Positions 1-64,000 of a DNA stretch of 64,000 nucleotides are shown in pieces. Origin of the DNA: Oceanispirochaeta crateris (GTDB taxonomy: Bacteria > Spirochaetota > Spirochaetia > DSM-2461); assembly GCF_008329965.1 (NCBI RefSeq), contig NZ_CP036150.1, positions 2,542,001 through 2,606,000 on the forward strand. The letters are read 5' to 3'. Position numbers and translations under genes: made by a program. Under the pieces are notes generated by a model. That model saw only the letters and a list, made by a program, of their open reading frames with translations, made no database searches and was not told where the DNA came from. Numbering within the stretch: the stretch's first letter is position 1; each line of letters starts with the position of its first letter.

Positions 1-104
1 GTTTTCCTCATCCTTTTAAGGATTCAAGCAGATAATAGGAAAAGAAGAAGGTCTCGCTGTCAAGATGAGCAGGAATTCTTCAATCCCTAGGAAGTGAGAA
101 GGGC

Positions 105-2957
105 ATGCCTCAGAATTTACTACCCTATTTCAAAAAGAACCTGAAGAGTCTGGAGATTCTGATCTCCGACACAGAATCCCTGATTCACCATTCTGTAAAC
201 AGAAACGGGTCCTCAGGCTCCGGACTGATTCAGTCTTTTTCAAGAATACACAACCTGTCCGGTTTTTTGAACTTGATGAACATAAGCCGTCTGAGCTTTT
301 TGGGAGGCCTGTTTATAACTCAAAAAGCATCCACCAGAAAAACACTCTCTGGAACAGAACGATCTTTATTGCTGACACTGATGAAACAGATTCACCAGAT
401 TTTTGACAGCATAAGCCTGGCAGAAGACTATGGAAGTTTCGTGACTCCTTCAAGGAAAATGATTTATCCCGGAGTTGAAAGAGTCAATGAAGAGGCTTTG
501 AAATGGACCATCCTCAGATTCAGCAGAGAGGGAGTCCATCTCCCCGCCCATTTTCCACTAAGGCCCCTTTCAATGGAAAAAACAGCCGGTGGAGAGTGGG
601 ATCTGACGGTTCCCGATCCTGTATTCCGACAAGCAGGTAGGGGCGAATACCTCTCAGTAGCCTATATTGATCTTGTCCTATGGAATGATCCTCTGACCTT
701 AGTTGAGAATCTAAGAGAGTGGAAACAAAGAGGCATCCTCCAGTTTCACGGCCCTCTGGAACTCCCCTTAGAAGATGAGACCGATCCGCCGGCCCTCCCC
801 TACTACTTGATTATAAAGACGACGGAACCCCCGGAAAGATTCTGGGAAAACCAGAGGATTCCCGTCAGAATGCTCACGACACTCTCAGGACCGGATCAAA
901 AAATCAAACTCGTTGCTACAGCTGAACCTTCAGATAAGAAACTCGATTACAATCCGGATGAGAATCTGGAGCTGGATGAACAAACCCTTCTGTTTCATCC
1001 CGAGGATGTGACAGAGCTCGAGTTTCCTATCCCTCAACCCTCGGAAAAACTTCCGGGACCGGAGGACATTGATGAGCTGACAGAGTCCAATATGGAGCCT
1101 ATCGATCAGCGTAAAAATAATGAACCGGGAACAACAATCAAATATCCTATCGGGATCAAGATGATCATCATCACCTCCCTGATCATTGTTTTGGCTTTGA
1201 CCGGGATGATTGTCCTAGCCACATATTTTTTCCTCCAAGATAGCCAGGTTAGAATAGAAGAGAGCAACCTCAAAATATCAGAAACCATTGCCAGCCAGAT
1301 AGAAGAAAGCCTTATTGCCATTGGAAACAGTGCCTCCCTCCTGCTTTTGGGAGTAGGAAACAACGAAACTGCCGATGAAATCAATTACAAAAACTATTAC
1401 TTTAGAAGTGAAAGACACACACTTCTGGCGGGAATCCCCGAGGAAGACAGACTCTTTTTCAATGAAAATCTTATGGCCGAGCTGGATGTTTCAGAATCCT
1501 TCATACGCAGCGTTGTTGCCGACCATTCTGAGCAGATCCGTCTTGCCCAGGGGGGCACCCCTTCGGTCTTCAATGTCTCAACCTATTTTGGAATACCTGT
1601 TTTGGGGATCACTGTTCCCTACAAGCAGGAACAAGGAATCAAGACTCTTTTTATTCTGACCGATATCAGGAGTACTCTCCAAAGGGCAGTGCAGTCCCGT
1701 GGAATCACCAGCACCTTCATCGTTGATTCCGCAGGAAATCTTATTGCTCATCCGGATAAAACTATCCTTGTCTCAGCTGTGAACCTGGGAGACCTAACCA
1801 TCGTAAAAGAACTATTCTCTTCCGCTGTAAACACGGGACAGATTCGATACACCCAGGATGAGGAGACGTATTTCGGTTCCTACAAGAAGGTGTCCTTTGG
1901 CCGCCTGGGAATCATCACAACAGTTCCGGAACAGCTGGCTTTTGAAGCTATTTTTAGAATTCAACGCCGTAATATCCTCCTGATGATCATGTTTGTAGCC
2001 CTGGCTATTCTCATCATTTACTACTACTCAAAATCTCTTTCTGTGCCCTTAAGAAATCTTGTCAGCGCTACCCGGGCCATTGAAGATGGAAACTATACTC
2101 TGGATCTGAAACCCAAAACCCGGGATGAAATAGGTGTGCTCACCCGCGCCTTTGTGAACATGGGAATGGGTCTTGAAGAAAAAGAGAGGATCAAGGATGC
2201 TTTCGGACGGTTTGTAAACAAGGAAATGGCCGAGATGGCCGAAAAAGGGGAGATTCTGCTGGGTGGAGAAATCAAACGGGCGACCATTTTCTTTTCGGAT
2301 ATCCGTTCCTTTACTGCCATTTCAGAGCAACTGACCCCTGGTGAAGTTGTTACCTTCTTAAATGAGTATATGACCCTCATGGTAGATTGCGTTAACCAAA
2401 CAAAGGGATCTGTAGACAAATATATCGGCGATGCCATCATGGCCATTTGGGGAACTCCCATTTCCTATGGAAACGATGCAGAAAATGCAATTAACGGAGC
2501 TCTGTTGATGAGAACGGCTCTCCGGAAGTTCAATCAGGACCGGGGAGGCGACAGAAAACCGATCATAAAGATTGGCTGCGGACTAAACAGCGGGGATGTC
2601 CTGGCCGGCCAGATAGGCTCTAAGGACAGAATGGAATATACGGTAATAGGTGATGCTGTGAACCTGGCCTCCCGAATTGAAGCGCTGAACAAACCCATGG
2701 GATCGGATATTTTGATCTCCCAGGGAACAGCCGATATGGTGGAAGGAATATTTGACTTGGTCCCCATGAATAAAATTATGGTCAAAGGAAAATCGGAACC
2801 TCAGCAGATTTATGCCGTCCTGGGCAGAATGGATGACCCGGACAGACCCAGATCAATGAAAGAACTCAGAGATAAAATCGGAATAACCGGCGATTTTGAC
2901 AATATCGCCAGTGTAAACATGGAGAAAGAAGAAGTTAAATATGAGATCATGGATTAA
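105..2957 (+). CDS. Membrane-bound class III adenylate/guanylate cyclase with periplasmic sensor domain
   Basis: Probably makes cAMP from ATP in response to an extracytoplasmic signal. The 950-aa protein has an unrecognised N-terminal region (about 1-345), a first membrane helix (about 350-372), a periplasmic Cache-like region (about 373-620), a second helix (about 623-642), a HAMP linker, and a C-terminal class III cyclase domain (about 720-905). The catalytic metal aspartates are visible in FSDIRSF (D732) and KYIGDA (D776). The lysine in VDKYIGD (K772) is the residue expected of an adenine-selecting enzyme, so adenylate cyclase is preferred over guanylate cyclase. It overlaps the next gene by 17 bp, so the FecR-like protein downstream is probably co-translated. 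The long cytoplasmic N-terminal region is unusual for this architecture, and I do not recognise its fold. Confidence 0.9.
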   Translation: MPQNLLPYFKKNLKSLEILISDTESLIHHSVNRNGSSGSGLIQSFSRIHNLSGFLNLMNISRLSFLGGLFITQKASTRKTLSGTERSLLLTLMKQIHQIFDSISLAEDYGSFVTPSRKMIYPGVERVNEEALKWTILRFSREGVHLPAHFPLRPLSMEKTAGGEWDLTVPDPVFRQAGRGEYLSVAYIDLVLWNDPLTLVENLREWKQRGILQFHGPLELPLEDETDPPALPYYLIIKTTEPPERFWENQRIPVRMLTTLSGPDQKIKLVATAEPSDKKLDYNPDENLELDEQTLLFHPEDVTELEFPIPQPSEKLPGPEDIDELTESNMEPIDQRKNNEPGTTIKYPIGIKMIIITSLIIVLALTGMIVLATYFFLQDSQVRIEESNLKISETIASQIEESLIAIGNSASLLLLGVGNNETADEINYKNYYFRSERHTLLAGIPEEDRLFFNENLMAELDVSESFIRSVVADHSEQIRLAQGGTPSVFNVSTYFGIPVLGITVPYKQEQGIKTLFILTDIRSTLQRAVQSRGITSTFIVDSAGNLIAHPDKTILVSAVNLGDLTIVKELFSSAVNTGQIRYTQDEETYFGSYKKVSFGRLGIITTVPEQLAFEAIFRIQRRNILLMIMFVALAILIIYYYSKSLSVPLRNLVSATRAIEDGNYTLDLKPKTRDEIGVLTRAFVNMGMGLEEKERIKDAFGRFVNKEMAEMAEKGEILLGGEIKRATIFFSDIRSFTAISEQLTPGEVVTFLNEYMTLMVDCVNQTKGSVDKYIGDAIMAIWGTPISYGNDAENAINGALLMRTALRKFNQDRGGDRKPIIKIGCGLNSGDVLAGQIGSKDRMEYTVIGDAVNLASRIEALNKPMGSDILISQGTADMVEGIFDLVPMNKIMVKGKSEPQQIYAVLGRMDDPDRPRSMKELRDKIGITGDFDNIASVNMEKEEVKYEIMD

Positions 2958-5676
2958 AGACATACTCCTCACTCTTCTTCTGGGTTCCATTTTTCTCTGG
3001 GCGGGAAGAGAATTTTACAAAGATCTCAATAGTCAGATAAGCAATGAAGGGGGTGAAATCATCGGGGAGACCACCTTCATAGAAAATGGAGCACAGCGTA
3101 AATTCGCCGGCAGGGCTCTCTGGGGAGAAATGGAAACAAGTTCGCCGATCTACAATTATGACAGTCTCAGAACCATAAACGATTCCCAGGTTACTATAAA
3201 ACTCTTGGATGGCACAGAGATTACCCTGGATGCCAACAGCTACATCGTTCTGGAGTGGGGAGAAGAAGCCAGGAATATTGAGTTCTTAGGTGGTAATATA
3301 TCCGCCGCCAGCAATGGAAGCGATTCAAAGCTGCAGATAAAATCAGAAGACACGGTCATAGCCCTCAACAAAGCCAATGTCACCCTGAATAAAGAGGAAG
3401 GTCAGGGAATCAATCTTTCTGTGGACGCAGGGAGCATCGGCATTACTGTGGACGGGGAAACAACGGATGTTGCAGAAAATTTCAGGGCCAGTATCAGCGA
3501 CGGAGTCCGGGTGGAACAGGATGCGGTTAAGTTAAAATATCCCTCCAATAACCGCCTGATTGTCACGACCTCTGCGGCGATCCCCATGAACTTTAGCTGG
3601 GAACAGATTTTGCCTCTGAATAAGGCCCGCCTGGAAATTGCAGAGTACAAAGACTTCACCCATTTCAGTGAATATGAGCTGGAAAGTGGCGATACATCAT
3701 TCACCATCAATACCCTCCCGGGAACCTATTATTGGAGGATCAGCGGCTCATTTCCAGACGGAACCGCCTATGCGAGTCCGGCGAATAGGATGGTCATTAT
3801 CAGGGACAATGCACCGATCCTGCAGGTCCCCGGTATGGATGAGAGATTTGAGTACCGGAATAGCCCTCCCGAACTTGCATTCTCTTGGGAAGCATCATCA
3901 TTGGCCAATGAATCCCATCTTCAAGTCGCCCAAGATGAGGAATTTACAGATATGGTTGTAGAGATTCAGGGGCAGAATAATTTCCAGACCATCCGGGAGT
4001 TGAGTGAAGGGACCTATTATTGGAGGATACTACCCGAATACACATCCGCCGACATAGTCGCCTACTCCTCTCCGGCAGTGAGACGTTTTCAAATAAACAG
4101 AATTGACACACTGGCCCCTCCCCGGCTGATTCTTCCCGAAAATGATGAAAAGGTGAATCCTCTCAAGACCAAAAGCGGTCTCCGGTTCAGCTGGAAACCC
4201 GACAGGGAAATTGGAAGCTATCGTATCCTCATCTCTTCCGATGCCGAAATGAATACCCCTCTCATCGACACATGGCTAAACAGGAACTCCTATCTGATGG
4301 CAGATCTTCCTCCTGCAGGAAATTATTACTGGCAGGTGGAGGGACTGGACAGGGAGAATAAAGCCGTTCCTCCCTCAGAAGTCAGAAGTTTTACGGTCAT
4401 GGACTCCATTCTTTCTGTAACCCCCTTGAAGCCCGTCGATAATGGCCTGAGTATAGTGGACAGCTTTGATAATTTCCGATTTTCCTGGGACAGTACCATG
4501 GATGGCCCCTTCAAGGTGGAAGTATTCAGAAATACACTGGGAGCGCAACCACTGATCACTCAAATCTCCGAGTCCGACACATTGAACCTCGTACTCCCAG
4601 GAGAAGGAGATTACATCTGGCAGATATCTGCAATAGATGACGAAGAAAACATTCTTCTCTTAAGCAATCAAGCCTCATTCAAGGTAGTTCAACGACTCCA
4701 GCCACCGGGGATCATACTTCCAGGAGAAGGATCGGTACAGTCCCTTTTGGGATCAAACGCTTTGATGATCCGTTGGCAGCCCGTCCCAGGAGCCTCGGCC
4801 TACAGCGCCACATTGATACCCCGGAATTCAGCTTACCCATCCATTATTCATGAATCTTCTCCTGAGACCTTCTGGAGTATTTCAGACAAAAAAGATTTGA
4901 GACCCGGAGAATACACCCTGCAGGTTCAAGCCCATAACCTCATGGAAGGGGGAATCATCAACAGCAGTCTCAGCGCCACCAGATCCTTCTTCCTGGATAG
5001 AGTCGTGGACTATGGTGCCCCGATTCTGACCTACCCCGCAAGGAATCAGCAGATTTCCCAGTTGACACTGGTAGACCAGAAACCTTCCTTCCGCTGGACA
5101 CAAAGCCCTCTTCTGGCAAAACAGAAAATCCGGCTCTCCAGAGACCCGGATTTTCAGACTCTGATTTTAGATGAAGAATTGACCACCCAGTCTAGAACCG
5201 TCCCGGAACTGGAACCCGGAACCTACTATGTTCAGATCCAGGGAGAAGACAATCTGGGAAACAGATCTCCCGACTCCGCAATCTATCCATTTATTGTGAA
5301 CTCCGTCCCCGATCTGCCGGGTATGCAGATGTTCAGCCCTCAAACAGGACAGGTCTTAGATATGGAATCACAAAATCAGTTGGATTTCAGCTGGGTAGCC
5401 GTGCCGAGAGTCAGTTACTACCGTATTGCCCTGTATGAAGAGGACTCGTTGAAGGCCTTATTCAAGGAAGATAAGTGGGAGACAACAAAGTATACTTTCA
5501 ATAAACTGGAAGACCTTGATGTGGGACGCTTTCGATTTGAGATTCAGGCTGTGAGAGAAAGGAATAATCAGATTTTTCAGGAGAGTCCTGTATTATCCGT
5601 ACCCTTTGAACTGACACTACCCGAAATTACAGAGATACCCGATATTCTTTCACCGGAGCGACAGTATGCCCATTAA
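2941..5676 (+). CDS. FecR-domain protein with FN3-like repeats, membrane anchored
   Basis: A 911-aa envelope protein. An N-terminal hydrophobic segment (about 6-23) acts as signal anchor. A FecR-like beta region follows (about 40-190; features such as LLDGTEITLDANS). The rest is about seven beta-sandwich repeats of roughly 90 residues, marked by recurring turns such as GTYYWRI, GNYYWQV, GEYTLQV and GTYYVQI near the end of each repeat, resembling FN3 or Ig-like domains. FecR domains in other systems pass signals or bind cell-wall components; here no sigma factor is adjacent, and the coupling is to a cyclase. The start overlaps the cyclase stop and the end overlaps the next gene by 11 bp. The function is inferred only from domain style. 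Confidence 0.8.
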   Translation: MRSWIKDILLTLLLGSIFLWAGREFYKDLNSQISNEGGEIIGETTFIENGAQRKFAGRALWGEMETSSPIYNYDSLRTINDSQVTIKLLDGTEITLDANSYIVLEWGEEARNIEFLGGNISAASNGSDSKLQIKSEDTVIALNKANVTLNKEEGQGINLSVDAGSIGITVDGETTDVAENFRASISDGVRVEQDAVKLKYPSNNRLIVTTSAAIPMNFSWEQILPLNKARLEIAEYKDFTHFSEYELESGDTSFTINTLPGTYYWRISGSFPDGTAYASPANRMVIIRDNAPILQVPGMDERFEYRNSPPELAFSWEASSLANESHLQVAQDEEFTDMVVEIQGQNNFQTIRELSEGTYYWRILPEYTSADIVAYSSPAVRRFQINRIDTLAPPRLILPENDEKVNPLKTKSGLRFSWKPDREIGSYRILISSDAEMNTPLIDTWLNRNSYLMADLPPAGNYYWQVEGLDRENKAVPPSEVRSFTVMDSILSVTPLKPVDNGLSIVDSFDNFRFSWDSTMDGPFKVEVFRNTLGAQPLITQISESDTLNLVLPGEGDYIWQISAIDDEENILLLSNQASFKVVQRLQPPGIILPGEGSVQSLLGSNALMIRWQPVPGASAYSATLIPRNSAYPSIIHESSPETFWSISDKKDLRPGEYTLQVQAHNLMEGGIINSSLSATRSFFLDRVVDYGAPILTYPARNQQISQLTLVDQKPSFRWTQSPLLAKQKIRLSRDPDFQTLILDEELTTQSRTVPELEPGTYYVQIQGEDNLGNRSPDSAIYPFIVNSVPDLPGMQMFSPQTGQVLDMESQNQLDFSWVAVPRVSYYRIALYEEDSLKALFKEDKWETTKYTFNKLEDLDVGRFRFEIQAVRERNNQIFQESPVLSVPFELTLPEITEIPDILSPERQYAH

Positions 5677-7084
5677 ATTAAAAATGATGGTTCTATGTCT
5701 TTTCATTGCCGTCTCTTTGAGCCTTCAGGCCCAGAACTTAGACAAGCAACTGGTAGAACAAGAACTGACCTGGAGAGCCATAGAGGGTGCTTGGGGCTAT
5801 GAAGTGGTCATCCGGGAAGGTGACACGGAAATTATCAACACACAAATTCAAGAAGCTCAGTTCAATTTTTCTCTTCCTCCGGGAGAGTATGAATTCACTA
5901 TCCGGACCCTCAATAAATTTAAAAAACCTGTAAACTCTACGGATTGGAAGCCCCTGATCATTGTGGAGGCTCTTCAACCGGTCATTCGAAATTTTACCCC
6001 GCAGAAAGAGTTCCTGAAATCAAATGGAGATCTTGTACTGAATGCCGATGTCTATCAGGTAAAAGAGGAAACACAATTTATACTCCTCTCGTCGAAAAAT
6101 AATGAAATCAGCGGAACGATGAGAGCTTTAGAAAAAGAAAAGGTTGAGATAGCCTTTCCAATGAGCGCTCTTGAACCGGGGGAGTATGTTTTATCGGCAC
6201 GGGACCCTTCGGGTCTGGAAGACAAGGCATCGATCATTCCTCTTACCCTCTTACCCATAATCAAACCGAAAATCGAAGACTTGAATTTGTATAGGATTCA
6301 GCAACAGCAGGTCTATACCGACATTGAAATTACCGGAAGAAACTTTGATGAAGGGAGCCAGGTTAAAATCACACGGCAGGGCCAGGAATTCTTGCCCTAC
6401 GAGTTGGAGAGAAAATCACCAGAACTGCTCATCATGTCCATCATCACAGGAGACAACCCACCCGGACGGTACTCTCTGAAAGTTATAAATCCTTCTGGAG
6501 AATCTGATACTAAAGAGAACTCATTTTTTATGGAAGAAGCCCCGGCTATGGAAGAGATCCAGTACACCCCGCCAGCGGAAACATCCGAGCTTTTAGGGGG
6601 AATTTCCTTCGTAGCCGTTGCAGAGCAGAGTCACGGAGAGTCCGATCCACTGTTCCCAGGTTTTGTCCTGAAAGCCCGCCAGGATTTGGTGAATTCACGA
6701 TTCTGGAGCTCCCCGGGACTGCGCCCCTTAGGGGTGGAACTTTTCTTGGACAGCTCCCACTTAGAGTACAAAAATGCTCCGTTTTTATATCATCAACTTT
6801 ACATGGGGCTATCTGTATATTACCGGATAAAATTGGCCGGAAAGTGGACTCTCATCCCCAAACTGGGGATCGGAGTCTCAACCCTCTGGGTCAATGAAGA
6901 GGGCCTACTAGGAGAATTGGTTCAGGGAGATTCGGGATATTCAGGAATCAGCGGCCTGAGTCTTCAAAGAGAATTAAAATCAGGATGGTTTATGGAAGGC
7001 GGTATCGATTACAGAGAAACCCGGTACACAGGCGGATATTTCAATACTTTTCATACCTGGCTAGCAGGAGGATTACGGTTTTGA
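5666..7084 (+). CDS. Exported protein with Ig/IPT-like domains and C-terminal beta-barrel-like region
   Basis: A 472-aa exported protein with a clear signal peptide (about 1-23, ending SLQAQ). An N-terminal FN3-like unit (PGEYEFTIRTLN) resembles those of the preceding gene. A middle part (about 100-290) has Ig/IPT-like segments, for example ITGRNFDEGSQVKI and PPGRYSLKVINPSG. The C-terminal 180 residues alternate hydrophobic and polar residues and end in phenylalanine (GGLRF), which suits an outer-membrane barrel or autotransporter-like anchor. It overlaps the FecR-like gene by 11 bp and the next gene by 4 bp, so it belongs to the cyclase operon. No family is recognised with confidence. Confidence 0.7.
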   Translation: MPIKLKMMVLCLFIAVSLSLQAQNLDKQLVEQELTWRAIEGAWGYEVVIREGDTEIINTQIQEAQFNFSLPPGEYEFTIRTLNKFKKPVNSTDWKPLIIVEALQPVIRNFTPQKEFLKSNGDLVLNADVYQVKEETQFILLSSKNNEISGTMRALEKEKVEIAFPMSALEPGEYVLSARDPSGLEDKASIIPLTLLPIIKPKIEDLNLYRIQQQQVYTDIEITGRNFDEGSQVKITRQGQEFLPYELERKSPELLIMSIITGDNPPGRYSLKVINPSGESDTKENSFFMEEAPAMEEIQYTPPAETSELLGGISFVAVAEQSHGESDPLFPGFVLKARQDLVNSRFWSSPGLRPLGVELFLDSSHLEYKNAPFLYHQLYMGLSVYYRIKLAGKWTLIPKLGIGVSTLWVNEEGLLGELVQGDSGYSGISGLSLQRELKSGWFMEGGIDYRETRYTGGYFNTFHTWLAGGLRF

Positions 7085-7752
7085 AACAGTCAAACTACCT
7101 CCTGATTCTGATCCTCCTTTTTTCTGTTTCTCCCCTGATGGCACAGGAGACAGAAGATCCAGAATTGGAAGCTTACAAACAAATGCAGGAAGATTATGCC
7201 CAAACCGGGTTTGAACTCTTCCTCTACTATCCCATGAGCCTTCATTTACCTGGATGGAGTTATTCTGAAGTAAAATACAGCCTGGGGCCGGCTTACATAG
7301 AACTCCCCGGACCTAATGTGAGTTTTTCCGGCTTTGGAGCCGGAATTGAGTTCGATTTCGGAAGCCGAAAACCAATTGTCAAAAACATGGGGTTTGGCGG
7401 TAATCTGGAAATCAGCAGAATTGCTGATTGGAATATGAAATCGGGAGTCGAAATGGATCTGGTTCTATCCTACCTCTATCTATTTTATAAAACAGATCTC
7501 AATAAGTTTCTGAATTATACAGTAAGAGGCGGTGTAGGTATTGGCAGGGCACAGAATGGCGAAGCCCTTTTTACGTATCCGGAAGAGATAGAAGACCCTG
7601 CAGGCCCACTCTACTCCCTGGAAGGAGCGATTATCTTTCCTGAAGTCAAAAGATTTCGTTTTCAAGCCGGTTTTGCCTACCGTTATTTGGCTATTAACAC
7701 CAAAAACATGCACATTCTGTCACCCACGATCAGAGGAGGATTTCGCTTCTGA
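7081..7752 (+). CDS. Exported outer-membrane-like protein, TTG start
   Basis: A 223-aa protein. I place the start at a TTG (7081) that overlaps the upstream stop as TTGA, because an AGGAGG lies 7-8 bases before it and the reading then begins with a signal peptide (KQSNYLLILILLFSV, cut after PLMAQ). The mature part has amphipathic strands and ends with RGGFRF, the terminal-aromatic pattern of outer-membrane beta barrels. It is the last gene of the cyclase-FecR operon. Its 3' end overlaps the convergent nudC by 33 bp. No named family is recognised. Confidence 0.7.
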   Translation: MKQSNYLLILILLFSVSPLMAQETEDPELEAYKQMQEDYAQTGFELFLYYPMSLHLPGWSYSEVKYSLGPAYIELPGPNVSFSGFGAGIEFDFGSRKPIVKNMGFGGNLEISRIADWNMKSGVEMDLVLSYLYLFYKTDLNKFLNYTVRGGVGIGRAQNGEALFTYPEEIEDPAGPLYSLEGAIIFPEVKRFRFQAGFAYRYLAINTKNMHILSPTIRGGFRF

Positions 7753-8541
7753 GAGGTAATCCAGAAGCATTCTTCCGGCAATACTCCCCGGCCCGGGAAT
7801 ATCGGGTAACGTCTCGGGAGTAAACCAGCGGGCCTCTGTAATTTCCTCTCCATCTGGAATGGGAGTATCCTCATTCAGGGTTTCCGCCGTAAATCCCAGC
7901 ATCAGAGAATGGGGCATCGGCCAGGACTGGGAACCGAAATATCTGATGTTCTGAACCTTCAGTCCCACCTCCTCAAAAACCTCCCGGTCTATGGCTTGTT
8001 CCAGAGTTTCACCAGGGTCTACAAATCCTGCGATATTGGAAAAAAGGCCTTCGGGAAAGTGAGCGTTATGGGCCAACAAGACTTTTTTTCCAGAGGTTAT
8101 ACGAACAATGATGGCCGGGGCTGTCCTGGGGTACCAACTGTCACCGCAGGAGGGACATTTCTGAACATGTTCTTTCTCTGATAACACAGTCCTGGAGCCG
8201 CAGGAACCGCAGAAACGATGAGTTCTTCGCCACTCCTGAAGCAATTTCCCCCGGCTGACCGGATATTGGACCAGAGGTTCAAGAGTGCGGTATCCATCCC
8301 TAAAGCTAACCCACACACAATGATCGGGTAGAGGAATCTGATCGTCAAAGGAAAGACTGCTTAAATTAAACCCATCGAGACTCCCCAGATAAACCTCCAA
8401 AGCATTTCCATCCGTCGGAACATCCCCAAGAAAAGGATTGCCTGTGGAATCGACCGCCATGTATTGTTCATTGCTTGCGAACAAGAGCCAGCGTTGACCT
8501 TTTGTCTTTTTATCCGGTTCAAAACGGGGCATAAATTCCAT
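7720..8541 (-). CDS. nudC: NAD(H) pyrophosphatase / RNA decapping Nudix hydrolase
   Basis: Hydrolyses NADH to NMNH and AMP, and in known homologues removes NAD caps from RNA. The 273-aa protein has a zinc ribbon (C111, C114, C129, C132) and a complete Nudix box beginning at G172 in GFVDPGETLEQA and ending in REVFEEVGL. The SQSWPMPHS motif (about 204-212) separates NudC from other Nudix enzymes. I start it at the ATG at 8541, which has GGAG seven to eight bases upstream, instead of the TTG fourteen codons earlier. The gene is divergent from the metallophosphoesterase and ends inside the 3' end of the preceding plus-strand gene. Confidence 0.92.
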   Translation of the reverse strand: MEFMPRFEPDKKTKGQRWLLFASNEQYMAVDSTGNPFLGDVPTDGNALEVYLGSLDGFNLSSLSFDDQIPLPDHCVWVSFRDGYRTLEPLVQYPVSRGKLLQEWRRTHRFCGSCGSRTVLSEKEHVQKCPSCGDSWYPRTAPAIIVRITSGKKVLLAHNAHFPEGLFSNIAGFVDPGETLEQAIDREVFEEVGLKVQNIRYFGSQSWPMPHSLMLGFTAETLNEDTPIPDGEEITEARWFTPETLPDIPGPGSIAGRMLLDYLSEAKSSSDRG

Positions 8542-8598
8542 TTTCGATCTCCATGAATTAAACTTGAAACAGGAAGAATTCAACCGGGAGGATGAACC

Positions 8599-9714
8599 AT
8601 GGCAGAAAACCTGTTAGTAAACTCAATCATACAAGAAAACCTCGAAAAAACATATACCCGCGCCCAGCGCTTGAAGATTGATAATAAGAGCAAAATCATA
8701 GTTCTCAGTGATTTTCATCTGGGCAGTGGCAAGAGCAGAGACGAGTTTAAAAAGAATGCCCGCCTGATCAAAACCGTCTTAAAAGAGTGGTACCTTCCAA
8801 AAGGTTATATCCTCATACTAAATGGAGATATAGAAGAACTTCATCGTCTCAGACTTCCGACTGTCAGCAGGGCCTGGGAAGAACTTTACGAAATTTTCCT
8901 GGAATTTAAAAAAGGTCCCGGCCTTTATAAGATTCTGGGGAACCATGACAGCAATATCCCGGGGATACGGAAGAACGGCCGCTGCAATGCCGAGATAGAA
9001 GTGAACTCCTCTCTACTCCCGTCTCTGATTCTGGAGTATGATGAATATGAAATGATGGTCCTTCATGGCCACCAGGCCTCACTATACAACTCTCCTTTCC
9101 GGCATAAGATGAATAAGTTTTTTTTACGCTATATGGCCCATCCCCTCCATATCAATAATATAAAAAGAAACTTCCTCAGCGATAAACCTCTGAAGGCAGA
9201 ACAGAGAATCTTCGATTTTGCTCGAAACAAAGGGATTGTGACCCTCACCGGTCATACCCACAGGGCTCTGTTCGAAGGACACTCTGAAGAGGAGTACCTG
9301 AAGATAAGAATAGACAAAATGATTCGGGATTATATGAAAAAGGAAGAGCCTAAGGAAGAACTGAGAGCAGCCATCTCAAATACGGCAAAGATTCTACAAA
9401 AACTAATTGAAAATGAAGATTATAAAAGCAGGGGAAGCATCTATGATCCCCTCTCTGTGTCCTGCCTGTTTAATTCGGGTACGGTTATCCATAAATTTGG
9501 TGCCACAGGCATTGAAATCCAGGGAGGTAAGATTTATCTGACAGCCTGGTTTGACAAAAGCAATACCCAAAGTCGCGTTTTTCTGTTTGATCCGACCCGA
9601 TTTCCCATGAAGGCACACCCCTGGATTCAGAACCATACCCTCAAATCTGATGATTTAGACTATATTTTTACACGCCTGAGCCTACTGACAGACAAGAAAA
9701 CAAGAAACCACTGA
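8599..9714 (+). CDS. Calcineurin-like metallophosphoesterase
   Basis: A 371-aa cytosolic phosphoesterase with the binuclear-metal motifs of the calcineurin-like superfamily in order: SDFHLG (D38, H40), NGDIEE (D77), GNHDSN (N115, H116), a later LHGHQ, and LTGHTHR. The LpxH-like order of motifs recalls UDP-2,3-diacylglucosamine hydrolases, but the protein is longer and spirochaete lipid A synthesis is patchy, so the substrate is open. A GGGAGGA ribosome site precedes the ATG. The next gene starts 61 bp downstream, behind its own -10-like element. Confidence 0.8.
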   Translation: MAENLLVNSIIQENLEKTYTRAQRLKIDNKSKIIVLSDFHLGSGKSRDEFKKNARLIKTVLKEWYLPKGYILILNGDIEELHRLRLPTVSRAWEELYEIFLEFKKGPGLYKILGNHDSNIPGIRKNGRCNAEIEVNSSLLPSLILEYDEYEMMVLHGHQASLYNSPFRHKMNKFFLRYMAHPLHINNIKRNFLSDKPLKAEQRIFDFARNKGIVTLTGHTHRALFEGHSEEEYLKIRIDKMIRDYMKKEEPKEELRAAISNTAKILQKLIENEDYKSRGSIYDPLSVSCLFNSGTVIHKFGATGIEIQGGKIYLTAWFDKSNTQSRVFLFDPTRFPMKAHPWIQNHTLKSDDLDYIFTRLSLLTDKKTRNH

Positions 9715-9763
9715 AAAAGCATTGCAGAATCTACTAATTTAATTTAATTATTAATACAGGTTT

Positions 9764-9775
9764 TAAAATGATAAT
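9764..9775 (+). promoter_or_regulatory. Possible -10 element for leaderless mRNA
   Basis: TAAAAT (9764-9769) ends six bases before the ATG at 9776. There is no Shine-Dalgarno sequence, and no good -35 box is visible in the AT-rich stretch. This matches the layout seen at several other genes of the window but is among the weaker examples. Confidence 0.35.
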
Positions 9776-11311
9776 ATGCAAACAATAGATAATCAGACCT
9801 TTAAAATTTCCATTGCAGAAGATCTGCAGGATCTACTGTCCATTTCTGCAGGGCTGGGTCAAGTCAATCCAGAAGAGGTAAGCAGACCCCTCTTGGGTCG
9901 TCTCAATCTTGAATCATCTCGTTGCGAAGAACTGCTCGATTCCTACGGGGCGCAGCAGAATACCCTGTGGAGTCCCTTAAGAAAAATTACAGCTGTCATC
10001 AAGGCCTTTTCCAGGGTGGCCTATAGCCTTTTACACATTAAGAATGCAATTCCTTCATACAATCTTGTGGCTCTGGATGACAACTTCGTAGAAGCGACAG
10101 AAAATATGATCAAATCTGTGTATCATATTTTAGAAAAAGCCTGTTTGGAAATTTGCAAGCTCAACAAGTCTCTGGACATCAATCCAGTGATCAAACCAAT
10201 GAACAGCTACCGTTTTGGAGAAAATGAAGTCTCAGGGTGCCTCGATCCTGATAGAGTACGTAAAGCATCTGAATTCCCGGGAAAGACAGCTGTCTATCTG
10301 GCAACATCCTTTTTGAACCTGGCGGAAGAAAGCATTCTTTTGAAAATCTATAAGAAATTGAATGAAGATGAGTATAGTTCTGCCATTCCGGAAGAAGTAT
10401 CAGAAGAAAAGTTGCGACTCCTGGAGAATAAGTTTCACAACCTCCAGTCTCTCTATGATACATACTTATCCGGTTCGGATGTGGCTCAAAAAGATCCCAG
10501 CCTTCCCGTCTTACGGGGCCATATCTCCGTGGTCTATCATCTGCTGGAATGCGCTACAAACCTGACCCATTATTACGAGCGACACAGTATGTATTTTCAT
10601 GAAGATACAGTTCTGGAAGCGCCCGTCATGGATAAGGTTCTTCTGACCTACCTGATGCAGTACTTCATTGCCTTCCCGGAACGATATATTCTGACATCTC
10701 AAAAACTCTGCAAAGAAATACTTAAGCATTATGCCGAAATGGGCTCCATTGAAGTTCCCATTCCAAACTATCGGGGCTTCCATGTCAGGCCATCCACTCT
10801 GATTGCCAAAATAGTGGTTCATTACGGAAGTGATGTCACCATGATGCTGGGTAGCAATGAATATAATGCCTCAATGCCTCTGGAACTCTTCAGGGCCAAT
10901 GAAGAAATCAACCAGGTGAAGCGTAAGAGTGTATCCGAATGTCTGGTGAATCATAAGCTCATTGCCCAGGATATCAATGCCGAGTATGACACACCCCTGA
11001 TGAAGAAGATACTCAGGATTGTTTTTCTCGATCTTCTTGAGAAACAGAAGATCATGATCTACGACAATAATTTTTCCTTTGACGATTTGACCCCTCTTGA
11101 AAATGAGACATTGGGGGAGTTTGCCAAGCGGGGCATAGCCCTCTACCTGGCCATGGGAAAAATAGACATCATCAGCGATACGACTGTGACCTTCAAGGGA
11201 GATAAAAGGGTTCTTCAAGACCTAGAAACCCTAGCAAACCATGGATACGGAGAAGACAAGTTTGGAAACAACATTGTCCTCCCCGCATCACTTTCCTACC
11301 TGAGAAGATGA
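9776..11311 (+). CDS. Unknown 511-aa protein with an embedded HPr-like phosphocarrier domain
   Basis: A soluble protein with no signal peptide. Most of the sequence is alpha-helical and not recognised. From about residue 328 it contains a segment closely resembling the PTS phosphocarrier HPr: NYRGFHVRPSTLIAKIV, in which the histidine of GFHVRPS corresponds to the phosphorylated His15 of HPr (GLHARPA in classical members), followed by a strand and a loop (SNEYNASMPLELF) where HPr carries its regulatory serine. The regulatory position is not a clear serine. HPr proteins are about 85 residues, so this is an HPr domain inside a larger protein. The gene ends 5 bp from convergent clpB. A role in phosphotransfer signalling is inference. 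Confidence 0.7.
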   Translation: MQTIDNQTFKISIAEDLQDLLSISAGLGQVNPEEVSRPLLGRLNLESSRCEELLDSYGAQQNTLWSPLRKITAVIKAFSRVAYSLLHIKNAIPSYNLVALDDNFVEATENMIKSVYHILEKACLEICKLNKSLDINPVIKPMNSYRFGENEVSGCLDPDRVRKASEFPGKTAVYLATSFLNLAEESILLKIYKKLNEDEYSSAIPEEVSEEKLRLLENKFHNLQSLYDTYLSGSDVAQKDPSLPVLRGHISVVYHLLECATNLTHYYERHSMYFHEDTVLEAPVMDKVLLTYLMQYFIAFPERYILTSQKLCKEILKHYAEMGSIEVPIPNYRGFHVRPSTLIAKIVVHYGSDVTMMLGSNEYNASMPLELFRANEEINQVKRKSVSECLVNHKLIAQDINAEYDTPLMKKILRIVFLDLLEKQKIMIYDNNFSFDDLTPLENETLGEFAKRGIALYLAMGKIDIISDTTVTFKGDKRVLQDLETLANHGYGEDKFGNNIVLPASLSYLRR

Positions 11312-11316
11312 AAGCT

Positions 11317-13896
11317 CTAGGGTGTAGTACTAAATACCAGAGTATCCCCTTCTTTTTTGCAATACACTGTATCTCCCTCTACAAAGCGATCACTTAAAAT
11401 CTCTACCGACAGAGGATTCTGTATCATATTCTGAACAGCTCTCCTTAGAGGGCGGGCTCCATATGCCGGATCAAACCCGACCTCGGCCAGCCAATCAAGG
11501 GCCTCATCAGAAATTTCAAATTTCATCTTTTTCTCTACAAGCCTATGAGTCAGCTCGGAAATAAGGAGTCTGACAATGCCTCGGATATGTTCCTTCTTCA
11601 GGCTGTTAAAGGTGATGATGTCATCAATCCTGTTGAGAAACTCCGGTTTAAAAGTACTCTTCAACAGATCACGCAAAATGGTATTCGTCTCTTCTCCATT
11701 GCCCTTTTCCAAGATAACACTGGAGCCCAGATTACTCGTCATGATGATGATAGCATTCCGGAAATTCACAATCCGTCCCTGACTGTCCGTCAGCCGTCCG
11801 TCATCCAACAGCTGCAGCAGGATGTTGAAGACATCGGGATGGGCCTTCTCAATCTCATCAAAAAGGACGACAGAATAGGGCCGCCTTCTGACCGCTTCGG
11901 TGAGCTGACCTCCCTCTTCATAACCCACATACCCAGGAGGGGCTCCCACAAGACGGGAAACCGAGAACTTTTCCATATATTCACTCATATCAATTCTGGT
12001 CAGGGCTTTTTCATCATTGAAGAGAAAGTCTGCCAGAGTCTTGGCCAGTTCTGTTTTTCCAACCCCCGTAGGTCCCAAAAAGATGAAGGAACCCAGTGGC
12101 CGTCCAAGATCTGATAGTCCACTTTTATTCCTGCGTATGGCATTGGAGACAGTCTTAACAGCTGTCTCCTGACCGATGACCCTCTGACTAAGAGTCTCTT
12201 CCAGAATCAGATATTTTTCCTTCTCGGAGGAGAGCATTTTATCCACAGGGATTCCCGTCCAGGTGGAAACCACTCGGGCGATGTCTTCTTCTCTGACTTC
12301 CTCCCTGAGCAAACTCTTTTCTCCCTGGATTCTCTGTAGTTCTTTAGAGGCAGCTGCAAGTTCAATCTGAACCTGGGGTATGGTTCCATGCTTTATTTCT
12401 GCGGCTCCCGATAGATTCCCGTCTCGCTCAAACTGGACTTCCTGTCTTTTCAGCTCTTCCATCCTGGAATTCAAGTCGCGGATACCCGTAATGACATTCT
12501 TCTCATTTTGCCATTGAAGATGGAGAGAGTCTCTTTCTGACTGGAGGTTCCCCAGAGTTCTGGAGATAAGCGCCAAGCGCTCCTTGGAAGCATCATCCGG
12601 TTCTGATGACAGGGATTGTTTCTCAATTTCCAGCTGTAGGATCTTCCGTTCCAGCCGGTCCAACTCCACAGGCTGACTCTCAATTTCCATTTTAAGACGA
12701 CTGGCGGCTTCATCGATCAGATCGATGGCTTTGTCCGGAAGAAACCGGGAAGTGATATACCTGTCAGAAAGGACCGCTGCAGAGATGAGAGCTTCGTCCC
12801 GGATACGAACACCATGATGCACCTCGTATCGTTCCTTGATACCCCTGAGAATTGTGATCGAGTCCTCCACACTGGGTTCGGATGTATAAACCTGCTGAAA
12901 CCGGCGTTCAAAGGCCGGGTCTTTTTCAATATGCTTCCGATATTCATCTAAGGTCGTGGCTCCGATAGTCCGGAGTTCACCCCTTGCCAAAGCTGGCTTG
13001 AGCAGGTTAGAGGCATCTGTAGATCCCTCGGCAGCACCGGCCCCCATGATGGAATGAAGTTCATCAATAAAGAGGATGATGCGTCCGTCAGCCTCGGTGA
13101 TTTCCTTGATGACCGCCTTGAGACGCTCTTCAAATTCACCTCGGAATTTGGCACCCGCCACTAAAGCCCCCAAATCTAGTGCCAGAAGTTGCTTGTCCTT
13201 CAGGGAATCGGGCACGTCTCCCTGAACAATCCTCAGGGCCAACCCTTCGGCAATGGCCGTTTTACCAACACCCGGTTCTCCAATGAGGACAGGATTATTT
13301 TTTGTCCTGCGGGATAAAACCTGCATAACCCTTCTGATTTCTTCGTCTCTCCCGATAACGGGGTCCAGCTTATCTTTTCTGGCCAGAGCTGTGAGATCCC
13401 GGCAATAACGATCCAGAACCTGGTACTGGTTTTCTGGATTTTCAGATGTAACCCTCTGTGAACCTCTCACTGAAACAAGGGCTTTCAATATACCATCCTT
13501 GTTCACACCAAAACGTTTCAAAAGCCCGCTTCCCAGGCCCTGAGAGGCGGCCATCGCCAGCAAGAGGTGTTCCGTGGAGATGAACTCATCCTTGAGAGCA
13601 GAAGCCTCCTGTTCGGCCTTTATCAGCAATTTCCGCAGCTCTGGAGACGCCGCTGCTTCCAGATTATCCCCGTAGGCTCTAGGTTTGGACGATAGGATCT
13701 GCAGGAGCTCATCCTGAAGGGACTCTTTTGAAATTCCCAGGCGGTCCATCAAAGGAGGGATCACGCCATCGCTTTGTTTCATAAGAGCCAGAAGAAGGTG
13801 TTCTTCATCGATGAGGCTGTGATTATATTGACCGGCCAGTCTGGAAGACTCTGCAATTGCTTCCTGTGCCTTTATGGTAAAATTTTGTGAAGCCAT
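11317..13896 (-). CDS. clpB: ATP-dependent disaggregase ClpB
   Basis: Heat-shock disaggregase that rescues aggregated proteins together with DnaK. The 859-aa length is normal. The order is an N-terminal Clp repeat domain (about 1-145), first AAA+ module with Walker A GEPGVGKT near 200, a coiled-coil middle domain (about 400-540), and second AAA+ module with GPTGVGKTE near 600, a Walker [16 protein letters not shown], and the C-terminal D2-small domain. The middle domain separates ClpB from ClpA and ClpC. GGAGG lies before the ATG. Transcription probably starts from the sigma-70-type promoter at 13944-13972, which overlaps an inverted repeat. Confidence 0.97.
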
Positions 13897-13943
13897 AATT
13901 ACCTCCGTAAATTCTCATACCTTTTCATAACTTGTACTCTTCT

Positions 13944-13972
13944 AAAATACTGACCCCAGTGAACCGGGTCAA
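13944..13972 (-). promoter_or_regulatory. clpB promoter with inverted repeat in the spacer
   Basis: Reading the minus strand, TTGACC and TATTTT are separated by 17 bp. The interval 13952-13970 is an inverted repeat with arms GACCC and GGGTC nine bases apart, overlapping the -35 box and spacer. It does not resemble the HrcA CIRCE element. It could be a heat-shock operator; the binding factor is unknown. Confidence 0.55.
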
Positions 13973-14057
13973 ACAATGAATGATCTTTTATTGGAAAGGA
14001 GAGAAAAAACATTGTACATTAAGTGTACTCCCCGGCGGTATTCCGATGTGAAAGGGG

Positions 14058-14507
14058 ATGTATCAAAACAACAGGAAAATGATTATGCAGCAGGAAATGT
14101 GTTTATTCAGAGGATTTACTAAAGATCAGGCTACTCAGGCTCTGAATCTCCTATCTCAAGAAGGAGGTGAATTTAATACGAGATTCGCACCCATGACAGA
14201 CAGCATGGAGACCATGAAAATGGAAGAATTGATTACGGCCTTGTTTGAAGGAACAGCCTTGGGCGGAAAGGCTCTCACCGAGGGCCAGAGAGTGGTCCTC
14301 ATGGCTGTAACCCAGAAAGAAAGGGCTGTAACTGTGATGAGAGCGGTCAAGTCCGTCTCAGAGGACCCTCAGGACATTGTTTTTGCCATGGTCACCCAGA
14401 CGGCCTTGCAATGGACTCTTCAGGAGTACATAGACCATATTTCTGAAGAACATGAGTATATGAAGACCCACAACCCCGCCGATGACCCGGATATGAAGAA
14501 GGTCTGA
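14058..14507 (+). CDS. Small cytosolic protein, DUF3783-like
   Basis: A 149-aa protein of unknown function. The C-terminal half (VFAMVTQTALQWTLQEYIDHISEEHEYMKTH) has a tryptophan followed by an acidic helix, which reminds me of DUF3783; this is a memory-based resemblance only. The start is uncertain: the ATG at 14058 has AAAGGGG directly next to it, and a second ATG at 14079 has AGGAAA upstream. An inverted repeat (GTACA, then TGTAC five bases later) lies about 35 bases upstream and could be an operator. Confidence 0.55.
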   Translation: MYQNNRKMIMQQEMCLFRGFTKDQATQALNLLSQEGGEFNTRFAPMTDSMETMKMEELITALFEGTALGGKALTEGQRVVLMAVTQKERAVTVMRAVKSVSEDPQDIVFAMVTQTALQWTLQEYIDHISEEHEYMKTHNPADDPDMKKV

Positions 14508-14521
14508 TACGAGTCAGGACT

Positions 14522-17500
14522 CTATTTCCAGTCGGGAATTATGATTTTAACCACTGAAACACCGTCCATATCGGCCACATAGGCATAGGAACCGCTGGGT
14601 GCAGCATCAAGGGCAAACAGATCTTCACAAACAGAAACTTTCAAGGGCTGCAGAGTATCGCTGATCCTATAGATAGAGAGGCCCTTGAACCCTTCGGCAA
14701 GGTAGAGGAATTCATCCTCAATCTGTATGCTTTCCCCGACATCGGAGTGTATCACTGACAGAACCCGGGGGCTCTCCGGGTTCTGAATATCCATCAAAGT
14801 TATTCCTTTATTGTGAAGGACATAGAGTATGTCGCCATGCAATAGAAGCTGTTTTATCCCCTCATACTCGCCATAACGTTCTAATTCAAAAAATTGACCG
14901 TTGAGCTTCTGAGCCACCACGAGTCCCTCTTGGGCATCACCGACAAAGAGGGTACTGCCATAAAAAAGTGCATCACGGGGATCGCTGCTATAAAAGCGGG
15001 ACTCGAATGAGAGAGAAAGAGCTGTATTCGGACCCTCGGGAACCTCATCTAGAAAAATAAGTCCTTCTTCTGAAGAAATGACAACGATCTGAGAACCATA
15101 GGGCAAGATGCGCCGAGCCCGTCCTGATAGGGGGACTTGGACCATGGGAGTCCTTGAAGGATCGGACAGACGAAAGAGTTTCAATCCTCCCGGGCCGTCG
15201 GCAATATACAGAATATCATCTTTGACCATAAAATCTTCAGCAAAGTCACTGGCAAAGTTTCTCAGCAAGGAGTTTTCATCCATCCTCTCGGGACTGGCGG
15301 CCTCATATACTGAGACTCCCCCCTGACGATCGGCAACCCAGAGACGATTCCCATCAGCAACCACCCCGTAGGCTCTACCGGGAGTTGTCCAGTTCTGCTG
15401 GACAAAAGACTGACCGAACAGATAGGTTCTCACAACCTTCAAACCGCTGATATCCGCCAGAAGGGCGTAATCGTCAGCCATGGCGAGGGCTTTTATTTCG
15501 CTTCCTCTGTAGGTTCCAAAATACTGTGGATCTGAAGGTCTGCTTATATCCACGGCCTGCAGACCTCCCAGACCATCGGCAATCATGGCATAATCTTCCC
15601 AAAGGCGGATCATCCGGGCATCATCGCTGAGATAATGGCTGAGTTCCTGCCACTGGCCCGCCCCTGACTGCTCCAGGATCACCATGCCCCGGTTTCCACA
15701 GGCTAGATAGATCATTTCATCTTTAACGAGGATGTCATAGACGGGATAATCGACAAAGGAATTGATTATTTCAGGACTGTAGGGATTGGAGATATCCAGA
15801 AGGATCATCCCTCCTTCCCCTGTGGCGGTATACAGCAAAGAACCTTCCAGATCCAACTGACGGACCTTCAGTTCCCTGAGGCTGCTTACTCGCTGGGGAT
15901 TCAGTCTGTCTGTTATATCAAAGATCTGAAGCCCCAGATTGTCATCGGCCACAAAGACCAGGTTCTCCCGTCCCGCAATAGACAGGGCATTGGGAGTAAC
16001 CCGGGAAAGAACGAAAAAAGGCTTGGTAGGCTCTTCAATATTGACGACCTGAAACCCTTGATCTCCCGAAGCAAGATAGACATATTCCTCTCCCAGATAG
16101 ACATCCTCGACTCCTTTTTGATCCAAGAAGCCAATGCTTTCAGGCTTTTGAGGAGTAGAAATATCCATGATGTGGAATCCGCCGTCTCCGGCAGCCACAT
16201 AGGCATAGTCTCCCATGACAGTAATTTTCTCGGGAAGGATCTGTCTGTAATGGGAAGAAAGAGTGATCTTATCCGATGGTTTTTCCACACTTGAGGCAGT
16301 CACTTCATAACTGAGAGGCCCCTTAACTGTTGCCGGTTCAATTCGATAGGTATAAATGGCTCCGAAGGAAGCAGTGGCGTCAATGTATTCTTCAGATGCC
16401 AGCTGATCTACAAGCACTTTGAATTCCTCGTCTTCATTGCTCTTCCTCCAAATACGGAAAGTACTTGCCCCAGGAATGGGATTCCAGCTGAGGATAACCT
16501 GTTCAAATCCACCCTGGGCCTTTAACTCCAGTGTCCCGGGGGCAAGAGGAACGGCTTCGGCGATTTCTGACCAGTACCGGTCCTCCTCTGTTAGGACCTC
16601 CAGTTTAGCCCTGTACAGCTTTCCGTTTACTGTCCCGTTGATGATCAGTGGTGACTGGACATTGTTGAATTGAACCGTCGGAATATCTACCGGGTCTCCA
16701 TCTGCCTGGTCAGTGAGGTAAATATTCTGCTCCAGAGCCTCTGGGATTTCTTCCCAGGAGAAAACAAGCCTGCCATCTTGCGGTTCCAGTGAAAAACTTG
16801 GAATGTCACCGAATCCGGGTATCAAACGGATCTCAAGACGGCCTCTGGATTCGTTTTCTCCCAAGGCTTCCAGCTGCAAAACCTGTTCCCCTACCCTGTC
16901 GGTCATATTGATGGCAATGAAGAATTCATTGCGAGTCAAAGGGATCGTCCCGCTAAGGACCTCCTCACCGCTGGCCCGATCTTGAGGAACCATTCTGTAC
17001 GACAAAGAGCGGATGCCCTCCAGCCCGGCTATCCCTTCATAGGGATCAACGAGGATTCCCTTAAGAGACAATTGCGCTCCGTATGTACGCACCGGCTCTT
17101 CCCTCTCTGTGAGAATCTGTGGGGGCTGGTTGCCATCCTGCAGTAGGATCGTCTGCCTGCTGATACGGCCGGCAAAGTCTTCTGATTCCAGAATCAGAGT
17201 CTGAGGGCCTTCCAGTGACGTTGTGATAAGATCCATTTGAAAACTGCCGTCCTCCTCCATAAAAACGGTATTACTCCAGTCTCCCAGTGTCGGGATTTTC
17301 CAGCTTAGAGAACGGACTCTCCCCTCCTCTTCATTCAAACCCGGCCCTGGCAGGCACTCCCCTTCCAACAAGAGGGAACCACGATAATAGTCCTGGGGCA
17401 AAGGGCTTTTCAAAAGGATCTGCGGGCCCCCCTCGGGGAGAAAAGGCTGATCGGGAACCGCCTCCACAATCTCTTCAACAGCAGGCGTTTCAGCTTCCTG

Positions 17501-18196
17501 ATCCGGTTCTATAATCACAGCTTCTGCGGGTATTTTGACTCCCTGATTAGTCTCAGCAGCAGGGAGGAGCTCATCATTTGTGTCTGTTTTTACCACGTCC
17601 GGTTCTTCCGGCTGCACTTGCTCCTCCGGTGTTTCTTCAACAACAACTGGTTCTTCAGGTTCCGGTGAAGCAACGGCGATGAAAATCTGCACTTCGGCCT
17701 CTTCTGGCAGAGCTGTCACACTTGGTTCCTCCGGCACGGCAGCGATCCTCTCTGGTGCCACCTCTTCTGGAGGTACAACGCTAGTAAGTTCCATTTCTAC
17801 CCCTTCCGGCCTCTCCGGCTCTTTGCCCGGAGGGTCAATACGTTCAGAAGATCTTGTAACAAAGTTCTTCCAATCATCGGGTAATATGGCCATTTGGCCT
17901 ATTTCAATGGTTAGTTCTTCCTTCTCTTCAGGAATTAAAGGAGGTAGGAGATTGGATGGGTCTTCACTATTCACAATAGGGAGCGATTCAACTGCATCCG
18001 GATCATCCGGAAGCTGTTCTTTCTGAACCATGACCAGCTCAGGTTCATCGAGCACATTGGGAACTGAAGGCTCTGTTTCTTCAGAAACAGGCGCTACGCC
18101 CTCTCTCTCCTGGCTCAGTATACCCTCTTTCTTCCCACAGGAAAAAAAAATGGGAATCAGCAGAAAGAGGATAAGCCCCTTTAGGATTTTGTTCAT
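14522..18196 (-). CDS. Lipoprotein with FN3-like domain and LVIVD-type beta-propeller
   Basis: A 1224-aa surface lipoprotein. I start at the ATG at 18196, which overlaps the upstream stop as ATGA and gives a signal peptide with lipobox FFSC (C20). Residues up to about 260 are a low-complexity region rich in Glu, Pro and Val. Ig/FN3-like domains follow; one near 560-660 contains AQGGFEQVILSWNPI. The C-terminal half (about 680-1220) carries repeated blocks such as YAYVAAGDGGFHIMDIS and YVYLASGDQGFQVVNIE, matching the LVIVD repeat and probably forming one or two beta propellers. It is the last gene of a three-gene surface operon. Function is likely adhesion or scaffold; this is inferred. Confidence 0.8.
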   Translation of the reverse strand: MNKILKGLILFLLIPIFFSCGKKEGILSQEREGVAPVSEETEPSVPNVLDEPELVMVQKEQLPDDPDAVESLPIVNSEDPSNLLPPLIPEEKEELTIEIGQMAILPDDWKNFVTRSSERIDPPGKEPERPEGVEMELTSVVPPEEVAPERIAAVPEEPSVTALPEEAEVQIFIAVASPEPEEPVVVEETPEEQVQPEEPDVVKTDTNDELLPAAETNQGVKIPAEAVIIEPDQEAETPAVEEIVEAVPDQPFLPEGGPQILLKSPLPQDYYRGSLLLEGECLPGPGLNEEEGRVRSLSWKIPTLGDWSNTVFMEEDGSFQMDLITTSLEGPQTLILESEDFAGRISRQTILLQDGNQPPQILTEREEPVRTYGAQLSLKGILVDPYEGIAGLEGIRSLSYRMVPQDRASGEEVLSGTIPLTRNEFFIAINMTDRVGEQVLQLEALGENESRGRLEIRLIPGFGDIPSFSLEPQDGRLVFSWEEIPEALEQNIYLTDQADGDPVDIPTVQFNNVQSPLIINGTVNGKLYRAKLEVLTEEDRYWSEIAEAVPLAPGTLELKAQGGFEQVILSWNPIPGASTFRIWRKSNEDEEFKVLVDQLASEEYIDATASFGAIYTYRIEPATVKGPLSYEVTASSVEKPSDKITLSSHYRQILPEKITVMGDYAYVAAGDGGFHIMDISTPQKPESIGFLDQKGVEDVYLGEEYVYLASGDQGFQVVNIEEPTKPFFVLSRVTPNALSIAGRENLVFVADDNLGLQIFDITDRLNPQRVSSLRELKVRQLDLEGSLLYTATGEGGMILLDISNPYSPEIINSFVDYPVYDILVKDEMIYLACGNRGMVILEQSGAGQWQELSHYLSDDARMIRLWEDYAMIADGLGGLQAVDISRPSDPQYFGTYRGSEIKALAMADDYALLADISGLKVVRTYLFGQSFVQQNWTTPGRAYGVVADGNRLWVADRQGGVSVYEAASPERMDENSLLRNFASDFAEDFMVKDDILYIADGPGGLKLFRLSDPSRTPMVQVPLSGRARRILPYGSQIVVISSEEGLIFLDEVPEGPNTALSLSFESRFYSSDPRDALFYGSTLFVGDAQEGLVVAQKLNGQFFELERYGEYEGIKQLLLHGDILYVLHNKGITLMDIQNPESPRVLSVIHSDVGESIQIEDEFLYLAEGFKGLSIYRISDTLQPLKVSVCEDLFALDAAPSGSYAYVADMDGVSVVKIIIPDWK

Positions 18197-21100
18197 GTTC
18201 CACTCATTTTTTTCATCAACAGAATAAACCCGGTAGTCAAAAGTCCAGCCAGGAACCAACCCAAAATCTGCAGTCCCAGGTACTGAAACGGATCTTCATG
18301 GTTTTCTGACGAATCCGAGAGGATCACATCGACCTGAGTCGATGTTCCCATAAGGAAGGGTGTTGTAGACACTGTGATCACCTCAGCTGTGACAATGACC
18401 GGTTCCATCCTGATGTTTAACTCTTTTAATTCTGCTCTACTCAATTCAGGCCCCAGGATCTTCTGCACACTGGCCTGGTATTCGGCCTGGTTCATTTCCA
18501 CCTGAGCCATGGCTTCTGCCAGAACTTCATCCGAAATATCAAAATCTTCCATTTCCCGTTCTTTTACAGGACGTGAAGGAATAGCATTAGATTTGACAAA
18601 CTTGGTTGTGAGGACAGGCCGGATGGACAATCTGCTGCGTTCTGAATCGCTTGAAACAATTGATTTAGAGACTTGAGTATCATAGGTTTGAGAGACGCTG
18701 CTAGTCTGTAATGATTCAATGACCTTAGAATAACGACGGAATTCTGAATCATCATAGGTGCTGATGGATTTAAAACTAGAGGTCCCTGTCTGGTTAGAAC
18801 TAACAAGAGGCTGAATAGTAGTAAGAGTTGTGGAGAGACCGGAGACAACTAGATCACTCCCCGTACCATATACAATATCAAAACTATTATTGCTCGAATT
18901 CCCCGCGTCATCTGTAACAATAGGAGCCGTAAACTCATATGTTGTACCAACGGTAAATGTGGTTGCAGTATCGATCGTGTAAGTCGTATTACCTGCTGTT
19001 CCTCCTTCGACATTTGAAGGTCCATTTGTCAAAGCAATTTCTTCTAATGCGGGAGAACCGATGTCTGTTGTATCGATGGTTAGGACGGTAGATTCAGAAT
19101 TCCCACTAGCATGAATTGTCGGTGCCACAGTATCCAGAGTAAAGGAGACTGTACTGTCTTCATCCGTGTAATTCCCGGCCAGGTCGTAAACCCTGATCCG
19201 GAGAGTATGACTGCTGCCTTCCACGGCATCGGGAATAAATGTCGTATATGGAATAGTATATGGTGCTGTTGTATCGTTTAAATCATCAGAGGCCAATCCT
19301 GAAAAAGCGGTGGAATAACTGAATTGATATCCCCGGTAATTCTCATCGAGCAAGGTTAATTCACCATCAGTATTGACCAGTTGGATGTAAGTATTCAAAT
19401 CACTTGAATCTGCATTGAGGTAGGCTGATCCGGCTCCCGCACCACCCACAAGATCTATTGAAAAGTTCGAAAGATCCGGTGCTGTATTATCATAGATAAC
19501 AAAGCTGGAATCATAACTATTCTCTTGATTTATTGTCGCAATATTACCTGCCATATCGCTGATGGAGGCAGTAAAAGGGATTTGCGCCTCATCGCTAAGA
19601 TGGCTAGAAAGCGCACTTAAGGACTGCACATAAGTGAAGGAAGTATCTCCCGCAGTACCAGTCATCTCAGCTGCTGACGCCGTCCCTACAACGACATTCG
19701 GTATTTGAAGTTTTCGACCGGAGCTCACAGACAGATGGAATGTTGCTGCATCATTTCCATATTCTGAATTAGGGCCATCGCTGCTGTAAACAGTCGCACT
19801 GACACCATTAGCGCCCAAACTACCGGAGGTGACCACTGCCGGGGCTCCAGAATAGAACATGACGGCCAGGCCGGATGAGACCGATGTAATAGGAGAGGCG
19901 CTGTTCCCGGCTTTATCTTTTAGAGTCACATCAAAAGTAATATTTTCGTCTGACTCGTCGTAAGGCTCCAGGGGATTACCAGAATCATAGGGAATCGTTT
20001 CATAATCAAACTGAATCGAAGTTGTACTTATTATGGATGAGACAATTCCTTCATCCGATCCGATACTGACGGAACTGTTGGTTAAATCAATACCGGAGCT
20101 GTCTGCATCATGAGTCAACATCAATTGAATCGTTTCAGAATCTTTGGCGTATTCGGAGTTCGTCCCATCGATATTGGTGAAACTTGTTGCCGTAATATTC
20201 GGTGCCACAGTATCCAGAGTAAAGGAGACTGTACTGTCTTCATCCGTGTAATTCCCGGCCAGGTCGTAAACCCTGATCCGGAGAGTATGACTGCTGCCTT
20301 CCACGGCATCGGGAATAAATGTCGTATATGGAATAGTATATGGTGCTGTTGTATCGTTTAAATCATCAGAGGCCAATCCTGAAAAAGCGGTGGAATAACT
20401 GAATTGATATCCCCGGAAATTCTCATCGAGCAAGGTCAATTCACCGTCAGTATTGACCAGTTGGATGTAAGTATTCAAATCACTTGAATCTGCATTGAGG
20501 TAGGCTGATCCGGCTCCCGCACCACCCACTAGATCAATTGAAAAATTCGAAAGATCCGGTGCTGTATTATCATAGATAACAAAGCTGGAATCATAGCTAT
20601 TCTCTTCATCTATTGTCGCAATATTACCTGCCATATCGCTGATAGAGGCAGTAAAAGGGATTTGCGCCTCATCGCTAAGATAGCTAGAAAGCGCACTTAA
20701 GGACTGCACATAAGTGAAGGAAGTATCTCCCGCAGTACCAGTCATCTCAGCTGCTGACGCCGTCCCTACAACGACATTCGGTATTTGAAGTTTTCGACCG
20801 GAGCTCATAGACAGATGGAATGATGCGGCATCATTTCCATATTCTGAATTAGGGCCATCGCTGCTGTAAACAGTCGCACTGACACCATTAGCGCCCAAAC
20901 TACCGGAGGTGACCACTGCCGGGGCTCCAGAATAGTACATGACGGCCAGGCCGGATGAGACCGATGTAATGGGAGAGGCGCTGTTCCCGGCTTTATCTTT
21001 TAGAGTCACATCAAAAGTAATATTTTCGTCTGACTCGTCGTAAGGCTCCAGGGGATTACCAGAATCATAGGGAATCGTTTCATAATCAAACTGAATCGAA

Positions 21101-23679
21101 GTTGTACTTATTATGGATGAGACAATTCCTTCATCCGATCCGATACTGACGGAACTGTTGGTTAAATCAATACCGGAGCTGTCTGCATCATGAGTCAACA
21201 TCAAGCGAATCGTTTCAGAATCTTTGGCGTATTCGGAGTTCGTCCCATCGATATTGGTGAAACTTGTTGCCGTAATATTCGGTGCCACAGTATCCAGAGT
21301 AAAGGAGACTGTACTGTCTTCATCCGTGTAATTCCCGGCCAGGTCGTAAACCCTGATCCGGAGAGTATGACTGCTGCCTTCCACGGCATCGGGAATAAAT
21401 GTCGTATATGGAATAGTATATGGTGCTGTTGTATCGTTTAAATCATCAGAGGCCAATCCTGAAAAAGCGGTGGAATAACTGAATTGATATCCCCGGAAAT
21501 TCTCATCGAGCAAGGTCAATTCACCGTCAGTATTGACCAGTTGGATGTAAGTATTCAAATCACTTGAATCTGCATTGAGGTAGGCTGATCCGGCTCCCGC
21601 ACCACCCACTAGATCAATTGAAAAATTCGAAAGATCCGGTGCTGTATTATCATAGATAACAAAGCTGGAATCATAACTATTCTCTTCATCTATTGTCGCA
21701 ATGTTGCCTGCCATATCGCTGATGGAGGCAGTAAAAGGGATTTGCGCCTCATCGCTAAGATGGCTAGAAAGCGCACTTAAGGACTGCACATAAGTGAAGG
21801 AAGTATCTCCCACAGCACCAGTCATCTCAGCTGCTGACGCCGTCCCTACAACGACATTCGGTATTTGAAGTTTTCGACCGGAGCTCACAGACAGATGGAA
21901 TGATGCGGCATCATTCCCATATTCTGAATTAGGGCCATCGCTGCTGTAAACAGTCGCACTGACACCATTAGCACCCAAACTACCGGAGGTGACCACTGCC
22001 GGGGCTCCAGAATAGTACATCACATTTTCAGGGAGAATGACATCTGCAGATCCAGAATCAGGATGGCTTTCATTACAATAAATGGATTCATTTGACAGTC
22101 TATCTTTAATAACTATCTTAACAGGAACATTTTCATCACTGGCAACACTGCTACTCCAGTTATCCGATGCTAATGCAGTAAAACTATGATCTCCAACTCC
22201 GGAAAGAGTATCAGAAACGGAACCAATATACACATCAATAAAGACTTGGTCGCTATCAACATCAGCGACATTATCACTTGCTGAAAAATCTATGGTTAAA
22301 TTATGAGTTTCATTACTATATGAATTATAGGCTTCAATAGAATGATTACTTACAATTGAGTAATCATCTATTTCAGGAGCTTCGCTGTCCTCATACAGGA
22401 GTCTCCTTAACGATGTAGAAACGCCATTAGATCCGACAACTTCTATATCAATATAGGTAGGAGTATCTGTGTCATAATCATCATCAGCGGTCAAAATACT
22501 TAAATGGCTTGTTATATCTATCTCAAAGCTATTCCCTGCATCATCAACAGTAACACCAGGAGCAAGATTATCTGCACCATCATAAAAGGAAGTGAAAACT
22601 GTTCCGTTCGTTAGTTTAAATACAAATTCTGAAATATCAGCACTATCTTCAACAATCGTACCTGTAACAAGGTCTGCTTCACCCGTATTGGTAGAGAAAT
22701 AACCATAAACACCATCATTAATGACTTTTGGCGTCACATCCGGTCCAATGGTGTTCTCTGAGATAAAAATATTTTTCTCGATCTCATGATCATTTTGGTC
22801 AATGGCCGTAAAGCTCATGATAATTGACCCCTGCCCTTCCAGGTTATCTTTAATATAAATAGAAGCATCGACTTCCATCGTTTCAGGATCGAAAGTGAAT
22901 AAACCTGCATAACTCTCATCGGGATATCCATCAATCCTACGCTCATATAGACCAGTAGAGCTATTATAATAGCTGAGTGTATCAGCGCTATAACTATCCA
23001 CATAGGTCTCTGTTTTATCTATGATCAAACTCCCAATGATTGTATCAGCCAGAGTAAAGCCTATTTCGGCAATTTCACTGGCTGAATTTGGATCATCTTC
23101 GGAATTGCTGACCGTTCCAGACAAATATATATCTTCCTGGGCCAAATACTTTTTAGCATTGCCATATGAATCTACCAGCGTTATATCAGCGATAGGTCCA
23201 TCGCTTTCAAATAAGGAAATACTTTCCTGGGTTGAATTATTATTCCGATCTGTTACAGTAATAGTCACAGAGATGAAACCATTGAGGATGTTGGGTTCTA
23301 TGGTTGAAATGGAAAATTCGATGATTCCAGATTCAGGATCATACACAATTGTATCGGGTCCACCATCGGGATCTTTTGAAACCTGACCATCGGAACTTAT
23401 GTTAATGAGGCCTCCTCTAAAATCATCATTAGACACAGAAAAGGAGATAGAGGCGATATCACCAGCACCATCATCTTCGGTTCTGGCATCATCCTCTGCA
23501 TATATTGAAAATTCGACAACAGACAAATAATTTGAATTCTCTTCAGGCGAATAGATTTCAATCGTCGGGGCTAAATTATCCAGGGCTGCTGTGACCACAT
23601 CATCCGTTAAAGGTTCCGGACAGGAGATGAATAAAAGAGACACAAGCATAAGGCTGGTGTATAGAAACGACTTTTTCAT
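18193..23679 (-). CDS. Giant repeat lipoprotein with Ig/cadherin-like domains
   Basis: An 1828-aa secreted lipoprotein with lipobox FISC (C20). It is made of Ig- or cadherin-like beta domains, with recurring calcium-site-like wording such as YDNTAPDLS and VRVYDLAGNYTDED-type segments. Residues about 553-1519 are built from a 360-residue unit present about 2.7 times and nearly identical between copies. After a Ser/Thr-rich stretch the last 30 residues form a transmembrane helix (LGWFLAGLLTTGFILLM) ending in a short basic tail, which is odd for a lipoprotein and would tether both ends to membrane. It overlaps both neighbours by 4 bp. The likely role is adhesion or surface structure. Confidence 0.8.
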   Translation of the reverse strand: MKKSFLYTSLMLVSLLFISCPEPLTDDVVTAALDNLAPTIEIYSPEENSNYLSVVEFSIYAEDDARTEDDGAGDIASISFSVSNDDFRGGLINISSDGQVSKDPDGGPDTIVYDPESGIIEFSISTIEPNILNGFISVTITVTDRNNNSTQESISLFESDGPIADITLVDSYGNAKKYLAQEDIYLSGTVSNSEDDPNSASEIAEIGFTLADTIIGSLIIDKTETYVDSYSADTLSYYNSSTGLYERRIDGYPDESYAGLFTFDPETMEVDASIYIKDNLEGQGSIIMSFTAIDQNDHEIEKNIFISENTIGPDVTPKVINDGVYGYFSTNTGEADLVTGTIVEDSADISEFVFKLTNGTVFTSFYDGADNLAPGVTVDDAGNSFEIDITSHLSILTADDDYDTDTPTYIDIEVVGSNGVSTSLRRLLYEDSEAPEIDDYSIVSNHSIEAYNSYSNETHNLTIDFSASDNVADVDSDQVFIDVYIGSVSDTLSGVGDHSFTALASDNWSSSVASDENVPVKIVIKDRLSNESIYCNESHPDSGSADVILPENVMYYSGAPAVVTSGSLGANGVSATVYSSDGPNSEYGNDAASFHLSVSSGRKLQIPNVVVGTASAAEMTGAVGDTSFTYVQSLSALSSHLSDEAQIPFTASISDMAGNIATIDEENSYDSSFVIYDNTAPDLSNFSIDLVGGAGAGSAYLNADSSDLNTYIQLVNTDGELTLLDENFRGYQFSYSTAFSGLASDDLNDTTAPYTIPYTTFIPDAVEGSSHTLRIRVYDLAGNYTDEDSTVSFTLDTVAPNITATSFTNIDGTNSEYAKDSETIRLMLTHDADSSGIDLTNSSVSIGSDEGIVSSIISTTSIQFDYETIPYDSGNPLEPYDESDENITFDVTLKDKAGNSASPITSVSSGLAVMYYSGAPAVVTSGSLGANGVSATVYSSDGPNSEYGNDAASFHLSMSSGRKLQIPNVVVGTASAAEMTGTAGDTSFTYVQSLSALSSYLSDEAQIPFTASISDMAGNIATIDEENSYDSSFVIYDNTAPDLSNFSIDLVGGAGAGSAYLNADSSDLNTYIQLVNTDGELTLLDENFRGYQFSYSTAFSGLASDDLNDTTAPYTIPYTTFIPDAVEGSSHTLRIRVYDLAGNYTDEDSTVSFTLDTVAPNITATSFTNIDGTNSEYAKDSETIQLMLTHDADSSGIDLTNSSVSIGSDEGIVSSIISTTSIQFDYETIPYDSGNPLEPYDESDENITFDVTLKDKAGNSASPITSVSSGLAVMFYSGAPAVVTSGSLGANGVSATVYSSDGPNSEYGNDAATFHLSVSSGRKLQIPNVVVGTASAAEMTGTAGDTSFTYVQSLSALSSHLSDEAQIPFTASISDMAGNIATINQENSYDSSFVIYDNTAPDLSNFSIDLVGGAGAGSAYLNADSSDLNTYIQLVNTDGELTLLDENYRGYQFSYSTAFSGLASDDLNDTTAPYTIPYTTFIPDAVEGSSHTLRIRVYDLAGNYTDEDSTVSFTLDTVAPTIHASGNSESTVLTIDTTDIGSPALEEIALTNGPSNVEGGTAGNTTYTIDTATTFTVGTTYEFTAPIVTDDAGNSSNNSFDIVYGTGSDLVVSGLSTTLTTIQPLVSSNQTGTSSFKSISTYDDSEFRRYSKVIESLQTSSVSQTYDTQVSKSIVSSDSERSRLSIRPVLTTKFVKSNAIPSRPVKEREMEDFDISDEVLAEAMAQVEMNQAEYQASVQKILGPELSRAELKELNIRMEPVIVTAEVITVSTTPFLMGTSTQVDVILSDSSENHEDPFQYLGLQILGWFLAGLLTTGFILLMKKMSGT
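19121..22020 (-). repeat. Tandem 1080-bp coding repeat, about 2.7 copies
   Basis: Units run 19121-20200, 20201-21280 and a partial 21281-22020. The first base of each copy begins GGTGCCACAG, and copies are spaced exactly 1080 bp (360 codons). Comparing 19861-20200 with 20941-21280 by eye I find three differences in 340 bases. Near-identity at synonymous positions implies recent duplication or ongoing gene conversion, and the copy number may vary between strains or be mis-assembled. Confidence 0.95.
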
Positions 23680-25868
23680 GATCCGCTCCTTCCTTCAACC
23701 CGAATGGCAGAAGCTCCATCTTCCTTAAGATAGGAGTATTCTCTTAACAGTTGGGGATCTAATTCCTGGAGCTGATTGGCATAATCAGCGGATTTATCAA
23801 AGTTTTCGAGTTCGTAATAGCATCTTGAAAGATTCAGGACAATCCTGGAAAAGGCCGCTGATGAAGTTCGGGAGCGGGACAGATAATCCTGCTCTACATT
23901 ATGATAGAGCCTAAGAGCATTCTGATACTGCCCTTTGAGGTACATGATATTAGCCAGATTCACCTTGGAAGGAAGATAGTTTCTATCCAGGGCCAGGGCA
24001 TAGTTGAAAGCCTGCTCGGCTCTGTTGTATGCACCAAACTGGGTACAAATAGTTCCCAAAGTATTATACCCGCTCTTGCTATCCTTTTCTCTGGCGACCT
24101 GATCGTAATAGGCGATGATTCTATTGACAAGCTGGTCTGTTTCCTGTGATACGGCCCTGGCAATGATTGACTTTTCTCCATACTGAAGCCCCAGATCCGT
24201 TTCTTTCAAACCAACAGGCCGGAAGACCTGCTGGGCTTCACGGGTTCTGTAGAGTCCGCGTTTTTCTGCCTCATTATCATATTTATTAAACTCTGCGGCT
24301 CCGACGTCCCAGGCTTCGGAAAAACCGGATGTTCCAATCAGGGTGATCTCCACAGGAACCCAGAGTTCTCCGTCGATGTTCAGGGTTTTTGACTTGTCCG
24401 GATGAATCTGTTGGTAGTTGCGGGCATCCTCTTTTGTATTGAATGCGGCATAGATGTGACCCGGCGTGGTTATAAAGGACGTCTCGATTCCCACAGATTC
24501 TAAGAGGCTGCAGTAAAGTGCGGTCAGGTCATCACAGTCCCCGGTGCCTCGTTTCAGGGTATTCCGCGGCAGGCTGACCTTGTCTATGACCAAGGGGTTT
24601 TCCTGGGCGGCATCAAAGGGAGATGTGGGATCTTTTTGATAAATACAACCAATTTCCGTTAGACCATAGTACATCTGAAGAGCGACCTGGAGAGATTCAT
24701 TTAAACCGGGATTGACAACATCCCTGGCGCTCTGCCGTACAAAACTGGCATAGTTGCGCAGAGCCGAGTCGGAAGGTGTGATATAGGCCGCCATCTTGCG
24801 GTCATCATCCCAGGTCAAAGACTCCTTATCATACAGGTCATACGAAACGGTCATGATCTGAGAACCTGCATTGCCCCGGGCCGTGTAATTCACCATGAGT
24901 TCCGCCGTCAGCGGCGAAATACCCTCAATGGCAAAGACCTCCTGATTATAGGCTGCATAGATATCTACCAGGGTGCTTTCTCCAGGGGCCAGTTCGACAA
25001 TTGAACCGGCTTTGGTTGGAGCGTCCATAAATCCAGCCTGCATAAATTGAATATTTACATCATGAATAGGGAATTTCTCGGTATTTGTCAGTTCCAGCTG
25101 ACCGATGGGATTTTGTGAATAATAACTTTGCAGGGAGGCAAACAGGGGAGGCAAATCAAATTCACCAAAACGAAGACTCCTGATCACAGCCTTGGGATCA
25201 TCCGGATCGGTACCGACTCTGTAATGTCCGGCAAAGCCCAGACCAAAGGAAAAACCATTGAACATATCGAGTGCCGAAAATGACCGTGAATACCGGAGGG
25301 AGGGATGAACACTCAAACTGAAATTGTAGGTCATATTAAAGGCAGCAGTTCCTCCCGCTCCGGCTATGAACTCAAGGGCACTGCGGGAATCTCCTGTTTC
25401 CTGATCGATATTGGGATAGATGGCCTGTCCCAACCCCAAATAGACATCTCCCCCCATTTCCAACTGTTTGTTGAATTTATGTATATAAGAGCCACCTAGA
25501 ATTCCATAATAAATGTTATGGGAAAATCGCTCTGCCTCGACAGAGAGTCCAGCACGAAGGGGGCTGGCCAGTTGTATACCCAACCCCAGAAACGGCTGGA
25601 GTTGAGGAATGGATTTGAAGGAATATTTTGTATTGAAATTAAAATCGTTAAAACTGAATTCTTCTTCATAGGAAATAGAGAAAGGAGACAGGCTCTGATA
25701 CTCAAGCCCTAAAGACAAGGGGCTCCTGTATTTTTCATTGTAATCAATGTCATAGATCCGAACATCTCCGGTGAGAGGATCATCAAATTCCTGAGCACCT
25801 AGTTCTACGGTCATGAAAACTATGAGAATCGAAAAACGAAACAGAGCATTAAATTGGGAAGACTTCAA
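23676..25868 (-). CDS. Exported protein: barrel-like domain, transglutaminase-like domain, C-terminal TPRs
   Basis: A 730-aa protein with a signal peptide cut near ELGAQ. Residues about 30-230 look like an outer-membrane barrel of the PorV/UPF0164 style. A transglutaminase-like core follows: GTGDCDDLTALYCSLLES has the candidate nucleophile C445, TTPGHIYAAF has H471, and LWVPVEIT supplies the acidic partner. About 620-710 are TPR-like helices (YNTLGTICTQFGAYNRAEQ). The start is a TTG with an AGGAGG a few bases upstream. It is the first gene of the three-gene operon with the repeat and propeller lipoproteins, so it may process or assemble them; that is inference. Confidence 0.75.
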   Translation of the reverse strand: MKSSQFNALFRFSILIVFMTVELGAQEFDDPLTGDVRIYDIDYNEKYRSPLSLGLEYQSLSPFSISYEEEFSFNDFNFNTKYSFKSIPQLQPFLGLGIQLASPLRAGLSVEAERFSHNIYYGILGGSYIHKFNKQLEMGGDVYLGLGQAIYPNIDQETGDSRSALEFIAGAGGTAAFNMTYNFSLSVHPSLRYSRSFSALDMFNGFSFGLGFAGHYRVGTDPDDPKAVIRSLRFGEFDLPPLFASLQSYYSQNPIGQLELTNTEKFPIHDVNIQFMQAGFMDAPTKAGSIVELAPGESTLVDIYAAYNQEVFAIEGISPLTAELMVNYTARGNAGSQIMTVSYDLYDKESLTWDDDRKMAAYITPSDSALRNYASFVRQSARDVVNPGLNESLQVALQMYYGLTEIGCIYQKDPTSPFDAAQENPLVIDKVSLPRNTLKRGTGDCDDLTALYCSLLESVGIETSFITTPGHIYAAFNTKEDARNYQQIHPDKSKTLNIDGELWVPVEITLIGTSGFSEAWDVGAAEFNKYDNEAEKRGLYRTREAQQVFRPVGLKETDLGLQYGEKSIIARAVSQETDQLVNRIIAYYDQVAREKDSKSGYNTLGTICTQFGAYNRAEQAFNYALALDRNYLPSKVNLANIMYLKGQYQNALRLYHNVEQDYLSRSRTSSAAFSRIVLNLSRCYYELENFDKSADYANQLQELDPQLLREYSYLKEDGASAIRVEGRSGS

Positions 25869-26061
25869 ATCCTCCTCCTCTTTTTCTACAAATATTATAG
25901 ACTAAAAAATGCTTAATAATCATAAAATTGCATAAAATAGTGGTGAAATAATCATTATCAGTGATATTTTTTGTAAACCATTTCTTTTGAATATATGCAT
26001 TTAAAAATCAAGTCAAACATTATTCCTTTCAGCCTTATGGATAATTTGCTACACTTTACTC

Positions 26062-26823
26062 ATGAAAATGAAACTATTGGGCACTGGTACATCTCATGGA
26101 ATACCAGTTGCCGGATGCAGCTGTCCCGTTTGTCAATCAGAACGATTAGAAAATAAAAGATACCGCTGTTCCCTGTGGATTCAAGAGGATGAGACAAATC
26201 TTATCATCGATACGTCTCCTGAATTCCGTCTTCAGGCTGTCAGGGCCGGAATATCAAAGGTTGATGCCGTACTGTTCACCCATGCCCATGCAGATCATCT
26301 CCATGGTATTGATGATTTGAGACCTTTCAGTTGGAAAAAAGAGATTCCCATTTATGCCCAGAAAAATGTGATCAAGGAAATCCAGGAACGATTTCCCTAT
26401 ATATTCACAGCTCCGAAACAGGGTGGGGGTACACCAAATATTAAAGCGAATTTGTTTCCGGATCAGGGGAGCCTGTCTATCGGCCCTTTGAAGATCACTG
26501 CCATTCCTGTGATGCACGGGAATCTCGGGATTTTCGGATACAGAATAGGAAACGCCGCCTATATAACCGATTGCAGCTGCATTCCCGACTCCAGTTATGC
26601 CTTATTGAAGGATTTAGATCTGCTTATCTTGGGAGCCCTGCGATACAAACCGCACGAAACACATTTTTCTGTTCCGCAGGCCATTGAAGTTATAAAAAAA
26701 ATAAGCCCTGGAAGGGCTTATCTGACACATTTATGTCATGATTTGGATCATTTTCAGTTAAAAGCAGATCTTCCAAAGGGAATTGAACCTGCCTGGGATG
26801 GATTAGAAATAACCCTCACCTGA
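26062..26823 (+). CDS. MBL-fold metallohydrolase, PhnP family
   Basis: A 253-aa cytosolic enzyme. It has the metal-binding signature THAHADH (H74, H76, D78, H79), later histidines (VMHGN, THLCHD), and an N-terminal zinc knuckle-like cluster GCSCPVC (C19, C21, C24). That cluster after GTGTSHG is characteristic of PhnP-type cyclic phosphodiesterases, which open phosphoribosyl 1,2-cyclic phosphate. No phosphonate genes are nearby, so the cellular substrate is uncertain. No ribosome binding site is seen; TACACT (26050-26055) lies six bases before the ATG, suggesting a leaderless mRNA. Confidence 0.82.
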   Translation: MKMKLLGTGTSHGIPVAGCSCPVCQSERLENKRYRCSLWIQEDETNLIIDTSPEFRLQAVRAGISKVDAVLFTHAHADHLHGIDDLRPFSWKKEIPIYAQKNVIKEIQERFPYIFTAPKQGGGTPNIKANLFPDQGSLSIGPLKITAIPVMHGNLGIFGYRIGNAAYITDCSCIPDSSYALLKDLDLLILGALRYKPHETHFSVPQAIEVIKKISPGRAYLTHLCHDLDHFQLKADLPKGIEPAWDGLEITLT

Positions 26824-26848
26824 TTAACTAAAAAGGAAGTTGTAAAAA

Positions 26849-27076
26849 TTAAGCTTTTACGACTTTCCCTGCCTTAAGACAGCGGGTACAAACTTTCATG
26901 GACTTGGGTGTACCGGAAACAAGGGCTTTTATCTTCAGAAGGTTAGGTTTGAAAGTCCTTTTAGACTTAACACCGATATGCTGACCGGCTCCACCTTTCT
27001 TCTTGGGAAGACCTTTTCTGGGTACACTGTGTCCCGCAACAGTACCTTTTCCACAGATTTCACATTTTCGAGACAT
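26849..27076 (-). CDS. rpmB: 50S ribosomal protein L28
   Basis: A 75-aa ribosomal protein, normal for L28. It begins SRKCEICGKG and ends KVCTRCLKAG, so it is the zinc-binding form with C5, C8, C63 and C66. The classical HSVPRKG and TFKPNL segments are present. An AGGTAGGA precedes the ATG. It stands alone, convergent with the PhnP-like gene, without the L33 partner common in other bacteria. Confidence 0.97.
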   Translation of the reverse strand: MSRKCEICGKGTVAGHSVPRKGLPKKKGGAGQHIGVKSKRTFKPNLLKIKALVSGTPKSMKVCTRCLKAGKVVKA

Positions 27077-27192
27077 ATCTATTCCTACCTTCTTTTCATC
27101 TTAAATGAGCGATCTGAAATATATCAAATTGAAAAAACTATGTAAACCCGAAAAACCATGATTCTTAATGGAATTTCTTTTTGCAGCGAAAT

Positions 27193-28740
27193 TTAAGGCC
27201 CTTCCTTACGGAGAGATGAGAAATTCCCAGCCTCCAGACTCCACTTTTCCTGAATCCAATCCTCAATTTGTTCAGCCCAAACCTGAAAGGACTGACTATT
27301 TGGCCCGATACCCCGTTCCAGATATCTTCGCTGATCAGGGTATGTCGCAAGGAGGTTCCTCATACGGACCCCAAAATAATCGGAAGCATTATAAGCACTC
27401 TGTTGAACCAAATAAGCCTGAAATTCATTGATCATAAGGTCTTCGTTTTCCGGATCATAACCATACCACCCCAGAAAGAACCGCCACATGACACGCTCTT
27501 CCTCCTCTAAGGACTCCCAGAGTCCCTTTACAAAGGTCCTGTATTCTGCAGAGGTGAAGTAAATACCGTGTGAGGCTTCGTGTGTGAGAAAACGCTGCCT
27601 AAGCATGGGGGAGGACTCACGGGCGATGGAAATGATCGCCCCCGTTCCCGGAATAAGGGTTTCATCGTCCTGTTCTTTCAAAATTCCCTGTTCTATAAGG
27701 ATCGTGCGCATGAGGATCTCTTCCGGATTGAGTTCAAAAGAGCTCTCTCTTGCGCTATTGAAAAATAAAGCCAGATCTGAGGGCCGATAATCGTGGGCGT
27801 TCCAGCCATGCTTACCCCTGAGCTGTTCATTGGTCATAAGGGTTCCCTTATATCCTTTTTTCTCAACAAAATAGGATAATCTCGTGAAAAAGCGGTTTTG
27901 AACATCATAATCCAGACAATCCCATACCAGGATATTCGGAAATGAAGACCAGCTGTAGATTTCAAAAGTCTCGTTCCTCCAACTAGAAACGGGAATTGAC
28001 AGGATTTGGTCAATCTCACGAGGCAAGGGAGAGGGAAAGTCGGGAGGAGACTGCAAGTCAAAAGACAATGAATTTATATTGCCGACTGGAGAAAACTGCC
28101 AGATATCATTTGAGGGAGACGGAAAAGGAAACTGAAAAAAACGCTCTCTCTGTGAAGGCGTTATTTCATACTTTTCATTTTCATCATTTGCATTTGAGCC
28201 GTCCAAAGAATCCAAGGATGATAAAATGACTGGTCCTGTATTGCTTATATATATAAGGATATCCTGTTCTCGATTTTGAATCACAGGAATTTTCACTTCA
28301 AGACTGTCGGGTTTCTCAGTATAGAGTGTCAGATCATAGGGCGACCTATCCCGTAGCCCTGTATAAAAATCTGTATTTTCAGTAAATGAAACAGATGAGA
28401 GAGTAGCATCACCGGGAAACACAACTTGTATCACAGCTTGATCTGCTGAGGAGGGGAGTGTCAAATGGAGCTCTCCAGTGGAGAGGCTCAAACGAAGATC
28501 TGTTTTTGTATCATAATGAAGTTGAATGTAAAGAGACCGGTCTGCTAATGCCGGAATAAAAGTATACTCGGTGTCTCCGGCACCGGGGTGACCCTTCCCT
28601 GCCGGATTCATGAGGGGAAGATTCCCCGCATTCCGGAACATCCTGATTTCACTCCGCAGCTCATAAGCAAATAGACCTTGGGCTGAAACGATGGAAAGGA
28701 GTAAAAAAATGAATAGTATAAAAGACAGGACTCTTTGCAT
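27193..28740 (-). CDS. Secreted protein with HExxH zincin motif
   Basis: A 515-aa protein with a signal peptide cut near VSAQG or LFAYE. Residues about 60-250 look beta-rich and unrecognised. The C-terminal part carries THEASHGIYF, in which H387, E388 and H391 form an HExxH zinc site; E439 in INEFQAYLVQ, about 48 residues later, is a plausible third ligand as in gluzincins. No family name is recognised. AGGAG lies before the ATG, and a good promoter is found at 28753-28781. It probably cleaves an extracellular or periplasmic protein; substrate unknown. Confidence 0.72.
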   Translation of the reverse strand: MQRVLSFILFIFLLLSIVSAQGLFAYELRSEIRMFRNAGNLPLMNPAGKGHPGAGDTEYTFIPALADRSLYIQLHYDTKTDLRLSLSTGELHLTLPSSADQAVIQVVFPGDATLSSVSFTENTDFYTGLRDRSPYDLTLYTEKPDSLEVKIPVIQNREQDILIYISNTGPVILSSLDSLDGSNANDENEKYEITPSQRERFFQFPFPSPSNDIWQFSPVGNINSLSFDLQSPPDFPSPLPREIDQILSIPVSSWRNETFEIYSWSSFPNILVWDCLDYDVQNRFFTRLSYFVEKKGYKGTLMTNEQLRGKHGWNAHDYRPSDLALFFNSARESSFELNPEEILMRTILIEQGILKEQDDETLIPGTGAIISIARESSPMLRQRFLTHEASHGIYFTSAEYRTFVKGLWESLEEEERVMWRFFLGWYGYDPENEDLMINEFQAYLVQQSAYNASDYFGVRMRNLLATYPDQRRYLERGIGPNSQSFQVWAEQIEDWIQEKWSLEAGNFSSLRKEGP

Positions 28741-28752
28741 AATTCTCCTGTA

Positions 28753-28781
28753 TTTATAATATAAGATACCCAGACCGTAAA
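28753..28781 (-). promoter_or_regulatory. Promoter for the secreted zincin gene
   Basis: On the minus strand TTTACG (28776-28781) and TATAAA (28753-28758) are separated by 17 bp, and the ATG with its AGGAG follows within 15 bases. Both boxes are near consensus for sigma-70. Confidence 0.55.
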
Positions 28782-28794
28782 GGCATTAAAAAAA

Positions 28795-29325
28795 ATGAGA
28801 ACGAATTATATATCGGCCATAGCTCCTGCGAAAGGAGCCGAAGGCGAACTGCAGAAATTCAGAGAAAGGGTTTCAAAGACATCTGCCTGGTACTCCCCTC
28901 TTCCCTTAATCATCCCCATTCATACTTTTGATGCTCCTTTCCCTCGAGACAGGGTAAATCCCTCGGGGCTGAGGCTCTTGCCCCCCTTAAACCTGGAAGG
29001 ACCTGTCGTAGAAAATGATAACATCATTTTAGAATTCAATGGTGCAACGGCCTTTCACGATTCCCAAACCTACCTGCGAGTCATACATGAAAAACAGATT
29101 CCCCCTGTATCGAAGACACAGTTTTCTGATTGGAAGGGGCTGCTCCTGAATCCCTGTGGCCTGCATTTTCCTGAGACCTCGATTCCTGAGGAAGTGGAAT
29201 CCGTCAGTTTTCATTTTAGAAGCTGGCAGATAGGCCTCTATAAAATCCGTTTCGATGAAAACAGGCGGTGGTGGGAAGATTTCAAATGCGCCTGCCTCTG
29301 GCAGGTCAGAAAACCCTCAAATTAA
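28795..29325 (+). CDS. Unknown 176-aa protein
   Basis: A cytosolic protein with no signal peptide or membrane segment and no motif I recognise. It has a Pro-rich middle (LRLLPPLNLEGPV) and an aromatic C-terminus ending in RRWWEDFKCACLWQV. The ATG has AAAGG upstream. It is divergent from the zincin gene and ends 76 bp before the DtxR-type regulator. Base use and spacing suit a real gene, but no role can be assigned. Confidence 0.55.
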   Translation: MRTNYISAIAPAKGAEGELQKFRERVSKTSAWYSPLPLIIPIHTFDAPFPRDRVNPSGLRLLPPLNLEGPVVENDNIILEFNGATAFHDSQTYLRVIHEKQIPPVSKTQFSDWKGLLLNPCGLHFPETSIPEEVESVSFHFRSWQIGLYKIRFDENRRWWEDFKCACLWQVRKPSN

Positions 29326-29367
29326 CTGCCATTTCCTAATATTCTTAGTCCATCCTCACAATTCTCC

Positions 29368-29396
29368 TTGCCAATTCGTATTGATTCTGTTACAAA
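29368..29396 (+). promoter_or_regulatory. Promoter placed for a leaderless mRNA (dtxR-pyrKD)
   Basis: TTGCCA (29368-29373), 17 bp, TACAAA (29391-29396), then five bases to the ATG at 29402. No Shine-Dalgarno sequence fits between them, so the transcript may start at the start codon. Confidence 0.55.
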
Positions 29397-29401
29397 GACT
29401 T

Positions 29402-29833
29402 ATGGAAAAAAAAGTAAAGCTGACACCCAGCCTGGAAGACTATTTGGAAGCCATCCTTCAACTCGAAGAGAAAAACAGAGTCGCCAGAGTTAAAGATATT
29501 GCAGAGAAGCTTTCTGTACAGATGCCTTCTGTCACGGGGGCTTTGAAGAACCTGAAATCAAAGGGATTGATCGAGTATGAAAAAAACTCTTTCATCAACC
29601 TAACAGCTCATGGAAAGGAACTGGCTGAAATTGTTCTCAAAAAACATCTCATCCTGGTGAATTTCCTGGAGAACATTCTTCTCCTGGACACAGAAAAAGC
29701 CGAAGAGGAAGCCTGTAGAATTGAACATTCCATCGATCAGGACACAGCCAAACGCATCAAGAACCTGAGTTCCTACCTGAGTGTAAGTTTTAAGGATTTA
29801 CCTGCAGACCTCAATAAAATAATACTGGGATAA
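29402..29833 (+). CDS. DtxR/MntR-family metal-dependent transcriptional regulator
   Basis: A 143-aa repressor with an N-terminal winged helix (about 10-70; IAEKLSVQMPSVTGALKNL) and a C-terminal metal-binding and dimerisation domain. Likely ligands are D13 and E16 (LEDYLEAI), H82, C105, E108 and H109 (EACRIEH). The aspartate at 13 is typical of the manganese sensor MntR, whereas the cysteine at 105 is typical of the iron sensors DtxR/IdeR, so the metal is uncertain. I place the start at the ATG at 29402 because homology begins there. It is followed after 2 bp by pyrK, an unusual partner, and no metal transporter is nearby. Confidence 0.85.
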   Translation: MEKKVKLTPSLEDYLEAILQLEEKNRVARVKDIAEKLSVQMPSVTGALKNLKSKGLIEYEKNSFINLTAHGKELAEIVLKKHLILVNFLENILLLDTEKAEEEACRIEHSIDQDTAKRIKNLSSYLSVSFKDLPADLNKIILG

Positions 29834-29835
29834 TC

Positions 29836-30615
29836 ATGAAGAACTTTATATCAAAAATCCTCGGACAAAAATCTATTGCCCGGGGATATGTGGAGCTTGA
29901 ACTCTCTTGGCCTGAGGACTGTGAGACACCAAAACCGGGACAGTTTCTAACCATCCGCATTCAGGATCAGCCTGTCCCCCTCCTACGCAGACCCTTTGCT
30001 CTTTCATCTTTTAACCTTGATAAAAGAAGCGCCTCTATTGTCTATCAGGTCCGAGGAAAAGGCACCCGCATACTGGAATCTTTACCAGCTGGATCTTCAC
30101 TGGATATTTTAAGCCCTCTTGGAAATAGTTTCACAAATCCTTCAAAAGAGGAAACAGCAATCCTCGTTGCCGGAGGCATCGGCCTGGGTCCCATCTTGTA
30201 TTTTGCACGGGAGCTGGATAGAGCCGGCATGAACACCATATTGGTGTTCGGATGCCGGGACAAGACCCTGATCCCCAATCTGCCCCCCCTCAAAAATGGG
30301 AGCATCCAGTACTGCACAGATGATGGATCGGCAGGATTCTCAGGCAGTTCTGTAGCCTATTTAGAAAGTCTGTCACTCAAGGAGCTCTCTCAGCCACGCC
30401 TCTATGCCTGTGGACCAACGGGTATGTTAAGGGCCTGTCATAATTTTGCACTCAAGGCGGACCTGCCTTGCGAAACGGCAATGGAGGAGATGATGGCCTG
30501 TGGCGTGGGAGCCTGTATGGGCTGTGTCGTTGAGTTAGAAGGTAAAGAACAAAAATACGCCCGGGTCTGCAAAGACGGCCCGGTATTTCAATCCAGGGAT
30601 ATAAAATGGACCTGA
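29836..30615 (+). CDS. pyrK: Dihydroorotate dehydrogenase B, electron-transfer subunit
   Basis: Passes electrons from dihydroorotate oxidation to NAD. The 259-aa protein has the FAD-binding RRPFALSS motif (51-58), the NAD-binding GGIGLGP region (113-119) and CGPTGM, and the C-terminal [2Fe-2S] cysteines C222, C227, C230 and C245. It starts two bases after the regulator stop and overlaps pyrD by 10 bp, so the three genes are co-translated. Confidence 0.95.
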   Translation: MKNFISKILGQKSIARGYVELELSWPEDCETPKPGQFLTIRIQDQPVPLLRRPFALSSFNLDKRSASIVYQVRGKGTRILESLPAGSSLDILSPLGNSFTNPSKEETAILVAGGIGLGPILYFARELDRAGMNTILVFGCRDKTLIPNLPPLKNGSIQYCTDDGSAGFSGSSVAYLESLSLKELSQPRLYACGPTGMLRACHNFALKADLPCETAMEEMMACGVGACMGCVVELEGKEQKYARVCKDGPVFQSRDIKWT

Positions 30616-31508
30616 GTATAAAAATAAGAAACAAGATTCTGCCCAATCCCGTGGGTGTGGCCTCGGGAACATTTGGATACGGAGAAGAATACGCTCCCTT
30701 AACAGATTTATCTGCACTGGGAGCCATCTATACAAAAGCGGTGACCGTAGAGCCACGGCCGGGAAACCCCCTGCCCCGCCTCGTGGAGACCACGGCGGGC
30801 ATGATCAATTCCATAGGTCTGGCCAATGTAGGGACTAAGAGATTTCTCAGCGAGAAGATTCCCTTTTTGAATACCCTGAGCTGCCCGGTCATCCTCAATG
30901 TAGCCGGAAGCCTGGAGGAGGATTACGCCGAAGTGATCCGCCGGGTAGACGATCAGGAGGCCATATGGGGGTATGAAGTCAACATATCCTGTCCCAATGT
31001 GAAAAAAGGAGGACTGGCTTTTGGCACAGATCCTCATCAGGTGGAGCGTCTAACCTCCTCCTTAAGACAACTAACAGAAAAACCTCTGATCATGAAACTC
31101 ACTCCCAATGTGACTGATATCACGGCCATTGCCAAAGCTGCCGAACAGGGTGGTGCCGATGCACTGGCCTGTATCAATACGGTCATGGGAATGTCCGTGG
31201 ATATTCACAAAAAGAAGCCCTCCATCCCGGCCGTGACAGGAGGTCTTTCCGGACCGGCCATAAAACCGGTTGGTATCGCTGCTGTGTATCGTGTCAGCAA
31301 GGCGGTCTCCATCCCGGTGATAGGCCTGGGTGGCATTATGAACGGAGACGATGCGGTGGAATACCTGCTGTCTGGAGCCTCGGCTATTCAGATCGGAACG
31401 GCCAACTTTGTTGATCCTGATACCTCATCCAAGGTGCTGGCGGGTATCAAGGCGTATATGGAAGGCTCTGGATTCTCGAAGATCAGTGATTTTCACGGAT
31501 ATTTTTAA
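30606..31508 (+). CDS. pyrD: Dihydroorotate dehydrogenase B, catalytic subunit
   Basis: Oxidises dihydroorotate to orotate in pyrimidine synthesis. The 300-aa class 1B enzyme begins at residues like SIKIRNKILPNPVGVASG, has the catalytic cysteine C129 in VNISCPN, the FMN-binding K44, and the GGI-type phosphate loops (IGLGGIMNG). Class 1B requires PyrK, which is encoded immediately upstream. It ends 3 bp from convergent nth. Confidence 0.97.
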   Translation: MDLSIKIRNKILPNPVGVASGTFGYGEEYAPLTDLSALGAIYTKAVTVEPRPGNPLPRLVETTAGMINSIGLANVGTKRFLSEKIPFLNTLSCPVILNVAGSLEEDYAEVIRRVDDQEAIWGYEVNISCPNVKKGGLAFGTDPHQVERLTSSLRQLTEKPLIMKLTPNVTDITAIAKAAEQGGADALACINTVMGMSVDIHKKKPSIPAVTGGLSGPAIKPVGIAAVYRVSKAVSIPVIGLGGIMNGDDAVEYLLSGASAIQIGTANFVDPDTSSKVLAGIKAYMEGSGFSKISDFHGYF

Positions 31509-31511
31509 ACT

Positions 31512-32141
31512 TCAGATCTGAACTGAGGGGCAAAGATCTTTCAAGGGACAGCCGGAGCAGTCGGGCTTCCTGGCAAAACAGTACTTCCTTCCGTGCAAAT
31601 TGATTGTCATAGAAAAATCGGACTGGATCTCCTTAGGGATAGCCCTGGACAGTTGCTTTTCAATTTTTTCGGGTTCTGTGAATTTTGTAAATCCAAGCCG
31701 CTTACTGACCCTCTTAAAATGTGTGTCCACGATGATCGCCGGCTGGTCGAATATATGATAGAGAATGACATTGGCTGTTTTTCTTCCCACACCCGGTAGG
31801 GATGTCAGCTCCTTCATGGTGTTTGGGAGGCTGTTATCCCCTCTATCCTGAAGAGCCGCAGCGGTCTTAATGATATTGGCCGCCTTCACTCTGTAGAATC
31901 CGGTACTATGAATGATGGCCTCCACATCGTTCTGCTCGGCTGCAGCCAACTCCGAAGGCCCGGGATAGCGCTTGAAGAGCTCAGGAGTGACCTTGTTCAC
32001 GCCTGCATCTGTTGTTTGTGCCGAAAGGATTACGGCAATGAGGAGTTCAAAAGGATTATTGTAGTTTAAAAGCGGCTTCCGGTCGGGATATTCCAGATTC
32101 AGGATGCTCGTCACCATGCGTGCTTTTTCGGATTTTGTCAT
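31512..32141 (-). CDS. nth: Endonuclease III
   Basis: Base-excision DNA glycosylase/AP lyase for oxidised pyrimidines. The 209-aa protein has the helix-hairpin-helix LPGVGRKTAN with catalytic K121, the aspartate D139 in IIVDTHFKR, and the [4Fe-4S] cysteines C188, C195, C198 and C204 with normal C-x6-C-x2-C-x5-C spacing. There is no ribosome binding site; a promoter-like pair sits directly upstream and would give a leaderless mRNA. Confidence 0.96.
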   Translation of the reverse strand: MTKSEKARMVTSILNLEYPDRKPLLNYNNPFELLIAVILSAQTTDAGVNKVTPELFKRYPGPSELAAAEQNDVEAIIHSTGFYRVKAANIIKTAAALQDRGDNSLPNTMKELTSLPGVGRKTANVILYHIFDQPAIIVDTHFKRVSKRLGFTKFTEPEKIEKQLSRAIPKEIQSDFSMTINLHGRKYCFARKPDCSGCPLKDLCPSVQI

Positions 32142-32148
32142 GCTTATT

Positions 32149-32178
32149 ATTATGAAAAATATCTGTTGTCTATGGCAA
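32149..32178 (-). promoter_or_regulatory. nth promoter, possibly leaderless
   Basis: On the minus strand TTGCCA (32173-32178), 18 bp, CATAAT (32149-32154), then seven bases to the nth ATG. No Shine-Dalgarno sequence is present. Confidence 0.5.
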
Positions 32179-32236
32179 GAGATCTTTTTCTATATATAAA
32201 GAATAGAATTACACTAAAAAAGTTGAAAGTTATATA

Positions 32237-32265
32237 TTGACCAAAAATCAATTGGTTTATATACT
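32237..32265 (+). promoter_or_regulatory. tRNA promoter
   Basis: TTGACC (32237-32242), 17 bp, TATACT (32260-32265). The expected start site is about five bases before the mature tRNA-Pro 5' end, and an AT-rich upstream stretch may act as an UP element. Confidence 0.75.
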
Positions 32266-32277
32266 TCCTCAACATTA

Positions 32278-32350
32278 CGGGGTATAGCCTAGTGGCTAAG
32301 GCGCCTGCTTTGGGAGCAGGAAATCGCAGGTTCGAGTCCTGCTACCCCGA
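32278..32350 (+). tRNA. tRNA-Pro (anticodon UGG)
   Basis: Acceptor arms CGGGGTA and TACCCCG pair fully, with discriminator A. The anticodon stem-loop CCTGC-TTTGGGA-GCAGG gives anticodon TGG, and the T loop TTCGAGTC is present. CCA is not encoded. Confidence 0.97.
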
Positions 32351-32411
32351 TATAAGGTTTTTCAGCCTGTCAGGTTTTGAGATGACATCGATGATCCTGA
32401 TATTGAAATCT

Positions 32412-32485
32412 GCGTCCATAGCTCAGCTGGATAGAGCATCGCCCTTCTAAGGCGAGGGTCAAAGGTTCGAATCCTTTTGGACGTA
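32412..32485 (+). tRNA. tRNA-Arg (anticodon UCU)
   Basis: Acceptor arms GCGTCCA and TGGACGT pair with one G-U at the end. The anticodon stem-loop TCGCC-CTTCTAA-GGCGA gives TCT; the D loop and TTCGAATC T loop are present. CCA is not encoded. It lies 61 bp after tRNA-Pro and is probably co-transcribed. Confidence 0.97.
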
Positions 32486-32488
32486 CTT

Positions 32489-32535
32489 TAAAAGCCATTT
32501 AATCGGGATATCCCCTGATTAGATGGCTTTTTTTT
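32489..32535 (+). terminator. Intrinsic terminator of the tRNA operon
   Basis: A long stem AAAGCCATTTAATC paired with GATTAGATGGCTTT (one mismatch or bulge) around a short GGGATATCCCC-type core, followed by eight T residues and another T-rich run. Confidence 0.85.
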
Positions 32536-32639
32536 GTCTTTTTGGAGTTTTACAGCAACCCAGGGATCAAAAAGAGATGCGGATCAAGTTCTTATCATTG
32601 ACGGTGAGGATATTATGAGGGTTGTGGTTTTTTAGCCTT

Positions 32640-32669
32640 TTGACGATTATCCTAAATATGTATTATAAA
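32640..32669 (+). promoter_or_regulatory. Promoter placed for a leaderless mRNA
   Basis: TTGACG (32640-32645) and TATAAA (32664-32669) with an 18-bp spacer, then four bases to the ATG at 32674. No ribosome binding site fits. Confidence 0.55.
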
Positions 32670-32673
32670 GACT

Positions 32674-32952
32674 ATGGATACAGTTCTAACAATCCTGTTC
32701 GCCTTGCTTCCTGTTGGGATCATTATCCAATGGCTCATCTATTTTTCAAAAATAAAACCATTTTGCCTGAAAGTAGGCTATATCTCTCCTGAGAAGAGAA
32801 GCAATCCAAAATCATGGGACGAGATCAGCTATTATATCTCTCAAGCCAGCCATCCCCTTTTCAACTGGGGAACGATGGGGCATATCTTAGCCTCTCTGCC
32901 TTTTTTCATATTCTTGGTTTTTGTTCTTCTACTGATCGCCGGTGTTTTGTAA
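32674..32952 (+). CDS. Small two-helix membrane protein, unknown
   Basis: A 92-aa protein with two hydrophobic helices (about 4-26 and 71-91) and a basic/polar loop between them. No family is recognised. The strong promoter whose -10 box ends four bases before the ATG supports expression and suggests leaderless translation. It stands alone between the tRNA operon and a minus-strand lipoprotein. Confidence 0.55.
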   Translation: MDTVLTILFALLPVGIIIQWLIYFSKIKPFCLKVGYISPEKRSNPKSWDEISYYISQASHPLFNWGTMGHILASLPFFIFLVFVLLLIAGVL

Positions 32953-33003
32953 CAAAGAACACCGGCTCCAGGCAGCAGTTTCCCGTTGCCGTGTTACGCA
33001 TTA

Positions 33004-33486
33004 TTAAGACTCGGGAATTGGTGTAATTGTAAAAGATCCTGAATCTGTAACTGTTTTGAAATCCAGTATTTCTTCTGTTTCATAATTAACTTTTGTAAAA
33101 TAAAAACTAACATCCTCAAAAGAAACTGTTGTTCCAACGACTGAGACTACGCCACTTGTAGCAATGAATGAATATACCTCACCCGCAGTCCCATCATAAT
33201 ATGTAAATACAAACTCTACTTGACCATCTTCTATAGCACTAACGGTGCACTCATAATCATCACCATCTGGTAAAGTGCTAAAACCTTCACTATAAAATGA
33301 AATCTCTGCATATCCCACATCTGTATATTCATAGTAATTCAAATACGAATTACCATAAGTTGAATACTCCAGTGTTGAAATTGCAAGATCCGAAAAGGAT
33401 ATATCACCAGAGCCAGAATCGGAACTACATCCGGCAAAAAGAAAGAGAGCAAGGATAAGCAGAACCGGGAAAATCGTTTTTTTCAT
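33004..33486 (-). CDS. Small lipoprotein, unknown
   Basis: A 160-aa protein with a lipoprotein signal (MKKTIFPVLLILALFL, lipobox FAGC at C20) followed by a Ser/Gly/Asp linker. The mature part is a short beta-rich domain with many Tyr and acidic residues. It has a good AGGAG site before the ATG. No family is recognised. Confidence 0.65.
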   Translation of the reverse strand: MKKTIFPVLLILALFLFAGCSSDSGSGDISFSDLAISTLEYSTYGNSYLNYYEYTDVGYAEISFYSEGFSTLPDGDDYECTVSAIEDGQVEFVFTYYDGTAGEVYSFIATSGVVSVVGTTVSFEDVSFYFTKVNYETEEILDFKTVTDSGSFTITPIPES

Positions 33487-33610
33487 TTATAAACTCCTAT
33501 ACATTTTTATCCAGAATAATATAGAATTTAATAACTATCAACTGAATAAAGATTTGGAGTGAATCCTGAAATTGCATGAGCAATCGTCTATTACCATCTG
33601 CAGGATATCT

Positions 33611-34360
33611 TTATTCATCCCTATGGATAACATCCCGAAGCTTATGCAGGGGTGCTTTCAGCTGAAATGCAAGCTCCTTTAAAACCTCACCGGGTTCAAC
33701 AGTGGAAAGGACAATAGAGGGAATATGATGCCGGGGAAACTGCCGGGCAAGGTCCAGCACCTCCTGATAGAGCTCCGCCTTGGGGTTCATCGGCACCGAA
33801 GGTTTCCCATCGGTAATCAATATGAGCTCTGGATGGTCGTGGGGATGACGAACCCGCTCGGAGCGGATAATCTGAAGCACCGTATAAAGACCTTCGGCGA
33901 GAGGTGTCCCGCCCCCTGTCGCCACGGCCTGAAGGGCTTGACGGGCGAGAGTGATACTGGTGGTTGGAGCCAAGACCTCATGGGCATGCCAGTGATGGAA
34001 AACGACCACCCCCACCCTGTATCGTTTCTGATAGGCTTGGGTCAAAAGCCCTAACACGGCCCCCTTGGCAAGTTTCATCTGCTCTTCCACCAGCATGGAA
34101 TCTGAGGCATCAACCAGAAAATGAATGGTCCTTCTGACCGGTTGTACCCTGATGCGGCGGTGAAGATCGTGAAAAAGAATACCATGGGAACCTGCAGAAG
34201 CCCCTCCGAAATGACGGCGCATGGCGGCGGCCAGACAGCTAGCCAGAGGATCTATTTCATCAATTTGTTCTGCGGACTTAACGGGGACAGAAGCAACATG
34301 CCTCCCGTAGCGGGAAACACTCTGAGGCTTACGGCTCGGCAAGAGACTATGCTCCTCCAA
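33611..34360 (-). CDS. VWA (ChlD-type) part of a chelatase, read in the -1 frame
   Basis: Encodes the von Willebrand A domain of a ChlD/BchD-like chelatase subunit. It has the metal-ion-dependent adhesion site DASDSM, the downstream GGGTPLAEG threonine, and LILITDGKPS. The frame has no ATG or ribosome site at its head: the first possible start is a poor TTG at 34360, but the frame stays open upstream to 34408, exactly where the preceding AAA+ frame carries an A-AAA-AAG slippery heptamer. The most natural reading is that this part is translated by -1 frameshifting as the end of a fusion of about 650 residues, normal for ChlD. An alternative is a separate protein started at TTG. Confidence 0.75.
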   Translation of the reverse strand: MEEHSLLPSRKPQSVSRYGRHVASVPVKSAEQIDEIDPLASCLAAAMRRHFGGASAGSHGILFHDLHRRIRVQPVRRTIHFLVDASDSMLVEEQMKLAKGAVLGLLTQAYQKRYRVGVVVFHHWHAHEVLAPTTSITLARQALQAVATGGGTPLAEGLYTVLQIIRSERVRHPHDHPELILITDGKPSVPMNPKAELYQEVLDLARQFPRHHIPSIVLSTVEPGEVLKELAFQLKAPLHKLRDVIHRDE

Positions 34361-34386
34361 AGAGAGGCGCAGGGGCGTCTCATTCC

Positions 34387-35562
34387 CTAGAAGGACAACA
34401 TTGGGTGCTTTTTTTTTAGGTAGGAAAATATAGGCATACCGCCGGCAAAAGAACCGGGAAAAATATCTTCATCGGGGTCAAATATGGCTTCAAACTCATC
34501 TTCCTCAGCTTCTCCGCCTTCGTGAAGAAAGGGGGTTTCTCCAAAAACCTCGACAATCGCCTTTTGCAGTTCCTTGGGCAGCTCCGTTCCTCCTTGCTCG
34601 AGAAAACGGTCTAGGCGGTGGGGAAGAACCATGGTAGACGCTTGAAGAATATCCTCAGGAGTAACCCGGTCCCGCTCTTCAAAAGCAGCAATGGCCGTTG
34701 CGACCTTTATCATGGTTATCTCAGCACGGTGTCCCTGGGCGCCGACCTTCACAGCCAACTCGGATGAGGCATCAAAGACCTCCTCCGGAACAGATATTTC
34801 GGAAAGAAGAAAGCGGGCTTTTGCGATCTGCTGGCGAAGGGTATTCTGGGTATCTTCCCATTTATCACAGAATGCCTGAGGATTTTTTTCGTAGGCAAGA
34901 CGGCGCCTCACCAGCTCACTCCTCTGCTTCACATCCTGTTCGCCAATAACATTGATACAAAGACCAAAGCGGTCAAGAAACTGGGGCCGAAGCTCCCCCT
35001 CTTCGGGATTCATGGTGCCAATGAGGATAAAATCGGCCGGATGAAGAACAGAGAGCCCCTCTCTTTCCACCCGGTTAATACCAGAGGCGGATGTATCCAG
35101 GAGGAGATCCACTAGATGATCGTCTAACAAATTTACTTCATCCACATAGAGTATACCCCGGTTGGCTGCAGCAAGGAGGCCTGGTTGAAACACTCTGTCG
35201 CCGGAGCGAAGGGCGCTCTCCAACTCTAAAGACCCAACAAGACGGTCCTCAGTCGCACCCAGTGGCAATTCAACAAGAGGGACAGAATACTCCACACTCT
35301 GAAGGACTTCACCCTTCTCAGCTTTAAGCCTGCAGTCTTCATGAATATAAGAACTGGCCTCTGGATCACAGTGATAGGGACAGTCCTTTACCACCTTGAT
35401 GGGCAAAAGCAGCTCAACTAATGACCTGACAGCGGTAGTCTTGGCTGTACCTTTATGACCACGAATCAGCACTCCGCCAATGGAGGGATCGATGGCATTC
35501 AGAATCAGAGAGGCTTTCATGGTTTCCTGGCCGACTATGGCTGTGAAAGGATATTTACTCAT
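34387..35562 (-). CDS. AAA+ chelatase subunit (ChlI/BchI type), zero-frame product
   Basis: ATPase motor that drives metal insertion by a chelatase, together with a VWA subunit and a large CobN/ChlH subunit. The product of 391 aa has Walker A GHKGTAKT (35-42), the ChlI-type insertion with C61, C65 and C77, Walker B ILYVDE (about 137-142) and the sensor region of the family. I choose the ATG at 35562; a TTG twelve codons upstream is possible, and neither has a good ribosome site. It ends seven codons after the slippery site with KKKHPMLSF. The upstream leader looks like a cobalamin riboswitch, so the metal is probably cobalt. Confidence 0.85.
   Translation of the reverse strand: MSKYPFTAIVGQETMKASLILNAIDPSIGGVLIRGHKGTAKTTAVRSLVELLLPIKVVKDCPYHCDPEASSYIHEDCRLKAEKGEVLQSVEYSVPLVELPLGATEDRLVGSLELESALRSGDRVFQPGLLAAANRGILYVDEVNLLDDHLVDLLLDTSASGINRVEREGLSVLHPADFILIGTMNPEEGELRPQFLDRFGLCINVIGEQDVKQRSELVRRRLAYEKNPQAFCDKWEDTQNTLRQQIAKARFLLSEISVPEEVFDASSELAVKVGAQGHRAEITMIKVATAIAAFEERDRVTPEDILQASTMVLPHRLDRFLEQGGTELPKELQKAIVEVFGETPFLHEGGEAEEDEFEAIFDPDEDIFPGSFAGGMPIFSYLKKKHPMLSF
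34408..34414 (-). other. -1 frameshift slippery site
   Basis: On the minus strand a run of nine A followed by G contains A-AAA-AAG exactly in the zero-frame register used by E. coli dnaX. A -1 slip there joins the AAA+ frame to the open VWA frame; the zero-frame TAG lies 18 bases after the heptamer. Short complementary segments GAG-A-CGC and GCG-C-CTC about 20-40 bases downstream could form a stimulatory hairpin. I do not see a clear upstream Shine-Dalgarno-like stimulator. Confidence 0.75.
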
Positions 35563-35611
35563 GTTGGTAAAATACCATTCTATCTGATCAAAAGTCAAAG
35601 GTTTAGTAACC

Positions 35612-35695
35612 TGATTTTAGAGAAGGGGACAAAGAGGATTCAAACCGCTTCCCGACCTGATCGCTGACAGACAAGGCACCTTAGAGCCATGGGCG
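35612..35695 (-). promoter_or_regulatory. Cobalamin-riboswitch-like leader
   Basis: Reading the minus strand in order: AAGGTGCC, a 25-base variable part, GGGAAGCGGTTTGAATCC, then TTTGTCCCC. This follows the core order of the cobalamin riboswitch (GGTxCC, GGGAA-GGTG-AA-TCC, CCCC). The terminal GCxACTGT box is missing, so it may be a divergent or degenerate variant. It lies about 50 bases before the AAA+ chelatase start. Confidence 0.5.
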
Positions 35696-35706
35696 GTCGG
35701 CTCTAA
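35681..35706 (+). terminator. Hairpin with T-tract at the arsR 3' end
   Basis: Perfect 8-bp arms TTAGAGCC and GGCTCTAA with a 10-base loop, overlapping the arsR stop codon. On the plus strand the hairpin is followed by a T-rich tract, as in an intrinsic terminator, although no plus-strand gene ends here. Confidence 0.4.
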
Positions 35707-36119
35707 TTGTTTTTTTTATATTCAATCCATTCATCACTTTCGGCCCCAATCACACAGGCACCATCGACCCTCATGGAGAGGCGCTTTTGGCAGTGACCAA
35801 TTTCTGTCTGCATCAGTTCTTCCGGAATTGTCAGCACCGTATTTCTGATGGATTCATCAAAAGCATCGTGACTGCTTCTGTAATGATAGAAAGACCACCG
35901 CCCCTCTTTTTTTTCATAAATGAGTCCCGCATTTTTCAGAATTCTCAAATGTTTGGAAACATTGTATTGATTTTCATTGAGAACATCGATGATCTCTGAT
36001 GCGCTGATCTTCGAATCAATAGAGAGCAACAGCCACATGATCTTAAGTCTCGTGATATCCGATAGGGCTTTAAAGACAATAGTATAACTGTCCCAGGGGT
36101 TAATTTCATTCTGATTCAT
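35703..36119 (-). CDS. arsR: ArsR-family transcriptional regulator
   Basis: A 138-aa winged-helix repressor. The core (about 15-95) begins FKALSDITRLKIMWLLL and has the recognition helix QYNVSKHLRILKNAGLI followed by the wing EKKEGRWSFYHY. The classic ELCVCDL metal site of E. coli ArsR is absent; candidate cysteines lie near the C-terminus (GHCQKR, GACVIG), so metalloid sensing, if any, uses another site. Its neighbours are an efflux-type permease and arsenate reductase, which supports the arsenic role. Confidence 0.85.
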   Translation of the reverse strand: MNQNEINPWDSYTIVFKALSDITRLKIMWLLLSIDSKISASEIIDVLNENQYNVSKHLRILKNAGLIYEKKEGRWSFYHYRSSHDAFDESIRNTVLTIPEELMQTEIGHCQKRLSMRVDGACVIGAESDEWIEYKKNN

Positions 36120-36156
36120 GTTCTACTTCCATATTCATTGTCCCTTTATTCAGAAC

Positions 36157-36172
36157 ATATACTAACATATAA
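36157..36172. promoter_or_regulatory. Possible ArsR operator upstream of arsR
   Basis: Imperfect dyad TATA-CTAACA-TATA about 40 bases upstream of the arsR start. The core TACTAACATA recurs at 37389-37398 upstream of arsC. Confidence 0.4.
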
Positions 36173-36240
36173 GAGCCTGCTTTATATTTGTCAAAAAAGC
36201 CCTATCGCGACAACACTTTTTAACTCATTTATTTGAAGAA

Positions 36241-37224
36241 TTAAATGAACATAAACAAAAAGCCTCCAGAAATGGCCAGCGCAAGGACGGTCAATGTAAA
36301 GGCGAGGACTCCTTTGGGCTTCAGCATGGATGAGAGGATGGCGAGTTCGGGTAAACTGGCTCCTGTTCCTCCGATAAGAAGGGCCACGGCGGCTCCCATG
36401 CCCATACCCTTTACTAGGAGTGTTCTCAGAAGTGGAATAGCCATTTCGATTCGCAGATAGAGGGGAACACCAATAGCTGAGGCAAGAGGAATGGCATACC
36501 AGGAATCATTTCCAACATATTTTTCAACAATGGAACTAGGTATGAAAGCAAGAGCAACCCCGCTGATAACCGCACCGATAATGGCGTAAGGAACTATCTG
36601 CTTGAAAAGGGCCAGAGCAAAGTTGAGGGCACTTTCTACCTTTTCCCGGGTCCCACCGCCGGCACTGCCTGCCTGGCAACAGCTGGTTGCGGCTGTCGTT
36701 CCTTCAGAACATGCGGATTCCTTTTTGACTTCACCACAACAAGATTCAGAACTCTTCTTATTCTTGGATTCTGCAATTTCAGCCAGGTTTTTAACCTGGT
36801 TCTTCACCCGGCTTCTTCCAACGGTCAGACCAGCTATAATGGCACCCACAAAGGTCCAAACCAAGTAAATGAGGGCAACTTTCCAACCAAAGGTTCCAAA
36901 GATAATACCAACAACAACAAAGTTACAAAGAGGAGCCGAAATCAAAAACGGCAGAACCGTTGAAAAAGGAGCCCCCATTTCAATCATGCCCATGGCAACG
37001 GGAACCATGGAGGCGCTACAAAAAGGAGTCAGAGTCCCTAAGGCAGCACCCATGAAAGCTCCTACAATGGTATTCTGATTCTTAAGTTTTTTCTGAAATT
37101 TTTCTTGAGGAATATATTCTCTGACAAATCCGGTAAGAATAGAAATTCCTGCAATAATAACGACAAGAACCCAGGCAACGTGCCAGAATTCTCCAAATGC
37201 AATACTCAATTTTTCATCAATCAT
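36241..37224 (-). CDS. Permease of the ArsP/DUF318 family
   Basis: A 327-aa integral membrane protein with about eight helices, of the permease family that exports arsenicals (ArsP) or related compounds. I start at the ATG at 37224 because AGGAG lies eight bases upstream; two earlier ATGs lack this. Between the two membrane halves is a cytoplasmic loop rich in cysteine (ESCCGEVKK, SACSE, TSCCQAG) that could bind As(III) or another thiophilic metal. Its place between arsR and arsC supports arsenic efflux. Confidence 0.8.
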   Translation of the reverse strand: MIDEKLSIAFGEFWHVAWVLVVIIAGISILTGFVREYIPQEKFQKKLKNQNTIVGAFMGAALGTLTPFCSASMVPVAMGMIEMGAPFSTVLPFLISAPLCNFVVVGIIFGTFGWKVALIYLVWTFVGAIIAGLTVGRSRVKNQVKNLAEIAESKNKKSSESCCGEVKKESACSEGTTAATSCCQAGSAGGGTREKVESALNFALALFKQIVPYAIIGAVISGVALAFIPSSIVEKYVGNDSWYAIPLASAIGVPLYLRIEMAIPLLRTLLVKGMGMGAAVALLIGGTGASLPELAILSSMLKPKGVLAFTLTVLALAISGGFLFMFI

Positions 37225-37388
37225 TCTCGATTCTCCTATCATATGCTTACATGCGCTATTTTGCATGTATTGTGATAATGATGAAAACTAGAATCCTTGT
37301 CAATAGGATTTACACCAGTTCTCTCCCCCCTACCCCAGCCCTTTAGAATGTAATGATTCCCCTGAGATAGTTCTCTTTTCTAATGAAT

Positions 37389-37398
37389 TACTAACATA
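37389..37398. promoter_or_regulatory. Shared TACTAACATA motif upstream of arsC
   Basis: The ten-base TACTAACATA found upstream of arsR is repeated here, 55 bases before the arsC start. It is a candidate binding site for the same ArsR protein. Confidence 0.35.
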
Positions 37399-37453
37399 AC
37401 AGAGCTGTATTCTTTTCTAGGATTAAAGATAATTATGAAAAAAAGAGGTAAAT

Positions 37454-37897
37454 ATGGAAGATAAAATCAAAGTTCTTTTCATTTGCGTTCACAACAGCGC
37501 CCGAAGCCAGATTGCAGAAGAGTACTTACGAAAATACGGGGGAGATCTGTTCGAAACAGAAAGTGCCGGCCTGGAACCGGGCACCTTAAATCCCTATGTC
37601 ATCGAAGCTTTAAAGCAGGACGGCATAGACATCTTCGGCAAGAAGACCAAAAGCGTCAAAGATCTTTTTAAAGAGGGAAAAAGATACAACTATGTGATTA
37701 CCGTATGCAGTAGAAGCATCGAGGACAAATGTCCGGTATTTCCTGGGGCCCTTGTCCGGCTAAACTGGCCCTTTCCAGACCCTGAAAGATTCCATGGTGA
37801 ATCGTCTGAAATACAGGAGCAGGTCAATGAACTAAGAGACATAATCCGCCAGATGGTTGAACAATTTGTAGAGGTAAAATCACTGCAAAGCAGATAA
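37454..37897 (+). CDS. arsC: Arsenate reductase, thioredoxin-coupled low-MW phosphatase type
   Basis: Reduces arsenate to arsenite for export. The 147-aa protein has the phosphatase-like loop CVHNSARS (C11, R17) and the two further redox cysteines C85 and C93 in [14 protein letters not shown], as in the S. aureus enzyme, plus the aspartate in FPDPERF. This identifies the thioredoxin-linked class, not the glutaredoxin-linked ArsC. GAGGT precedes the ATG. It is divergent from the ArsP-like permease. Confidence 0.95.
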
Positions 37898-37920
37898 GTC
37901 AGCTTTGCCCCTACACAATA

Positions 37921-38427
37921 TTAGAAGTTCTGAACGCCCCTGGTTGAGAATGATAAGCCCTGCTGACCGCGGGTAGAGATCATTACGGCCTCAAAAAGGG
38001 GAACCTGCCCGGGGTTCTCCACAGCCCAGTCAAAAATAAAATTGGCCCCGGACCCACCATGTGTATCAGACTCGCTGATCACAAATTCTATTGTCTCTAA
38101 TGGATTCACATAGATTGGATTGGCAAGGTACTTTTTAACAATCTCACCGTCGGTATTATAATAATCTGCACTGAATAAGTAAAACGGATCTTCAGTAGAG
38201 GTATTTCGGATGCTGATGGTGGCAGTTAAGTAAAAAGGGCTGTTATCCTGCACATAATAAATATGCGAGTAAACAGGCAGATAAGACTGACCGTGTATCA
38301 ACTCCTGGTTCTCACTTTCCTGAAATTGCCTTGATTCCCAGGAAATTTTTCTAGCTACATTTTCCATTAGCTCCGGATTACATGATGTGAGAACACTCAG
38401 CAGCAACAGAATTGATAATTTACGCAT
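37921..38427 (-). CDS. Lipoprotein, DUF3124-like
   Basis: A 168-aa lipoprotein with lipobox LTSC (C16), starting at the ATG at 38427 preceded by GGAGG. The mature part includes YLPVYSHIYYVQ and a later SGANFIFDW segment, which I recall from the DUF3124 family; this recognition is from memory only. It is the downstream partner of the YitT-like membrane gene, 23 bp apart. Confidence 0.6.
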   Translation of the reverse strand: MRKLSILLLLSVLTSCNPELMENVARKISWESRQFQESENQELIHGQSYLPVYSHIYYVQDNSPFYLTATISIRNTSTEDPFYLFSADYYNTDGEIVKKYLANPIYVNPLETIEFVISESDTHGGSGANFIFDWAVENPGQVPLFEAVMISTRGQQGLSFSTRGVQNF

Positions 38428-38450
38428 CAAAGACCTCCCTTCCCCAATGC

Positions 38451-39347
38451 CTATTTACCAATGGGTGTTATGTAGTATTTCTGTGAGATCCCATTGAGAT
38501 CCTGATAATAGTAAAAACTTCCAGACCCGACCTTGTTTATCTCATGGAGTAATTGAGGCAGTTCTTCTCTGGTAATAATCGTTTTCACAATTGAAAAAGG
38601 ATCACCACTATGGCCTCCGTGACCGGATTGAACTGTAAAAGTTCTATGATCAAAGGTTTTTCTGATGACCTGCCCCACGCTCTTATGATCTGTTGTGACA
38701 ATGGTTAACAGAGTTGTCTGAAACTTTCTATATAGATTATTTAGAGTTTCCGCAGAAACAAAGATATAGATACTGGTGTACATCAGAGTATTCACGGCAT
38801 TCTCAAATGCCCCGGTTTTCAGATAATCGAGGGAAATCCCGAAACTTGTAGAAACCACGGCAGCAATGATGGATATAGCGCCAACAGGTTTTAAATATTT
38901 CATAGCAAAATAAGCACCAATGATGTCCTCATCACCGGTAGACCCGCGGTGTTTGAAGGAGATAGCCTTAGCCACTCCCGAGAGCAATCCCCCAAAGATC
39001 ACCAGAATGATCCTTTCATTTTGAGGTTCCGGTTGGGCAAAGCTCAATTCCGGCAGTATAGCAAGCATACATACAACAGAAAGGACTACAAGTAGAGAGC
39101 GGAAAGCAAACATTTTACTAACCCGTAGAAAAGCAAATACCAGTAAGATTGTCTGAAAAATCAGATAAAGAATGATGAATAATACATAGCTGTCAAAATA
39201 ATAGGATAAGGAAGAGGCAATCCCTTCTGTGCCTGTTAAAATCACTCTTGAGGGAAGCACAAAATATTTAAGGGCAGCAGCATAAAGCCCCCCCGCCAAG
39301 AGGACCATAAAGTAATCCATGATTTTCTTTAATATCTTCTTTATCAT
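38451..39347 (-). CDS. YitT/DUF161-DUF2179 family membrane protein
   Basis: A 298-aa protein with five to six membrane helices and a C-terminal soluble DUF2179-type domain (about 215-298, TTLLTIVTTDHKSVGQVI). The family is widespread but its function is unknown. There is no ribosome site; TAGAAT lies six bases before the ATG, so it may be leaderless. It probably co-transcribes with the lipoprotein gene downstream and is divergent from the potassium-transport operon. Confidence 0.85.
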   Translation of the reverse strand: MIKKILKKIMDYFMVLLAGGLYAAALKYFVLPSRVILTGTEGIASSLSYYFDSYVLFIILYLIFQTILLVFAFLRVSKMFAFRSLLVVLSVVCMLAILPELSFAQPEPQNERIILVIFGGLLSGVAKAISFKHRGSTGDEDIIGAYFAMKYLKPVGAISIIAAVVSTSFGISLDYLKTGAFENAVNTLMYTSIYIFVSAETLNNLYRKFQTTLLTIVTTDHKSVGQVIRKTFDHRTFTVQSGHGGHSGDPFSIVKTIITREELPQLLHEINKVGSGSFYYYQDLNGISQKYYITPIGK

Positions 39348-39430
39348 CTAAGGATTCTAACATTAAAACTGATTTTGGAGAACTACTCGATTTATCAAGG
39401 AGGGTTCGAAGACGATTCTGAAGAAAAATA

Positions 39431-39460
39431 TTGCGCACTGCATCCTTTAAAATCGATAAT
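39431..39460 (+). promoter_or_regulatory. Promoter of the potassium operon, possibly leaderless
   Basis: TTGCGC (39431-39436), 18 bp, GATAAT (39455-39460), then six bases to the ATG at 39467. No ribosome binding site precedes the start. Confidence 0.45.
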
Positions 39461-39466
39461 TGAATT

Positions 39467-41164
39467 ATGAAAAAATTTCTGCTCATATTCTTTGTTGTTC
39501 TTGGAGTCATAGGTTTATTTCTGGAACAGTACAGGAATATACCCGGCATACGCAGCAATGCCGTTACAATGATCGATTACTTACTCGTATCCTACCTCCT
39601 GTTTGACTTTTTATGGGGTATAAAAGAGAGCGGTAACGCCAGAAGATATATAAAAAGAAACAAATTTTCATTCTATTTTCTACTCTTATACCTCCTTCTA
39701 TTTGCCTTCAATGTTGTTATGAGACAGAGTGTTGATGTACTGAATAAAAACAATAACCTTATAACCGTTATGAGGAACCTTCTGCTGGTCCTCAAAATCT
39801 TCGGCAGATTCAAGAAAGTCTCATCCTATATGCATTCTATTATCACGAAACCGGCCCAGACCGTGGTGTTCAGCTTTGTGATGGTCATTCTTATCGGATC
39901 TCTCGTCCTGATGATGCCCGTCATGAATACGGGAGAAGCCCTGAGCCCCATCAATGCTCTGTTTACGGCGACTTCCGCTGTTTGTGTTACAGGTCTGATT
40001 GTCGTGGATACGGCAAATCAGTTTAGTTATGCGGGCAAGACCGTGCTGATGATACTGATTCAGATCGGCGGCCTGGGTATTATGCTCCTCTCTTTCTTTA
40101 TGGTTTTTCTGTTCAGACAATCATTGAGCATAAAAGATAGAAACCTCCTGTCCTACATGCTCAACAGCCAGAATACACAAACACTGAAAAGCAGCGTAAA
40201 AAGGATTATACTCCTCACGTTTCTGATTGAACTGACAGGAGCGGTCTTGCTTATTCCTGTGTTTTTACGCAGCGGATCGCCCCTCCCCCAGGCTCTTTTC
40301 TCCAGCCTCTTCCATTCTGTTTCGGCCTTTTGCAATGCAGGATTTTCACTTTTTTCAGATAGTCTGATGGGATTCAACGGTAATGTGGCCCTCAATGTGA
40401 TCATAACAAGCCTGATTATCGCCGGAGGCATAAGCTTTGCTGTTCTAACAGATCTATTCACACTGATCCGCTCTTGGTTCAAAAAGAAGAGGACCTATCT
40501 CTCCATAAATACAAAGGTTGTTGTCATTGTCTCCTCCATTTTAACCGGAGTAGGAACCCTCTTTATCTACAAATTGGAACACAAAAACCTTTTATTTCCC
40601 CAGGCCCTGGGAAAACAGTATTTGGAAGCCTACTTTCAGTCTGTGACCCTAAGAACAGCCGGATTCAATACTATGGATTTTGAACTCCTCACAAACGGAA
40701 CCCTCATCATCATGATGGGAATCATGTTTATAGGCGGAGCATCGGGAAGCACTGCGGGGGGAATCAAGGTCAACACCTTAGGAGTTGTCTGGGCCTACAT
40801 CAGATCATTCCGCAGGGGAAATGAGGAGGTGCTCTTATACCGGCATCAGATATCAAAGGACCGCATACTGCAGGCCTTCACGGTCATCGCCTTCGGGATT
40901 CTCTCAATTTTCATAGTCAGTTCAGTCTTAATCATCACCGAAGAGGCTGCCCCCTTGAAAATTCTCTTTGAAACGGTTTCGGCTTTTGCCACAGTGGGCG
41001 TATCGGCAGGAGTCACGGGGGGCCTGTCAATAATCGGTAAAATCGGCATTATATTGCTCATGTTCCTGGGGAGACTGGGTCCTCTGACCCTTTTGACTGC
41101 TTCATCCGGAAGTGAGAAACAAACTAAAATTTCATATCCGGAAGCGGCGATAATGATTGGTTAA
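39467..41164 (+). CDS. Trk/Ktr potassium uptake, membrane subunit
   Basis: The K+-conducting subunit. In 565 aa the four filter segments of the TrkH/KtrB fold are visible: SAVCVTGL (about 170), AFCNAGFS (about 287), RTAGFNT (about 396) and ATVGVSAG (about 508). An extra N-terminal region of about 120 residues with several hydrophobic helices precedes the first pore unit, longer than in typical KtrB. It is followed by the RCK-type regulatory subunit 26 bp downstream. Uptake is probably driven by ion or proton motive force and gated by nucleotide binding to that subunit. Confidence 0.93.
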   Translation: MKKFLLIFFVVLGVIGLFLEQYRNIPGIRSNAVTMIDYLLVSYLLFDFLWGIKESGNARRYIKRNKFSFYFLLLYLLLFAFNVVMRQSVDVLNKNNNLITVMRNLLLVLKIFGRFKKVSSYMHSIITKPAQTVVFSFVMVILIGSLVLMMPVMNTGEALSPINALFTATSAVCVTGLIVVDTANQFSYAGKTVLMILIQIGGLGIMLLSFFMVFLFRQSLSIKDRNLLSYMLNSQNTQTLKSSVKRIILLTFLIELTGAVLLIPVFLRSGSPLPQALFSSLFHSVSAFCNAGFSLFSDSLMGFNGNVALNVIITSLIIAGGISFAVLTDLFTLIRSWFKKKRTYLSINTKVVVIVSSILTGVGTLFIYKLEHKNLLFPQALGKQYLEAYFQSVTLRTAGFNTMDFELLTNGTLIIMMGIMFIGGASGSTAGGIKVNTLGVVWAYIRSFRRGNEEVLLYRHQISKDRILQAFTVIAFGILSIFIVSSVLIITEEAAPLKILFETVSAFATVGVSAGVTGGLSIIGKIGIILLMFLGRLGPLTLLTASSGSEKQTKISYPEAAIMIG

Positions 41165-41190
41165 AGAATAAAAAGCGGGAGTAGAAAAAA

Positions 41191-41883
41191 ATGGATAAAA
41201 CAATAGCAGTCATCGGGCTGGGAGTATTTGGACGGCAGGTATGTGAAGTTCTCGCGGCAAAAGGAGCCCAGGTCATTGCCATCGATAATAACCTGGCCCT
41301 TGTGAATAGAGTTAAAGACATCGTAAGCCAGGCGGTACTGCTTGATTCTACCGATGAAGAATCCTTGTCAGAGGCGTCTTTGGACACGGTAGACACAGCC
41401 ATCGTAGCCATTGGAGACAATATTGAAGCCAGTATTCTCACAACGGCGCTCCTGAAACAGCTGGGAGTTCATCACGTCATTGCCAGGGCTGTTACCAAAA
41501 TTCATTATCAGGTTCTTAAAAAGATCGGAGCCGATGAAATTGTCAACATTGAAGAAGACCAGGGCCGGAGAGTCGCCCTCAATCTGATAGCTCCTTCGGT
41601 CATGGAAAAAGTACAATTGTCCAGGGACATTCTGCTCTCAGAGTTCTACTTGCCCCTTGTCTATGCCAAAACGACCCTAAAAGAGATCGATTTCGAAGGA
41701 AAGTTCGGAATCAGACTCGTAGCGGTTCGAAGGAGCCTGAATCAGATGGATTCAGAAGGTTTAAACATCCGTAAAGAGATCCTTCTTCTACCGGAAAATG
41801 ATGATGAACTTCTGGAAGGGGATGTTCTGATCCTTCTGGGAGAAGAGAAAAAACTTGAACTATTCCAGAAAAGCGGGAGCTGA
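41191..41883 (+). CDS. Trk/Ktr potassium uptake, RCK regulatory subunit
   Basis: Cytosolic gate of the K+ transporter. The 230-aa protein has an RCK-N Rossmann fold beginning VIGLGVFGRQV (G9, G11, G14) with the acidic end of strand two (AIDNN), and an RCK-C domain (about 140-220). NAD(H) or ATP/ADP binding is expected for the family. GGGAG lies before the ATG. It shares an operon with the membrane subunit and the PAS-like membrane gene. Confidence 0.95.
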   Translation: MDKTIAVIGLGVFGRQVCEVLAAKGAQVIAIDNNLALVNRVKDIVSQAVLLDSTDEESLSEASLDTVDTAIVAIGDNIEASILTTALLKQLGVHHVIARAVTKIHYQVLKKIGADEIVNIEEDQGRRVALNLIAPSVMEKVQLSRDILLSEFYLPLVYAKTTLKEIDFEGKFGIRLVAVRRSLNQMDSEGLNIRKEILLLPENDDELLEGDVLILLGEEKKLELFQKSGS

Positions 41884-41886
41884 CAG

Positions 41887-42681
41887 ATGATCGTGATCAG
41901 TGCCAAACGTTTAATTATTTCATTTCTGCTCATATTGACCTCCACTGTGGTGCTATTGATGACCAGCATCAACCTCTTTTCCACAACCAGCTTAAATCTC
42001 AGTCTTGATAAACAAGAGGTCTTATTCTGGGGTATCGTCATCATCATCGCTCAGACAATCGTTGCTGTCATGGTGTTTGTAGGACACCAGAACCTCATTG
42101 CTAATTTAAATAAAATAATCTCTTACAAAGATTTAAATCATCCACAGTCCATAAAGATTTTAAAAAGGTTAGGGAACTTTGGTCAGATCCTCGATAAAAT
42201 GCTGAAAGAACTCAACGACCTTCTGGACCTTAGGATGAACAGGATCACCGCCTCCAACAAGGTCATGAAACTGATTTGTGAAGAGTACCCCACGGCCCTC
42301 GTCATCAGTGATACCCTGGGGACGATTCTGGGGGCGAGCAACAAGATGAAAGAAAAGGCAAACCTGCCTATCAAGGCAGATACCAAAATCATGGATTTAT
42401 TCCCCCAGATAAAACTGGCAGAAGTGCTTGTTTCCCTGGAAAAGAACCGCACCCTTTGGAAAGATGAGGAAAACACCGGATATGTGTGCACCCCTGTATT
42501 TGACAAGGGAGGACATTTGAATCTATGCATTTGGGAACTTGAAACAGGCCATTTTATCCAGAAACTAAGCAGCAATTCAGCGGGAACCCTCTCCAGGAAG
42601 ACTTTTCAGTCCGTACGGGGACTATTCAAAAAAAGGCCATCTAAAGATGAAACAGCAATTAAGCAGCCTCCGGAGTCCTGA
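41887..42681 (+). CDS. Two-helix membrane protein with PAS-like cytosolic region, Trk-operon member
   Basis: A 264-aa protein starting 3 bp after the RCK gene. Two membrane helices (about 9-30 and 46-66) are followed by a coiled helix (about 80-125) and a PAS-like domain (YPTALVISDTLGTILGASN, about 134-220). There is no kinase or output domain. The tail is basic and polar. The operon position suggests a K+, turgor or redox input to the Trk/Ktr transporter; this is inferred only from context and fold resemblance. Confidence 0.6.
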   Translation: MIVISAKRLIISFLLILTSTVVLLMTSINLFSTTSLNLSLDKQEVLFWGIVIIIAQTIVAVMVFVGHQNLIANLNKIISYKDLNHPQSIKILKRLGNFGQILDKMLKELNDLLDLRMNRITASNKVMKLICEEYPTALVISDTLGTILGASNKMKEKANLPIKADTKIMDLFPQIKLAEVLVSLEKNRTLWKDEENTGYVCTPVFDKGGHLNLCIWELETGHFIQKLSSNSAGTLSRKTFQSVRGLFKKRPSKDETAIKQPPES

Positions 42682-42797
42682 TTATCCAGGCGGGGGTTTA
42701 AAAACTTGGGTCATCGACAGTTTCTGCAGGGCTGTAAAGCTCACCGGAACTCGTCCCCTCCGGGAGTGCTACGTTAATAGAGCCTAGAGAACCGCTT

Positions 42798-42826
42798 TTG
42801 ATTTATCAGAACTCAGGTTCTATACT
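42798..42826 (+). promoter_or_regulatory. Promoter of the two-component operon
   Basis: TTGATT (42798-42803), 17 bp, TATACT (42821-42826), both near consensus. The leader to the response-regulator ATG is about 33 bases. Confidence 0.7.
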
Positions 42827-42865
42827 TCAGTCCAAAGTTGAAAATCCAGATGAAGGACGGACAAA

Positions 42866-43600
42866 ATGACTCTGGAGGCCCAGACCGGTACGGTCCTAAT
42901 TGTCGAAGATGACAGCGAAATTGCGGCCATTATATCTATCAATCTCGAAGATATAGGCCTGAAAACCGAGCATGTCATTGATGGACTAAGCGGCCTGAAC
43001 AAAGCTCTAGAGGGAGAATATGCTCTGGTAATTCTGGATATCATGCTGCCTCGCTTGGATGGTATTTCTGTTTGCAAAGACATCAGAGCCCAGGACCCTG
43101 TCGTTCCGATTATGATGCTTACGGCCAAAGCCGATGAAATTGACAGAATCATAGGCTTAGAGCTGGGAGCCGACGATTACATGACCAAGCCTTTTTCGGT
43201 TAGAGAGTTAACGGCCCGGGTCAAGGCTCTCCTGCGCCGATCCAGAACATCCTCCCAAACCGTTTTGGCAGAATCCTTAGAATCTCAGATTAAATTTGGT
43301 CAGCTCATGATCGACCCGGTCCTGCACAAGGTCCTCCTCAAGGATGAAATTGTAGACCTGACGGTGAAAGAGTTCGAACTGCTGGGAATCTTTGCCAGGA
43401 ATCCTGGAAAGGCCTTTACCAGGGCCGAACTCCTTCTGAAAATATGGGGATATCAATTTGAGGGATATGAGCATACGGTAAACACCCACATCAATCGTCT
43501 GCGCAGTAAAATTGAAGAAGACCCCTCTCATCCCATCTACTTGAAAACAGTTTGGGGAGTGGGATACCGATTCGCAGAATCATCGGAGTTTTCTGAATGA
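42866..43600 (+). CDS. OmpR/PhoB-family response regulator
   Basis: A 244-aa DNA-binding regulator. The receiver domain (about 9-120) has the acidic pocket E14-D15-D16, phosphoacceptor D58 (VILDIMLP), T86 and K108. The C-terminal winged helix (about 145-240) has the typical FELLGIFARNPGKAFTR and VWGVGYRF ends. It overlaps the kinase gene by 4 bp, so they form a cognate pair. Tandem 11-bp repeats downstream at 45087-45107 are a candidate target site. Confidence 0.93.
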   Translation: MTLEAQTGTVLIVEDDSEIAAIISINLEDIGLKTEHVIDGLSGLNKALEGEYALVILDIMLPRLDGISVCKDIRAQDPVVPIMMLTAKADEIDRIIGLELGADDYMTKPFSVRELTARVKALLRRSRTSSQTVLAESLESQIKFGQLMIDPVLHKVLLKDEIVDLTVKEFELLGIFARNPGKAFTRAELLLKIWGYQFEGYEHTVNTHINRLRSKIEEDPSHPIYLKTVWGVGYRFAESSEFSE

Positions 43601-45063
43601 GATTCTTGAACTCATTTTATGCCAAACTGTCTCTCATATTCCTTCTGCTCATACTCATCCTGGGTGCGGGCAGCCTTTTTATCGCCTTTTCGGCGGCGGA
43701 ACATCTCTTTGACGAGGTAGAACAGCTGCTCAACAGAGAATATGCCGCCAGCATTGCCATGGAGCTGCAGCCTCTTGTAGAAGAAGGATTTAACTTGGAT
43801 GAAATCAAAGAAGCCATCCATTACATGATGGTTTTAAATCCCATGGTTGAAATATATCTACTGGATAAAGAAGGAGTGATCCTCGCTTACTTCACCCACC
43901 CCGCCGAATCCTTAATTCGAACATCCATAGATCTGACTCCATTGAAAACCTTCATCCAAAGCGATGGAAGACAGGCGGTTCTGGGAGCCGATCCCAGAAC
44001 CGAAGACAGGGATAAACCATTCTCCGCGGCACCCCTCCTGATGGGTGAGGATCAGGGATTTGTCTATGTGATCCTAAGAGGCCAAAGCTATGATCGTTCC
44101 CTCAAAATGCTTCAGAGCAGCTACTATCTGCAGTCCGGATTGAGTACCTTCTTTTTTGCTCTTCTGGCCACGGTCCTGGCTGGTTTCTCACTATTTTTCA
44201 TCCTCACAAGAAGACTCAGGAGTTTGAGTTCGGGGGTAAAGGCATTTGAGTTGGGAATGTATGATTATAGAATAGACATCCGGGGAAAGGATGAGCTGGG
44301 AGCCTTGGGGAGGGCCTTCAACGAGATGGCAGCTTCTATCGAAAGTGGTGTAGAAAAACTCCATATGGCCGAACAGCAGCGGACCGACCTGATAGCCAAT
44401 ATATCTCATGATCTGCGAAGCCCTCTCACATCCATTAGGGGACATCTGGAAACGATCCTCTTAAAGGATGAAAAGCTGACCGAATCGGAACGGAGAGACT
44501 TTTTAAAGATCATCCTCAAGAATGTTTTCAGTTTTCAAAAACTGGTGGAAGAACTCTTTGATCTGGCCAAGTTGGAATCCCGTCAAGTGCAGCTAGAGAA
44601 AGAACCAATCCAAATGGCCGAGTTGGTACAGGATGTGATTTTAAAGTTGAAGCCCCAGTCGGATAATTCCGGGATCAACCTTCAAATGGAGCATCCCGAA
44701 GGAATACCTGTGATAGAAGGGGATATTGCCATGCTGGAAAGGGTTTTGACAAATCTTCTTGAGAATGCGTTATCTCATACTCCAGAACAGGGGAACATCA
44801 TGATTTTGATTCGTGACAAGGAGAACGACCTGGAAATTCAATTAAGCGATTCGGGACCGGGAATATCAGAACAGGATCTCCCTCATATCTTTGAGCGCTT
44901 TTACAGAGGCGACAAGAGCCGGGACCGGAGATCTCCCGGAACTGGTCTTGGCTTGGCCATAGTAAAAGAAATTATAACTCTTCATGGTGGCAAGGTTCGC
45001 GCAGAGAGCCCTCCGGGATCGGGAGCTCTGTTTCATATTACTCTTCCCCATAGTCAGATCTAA
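43597..45063 (+). CDS. HAMP-containing sensor histidine kinase
   Basis: A 488-aa PhoR-like kinase. Membrane helices at about 11-32 and 181-204 flank a periplasmic domain of about 145 residues; HAMP follows (about 205-255), then HisKA with phospho-acceptor H271 in ANISHDLRSPLTS, and HATPase_c with N-box LLENALSH, G1 DSGPGI, F-box and G2 GTGLGLAI. It is translationally coupled to the response regulator. The stimulus is not evident; envelope stress, phosphate and ion stress are possible. Confidence 0.93.
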   Translation: MRFLNSFYAKLSLIFLLLILILGAGSLFIAFSAAEHLFDEVEQLLNREYAASIAMELQPLVEEGFNLDEIKEAIHYMMVLNPMVEIYLLDKEGVILAYFTHPAESLIRTSIDLTPLKTFIQSDGRQAVLGADPRTEDRDKPFSAAPLLMGEDQGFVYVILRGQSYDRSLKMLQSSYYLQSGLSTFFFALLATVLAGFSLFFILTRRLRSLSSGVKAFELGMYDYRIDIRGKDELGALGRAFNEMAASIESGVEKLHMAEQQRTDLIANISHDLRSPLTSIRGHLETILLKDEKLTESERRDFLKIILKNVFSFQKLVEELFDLAKLESRQVQLEKEPIQMAELVQDVILKLKPQSDNSGINLQMEHPEGIPVIEGDIAMLERVLTNLLENALSHTPEQGNIMILIRDKENDLEIQLSDSGPGISEQDLPHIFERFYRGDKSRDRRSPGTGLGLAIVKEIITLHGGKVRAESPPGSGALFHITLPHSQI

Positions 45064-45086
45064 CAAAGTTTATCTATTCTTTCTCG

Positions 45087-45107
45087 TTTTGTGACAGTTT
45101 TGTGACA
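45087..45107 (+). promoter_or_regulatory. Tandem 11-bp direct repeat, PhoB/OmpR-type site
   Basis: TTTTGTGACA occurs at 45087-45096 and again at 45098-45107, giving a period of 11 bp, the spacing used by OmpR/PhoB-type dimers. It lies between the kinase stop and the ccdA remnant/msr genes, just ahead of a weak TAGATT and the AGCGGAGG ribosome site. Confidence 0.6.
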
Positions 45108-45138
45108 TTTTACCTCTAGATTTAAAGCGGAGGTTCTT

Positions 45139-45587
45139 ATGAGAACAATGATGTCCTTAGTCTTCTTACTTACTATTTCGACCTTTTATGTCTCGTCACA
45201 AGAAATGATGAGCTCTGACCTCATTATGATGTACTCAAATATTGAAAAGGCACAAACCCAAAGCGTGGATACGACATCCGGATTGGAACATCCATCCCCA
45301 TGTTTATCATCATGCTGGGAGGACGCAAAGTCATTGACAGATTCCCTGGATTGTCCCGAAATCCGGAACGAATACAACGAATATTCGGCGGACTGATGAT
45401 TTTTGCAGGATTGACAATCGCCACCAACCTGGACCGAAGGTTTCAGTCGGCCCTGCTGGAGGCTTTTCCCGATTATGGAACGAAATTGACGGCCTTTGAG
45501 GACAATGATTCTGTCAAAGCCGTCCTGAAAGAAAGAAACGATCAAGACTCCCAAGGAGCCTTGAAAAACATAGGAGTAGAAAAATGA
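45139..45587 (+). pseudogene. Remnant of a ccdA/DipZ-type thiol-disulfide transporter gene
   Basis: Two frames remain. The first begins at the ATG at 45139 with a signal peptide (SLVFLLTISTFYVSSQ) and reads about 45 residues. A second frame (from about 45279) contains RIGTSIPMFIIMLGG, then RIFGGLMIFAGLTIATNLD, and ALLEAFPDYGTKLTAF, closely resembling the last helices and C-terminal tail of CcdA/DipZ. A full gene would need 700 bp or more, so an internal deletion with a frame change has fused two ends. It overlaps msrB by 4 bp (ATGA), showing it was part of the msr operon. Confidence 0.7.
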
Positions 45588-46165
45588 AAAAGATTTTATT
45601 GACGGCACTGATTATGATTTCTGTTGCAACCCTGACTGTCATGGCCAGTGGAGATCAGGAAGAGATGGTGATGCCAAAGGAAATGGAGCTTACAGACCCC
45701 GTCGCCCCCCCCATGATGGAGGGACAGGACTATATGAAACCCTCAGAAGAGATTCTCAAGACTAAACTGAACTCCCTTCAATACAGAGTGACTCAGCAAG
45801 AGGGAACCGAACCATCCTTCAACAATATATATTGGGATAATCATAATGACGGAATATATGTAGATATAGTCTCGGGGGAACCCCTTTTCAGTTCTACAGA
45901 TAAATATGATTCTGGAACTGGTTGGCCCAGTTTCACAAAACCCCTTGAATCGGGAAACATAAAATCCCTCAGCGACAAAAAGCTGGGTTATACACGTACG
46001 GAAGTCAGAAGTTTCTACGGCGACTCACACCTTGGACATGTCTTCAACGACGGCCCGGATCCTACAGGCCTCAGATATTGTATCAATTCGGCGTCTCTCC
46101 GCTTTATTCCACGGAATCAAATGGAGGAAGAAGGGTATGGAAGCTATCTCTCATTATTCAATTGA
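45584..46165 (+). CDS. msrB: Exported peptide-methionine (R)-S-oxide reductase
   Basis: Repairs oxidised methionine (R form) outside the cytoplasm. The 193-aa protein has a signal peptide (ending TVMASGD), a short acidic linker, then the MsrB fold with [10 protein letters not shown] and active-site C166 in [11 protein letters not shown]. The CxxC zinc pair found in many MsrB is replaced by GEPLFSST-type residues, so it is the zinc-free form. AGGAG precedes the ATG. Confidence 0.93.
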
Positions 46166-46178
46166 TCAGGAGTGTATT

Positions 46179-46892
46179 ATGAAAAAGTTCAAAAAAAGTA
46201 TCGCCCTTTGGGCCCCATTGCAATTGATTATGATGGTGTTCATGCCACTGCCGGCCCTCTCCGCCTCGGGACAATCGGAGAAACAGGAAGAAGCCATGAA
46301 GTCGGAATCCATGGATATGGCATCTGAAAAAACAATGATGTCTTTTCCGGAAGGCATGGAAACAGCCGTATTTGCGGGTGGTTGTTTTTGGGGCGTGGAA
46401 GCTGTATTTGAAGGCCTTCAAGGAGTGGAAAATGTAGTCTCCGGTTACTCCGGGGGCTCCGCTGATACAGCCAGCTATTACAGCGTCGGTGCTGGAAATA
46501 CCGGCCATGCGGAATCGGTAGAAATTGTGTTTAATCCTGAAACCATCGACTTTGAGACTCTATTGGAAGTTTTCTTCACAGTAGCCCATGATCCGACACA
46601 ACTGAATTATCAAGGCCCCGATGTGGGAAGTGAATACCGCTCTGTTGTGTTCTATACAAGTGAAGATCAGAAGGCATCAACAATGAGGATGATTGAAAAA
46701 CTGGATTCACAAATGGTATTCCCTGAAAAAATCGTGACCGAGCTAGCGCCACTGGATACATTCTATCCCGCAGAAGACTATCATCAGGATTTTATGAAAT
46801 TGAATCCAAACCACGGATATATCGTCTATTGGGATCGTCCCAAGATTGTTGAGTTAGAAAAAAAATATCCTCACCTTTTGATGATGGAATGA
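46179..46892 (+). CDS. msrA: Exported peptide-methionine (S)-S-oxide reductase
   Basis: Reduces methionine-S-sulfoxide in exported proteins. I start at the ATG at 46179, 13 bp after the msrB stop, with CAGGAGTG upstream. The product of 237 aa has a signal peptide (cut near ALSASGQ), an acidic Met-rich linker, and the catalytic motif GGCFWGVE (C69) and GYSGG. Together with msrB it forms a periplasmic repair pair that would normally need a membrane electron carrier such as CcdA. Confidence 0.93.
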   Translation: MKKFKKSIALWAPLQLIMMVFMPLPALSASGQSEKQEEAMKSESMDMASEKTMMSFPEGMETAVFAGGCFWGVEAVFEGLQGVENVVSGYSGGSADTASYYSVGAGNTGHAESVEIVFNPETIDFETLLEVFFTVAHDPTQLNYQGPDVGSEYRSVVFYTSEDQKASTMRMIEKLDSQMVFPEKIVTELAPLDTFYPAEDYHQDFMKLNPNHGYIVYWDRPKIVELEKKYPHLLMME

Positions 46893-46917
46893 TATTAAAA
46901 GATTAGATTTTGTATGA

Positions 46918-46968
46918 TCTGTATTGGAATCGGATTCACAACGATTTTTCTTCCGGCTCCAATACAGA
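46918..46968. other. Large imperfect hairpin downstream of msrA
   Basis: Outer arms of 11 bp, TCTGTATTGGA (46918-46928) and TCCAATACAGA (46958-46968), then a 2 x 2 internal loop and inner arms CGGA (46931-46934) and TCCG (46952-46955) around a 17-base loop. No T-run follows, so it is not a classic terminator. Confidence 0.65.
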
Positions 46969-47012
46969 CCTGGAAAGAACTGTTTCGTCTCTGTCCCTTC
47001 CATGGAAACTAT

Positions 47013-47041
47013 TTGATCTTATCCCGGGATTAAGATAATAT
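47013..47041 (+). promoter_or_regulatory. Promoter of marR, placed for a leaderless mRNA
   Basis: TTGATC (47013-47018), exactly 17 bp, TAATAT (47036-47041), then six bases to the ATG at 47048. No Shine-Dalgarno sequence. Confidence 0.6.
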
Positions 47042-47047
47042 GCTTTC

Positions 47048-47473
47048 ATGTTTCAGCTGGATAATTGTGTATACTACATCGCCACCCTCGGTTTAAAGAA
47101 AGTCACAGACAGTTACAATGATATTCTTAAAAACTATGGAGCTACCCGAGTTCAATGGATAGCGCTTTATTACATTGAAAAATCGGATGGGATTCGTCGG
47201 TCTGCTCTGGCGGAGATGATGCACTCTCAGGAGACATCCATTGCCCGCCTGATCAACCGTCTGGTAAAAAATGGTTTTGTGGAACGAAAAACCGATCCCG
47301 ATGACCGCAGAGCCGTAAAAATATTTTGCACAGACCTTGGTCATCAGATGTATGAAAAACTCCTTCCCGTATGTGATTCCTTCTACAAAAAGATCATCAA
47401 GGACATTCCCAAGGAAGAACTTGAAACCTTTAGATCCGTTCTGGACCGTCTGGTTATCAACAGCGAAACCTAA
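47048..47473 (+). CDS. MarR-family transcriptional regulator
   Basis: A 141-aa winged-helix regulator. The recognition region is RSALAEMMHSQETSIARLINRLVKNGFVERKTDPDDRRAVKIF, with the wing motif DPDDRRA of the family. One cysteine near the N-terminus (FQLDNCVYY) and others (FCTDLG, PVCDSF) could allow redox sensing, but this is speculative. It lies between the msr and cysteine operons; targets cannot be read from the sequence. Confidence 0.88.
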   Translation: MFQLDNCVYYIATLGLKKVTDSYNDILKNYGATRVQWIALYYIEKSDGIRRSALAEMMHSQETSIARLINRLVKNGFVERKTDPDDRRAVKIFCTDLGHQMYEKLLPVCDSFYKKIIKDIPKEELETFRSVLDRLVINSET

Positions 47474-47509
47474 ATAATCCTTATTTTTTAATTTTTTTTG
47501 CCATTCCTC

Positions 47510-47556
47510 TTGAAAACTTTATCCTCAATCACTACTATTTACATAGTATTTGTAGT
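47510..47556 (+). promoter_or_regulatory. Promoter and likely operator of the Rrf2-cysK-metY operon
   Basis: TTGAAA (47510-47515), 17 bp, TACTAT (47533-47538). A perfect dyad ACTAT-TTAC-ATAGT (47534-47547) overlaps the -10 box, and outer arms ACTAC and GTAGT (47531-47535, 47552-47556) flank it. Autorepression by the Rrf2 protein is expected. Confidence 0.6.
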
Positions 47557-47574
47557 AATTAAGGAAACGAAAAG

Positions 47575-48009
47575 ATGAAATTATCCACAAAATCCAGATA
47601 TGCAACCCGGCTGATGGTCAACTTGGCTTGGAATTATCATCAGGGCCCCATGCAGCTGAATGAAATATCCAGAAAAGAGGACATCTCTGAAAAATACCTG
47701 AGTCAGATTGTCATTACCCTCAGGGGCGCCGGATTGATCCGTTCTGTGAGAGGAGCCCACGGAGGCTACCTGCTGACACGGGACCCCCAGGAAATTTCAC
47801 TCAGAAATATTGTTGAAGTCATGGAAGGTGGCCTGGACATCGTTGATTGCTTGAGTGATGAACAAAACTGCAGCCGTTCTGGACAATGTATAACCCGGGA
47901 CGTATGGAATAAGGTAAGCGCAGCCATAAAAGAGTCTCTTGAAGAAATCAGTCTTGACGAACTGGCTAAACAGGTTCGCCAATCTGATGAACCCATGTAT
48001 TTTATCTAA
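47575..48009 (+). CDS. Rrf2-family regulator (IscR/CymR-like) with Fe-S cysteines
   Basis: A 144-aa regulator beginning [18 protein letters not shown] and with the conserved RGAHGGYLL wing. C92, C99 and C105 match the spacing of the IscR [2Fe-2S] ligands (92, 98, 104 there), so it may sense Fe-S status. It is followed by cysK and metY, so CymR-like control of sulfur assimilation is equally likely. The upstream dyad overlaps its own -10 box. Confidence 0.9.
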
Positions 48010-48040
48010 GAATAAACAAGAAATTGTATGGAGGTATGAT

Positions 48041-48967
48041 TTGAGTCAGAAAATAGCAAAAGACATTACAGAATTGATAGGGAATACTCCTCTTGTAAGG
48101 CTGAATAAATTCGGAAAAGAAGCAGAGATTCTTCTTAAACTGGAATTCTTCAACCCCCTTGGCAGTGTCAAGGACAGAATTGGGAAGTATATGATCGAAG
48201 CCGCAGAAAAAAGCGGTAAGCTCACAGCCGGCACGACACTCATCGAGCCCACAAGCGGCAATACGGGAATAGCCCTGGCCTATATTTGTGCCCAGAGAGG
48301 CTACAAACTGATTTTGACTATGCCAGACACGATGAGCATTGAACGAAGAAAGCTCCTACAGATTTTTGGTGCTGAACTCATTTTGACCCCCGGCAGCGAT
48401 GGGATGAAAGGGGCCCTGAATAAGGCACAAGAGCTACATGAACAGACCGAAAATTCCATTATTCTGCAGCAGTTTGAAAACCCTGCGAATCCCGAGGCAC
48501 ACAGACAGACCACCGCCAAGGAGATCTGGGAAGCCACGGGAGGAAAAGTAGACATTTTTATCGCAGGTGTAGGAACTGGTGGAACCTTAACAGGGGTCTC
48601 AGAGATTCTAAAAAAAGAGAATCCCCAGCTCAAATCCTACGCTGTAGAACCCATAGAGTCAGCCATCTTGTCCGGTGAACAGCCCGGCCCCCATAAGATT
48701 CAGGGGATTGGCGCAGGCTTCATCCCAGCTGTTCTCAACACGGCCATCTATGACGAGGTGATAAAAGTGCCCTCCACAGAAGCAGGTGAAACAGCAAGAA
48801 AATTGGCAAAAGAAGAAGGGATTCTCGTTGGAATCTCCGCCGGAGCCAATGTCAGAGCCGCCGAGATCCTGGCGGGACGTCCTGAAAACAAGGGAAAAAC
48901 CATTGTGACAATCGGCTGTGACACAGGAGAACGATACCTGAGCACATGGCTGTTTGATGATATTTAA
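48041..48967 (+). CDS. cysK: Cysteine synthase
   Basis: Makes cysteine from O-acetylserine and sulfide with PLP. I start at the TTG at 48041, six bases after GGAGG, because the homologous N-terminus begins [19 protein letters not shown]. The 308-aa enzyme has PLP lysine K44 in [11 protein letters not shown], the substrate loop [12 protein letters not shown] and the phosphate-binding GTGGTLTG. It lies in the Rrf2 operon. Confidence 0.95.
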
Positions 48968-49008
48968 ATTTTTATTTTTTAAACCGGGAAATTGAAGGAG
49001 AAACCATT

Positions 49009-50304
49009 ATGCCTTATAGCGAAGTTAAGAAGCCCTCATTTGAAACTGTTGCCCTCCATGCAGGACAAACTATCGATGCCACAAAATCCAGAGGTGTTCC
49101 ACTGCATAGAACATCCGCCTACCTCTTTGATTCTGCAGAACATGCACAGAATCTTTTTGCTCTGAAAGAACTGGGAAATATCTATACCCGTCTGGGGAAT
49201 CCTACCCAGGATGTTCTGGAACAGAGAGTCGCCGCTCTCGAGGGAGGCGCTGCGGCCCTGGCCCTGGCATCGGGTACGAATGCCATTTTTTACAGCATCA
49301 TCAATATTTGCAACCATGGAGATGAAGTTGTATCCAGTTCAAACCTGTATGGCGGTACATACACGATGTTCAATGATATTCTTCCCCAATTTGGAGTCAA
49401 AGTCAGGTTTGCAGATCCAAACGATCCGGCAGCCCTGAAAGCCGCCATCAATGAGAAGACAAGAGTGTTATACACAGAAACCATCGGGAACCCCTCTCTT
49501 GATGTGGCAGACATCGATATGTTTGCATCTTTGTCCAAAGAATTTGAAATACCACTGGTTGTGGATTCAACATTCACGACCCCCTACCTGCTGAGACCCA
49601 TCGAACACGGGGCCCATATTGTCATTCACTCCCTGACAAAATGGATTGGCGGACATGGTACAGCCATCGGTGGAATCGTTGTAGATTCCGGAACCTTCAA
49701 CTGGCAGAACCCAAAGTTCTCCCTCTACAATGAACCAGACGGAGGATACCACGGACTGCGTTTTGCACAGGATCTAGGAGACCTGAATCCCCTGGCCTTC
49801 ATACTTCGAATGAGAACTGTTCCCCTGAGAAACCTGGGAGGTTCCATAGCTCCAGATAACTGCTGGATGTTCCTGCAGGGCCTTGAGACTCTGGCGATCC
49901 GCATGGAAAGACATTCCGAAAACGCTCTGTCTGTGGCAAAGCATCTTGAGAGCCATCCAGATGTTTCCTGGGTCAGATACCCCGGTCTTGAAAAAGATCC
50001 GGCTCATAAACTGGCTACAAAACTTCTGCCAGCAGGAGCGGGAGGAATGGTTGTCTTTGGCATCAAGGGCGGTAGAGAAGCCGGCCAGAAATTCATCGAA
50101 AACCTGAATCTTTTTTCCCATGTGGCCAATGTGGGGGATGCCAAGAGCTTGGCCATCCATCCTGCCTCCACAACTCATTCCCAGCTTTCAGATGAAAATT
50201 TGATCTCCGCTGGAATCTCGGGAGACCTGATTCGATTGTCTATCGGCCTTGAAAATATCAAAGATATCAAGGCGGATATCGACCAGTCACTCAAATCAGT
50301 CTAA
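49009..50304 (+). CDS. metY: O-acetylhomoserine sulfhydrylase
   Basis: PLP enzyme of the Cys/Met gamma family that makes homocysteine (or related thiols) from O-acetylhomoserine and sulfide. The 431-aa length is that of MetY, longer than MetB/MetC. It has FETVALHAGQ at the start, YTRLGNPTQDVLEQRVAALEGG-type core, and PLP lysine K211 in HSLTKWIGGHGTAIGG. GAAGGAG precedes the ATG. Its terminator is at 50317-50352. Confidence 0.93.
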   Translation: MPYSEVKKPSFETVALHAGQTIDATKSRGVPLHRTSAYLFDSAEHAQNLFALKELGNIYTRLGNPTQDVLEQRVAALEGGAAALALASGTNAIFYSIINICNHGDEVVSSSNLYGGTYTMFNDILPQFGVKVRFADPNDPAALKAAINEKTRVLYTETIGNPSLDVADIDMFASLSKEFEIPLVVDSTFTTPYLLRPIEHGAHIVIHSLTKWIGGHGTAIGGIVVDSGTFNWQNPKFSLYNEPDGGYHGLRFAQDLGDLNPLAFILRMRTVPLRNLGGSIAPDNCWMFLQGLETLAIRMERHSENALSVAKHLESHPDVSWVRYPGLEKDPAHKLATKLLPAGAGGMVVFGIKGGREAGQKFIENLNLFSHVANVGDAKSLAIHPASTTHSQLSDENLISAGISGDLIRLSIGLENIKDIKADIDQSLKSV

Positions 50305-50316
50305 AAGATATGATTC

Positions 50317-50352
50317 AAAGAGCCGAAGCCCAGGGTTTCGGCTCTTTTTTAT
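50317..50352 (+). terminator. Intrinsic terminator after metY
   Basis: Arms AGAGCCGAA and TTCGGCTCT pair perfectly around a short loop, followed by six or more T. Confidence 0.92.
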
Positions 50353-50446
50353 TGTTCTTTTCCCACTGTTGCTCTATGTTTTAAATTAAGTTATGAGTAA
50401 GACGGTCTTTATTGACCTATCGATTTTTAAACCCCGGAAAAAATAG

Positions 50447-52162
50447 ATGGATGAGAACAGGAATAAAATAGAAACACCCGCATACTTTCATATGGAGTCT
50501 TTCCGTAGAGAAGAAGTGCTGGCACAAATAGGGAGTTTTACCCAGGTCCAGTACCAACTGTTCCACAATATCTGTGAATTCTGGAACCCGGTCCTGGATT
50601 ACAACCACTTTATCTTAAAAAGTTCCAAATCTTTTTTGGCCTCCAACAATCAGCTGGAACTGCTTATGGGGAAATTGAAGGCGGCTCATATGGGGCTCCT
50701 CCAATACGGGGTGAACGACGGTGAAATGAAAGCATCCCGAATCATATTATGCGACAAAGATGCGTTTCCCTTCTTTTACTATCTTACCGAAGACTTCTTT
50801 GCCCGTCATATTTTTGAACATAAACACCCTTTTCTGACTATAAAAGCCTTCGATGATGACGGCATAACTCTCCCTGTGGATATGATAACTCCCTTAGAAA
50901 CATCCATGCTCAGTCCCGGATTTGCCTCTCAGAACAAAGATCTCAAAATCATTGGTATCAACAGGAAGATGAAGTCTCCCATCCTCTTGCCTTCGGGGAT
51001 GATGAAAGAGTTTATCACGGCCCTTATCTCCCATATCCGTCTGGAAATGGCAAGCCCTAACCTCATGGAAAATCTGTCCCGTATAACCTCCAAAAAAATC
51101 AGCGACATTCAGAAAGACCTGAGCAAAAGAGAACCAGACTTCTGGATCATGGCCTGTCAAAAACTCATTGAACACAAAGAGGACCTCAAAATCAGATTCA
51201 AAGGCCTGAACCCTCTGATATTCACAAGCTGCCAGCTTCTGCAGACATATTTTCAAAATACCATAACTGAAAAAAAACAAGAATTGATTACGGAAAGTGA
51301 AAAACAGAAAGCCCGGGAAGAAATGATCAAGGGAATCAAGATGAGGGAAGCTTCCTGGACTCCTGTCAGCGTTTTGGATGAACAGCTCAAAGAAAAAGAG
51401 GAGAAGTGGCCGGGGTTCCGTGAGGAATTCAAACAGGCGGCATTGGTAAGAGGAGAATCCAAAGAACAACCCGAACTCGTATTCATCAACAATATGATTA
51501 TCCATAAGGATTTTTTATTCCACTACTTTACCAGGCAAATCAGCACCCTCAGAAACCATCTTCTATTTCTATATCAGGATCAGATGAGTGACCTATTAAA
51601 GCGCAACAGAACCGACAAATACACCCAATTCTTTAGCCGTAGCAACTTCCGTTCGGACATTATGTCCAGAATAAAAGATAAGGATCTGCAGCTGTGGGAG
51701 CTCCTGCAGAAACCGACCCGTGTGGCCGAAGGGGCCTATCATTACCTGCAGGAAGTCAAAGGGATCACAAAATCGACTAGAATCAAAGATGTGATGGGCC
51801 TTTATTTCCATTCGGACCTGAAAAACTTCAGACAAGTGGATTCCATGTTTCAGTTAAAGCTTTTGACAATGTTTGAAAAAGCGTACAAGGAACTGGGATG
51901 GTGGGGACGGTTCATCCTCCGTCTGACTGGCCGCTACGAAAGTTATGTAACCATGTTCTCCGAAACCACCGCAGAAGCCAACCAGCTAAAATCCACCCAC
52001 TCCCTGCGGCATAAAAAAAGTTTGACGAAAAAACCCTACGGGAAAGAAGGGAATACTCCGGGGAAGATTCAACGCCTGCAGAATAAAAGCAGCAGCTACT
52101 CACCTCGGGATAAGAGAAAGGCATGGGCCGAATTTGACGATGCCCTCAAACGGAAAAAATAA
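50447..52162 (+). CDS. Unknown 571-aa cytosolic protein
   Basis: A soluble, mostly helical protein without signal peptide, membrane helices or motif I recognise. A Lys/Glu-rich coiled region (about 270-320) and a strongly basic C-terminal tail (SLRHKKSLTKKPYGK and later repeats of Lys/Arg) suggest contact with nucleic acid or another acidic partner. It stands alone between two terminator/riboswitch-controlled units, with a weak GGA ribosome site. No function is proposed. Confidence 0.65.
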   Translation: MDENRNKIETPAYFHMESFRREEVLAQIGSFTQVQYQLFHNICEFWNPVLDYNHFILKSSKSFLASNNQLELLMGKLKAAHMGLLQYGVNDGEMKASRIILCDKDAFPFFYYLTEDFFARHIFEHKHPFLTIKAFDDDGITLPVDMITPLETSMLSPGFASQNKDLKIIGINRKMKSPILLPSGMMKEFITALISHIRLEMASPNLMENLSRITSKKISDIQKDLSKREPDFWIMACQKLIEHKEDLKIRFKGLNPLIFTSCQLLQTYFQNTITEKKQELITESEKQKAREEMIKGIKMREASWTPVSVLDEQLKEKEEKWPGFREEFKQAALVRGESKEQPELVFINNMIIHKDFLFHYFTRQISTLRNHLLFLYQDQMSDLLKRNRTDKYTQFFSRSNFRSDIMSRIKDKDLQLWELLQKPTRVAEGAYHYLQEVKGITKSTRIKDVMGLYFHSDLKNFRQVDSMFQLKLLTMFEKAYKELGWWGRFILRLTGRYESYVTMFSETTAEANQLKSTHSLRHKKSLTKKPYGKEGNTPGKIQRLQNKSSSYSPRDKRKAWAEFDDALKRKK

Positions 52163-52214
52163 GCGGAAAAAAGATAGATATTGCAGACTCTTTTTCATCC
52201 TTAGAAAGAGCTCC

Positions 52215-52260
52215 TTGACGGTCCTCTGTATTGACCTATGATGCCGCGAAAGAGTATGAT
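52215..52260 (+). promoter_or_regulatory. Tandem promoters before the thiamine riboswitch
   Basis: TTGACG (52215-52220), 16 bp, TATGAT (52237-52242), and TTGACC (52231-52236), 18 bp, TATGAT (52255-52260). The second would start transcription at the first base of the riboswitch. Confidence 0.65.
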
Positions 52261-52266
52261 CTCATC

Positions 52267-52350
52267 AACCCAGGGGTGGTTCTGTCTGTTCAGATCCTGA
52301 GATCATACCCATTGAACCTGATACGGATAATGCCGTCGAAGGGAATAGGT
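52267..52350 (+). promoter_or_regulatory. TPP (thiamine pyrophosphate) riboswitch
   Basis: In order: a GGGGTGG-type P3 entry, CTGAGATCATACCC, TTGAACCTGATACGGAT and AATGCCGTCGAAGGGAA. These match the invariant CUGAGA, ACCUGAU, GGAUAAUGC and GAAGGGA boxes of the THI element. It precedes a thiamine ABC transporter, which confirms the class. Confidence 0.95.
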
Positions 52351-52363
52351 CCTGTCTTACACT

Positions 52364-52396
52364 CTCCTCTGGTTACCATTTACCAGGAGTTTTTTA
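52364..52396 (+). terminator. Riboswitch expression platform, terminator overlapping the thiB ribosome site
   Basis: CTCC(TC)TGGT pairs with ACCAGGAG and is followed by six T. The same AGGAG serves as the ribosome site seven bases before the thiB ATG, so the hairpin could stop transcription and hide the ribosome site together. Confidence 0.7.
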
Positions 52397-53452
52397 ATGA
52401 AAAAAACAATCTATGCTTTTTGCTTTCTATTCCTCTCCATTATGGCATTTGCCTCGGGACAACAAGAAATGTCAACAACCTCTGAGTCGCCTGAAAGTTC
52501 TGCCACTATGGAAAAAAAAGTGCTCAATATCCTCTGTTATGACTCTTTTGCCTCTGAGTGGGGTCCCGGACCGGCTCTGGTGGAACAATTTACCGCCAAA
52601 ACAGGTATTGAAGTTCAGTTAAATGCTCCGGGAGATGCGGTGATGATCCTGACGAGGGCCATTATGGAGAAGGACGATCCCACTGCGGACCTCATCATTG
52701 GTCCAGACAACAACCTCCTGGCCAGAACACTAAATGAAGGAATTCTGCAGCCCTACGATGCCCCTGCTCTCGCAGAAATCTCCTCAGAGCTGAAGTTTGA
52801 TTCATCCAACCACCTCCTCCCCTTTGACTGGGGTTACTTCGCCATCTGCTACGATTCTGAAGTTTTAAGCAATCCCCCCTCTTCACTGGAAGATCTGACA
52901 AAACCAGAATATGCAAAATCTCTGGTCCTCATGGACCCCCGGACATCCAGCCCAGGAATGGGATTTCTCCTTTGGACAAGAGCCGTTTATGGTGAAGACT
53001 ATCTTGACTACTGGAACAGACTGGCTCCCTCGGTTCTGACCGTCACAGAAAGCTGGAGCAGTGGATACGGTTTATTTACCAGCGGCGAAGCTCCCCTGGT
53101 CCTCAGCTACTCAACCTCCCCTGTTTATCATAAAATGTGGGAAGAATCAGAACGATATAAGGCTCTGAACTTTGCCGAGGGAAATTATCTTCAGGTTGAA
53201 GGTGTCGGAATCATCAAGGGAGCAGCCCATCCGGACGCCGCCCGTCAATTCATTGATTTTATGCTGTCCCCCGAAGGTCAGCTCATCATAGCCACCAACA
53301 ACATCATGATGCCTGCCGTGACTTCTACGGAACTGCCCGAAGCCTTCGACATGGCCTTCTATTCAGAAAACCCCCTCCTCCTGGACAAGGAAGAGATCAG
53401 CAAGGGAGAAGAAGAATGGGTTCAATCCTGGGTTGAGAAATCAGGACTCTAA
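52397..53452 (+). CDS. thiB: Thiamine ABC transporter, substrate-binding protein
   Basis: Periplasmic receptor that hands thiamine to the permease. The 351-aa protein has an N-terminal signal (cut near AFASG), then segments typical of ThiB: CYDSFASEWGPGPALVEQF, IIGPDNNLL, LPFDWGYFAI, DPRTSSPGMGFLLW, SWSSGYGLF and LVLSYSTSPVYH. No lipobox cysteine is present at the signal end. It is the first gene of the riboswitch-controlled operon and its stop overlaps thiP by 1 bp. Confidence 0.95.
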   Translation: MKKTIYAFCFLFLSIMAFASGQQEMSTTSESPESSATMEKKVLNILCYDSFASEWGPGPALVEQFTAKTGIEVQLNAPGDAVMILTRAIMEKDDPTADLIIGPDNNLLARTLNEGILQPYDAPALAEISSELKFDSSNHLLPFDWGYFAICYDSEVLSNPPSSLEDLTKPEYAKSLVLMDPRTSSPGMGFLLWTRAVYGEDYLDYWNRLAPSVLTVTESWSSGYGLFTSGEAPLVLSYSTSPVYHKMWEESERYKALNFAEGNYLQVEGVGIIKGAAHPDAARQFIDFMLSPEGQLIIATNNIMMPAVTSTELPEAFDMAFYSENPLLLDKEEISKGEEEWVQSWVEKSGL

Positions 53453-55134
53453 TGACTCAAACCAAAGGATTTAAACCGGGAGAACTTCGGATTCTCCCGG
53501 TCATCCTCTTCCTTTTTTTGACATTTTACCTCCCCGTGACAGTCCTCCTTCTCAAGGGACTGCGCTCGGGAGAGGGATGGACCCTAGAATGGTTAAGAGA
53601 ACTACTTCTGAGTCCCTACTACAGAAGAATATTTGCCTTTACCATGGTTCAGGCCCTCATGAGCACAATTCTATCTATCCTGGTGGCTCTACCGGGAGGA
53701 TGGATTCTTTCCCACCTTGATTTTCCAGGGAAGAAGGTTCTCAAGGCCCTCACAACGATCCCCTTCATCCTGCCTTCCATCCTGGTGGTTCTTGGGTTTA
53801 TCCTCTTTTGGGGACGTCAGGGGGTTGTCAACAAGGCTCTCATGGCTCTCACCAGTCAAGACAAACCGGTGTTGGATGTGCTCTACTCCTTTAAGGCCAT
53901 CCTGTTGGCCCATGTGTTCTATAATTTCCCTATCGCTCTGCGTCTTATCGCCGCCTGGTGGGAAGGTCTGGGAGAATCGCAGCACCTGGCAGCCAGAACC
54001 CTGGGGGCTTCGGAAGCCAGGATATTCAGAACCATAACGCTGCCCCAGCTCCTTCCTGGCATGATCAGCGCGGGCACCCTTATCTTCCTCTACTGTTTTA
54101 TGAGTTTTGCCGTCGTCTTGGTTTTAGGAGGCGGGCCGCGCTACTCTACCATGGAAGTAGAAGTCTACAGACTGGTCAAGTACTCCCTCGACTTTGGTAA
54201 GGGAGGAGCCCTGGCCCTCATAGAAACCGTGGCGACTCTGTTTATTACCTGGTTTTATATCAATAGGGAAAATAAGAATATTCAGAGGCAAGTTTGGCAT
54301 GGCAGACACATAAACTGGAAGGACTTATCCTTAAGGACACAGCTTTTATGTGCCTTGTACTTCATGGTCATCCTATTCATCATCTTTGGTCCTATTCTGA
54401 CAGTCATGGTTCAGTCGCTTCTGGTGCAGACAACCAGGACCGGTCCAGTCAGTCTGTCATTCCGCTGGTATAAGGAGATGCTCGCTCCTCCCGGAGCTTC
54501 CAGAAGCGCCAGCGCCCTACTCCTGGCCACGTCCATAAGAAACAGCCTGTTTTTAGCCTTTGCAACACTCTTTTTGACCCTCTCCATCGGGGTCTACACC
54601 TCCTGGGTCCTCTCTCGCTATAGGTTCCGTCATTCCTCCCTGATTGAATCGCTGATCATGATGCCCATGGGTGTCTCATCGGTTGTCCTCGGAATGGGTT
54701 ATCTCTGGCTCAGACGGGGAGGAAGACTGGATGGCATTCCCCCGGTCCTTTCCATCATATTAGCTCACACTGTGATTGCCCTGCCTTTTGTCCTTCGGAG
54801 TCTGACCCCGTCCATAAAGCGGATTCGTCAAAGCCTCCTGGATGCATCAAGGCTCATGGGTGCCGGTGGGTGGAAACAGTTTAGGACCATTGAGCTGCCC
54901 ATGATCCGCCCGGGGCTGATCACTGGAGGCGCCTTTGCTCTAGCCATTTCCCTGGGAGAAATTAATGCGACTCTCATCCTCTCGGAATCCGGAGTCACCA
55001 CCATTCCCATTGCCATACTGAAGCTGATCGGTAGCTATAAATTTACCAGCGCCTGTGCCCTCGGCACCATTCTAATACTGATATGTATGGCCGCCTTTAT
55101 CCTGATTGACGCCTTTGACGGCTGGGAGAACTGA
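53452..55134 (+). CDS. thiP: Thiamine ABC transporter, fused double permease
   Basis: A 560-aa membrane protein with about twelve helices, made of two homologous halves, each ending in the ABC coupling motif (AARTLGASEARIFRTI in the first, ASRLMGAGGWKQFRTI in the second, both EAA-type loops). Duplicated permeases are typical of ThiP and FbpB. The start overlaps the thiB stop as TAATG. Confidence 0.93.
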   Translation: MTQTKGFKPGELRILPVILFLFLTFYLPVTVLLLKGLRSGEGWTLEWLRELLLSPYYRRIFAFTMVQALMSTILSILVALPGGWILSHLDFPGKKVLKALTTIPFILPSILVVLGFILFWGRQGVVNKALMALTSQDKPVLDVLYSFKAILLAHVFYNFPIALRLIAAWWEGLGESQHLAARTLGASEARIFRTITLPQLLPGMISAGTLIFLYCFMSFAVVLVLGGGPRYSTMEVEVYRLVKYSLDFGKGGALALIETVATLFITWFYINRENKNIQRQVWHGRHINWKDLSLRTQLLCALYFMVILFIIFGPILTVMVQSLLVQTTRTGPVSLSFRWYKEMLAPPGASRSASALLLATSIRNSLFLAFATLFLTLSIGVYTSWVLSRYRFRHSSLIESLIMMPMGVSSVVLGMGYLWLRRGGRLDGIPPVLSIILAHTVIALPFVLRSLTPSIKRIRQSLLDASRLMGAGGWKQFRTIELPMIRPGLITGGAFALAISLGEINATLILSESGVTTIPIAILKLIGSYKFTSACALGTILILICMAAFILIDAFDGWEN

Positions 55135-55135
55135 C

Positions 55136-56161
55136 ATGAATCTGACACTGAAAAACATAAAGCTGGCTCTGGGTGAGTTCACACTGGACTGCAGTTTGAA
55201 CCTCCCTTCGGGAAAGCTGATCACACTACTGGGACCTAGCGGCTGCGGTAAGACCTCCCTCCTCAAGTCCATCGCAGGCCTCTATCCTCTGGACCGGGGG
55301 ACGATTAGCCTGGGAGACCGGGATATCACCAATCTGGACTCCAGATTCAGAAAGGTCGGGATGGTGTTTCAAGACTATGCTCTGTTCCCTCATATGAGTG
55401 TGGAAAAGAATATCTGTTACGGCATGAATCTCAAAAACGATGCGGCCAGAAAACGAAGTGATGAGCTGCTTGAGATGGTAGAATTGCCAGGATTCGGCAC
55501 CAGAATGATAGAAGAACTCTCCGGAGGAGAAAAGCAGCGGGTGGCTCTGGCAAGGGCCCTGGCCTCAGATCCAGATCTCCTCCTGCTGGATGAACCCTTA
55601 AGCGCCCTGGATGCCCGGTTGAGAAGAGTATTAAGACGGCAAATCCGGGAGATTCAGCTAAAGACCGGAATCACCACCCTCTATGTGACCCATGATCAGG
55701 AAGAAGCCATGGCCATCTCAGACCTAGTGGTCCTCATGAAGGATGGCAGAGTCTGTCAGACCGGATCTCCCCGGGAGATTTACACCACACCGGCCCATAG
55801 ATTTGCGGGAGAGTTTTTTGGCTCGGCCAACCTCATCCCCCTGGGGGACTGTTCCCATATTCTGGACGGATTTGATCCTTCAGCCTTTCCAGGAGGACCA
55901 GACTTTCCGGAAGATTCATATCTATTTTTTCGTCCCGAAGACTGCAGAATTCTCTCTGCAGAAGATTCTCCCATTCAAAAGGAATTAAGCGGCACGGGGA
56001 AGATTCTCTATGAGGAATATGGCGGAGATTTTCATTACCTGGAAATAAAAAGCGGTTCACTCTGCATAAAGATAAAAACGAAAAGTCCGGAGAAGCTTCA
56101 AGATTCAGAAATCCGCTGGATGGTCCGCCCCGAAGACTGTCTCATCCTCGGTGACGACTGA
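55136..56161 (+). CDS. thiQ: Thiamine ABC transporter, ATPase
   Basis: A 341-aa ATPase, starting at the ATG one base after the thiP stop. Walker A GPSGCGKTS, Q-loop FQDYALFPH, signature LSGGEKQRVALARAL, Walker B LLLLDEPLSALD and the H-loop are present. The extra C-terminal 110 residues resemble a TOBE-type domain, making it longer than the 230-aa enterobacterial ThiQ and closer to FbpC/PotA. The riboswitch upstream and ThiB nearby still support thiamine. Confidence 0.9.
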   Translation: MNLTLKNIKLALGEFTLDCSLNLPSGKLITLLGPSGCGKTSLLKSIAGLYPLDRGTISLGDRDITNLDSRFRKVGMVFQDYALFPHMSVEKNICYGMNLKNDAARKRSDELLEMVELPGFGTRMIEELSGGEKQRVALARALASDPDLLLLDEPLSALDARLRRVLRRQIREIQLKTGITTLYVTHDQEEAMAISDLVVLMKDGRVCQTGSPREIYTTPAHRFAGEFFGSANLIPLGDCSHILDGFDPSAFPGGPDFPEDSYLFFRPEDCRILSAEDSPIQKELSGTGKILYEEYGGDFHYLEIKSGSLCIKIKTKSPEKLQDSEIRWMVRPEDCLILGDD

Positions 56162-56169
56162 GAGAAGAC

Positions 56170-56661
56170 TCAGGAACCGCCGTAGGGGGGATAGGGAGTC
56201 ATCATCCGTTTAGAGGCCAACTGAACCGCATCGACAATCGTTTGATAACCTGTGCAGCGGCAAAGATTTCCCCTCATGGCCTTTCTGATGGTCTCTCTAT
56301 CCGGTTCTGGATTTTTATGGAGGAGGTCCAGAGCCTGCATGATCATACCGGGAGTACAAAAACCACACTGCACGGCTCCGGCATCAATAAAAGCCTGCTG
56401 AAGAGGATGGAGACTGCCGTCTTCCCGGATGAGCCCTTCAATTGTCAAAACCTCTCCCTCCAGGGCCTTTGAAAGCTTAAACCGGCAGGAACGAATGGCC
56501 TTATTATTGACCAGGACCGTACAGGCACCGCAGGTACCTTCACTGCAGCCGTTTTTTGTCCCTGTCAGGTCCAGTTCGTCTCGGAGATAAGCAAGGAGAG
56601 ACATGTCTTCCTGTTCCGGAGCAATTTCATATTCTATACCGTTGACTGTAATCTTGCTCAT
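56170..56661 (-). CDS. Molybdenum hydroxylase, [2Fe-2S] small subunit
   Basis: Electron-transfer subunit of a xanthine-dehydrogenase/CO-dehydrogenase-type hydroxylase. The 163-aa protein holds two clusters: plant-type C39, C44, C47, C59 (CSEGTCGACTVL) and the helical C99, C102, C134, C136 (CGFCTPG, CRCTGYQ). It overlaps the large subunit by 4 bp. No FAD (CoxM-like) subunit follows. Confidence 0.95.
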   Translation of the reverse strand: MSKITVNGIEYEIAPEQEDMSLLAYLRDELDLTGTKNGCSEGTCGACTVLVNNKAIRSCRFKLSKALEGEVLTIEGLIREDGSLHPLQQAFIDAGAVQCGFCTPGMIMQALDLLHKNPEPDRETIRKAMRGNLCRCTGYQTIVDAVQLASKRMMTPYPPYGGS

Positions 56662-58931
56662 TTCTTAAGGGGCTCCTTTTGGGGTGTTTCTCTCTTCAGG
56701 GAACTGAGGTCCAGGGGCAGGGATGTAAACCGCCGGCCTGTGGCGGCCGCCACGGCATTGGCGATGGCCGGAGCTATGATCTCCAGGGCGGGTTCCCCAA
56801 TCCCCTTGGTACCCGTGGGAGACAGAGGGTCATTATTTTCAACAATATGGGCTTCTATATCGGGAATATCGGTCATGCGGGGAATCTTATACTTTGAAAA
56901 GTTCAGGGAGAGGGCCCGTCCTTCGTCATCTGTCATAAAGTTTTCGGTCAGAGCCATTCCGGCCCCCTGGACGATACCGCCGTGAATCTGCCCTTTTACC
57001 ATGGGAGGGTTTACGGCTCGTCCTATGTCGTGGGAGGCCACAATATTGAGAATGCGGCAGCTTCCTTTCTCGGGATCAACTTCAACCTCAACGGCCTGAG
57101 AACTGTAAACATAGGAAAAATAGGCATCACCCTGCCCGTTTTCCTCATTCCATGACACTTTGGGTGCCTGAAAGGTACCGAAGGCCACGGGGTACACCCT
57201 GGCAAGATACATCTTCTTCCCGGCTTCATTCCAGCTGAGAGAACGTCCTTTGGTACCGAAAATCCGGTTATCACGGAATTCGATCTCTTCCTCTTTTTCG
57301 GCCAGGTCGGGTAGGAGCGTCTTTCTCAGGATCGCCTTGAGAGTATCCATCGCATCTTTTAATGCCCCGCCTCCCATCATGGTCCCCCGGGAAGCCACAG
57401 TCGTTCCCCCGTCGGGGATTGTGGCCGTGGTGGAACCCTGGTAGTGAATATTTTCCAGGGGTACTCCCAGCATCTGGGAAGCCAGAATGATCATGGCGCT
57501 GGGAGCTCCCTGTCCATTTTCAAAAACGGAGACATCGATCAGGATGGAGCCGTCAAATTGTACGTTCACCGAAGCACAGCAAAAGTCCATGCCTTCCGCT
57601 CCCAGGCTGCAGCCTCTGTAGGAAGCAGCCATACCTATGCCGTACAACTTGTCGCCCTTTCCCTGCGAACAAAGTTTTCTCTTTTCTTTAAAGTTGATGG
57701 ATGACGCCGTCTTCTCCATCACTTCTATGAGGCTCACCGTATGGTCATCCAGGACCTGTCCTGTGATTGTTTCACTATTCTGACGAACCGCATTGATTTT
57801 TCTAATCTCCAGAGGGTCCAGATCCAGCTTCTCCGCAGCCATATCCATGATCTGTTCAAAGGCAAAATTCGTTTGAGGAGAACCGAAGCCACGAAAGGCT
57901 CCTGTGAAGATATTGTTCGTCGCCACACCATACACGTCGGCATGAATATCCGACAGAACATAGGGACCGATATTTTGTGCGGCAGAACGCCAGGTGGACC
58001 AGGGGGTCGTAGAGGTATAGGCTCCTGAGTCGGCCAGAGTCCGGCTGATGACAGACATCAGTTTTCCCTTGGAAGAGAATCCCGCTTTATACCACATCTT
58101 GTAGGGATTCCTCTTATAACTCTCCTTCATGGACCAGGCCCGGTCATAAAGCATCTTCACCGGTCTCTTCAGCTTGACCGCCGCCAGTGCCGCCCGGGCA
58201 CAGACAATAGAAGCGGTGTCATCTTTTCCACCGAAACTTCCCCCCACGGCATGGGCCCGGACAATGACCGAAGCCAGAGGACGTCCCAGGTAGGCACAAA
58301 CAAAACGGCGGGTACTGAAAGGGTGTTGAATGCTTCCGTAGATTTCAAGAACACCGTCATCCCGGGGGATGCAGATACCGCATTCAGGCTCAATATAGGC
58401 ATGTTCCACCAGAGGAGTTGTAAAGAATTCTTCAATAATGATGTCAGACTCAGACATTTTTTTATCGGGGTCACCCTTTCGGACCTTATGATGATTCACG
58501 ATATTTCCCGCCCGGCCTTCCGGTATGACCACGGCTCCGCTTTTGATGGCCTCCTCGGTATCCCGAAGAATGGGAAGTTCCTTGGCATCCACCTTCACTT
58601 TTTCAACAGCAGCCAGAGCCTGGGCTCTGGTTTCGGCGGTGATGATTGCCACCACATCTCCTGTAAATCGGATACGGTCTTTGACCAGAATGGGATAATC
58701 CTGGTCAATCTGTCCGGCGGTGAGTGACCCGGGTACATCTTTCCAGGTCAAAACCGAGAGGACACCTGGCATTCTCTCCGCTTCTTCCACAAGGATAGCC
58801 GAAACCCTGGCATGAACATACTGACTGTATACTGGAACGGAATGAGCCATCCTTGGAAAAGAATAGTCATCGGCAAAGCGGGCTGTTCCACATACTTTCT
58901 GAAGGGCGTCATTTCTAAAACTCTTTTTCAC
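56658..58931 (-). CDS. Molybdenum hydroxylase, large Mo-pterin subunit
   Basis: A 757-aa catalytic subunit of the xanthine dehydrogenase/aldehyde oxidase family. Visible motifs are GSFGGKDD (Mo-cofactor domain), AFRGFGSPQ, the SRGTMMGGGAL loop, and GTKGIGEPALE with the catalytic glutamate. The start is a GTG with GAGG just upstream. Purine or nicotinate-type hydroxylation is likely; the sequence alone does not fix the substrate. The operon has a strong promoter and operator at 59000-59044. Confidence 0.92.
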   Translation of the reverse strand: MKKSFRNDALQKVCGTARFADDYSFPRMAHSVPVYSQYVHARVSAILVEEAERMPGVLSVLTWKDVPGSLTAGQIDQDYPILVKDRIRFTGDVVAIITAETRAQALAAVEKVKVDAKELPILRDTEEAIKSGAVVIPEGRAGNIVNHHKVRKGDPDKKMSESDIIIEEFFTTPLVEHAYIEPECGICIPRDDGVLEIYGSIQHPFSTRRFVCAYLGRPLASVIVRAHAVGGSFGGKDDTASIVCARAALAAVKLKRPVKMLYDRAWSMKESYKRNPYKMWYKAGFSSKGKLMSVISRTLADSGAYTSTTPWSTWRSAAQNIGPYVLSDIHADVYGVATNNIFTGAFRGFGSPQTNFAFEQIMDMAAEKLDLDPLEIRKINAVRQNSETITGQVLDDHTVSLIEVMEKTASSINFKEKRKLCSQGKGDKLYGIGMAASYRGCSLGAEGMDFCCASVNVQFDGSILIDVSVFENGQGAPSAMIILASQMLGVPLENIHYQGSTTATIPDGGTTVASRGTMMGGGALKDAMDTLKAILRKTLLPDLAEKEEEIEFRDNRIFGTKGRSLSWNEAGKKMYLARVYPVAFGTFQAPKVSWNEENGQGDAYFSYVYSSQAVEVEVDPEKGSCRILNIVASHDIGRAVNPPMVKGQIHGGIVQGAGMALTENFMTDDEGRALSLNFSKYKIPRMTDIPDIEAHIVENNDPLSPTGTKGIGEPALEIIAPAIANAVAAATGRRFTSLPLDLSSLKRETPQKEPLKK

Positions 58932-58999
58932 AATACCTCACAGACGGGGAGAACCCGGGAAAAGACGGTTTGAATGCAGACCGGTATGTTTCCGGCTTG

Positions 59000-59044
59000 A
59001 CTGAATGATCAGTTGATTATACCCAACCTCATGGCATCAATCAA
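59000..59044 (-). promoter_or_regulatory. Promoter and operator of the molybdenum hydroxylase operon
   Basis: On the minus strand TTGATT, 17 bp, TATAAT (consensus -10; 59016-59021), then a perfect dyad ACTGA-4-TCAGT (59000-59013) covering the expected start site, where a repressor would act. Confidence 0.75.
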
Positions 59045-59066
59045 CAAGAGAATGCCCACAGCCCCC

Positions 59067-59747
59067 TTAAAAGAGCTCTCCCTGGGTCCAGAGGGAGGAG
59101 GAAGCACCCTTTCTAAACTCCGAAGCTGTGAGAACAGACTGATCTAAACACCAGGAAAGATCGTCTGCATCGGGGATGGCTCCCTGTTTATCAAGCCAAT
59201 TTGGGGTTTTTTCTTCCTTCAAAACCAGGGGCATGCGCATTTTTTCATTATGAACTTCTGCCAGCAGGTCTCGGGCCTCCAGGGTTAGGATTGAAAAAGT
59301 GAACGTGGGAAAACCCAGAGCCTCTGGGCCATTCTCCTCGTAGATCCCTCCCAAATAAAGGAGACCTCTGTCTTTCCGGCGGACAAACCATGTTGATTTG
59401 ATCCCCCCTTCCACATGGGGCTCGTAGAATCCTTCCACTGCCAGAAGGCAGCGCTTGAAGGGCCAGCTGTCCCGGAAGGAGGGTTTCAGCTCCACAGTCT
59501 CCCAACGGGCATTCAGGGTTCCCGAACGGATACGTTTTGCCTGCCCGTCGTCTTTGACCCAGGAGGGAATCAAGCCCCAATGGGCCAATCGTGCTTTTGC
59601 ATTCACTCCATCGGTCAAAAGGGGCAGTCCGGGGAAACTAAAACCGGAGATTCTGCTTCCCGGTGTTTGATCCATCTCATCCAGGAGATGGGAAAACCGG
59701 GAATCCCTTTTGATGGTCTCCCGGGTCAATGCAACGCTAAAACACAT
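59067..59747 (-). CDS. SRAP-family protein (HMCES/YedK)
   Basis: Shields abasic sites in single-stranded DNA by forming a crosslink through Cys2. I start at the ATG at 59747, preceded by GGAGGGG, because this exposes catalytic C2 after methionine removal (MCFSVAL). The 226-aa protein has the NARWET segment, EGFYEPH glutamate, and HNEKMRMPLVL, the conserved histidine/RMP element of the family. Confidence 0.93.
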   Translation of the reverse strand: MCFSVALTRETIKRDSRFSHLLDEMDQTPGSRISGFSFPGLPLLTDGVNAKARLAHWGLIPSWVKDDGQAKRIRSGTLNARWETVELKPSFRDSWPFKRCLLAVEGFYEPHVEGGIKSTWFVRRKDRGLLYLGGIYEENGPEALGFPTFTFSILTLEARDLLAEVHNEKMRMPLVLKEEKTPNWLDKQGAIPDADDLSWCLDQSVLTASEFRKGASSSLWTQGELF

Positions 59748-59989
59748 TTGCCCCTCCAAATCCTCTTGAAACTCCATGAGCCCCGGCCCCAATTGGTAAA
59801 AATCTTTGATAAGATTCTACAACGAATTCGGCAAAATAACCTGCATGAGACTGCTTCATCCCGATAATCCCCTCAAAAGAAGAAAATCCTGTTCAATAAA
59901 ACTCACATACTCTATACTGAAAAAGCTTTTCCAAGTTGCTGCAACCGATTATGCTGATGACTTTGCTAGATATAGAAACAGGACACAAT

Positions 59990-61366
59990 ATGCTGAACGA
60001 ACAATCAAAGACTTTTATTTTATTTCATTTTATTTTTGACCTTATCCTGGTCGCCTTTTCATGGGTTCTTGCTACTTATATCCGGTTTATGATATTGGGA
60101 TCGGATTTTGGTAATTTTGTAAAATTTCTGAGATTGACTCCCATTCCTGTCATAGTGGCAGCCTATTTTCTCTTCAGGGAACGCTACTATTCCAGGCAGA
60201 CCCTCCACTCCTGGCATCGTGAGTTTTCCCGCCTTCTGATGTTGAACCTGAAGATTCAGATATTCTTCATTTTAGCGGGATACAACCTGCAATCCGACAG
60301 AATCTCAAGGCTCACACTGGTTCTCTTTTTCATTATATGTCAAATCTCTCTTATCCTGAACAGAGTCATCTTCAGAAACCACATCATGATGAAAATGATC
60401 AAGGGAGAGATGAACCACAAACTCTTTGTGATAGGCCATGGTCCCCACATGGACAGGTTCATTGAGAAGGTGAGAAACAACCCTCAAACGGGTATGATCA
60501 TAAGCTGCTGGGCCGATTCCATGGGAGCCGCCGAGGAGATGAAGCTGAACTCCTGCAAGTATGAAGAGATTGATGCATACATCGAGAAACTGAAACCCCA
60601 GAGTATTGTCATAGGATATTCGGGATCGAAGATGAGCAAACAGGATAAGTTTGTGAAGTCCCACTACAACCAGGTCACCCCGATTATCCTGATTCCCCAG
60701 GTCAACTATGCCCTTATTGGAACCACAATCGAAGATTTCCTGGGAGTCCCCCTGCTGTATATCAACAAACCTTCGGAAAACCATTTAAGCCTCCTCTTAA
60801 AAAGGATCATAGACGTGGGAGGCGCTCTATTCGGTCTGATCGTCCTCTCACCCTTGTTTCTTGTGGTCAGTATACTGGTGAAGCTGACCTCTCCGGGGCC
60901 GATTTTTTATGCCCAGGAAAGGATGACCGCCAACGGACGGGTCTTCAAAATGTGGAAGTTCAGATCCATGAGGCAGGATGCCGATAAGGAGGAAGGATTC
61001 ACCTGGACCGTTGAGAATGATCCCCGGAGAACGAAATTCGGAACCTTTATCCGTAAAACGAGTCTGGATGAATTTCCTCAGCTCTGGAATGTATTGATAG
61101 GAGATATGAGCCTGGTTGGCCCCCGTCCCGAACGTCCCGAGCTGATAGAAGGATTTAAGGATGAGATCACCGGCTACATGCTGCGCCACAAGATGAGAGC
61201 CGGGATAACGGGCTGGGCACAGATCAACGGATGGCGGGGCAATACCAGCCTAGAAAAACGGATTGAGTTTGATATGTATTACATCCGCAACTGGTCTCTC
61301 ACCCTGGATCTCAAGATTCTCCTACTCACCGTGTTCAATGGTTTTGTCAATAAAAACGCTTATTAG
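59990..61366 (+). CDS. Polyprenyl-phosphate sugar phosphotransferase (WcaJ/exopolysaccharide type)
   Basis: Starts exopolysaccharide repeat synthesis by moving a sugar phosphate to undecaprenyl phosphate. From the ATG at 59990 (AGGA upstream), 459 aa: N-terminal membrane helices, a CoA-binding-like fold, and the C-terminal sugar-transferase domain with PLFLVVSILVKLTSPGPIFY, KMWKFRSM, DEFPQLWNVLIGDMSLVGPRPE and GWAQINGWRG. It overlaps no neighbour but lies 8 bp before the epimerase. Confidence 0.92.
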   Translation: MLNEQSKTFILFHFIFDLILVAFSWVLATYIRFMILGSDFGNFVKFLRLTPIPVIVAAYFLFRERYYSRQTLHSWHREFSRLLMLNLKIQIFFILAGYNLQSDRISRLTLVLFFIICQISLILNRVIFRNHIMMKMIKGEMNHKLFVIGHGPHMDRFIEKVRNNPQTGMIISCWADSMGAAEEMKLNSCKYEEIDAYIEKLKPQSIVIGYSGSKMSKQDKFVKSHYNQVTPIILIPQVNYALIGTTIEDFLGVPLLYINKPSENHLSLLLKRIIDVGGALFGLIVLSPLFLVVSILVKLTSPGPIFYAQERMTANGRVFKMWKFRSMRQDADKEEGFTWTVENDPRRTKFGTFIRKTSLDEFPQLWNVLIGDMSLVGPRPERPELIEGFKDEITGYMLRHKMRAGITGWAQINGWRGNTSLEKRIEFDMYYIRNWSLTLDLKILLLTVFNGFVNKNAY

Positions 61367-61374
61367 AGGTTAAC

Positions 61375-62394
61375 ATGAAAAATATACTGATCACCGGTGG
61401 AGCCGGTTTTGTAGGCTTCCACCTCAGCCGCCACAGCGGACTAAACGACTATGACAGAGTCGTTCTCGTAGACAATTTGAACAGCTACTATGATCCGTCT
61501 CTGAAATACGGGCGATTGAAGGAACTGGGATTTCTTGTGGATGAGTCCACTCCGGAAATGACAGCCGTTGAAAATGAAAAGGGATGGGTCTTTTACAGGG
61601 CTGATTTAAAGAATAGAGACCAGATGGAGACTCTCTTTAAGGAATACCCCTTTGACCATGTTGTTCATCTGGGTGCCCAGGCGGGGGTGCGCTACAGCAT
61701 TGAAAACCCGGAGAGTTACGTCGACAGCAACCTCGTGGGCTTTGTTAATATTCTAGAATGCTGCCGCCACCACCCTGTGAAACATCTGGTATATGCCTCC
61801 TCATCCAGTGTGTACGGCGCCAACACGAAGGTTCCCTTTCATGAGGATGATCCTGTTACCAAACCCATCAGCCTCTATGCGGCAACCAAGAGGTCCAACG
61901 AACTTCTGGCCTACTCCTACTCCCATCTTTACGGCATTCCCACCACGGGCCTGCGTTTCTTTACGGTCTACGGTCCCTGGGGACGTCCCGATATGGCCTA
62001 CTTTCTCTTTGCAGAAAAGATCATCAAGGGCAAGACCATACAGGTTTTCAACCAGGGAGATATGAAGCGGGATTTTACCTATGTGGATGATATAACCGAA
62101 AGCATCACCAGACTCATCGAAAAACCGATGGCCGGCAAAGATGAAGATCCGGCGCGGATTCTCAATATCGGCCACGGATCACCGGTGGACCTCTCTGAGT
62201 TTATCCGCATCATAGAAGAGAATCTGGGCATGAAAGCCCAAAAAGAATACCTGCCCATGCAGGATGGGGATGTGCCCATGACATGGGCCGATACAAGCCG
62301 GCTGGAAGAGCTGACCGGATACTCTCCCAAGGTGACCCTAAGGGAAGGCATTGAACAATTTGCCCTCTGGTATAAAGAGTATAGAAATTTATAA
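61375..62394 (+). CDS. UDP-glucuronate 4-epimerase-like NAD-dependent epimerase
   Basis: Interconverts nucleotide sugars for polysaccharide synthesis. The 339-aa short-chain epimerase has GGAGFVG (8-14), the catalytic serine region YASSSSVYG and SLYAATKRSNE with the Y-x3-K pair, and FTVYGPWGRPDMA, a signature seen in UDP-GlcA 4-epimerases (CapI/LpsL). GAGGTTAAC precedes the ATG. It forms a short operon with the sugar transferase. Confidence 0.88.
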   Translation: MKNILITGGAGFVGFHLSRHSGLNDYDRVVLVDNLNSYYDPSLKYGRLKELGFLVDESTPEMTAVENEKGWVFYRADLKNRDQMETLFKEYPFDHVVHLGAQAGVRYSIENPESYVDSNLVGFVNILECCRHHPVKHLVYASSSSVYGANTKVPFHEDDPVTKPISLYAATKRSNELLAYSYSHLYGIPTTGLRFFTVYGPWGRPDMAYFLFAEKIIKGKTIQVFNQGDMKRDFTYVDDITESITRLIEKPMAGKDEDPARILNIGHGSPVDLSEFIRIIEENLGMKAQKEYLPMQDGDVPMTWADTSRLEELTGYSPKVTLREGIEQFALWYKEYRNL

Positions 62395-62437
62395 ATAAAA
62401 AAGCTGACCCCTATTGGCCCGAAGGGCGGGGGTCAGC
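62393..62437 (-). terminator. Terminator of the outer-membrane gene
   Basis: Nine-base arms GCTGACCCC (62403-62411) and GGGGTCAGC (62429-62437) with a nested GCCC-GAA-GGGC, followed on the minus strand by TTTTTTATTT. It lies between two convergent genes and could also serve the plus strand. Confidence 0.85.
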
Positions 62438-62455
62438 CAGATTTAAAAAGAGTCC

Positions 62456-64000
62456 TTAGGGGAAGATCTTCATATACAGAGACAGAAGGTGCCGGCTTTC
62501 GTTCAGCAAGTCCCCTGTGTTCACCGCCTGAAAGTTTCCAGTGCTCTGATAATCCGTATAAAACTTAAACACATAGGTATAGTCCACGCCGAAGCTGATG
62601 GGGGTGCCCATGCTGCTCAAATCCCAACTAGCCCCCATGGACAGGATATGATACCACTCGTAGATGGCGTCTTTGAGGAAGCTTTTACTTCCCGTCTGCC
62701 CGTAGGCTCCGTCGGGGTCATTATCGGGGGTAAGAGCCACATAATCATCACTATTACTCTCATCGGGTTCATCTGTAGTGGTTCCTCCATCTTCTAACAC
62801 GTATTCTCCATCTTCATTCTGCAGATAACCGCTCCCCCAGGAGCTGAAATAGCTGCCCGCACCGGTTCCATGGCGAATCAGGCGGTACCCGAAATGGGCG
62901 GTAACTCCCCGCATCGGTTGGGTATTGAATTTCAGTTTCAGCTCATCCGAGTTGGGCTCCAGACCAGAACCCAGAGATTCTCCCCCGTTGAGGTAATCCG
63001 TTTCCATATCAAGACCGTAATACCAGGGAGACTCACTCACCGTATAGTGAGTGTAGGTAAAGGGTTCCACCTTGGTGTACTGCAGGAGGACCTTGGACCA
63101 AGAGAGACCGGGCACGGGAGCTTCGATCCCTGCCTGATAACTGTACATATTGCTGTAACTGCTAAAGAAATCGGGTTGATTGAACCGGGCTTCATCCAGA
63201 AAGAGGGAAAAGTAAGCCTTTCCCAGTCCGGCCTTTTTCACTGCCACAGTGCCACCAAAGGCCATATTATCAAAGTCGCCCGTATTATTCTGATAAAAGA
63301 ATTGGCTCATCAGCGGATGCACATACCCCAGCTCGGTCCGCTTCATGTACACCCCGCTGTCCAAGAGTGAAAGATAGAGCCAGTCGGTGGGCATGAGTTC
63401 TACCTGGAGGATGGAAAACATGTTCTGCTGGGTCCGGGACGTATCCTTGATATTATACTCATCGATGTTCCTGAAGCTTTCGCCATATTCCAACTCTCCC
63501 GTAAGGAAGGAAACACTAACCCAGTCCCAGGGATTGATGACTCCCTCAACGCCCATAAACGGCCGGGCACTGTCGGTCAAAAAGAGGGTGCCGTCGCCCA
63601 CACCCCAGTTCCGCCTGAGCCGGCCGAAACGGAGGTCCAGGCTGTTGTCCAGAAAAGAAGCGGCGATTTCCGTATTGTAGGTATAGCCGAAAGAAAGCGA
63701 AGAGGGCATGGCATTGTAATTGTTCAGAGAACTGAGATAATGGATGCCTCCGTCCCATTCTTTGGTGTAGGTATAAGGCTCCCAGGCGGTGGGGCCGTAG
63801 CTCGTATCCACATCATAATCATCTGTCAAAAAGAACCCGCCTGTTAGATGGAGTCCCCAGGACAGATTGTCCGCCACATCCCCCTGGGCACTGATCTTAC
63901 CAATCATGTCACCCCCGGAGTCCTTCAGTTCATTGAGCTGGGCGTTCATGTTGGCTTCGGCCCCGACGTCCACCTTCAGGGTGGAAACATAACCCTGAAT
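62456..64000 (-). CDS. Outer-membrane beta-barrel protein, 5' end beyond window (Wzi-like)
   Basis: The reading frame is open to the window edge, so the start lies outside. The last 514 residues alternate hydrophobic and polar strands, rich in Tyr, Trp and Gly, and end with YMKIFP. The segment RFGRLRRNWGVGDGTLFL followed by DSARPFMGVEGV recalls Wzi-type capsule-assembly proteins. Its convergent neighbours make exopolysaccharide, which fits, but Wzi membership is a suggestion from memory. Confidence 0.65.
   Translation of the reverse strand: MQGYVSTLKVDVGAEANMNAQLNELKDSGGDMIGKISAQGDVADNLSWGLHLTGGFFLTDDYDVDTSYGPTAWEPYTYTKEWDGGIHYLSSLNNYNAMPSSLSFGYTYNTEIAASFLDNSLDLRFGRLRRNWGVGDGTLFLTDSARPFMGVEGVINPWDWVSVSFLTGELEYGESFRNIDEYNIKDTSRTQQNMFSILQVELMPTDWLYLSLLDSGVYMKRTELGYVHPLMSQFFYQNNTGDFDNMAFGGTVAVKKAGLGKAYFSLFLDEARFNQPDFFSSYSNMYSYQAGIEAPVPGLSWSKVLLQYTKVEPFTYTHYTVSESPWYYGLDMETDYLNGGESLGSGLEPNSDELKLKFNTQPMRGVTAHFGYRLIRHGTGAGSYFSSWGSGYLQNEDGEYVLEDGGTTTDEPDESNSDDYVALTPDNDPDGAYGQTGSKSFLKDAIYEWYHILSMGASWDLSSMGTPISFGVDYTYVFKFYTDYQSTGNFQAVNTGDLLNESRHLLSLYMKIFP

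Follow-up and report, generated by a model that had tools for sequence, protein, structure and literature searches.

A conserved -1 frameshift predicted to give ChlI-like and ChlD-like products from one chlD gene in a largely spirochaete clade without a detected chelatase large subunit

The fs-chlD gene of Oceanispirochaeta crateris occupies positions 33611-35562 on the minus strand of the window, the 64,000-nucleotide stretch of DNA analyzed here, and begins with an ATG at 35562. Sequence comparison supports conserved -1 frameshifting that would yield a ChlI-like and a ChlD-like product from this single gene. We consider it probable that both products arise by programmed -1 slippage and constitute a self-contained motor of I and D subunits, acting on a client other than CobN or ChlH. 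The mechanism and the gene family are already published; to these we add a clade-wide absence of the large subunit, a signature motif, and a slip site consisting of two heptamers. The features of the gene are as follows.

34387..35562, minus strand: zero-frame open reading frame, ChlI-type AAA+ small subunit of 391 aa (TIGR02442, TIGR02030, motifs)
34389-34387, minus strand: zero-frame TAG stop, 18 nt past the run (sequence)
34408..34419, minus strand: slippery run CTA AAA AAA AAG, with A9 at 34417-34409 and G at 34408; conserved
34411..34461, minus strand: clade motif FPGSFAGGMPIFSYLKK, directly upstream of the slip site and extending into it
33611..34408, minus strand: -1 frame continuing past the slip, holding a linker plus a ChlD-type VWA domain (TIGR02442, VWA_2, fold prediction)

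Across the site, the zero frame reads CTA AAA AAA AAG CAC CCA ATG TTG TCC TTC TAG, and after the run it encodes HPMLSF before the TAG. The -1 frame is open from the run to a stop at 33613-33611, giving a 650-aa fusion with the junction LKKK-APNVV at the slip. The coordinates, the product sizes of about 391 and 650 aa, and this junction, as given in a preliminary description of the DNA, are borne out by the sequence, on the minus strand. Both halves follow the chelatase subunits in their profiles. The AAA+ half matches the N-terminal half of TIGR02442 (E 7e-142) and the BchI-ChlI profile TIGR02030 (E 3e-122) in profile searches, and the clade profile of this half matches the ChlI structure 6l8d in the PDB (E 4e-122). 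Its Walker A (GHKGTAKTT) and Walker B (LYVDEVN) motifs are intact. With ChlI and Cob-chelat-sub as the best profiles, an identity as a MoxR-family AAA+ protein is unsupported. The VWA half matches positions 426-629 of TIGR02442 (E 1e-41) as well as VWA_2 (E 6e-11), is modelled as a VWA fold with a pLDDT of 75.8 by structure prediction, and retains the MIDAS residues DASDS, T168, and D200 (numbered within the -1 segment). In TIGR02442, and likewise in the BchD/ChlD profile, the match of the first half is N-terminal and that of the second C-terminal.

The heptamer A_AAA_AAG sits in the dnaX register, as described previously, but it is not the sole candidate shift site. A second heptamer, A_AAA_AAA, overlaps it by using the A of CTA, which also lengthens the run from 8 to 9. 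Taken alone, an A9/T9 run is no rarity within the window (2 observed against 1.75 expected), and neither A8 nor A9 runs are depleted there; the evidence is therefore the conservation of the run and not the run itself. Of 6 congeners, 3 carry the gene. Two congeners (L030 and L031) share the layout of the window and an identical 12-base core, CTA AAA AAA AAG, at a DNA identity of 67-68%. Where a residue is conserved throughout the three congeneric species, only about 23% of the codons match in all of them; third-position identity across the species is 0.21 in the AAA+ part and 0.24 in the VWA part. The core stands out because silent sites have diverged in this way among the three congeners. In these genes CTA encodes 9 of 233 leucines, and it nevertheless stands at the slip site in all three species. 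Conservation of the VWA segment by codon position (0.63/0.75/0.24) indicates coding, and the -1-frame constraint begins directly at the slip site (APNVVLLGNETPL / ASKVILLGNETPL / ASNIILLGDETPL). Six more spirochaete genomes from three other families carry A9-A10 with an equal -1 offset, and a scan of the collection identified the same layout, again with A9-A10, in two MAGs, one of Desulfuromonadales (L063) and one of Desulfofustis (L068). The comparison of homologues, proposed earlier as a check, thereby agrees with the reading of ChlI- and ChlD-sized products by -1 frameshifting, as run and offset are conserved across the clade. Sequence comparison places the A_AAA_AAR slip site under purifying selection, in line with a review that reports such selection on A_AAA_AAR in chlD genes (PMC5009743). 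The scan also recovered many Chloroflexota fs-chlD genes, some of them with runs of only 7-8 A's; among Chloroflexota MAGs, frameshifted chlD is common (L076, L079, L094-L141).

In an AAA+ domain tree, built quickly without bootstrap and rooted arbitrarily, a single group (SH-aLRT 95) unites the window gene with the other spirochaete members and with L063 and L068; its 11 genes are all frameshifted. The Chloroflexota frameshifted genes form a separate group, and the frameshift label requires about seven changes on this tree. Just before the slip, the motif PG[AST]xx[AG]GxxxF occurs in 10 of the 11 clade members (nine spirochaetes and L063); it is absent from L068 and from every other chlI or chlD examined. 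We lean towards regarding these genes as a separate clade of AAA+/VWA motors built by frameshifting, found in spirochaetes and two Desulfobacterota-type MAGs and marked by PGxxAGxxxF..KKK, which may never have had, or may no longer use, a large subunit and would remodel or metallate another client.

In the proposed mechanism, translation without a slip on the A9G run would produce the 391-aa ChlI-like AAA+ ATPase, and a -1 slip the 650-aa ChlD-like AAA+/VWA fusion, by tandem tRNA-Lys slippage of the ribosome at A_AAA_AAA and/or A_AAA_AAG; slippage efficiency would then set the I:D ratio in the complex. Homologous chlD cassettes in E. coli frameshift at 63% with 11 A's, 40% with 9, and 10% with 7 (PMC3711429). 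For tRNA-Lys, the O. crateris genome encodes two genes with the anticodon UUU and one with CUU. With AAG in the A site, a tRNA-Lys(CUU) is expected to make slippage weaker; the heptamer A_AAA_AAA, which lies one codon upstream, may then account for a large share of the shift, and such a role would explain the conserved CTA. The presence of tRNA-Lys(CUU) itself counts against the favored explanation, as do the lack of a conserved RNA structure downstream within the genus, the absence of a visible Shine-Dalgarno-like stimulator, and the lack of a conserved neighbour naming the client. Folding of the RNA downstream of the slip, a check raised in the preliminary description, gave no strong shared stem (z = -1.4 for the window and about 0 for both congeners); a downstream stem-loop as the stimulator finds no clear support, since only the window folds fairly well and the fold is not conserved. 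By eye, no Shine-Dalgarno-like stimulator is seen upstream at the dnaX spacing. A downstream stimulatory RNA structure is usual in fs-chlD genes, though not universal.

Several other routes to the two halves have to be weighed against programmed ribosomal slippage, which we regard as most likely and favor over slippage by RNA polymerase. A homopolymer of nine invites suspicion of a sequencing error or a decaying pseudogene, but the conservation of the run and of the -1 layout refutes both: a matching break lies at the identical place in independent genomes, both frames are under purifying selection, and the catalytic motifs are intact, leaving this explanation a negligible chance. It is also highly improbable that the VWA part is a separate protein made from an internal start or by reinitiation after the TAG. 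The first start codon in the -1 frame is a TTG at 34360, 47 nt downstream of the slip; ATG, GTG, and TTG are absent between the last upstream stop of that frame and the slip site. This TTG lacks a ribosome site, the position of the first start differs among the three congeners (+47, +110, +161), and conserved -1-frame coding already begins upstream of it, which bears out the earlier statement that the VWA part has neither an ATG nor a ribosome site of its own. Slippage during transcription is a more serious competitor, although we consider it unlikely. Here RNA polymerase would add one A, or drop two, and some mRNAs would encode the fusion directly. In Thermus thermophilus dnaX, transcriptional slippage takes place on an A9 run. 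All 11 clade members have 9 or 10 A's, the conserved rare CTA takes the run from 8 to 9, and it is at nine that many bacterial genomes show evident selection against runs prone to slippage (PMC1088944). The CTA is, however, equally explained by its creation of A_AAA_AAA, the undepleted A8 and A9 runs in the window speak against the idea, and the related Chloroflexota genes with only 7-8 A's fit ribosomal heptamers better than transcript slippage. As either heptamer, or one A inserted by the polymerase, would result in an identical protein, mass spectrometry cannot distinguish between them.

Alternatively, the products might serve a CobN-type cobaltochelatase as its small and medium subunits, as the preliminary description proposed. 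The best profile, TIGR02442, is named 'putative cobaltochelatase', and some other fs-chlD genes share a genome with cobN (L072, L079, L104). This assignment is nevertheless improbable and unsupported, given that neither CobN/ChlH nor CbiD or CbiK is detectable in the genome. A profile search with PF02514 (CobN/ChlH), in which the controls were recovered, gave no match in the single-contig O. crateris genome; none of the nine frameshift genomes among the spirochaetes yielded one, against six of the eight spirochaetes whose chlI and chlD are separate genes. The hypergeometric probability of this split, by simple arithmetic that ignores relatedness, is 28/12376 = 0.002. PF02514 is likewise absent from the L063 and L068 genomes, which brings the clade to 0/11, and is present in only 2 of the 21 Chloroflexota frameshift genomes searched, both counts coming from MAGs that may be incomplete. 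Family searches of the O. crateris genome found neither CbiD nor the anaerobic chelatase CbiK, the two genes from which its corrin pathway was judged. The congeners G003 and G004 carry CbiD, and retention of fs-chlD therefore does not depend on this marker of corrin synthesis. Each half alone also scores below the TIGR02442 cut-off, a weak point, as this is expected of half a protein.

Our best reading is an AAA+/VWA motor, self-contained with its I and D parts; its products of 391 and 650 aa may co-assemble into an AAA+ complex acting on a client other than a CobN/ChlH large subunit, by analogy with the MoxR pairs NorQ/NorD, RavA/ViaA, and CbbQ/CbbO, in which an AAA+ motor and a VWA adaptor operate on a client. 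NorQ/NorD is described as an AAA+/VWA pair (PMC9976466). The MoxR pairs differ in that they belong to another AAA+ family and consist of separate genes with known clients. With magnesium chelatase ChlI/ChlD (BchI/BchD), the gene shares the AAA+ core, which is ChlI by sequence (6l8d, 8osf, 1g8p), and, in its long form, a VWA domain with MIDAS; it differs in being one frameshifted gene instead of two, in a genome without ChlH. It has the domain order and the best profile in common with the aerobic cobaltochelatase comprising CobN with ChlI/ChlD (TIGR02442), in contrast to which the genome here lacks CobN, CbiD, and CbiK. With regard to dnaX tau/gamma, the A_AAA_AAG register is shared with E. coli and the A9 run with T. 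thermophilus, where the event is transcriptional, whereas the shift here gives the longer product and neither an SD-like stimulator nor a conserved stem was found.

The closest precedents are published fs-chlD genes (the GeneTack magnesium chelatase cluster, PMC3711429; PMC9227772), which likewise consist of one gene with a -1 shift on a poly-A heptamer and ChlI- and ChlD-like products. They differ from the present gene, which has the site CTA AAA AAA AAG with its two overlapping heptamers and no clear downstream structure. In Spirochaeta thermophila, the large subunit is missing, as it is here, and the function of its fs-chlD was stated to be unknown in 2022 (Kuznetsov et al., PMC9227772). 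The earlier suggestion of a new spirochaete example of a known mechanism consequently stands as to the mechanism, but S. thermophila has precedence among spirochaetes; the accessible portions of PMC3711429 and PMC9227772 do not name the genus Oceanispirochaeta. A review already cautions that something besides magnesium chelation could be relevant (PMC5009743). The present genome, a single contig, joins the small published set of fs-chlD genomes without any chelatase large subunit. The absence of CobN as the rule in one clade sharpens the question posed in 2022 about the role of a ChlI and ChlD pair alone, and the site offers a clean case for telling ribosomal from RNA-polymerase slippage.

Among 33 frameshift loci, the only recurrent neighbours were ABC ATPases of a generic kind and a handful of genes specific to particular lineages, and the neighbourhood therefore names no client. 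A defence system was considered and rejected, as PADLOC returned only a weak AAA match. In the window, an ArsR/SmtB regulator (35703-36119) and an ArsP-type permease (SO_0444/SaoE-like, 36241-37266) lie directly upstream of fs-chlD on the same, minus strand; this adjoining pair is not conserved in relatives. An inverted repeat that resembles a terminator (TAGAGCC...GGCTCTA, then T8) is located at 35680-35720 in plus-strand orientation, without an obvious plus-strand gene ending there. A short lipoprotein-like ORF (33004-33486, minus strand) with no Pfam match adjoins the gene on its other side. In L041 (G031), a second frame break lies within the VWA part at approximately 5834-6322, where the close relative L040 is intact; either decay of this copy or a sequencing error may be behind it. 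Elsewhere in the O. crateris genome, a second AAA+ and VWA neighbourhood (L003 and L004, G000:C1:2895236-2901254) has a weak TIGR02442 match and is probably of the MoxR/Bat type.
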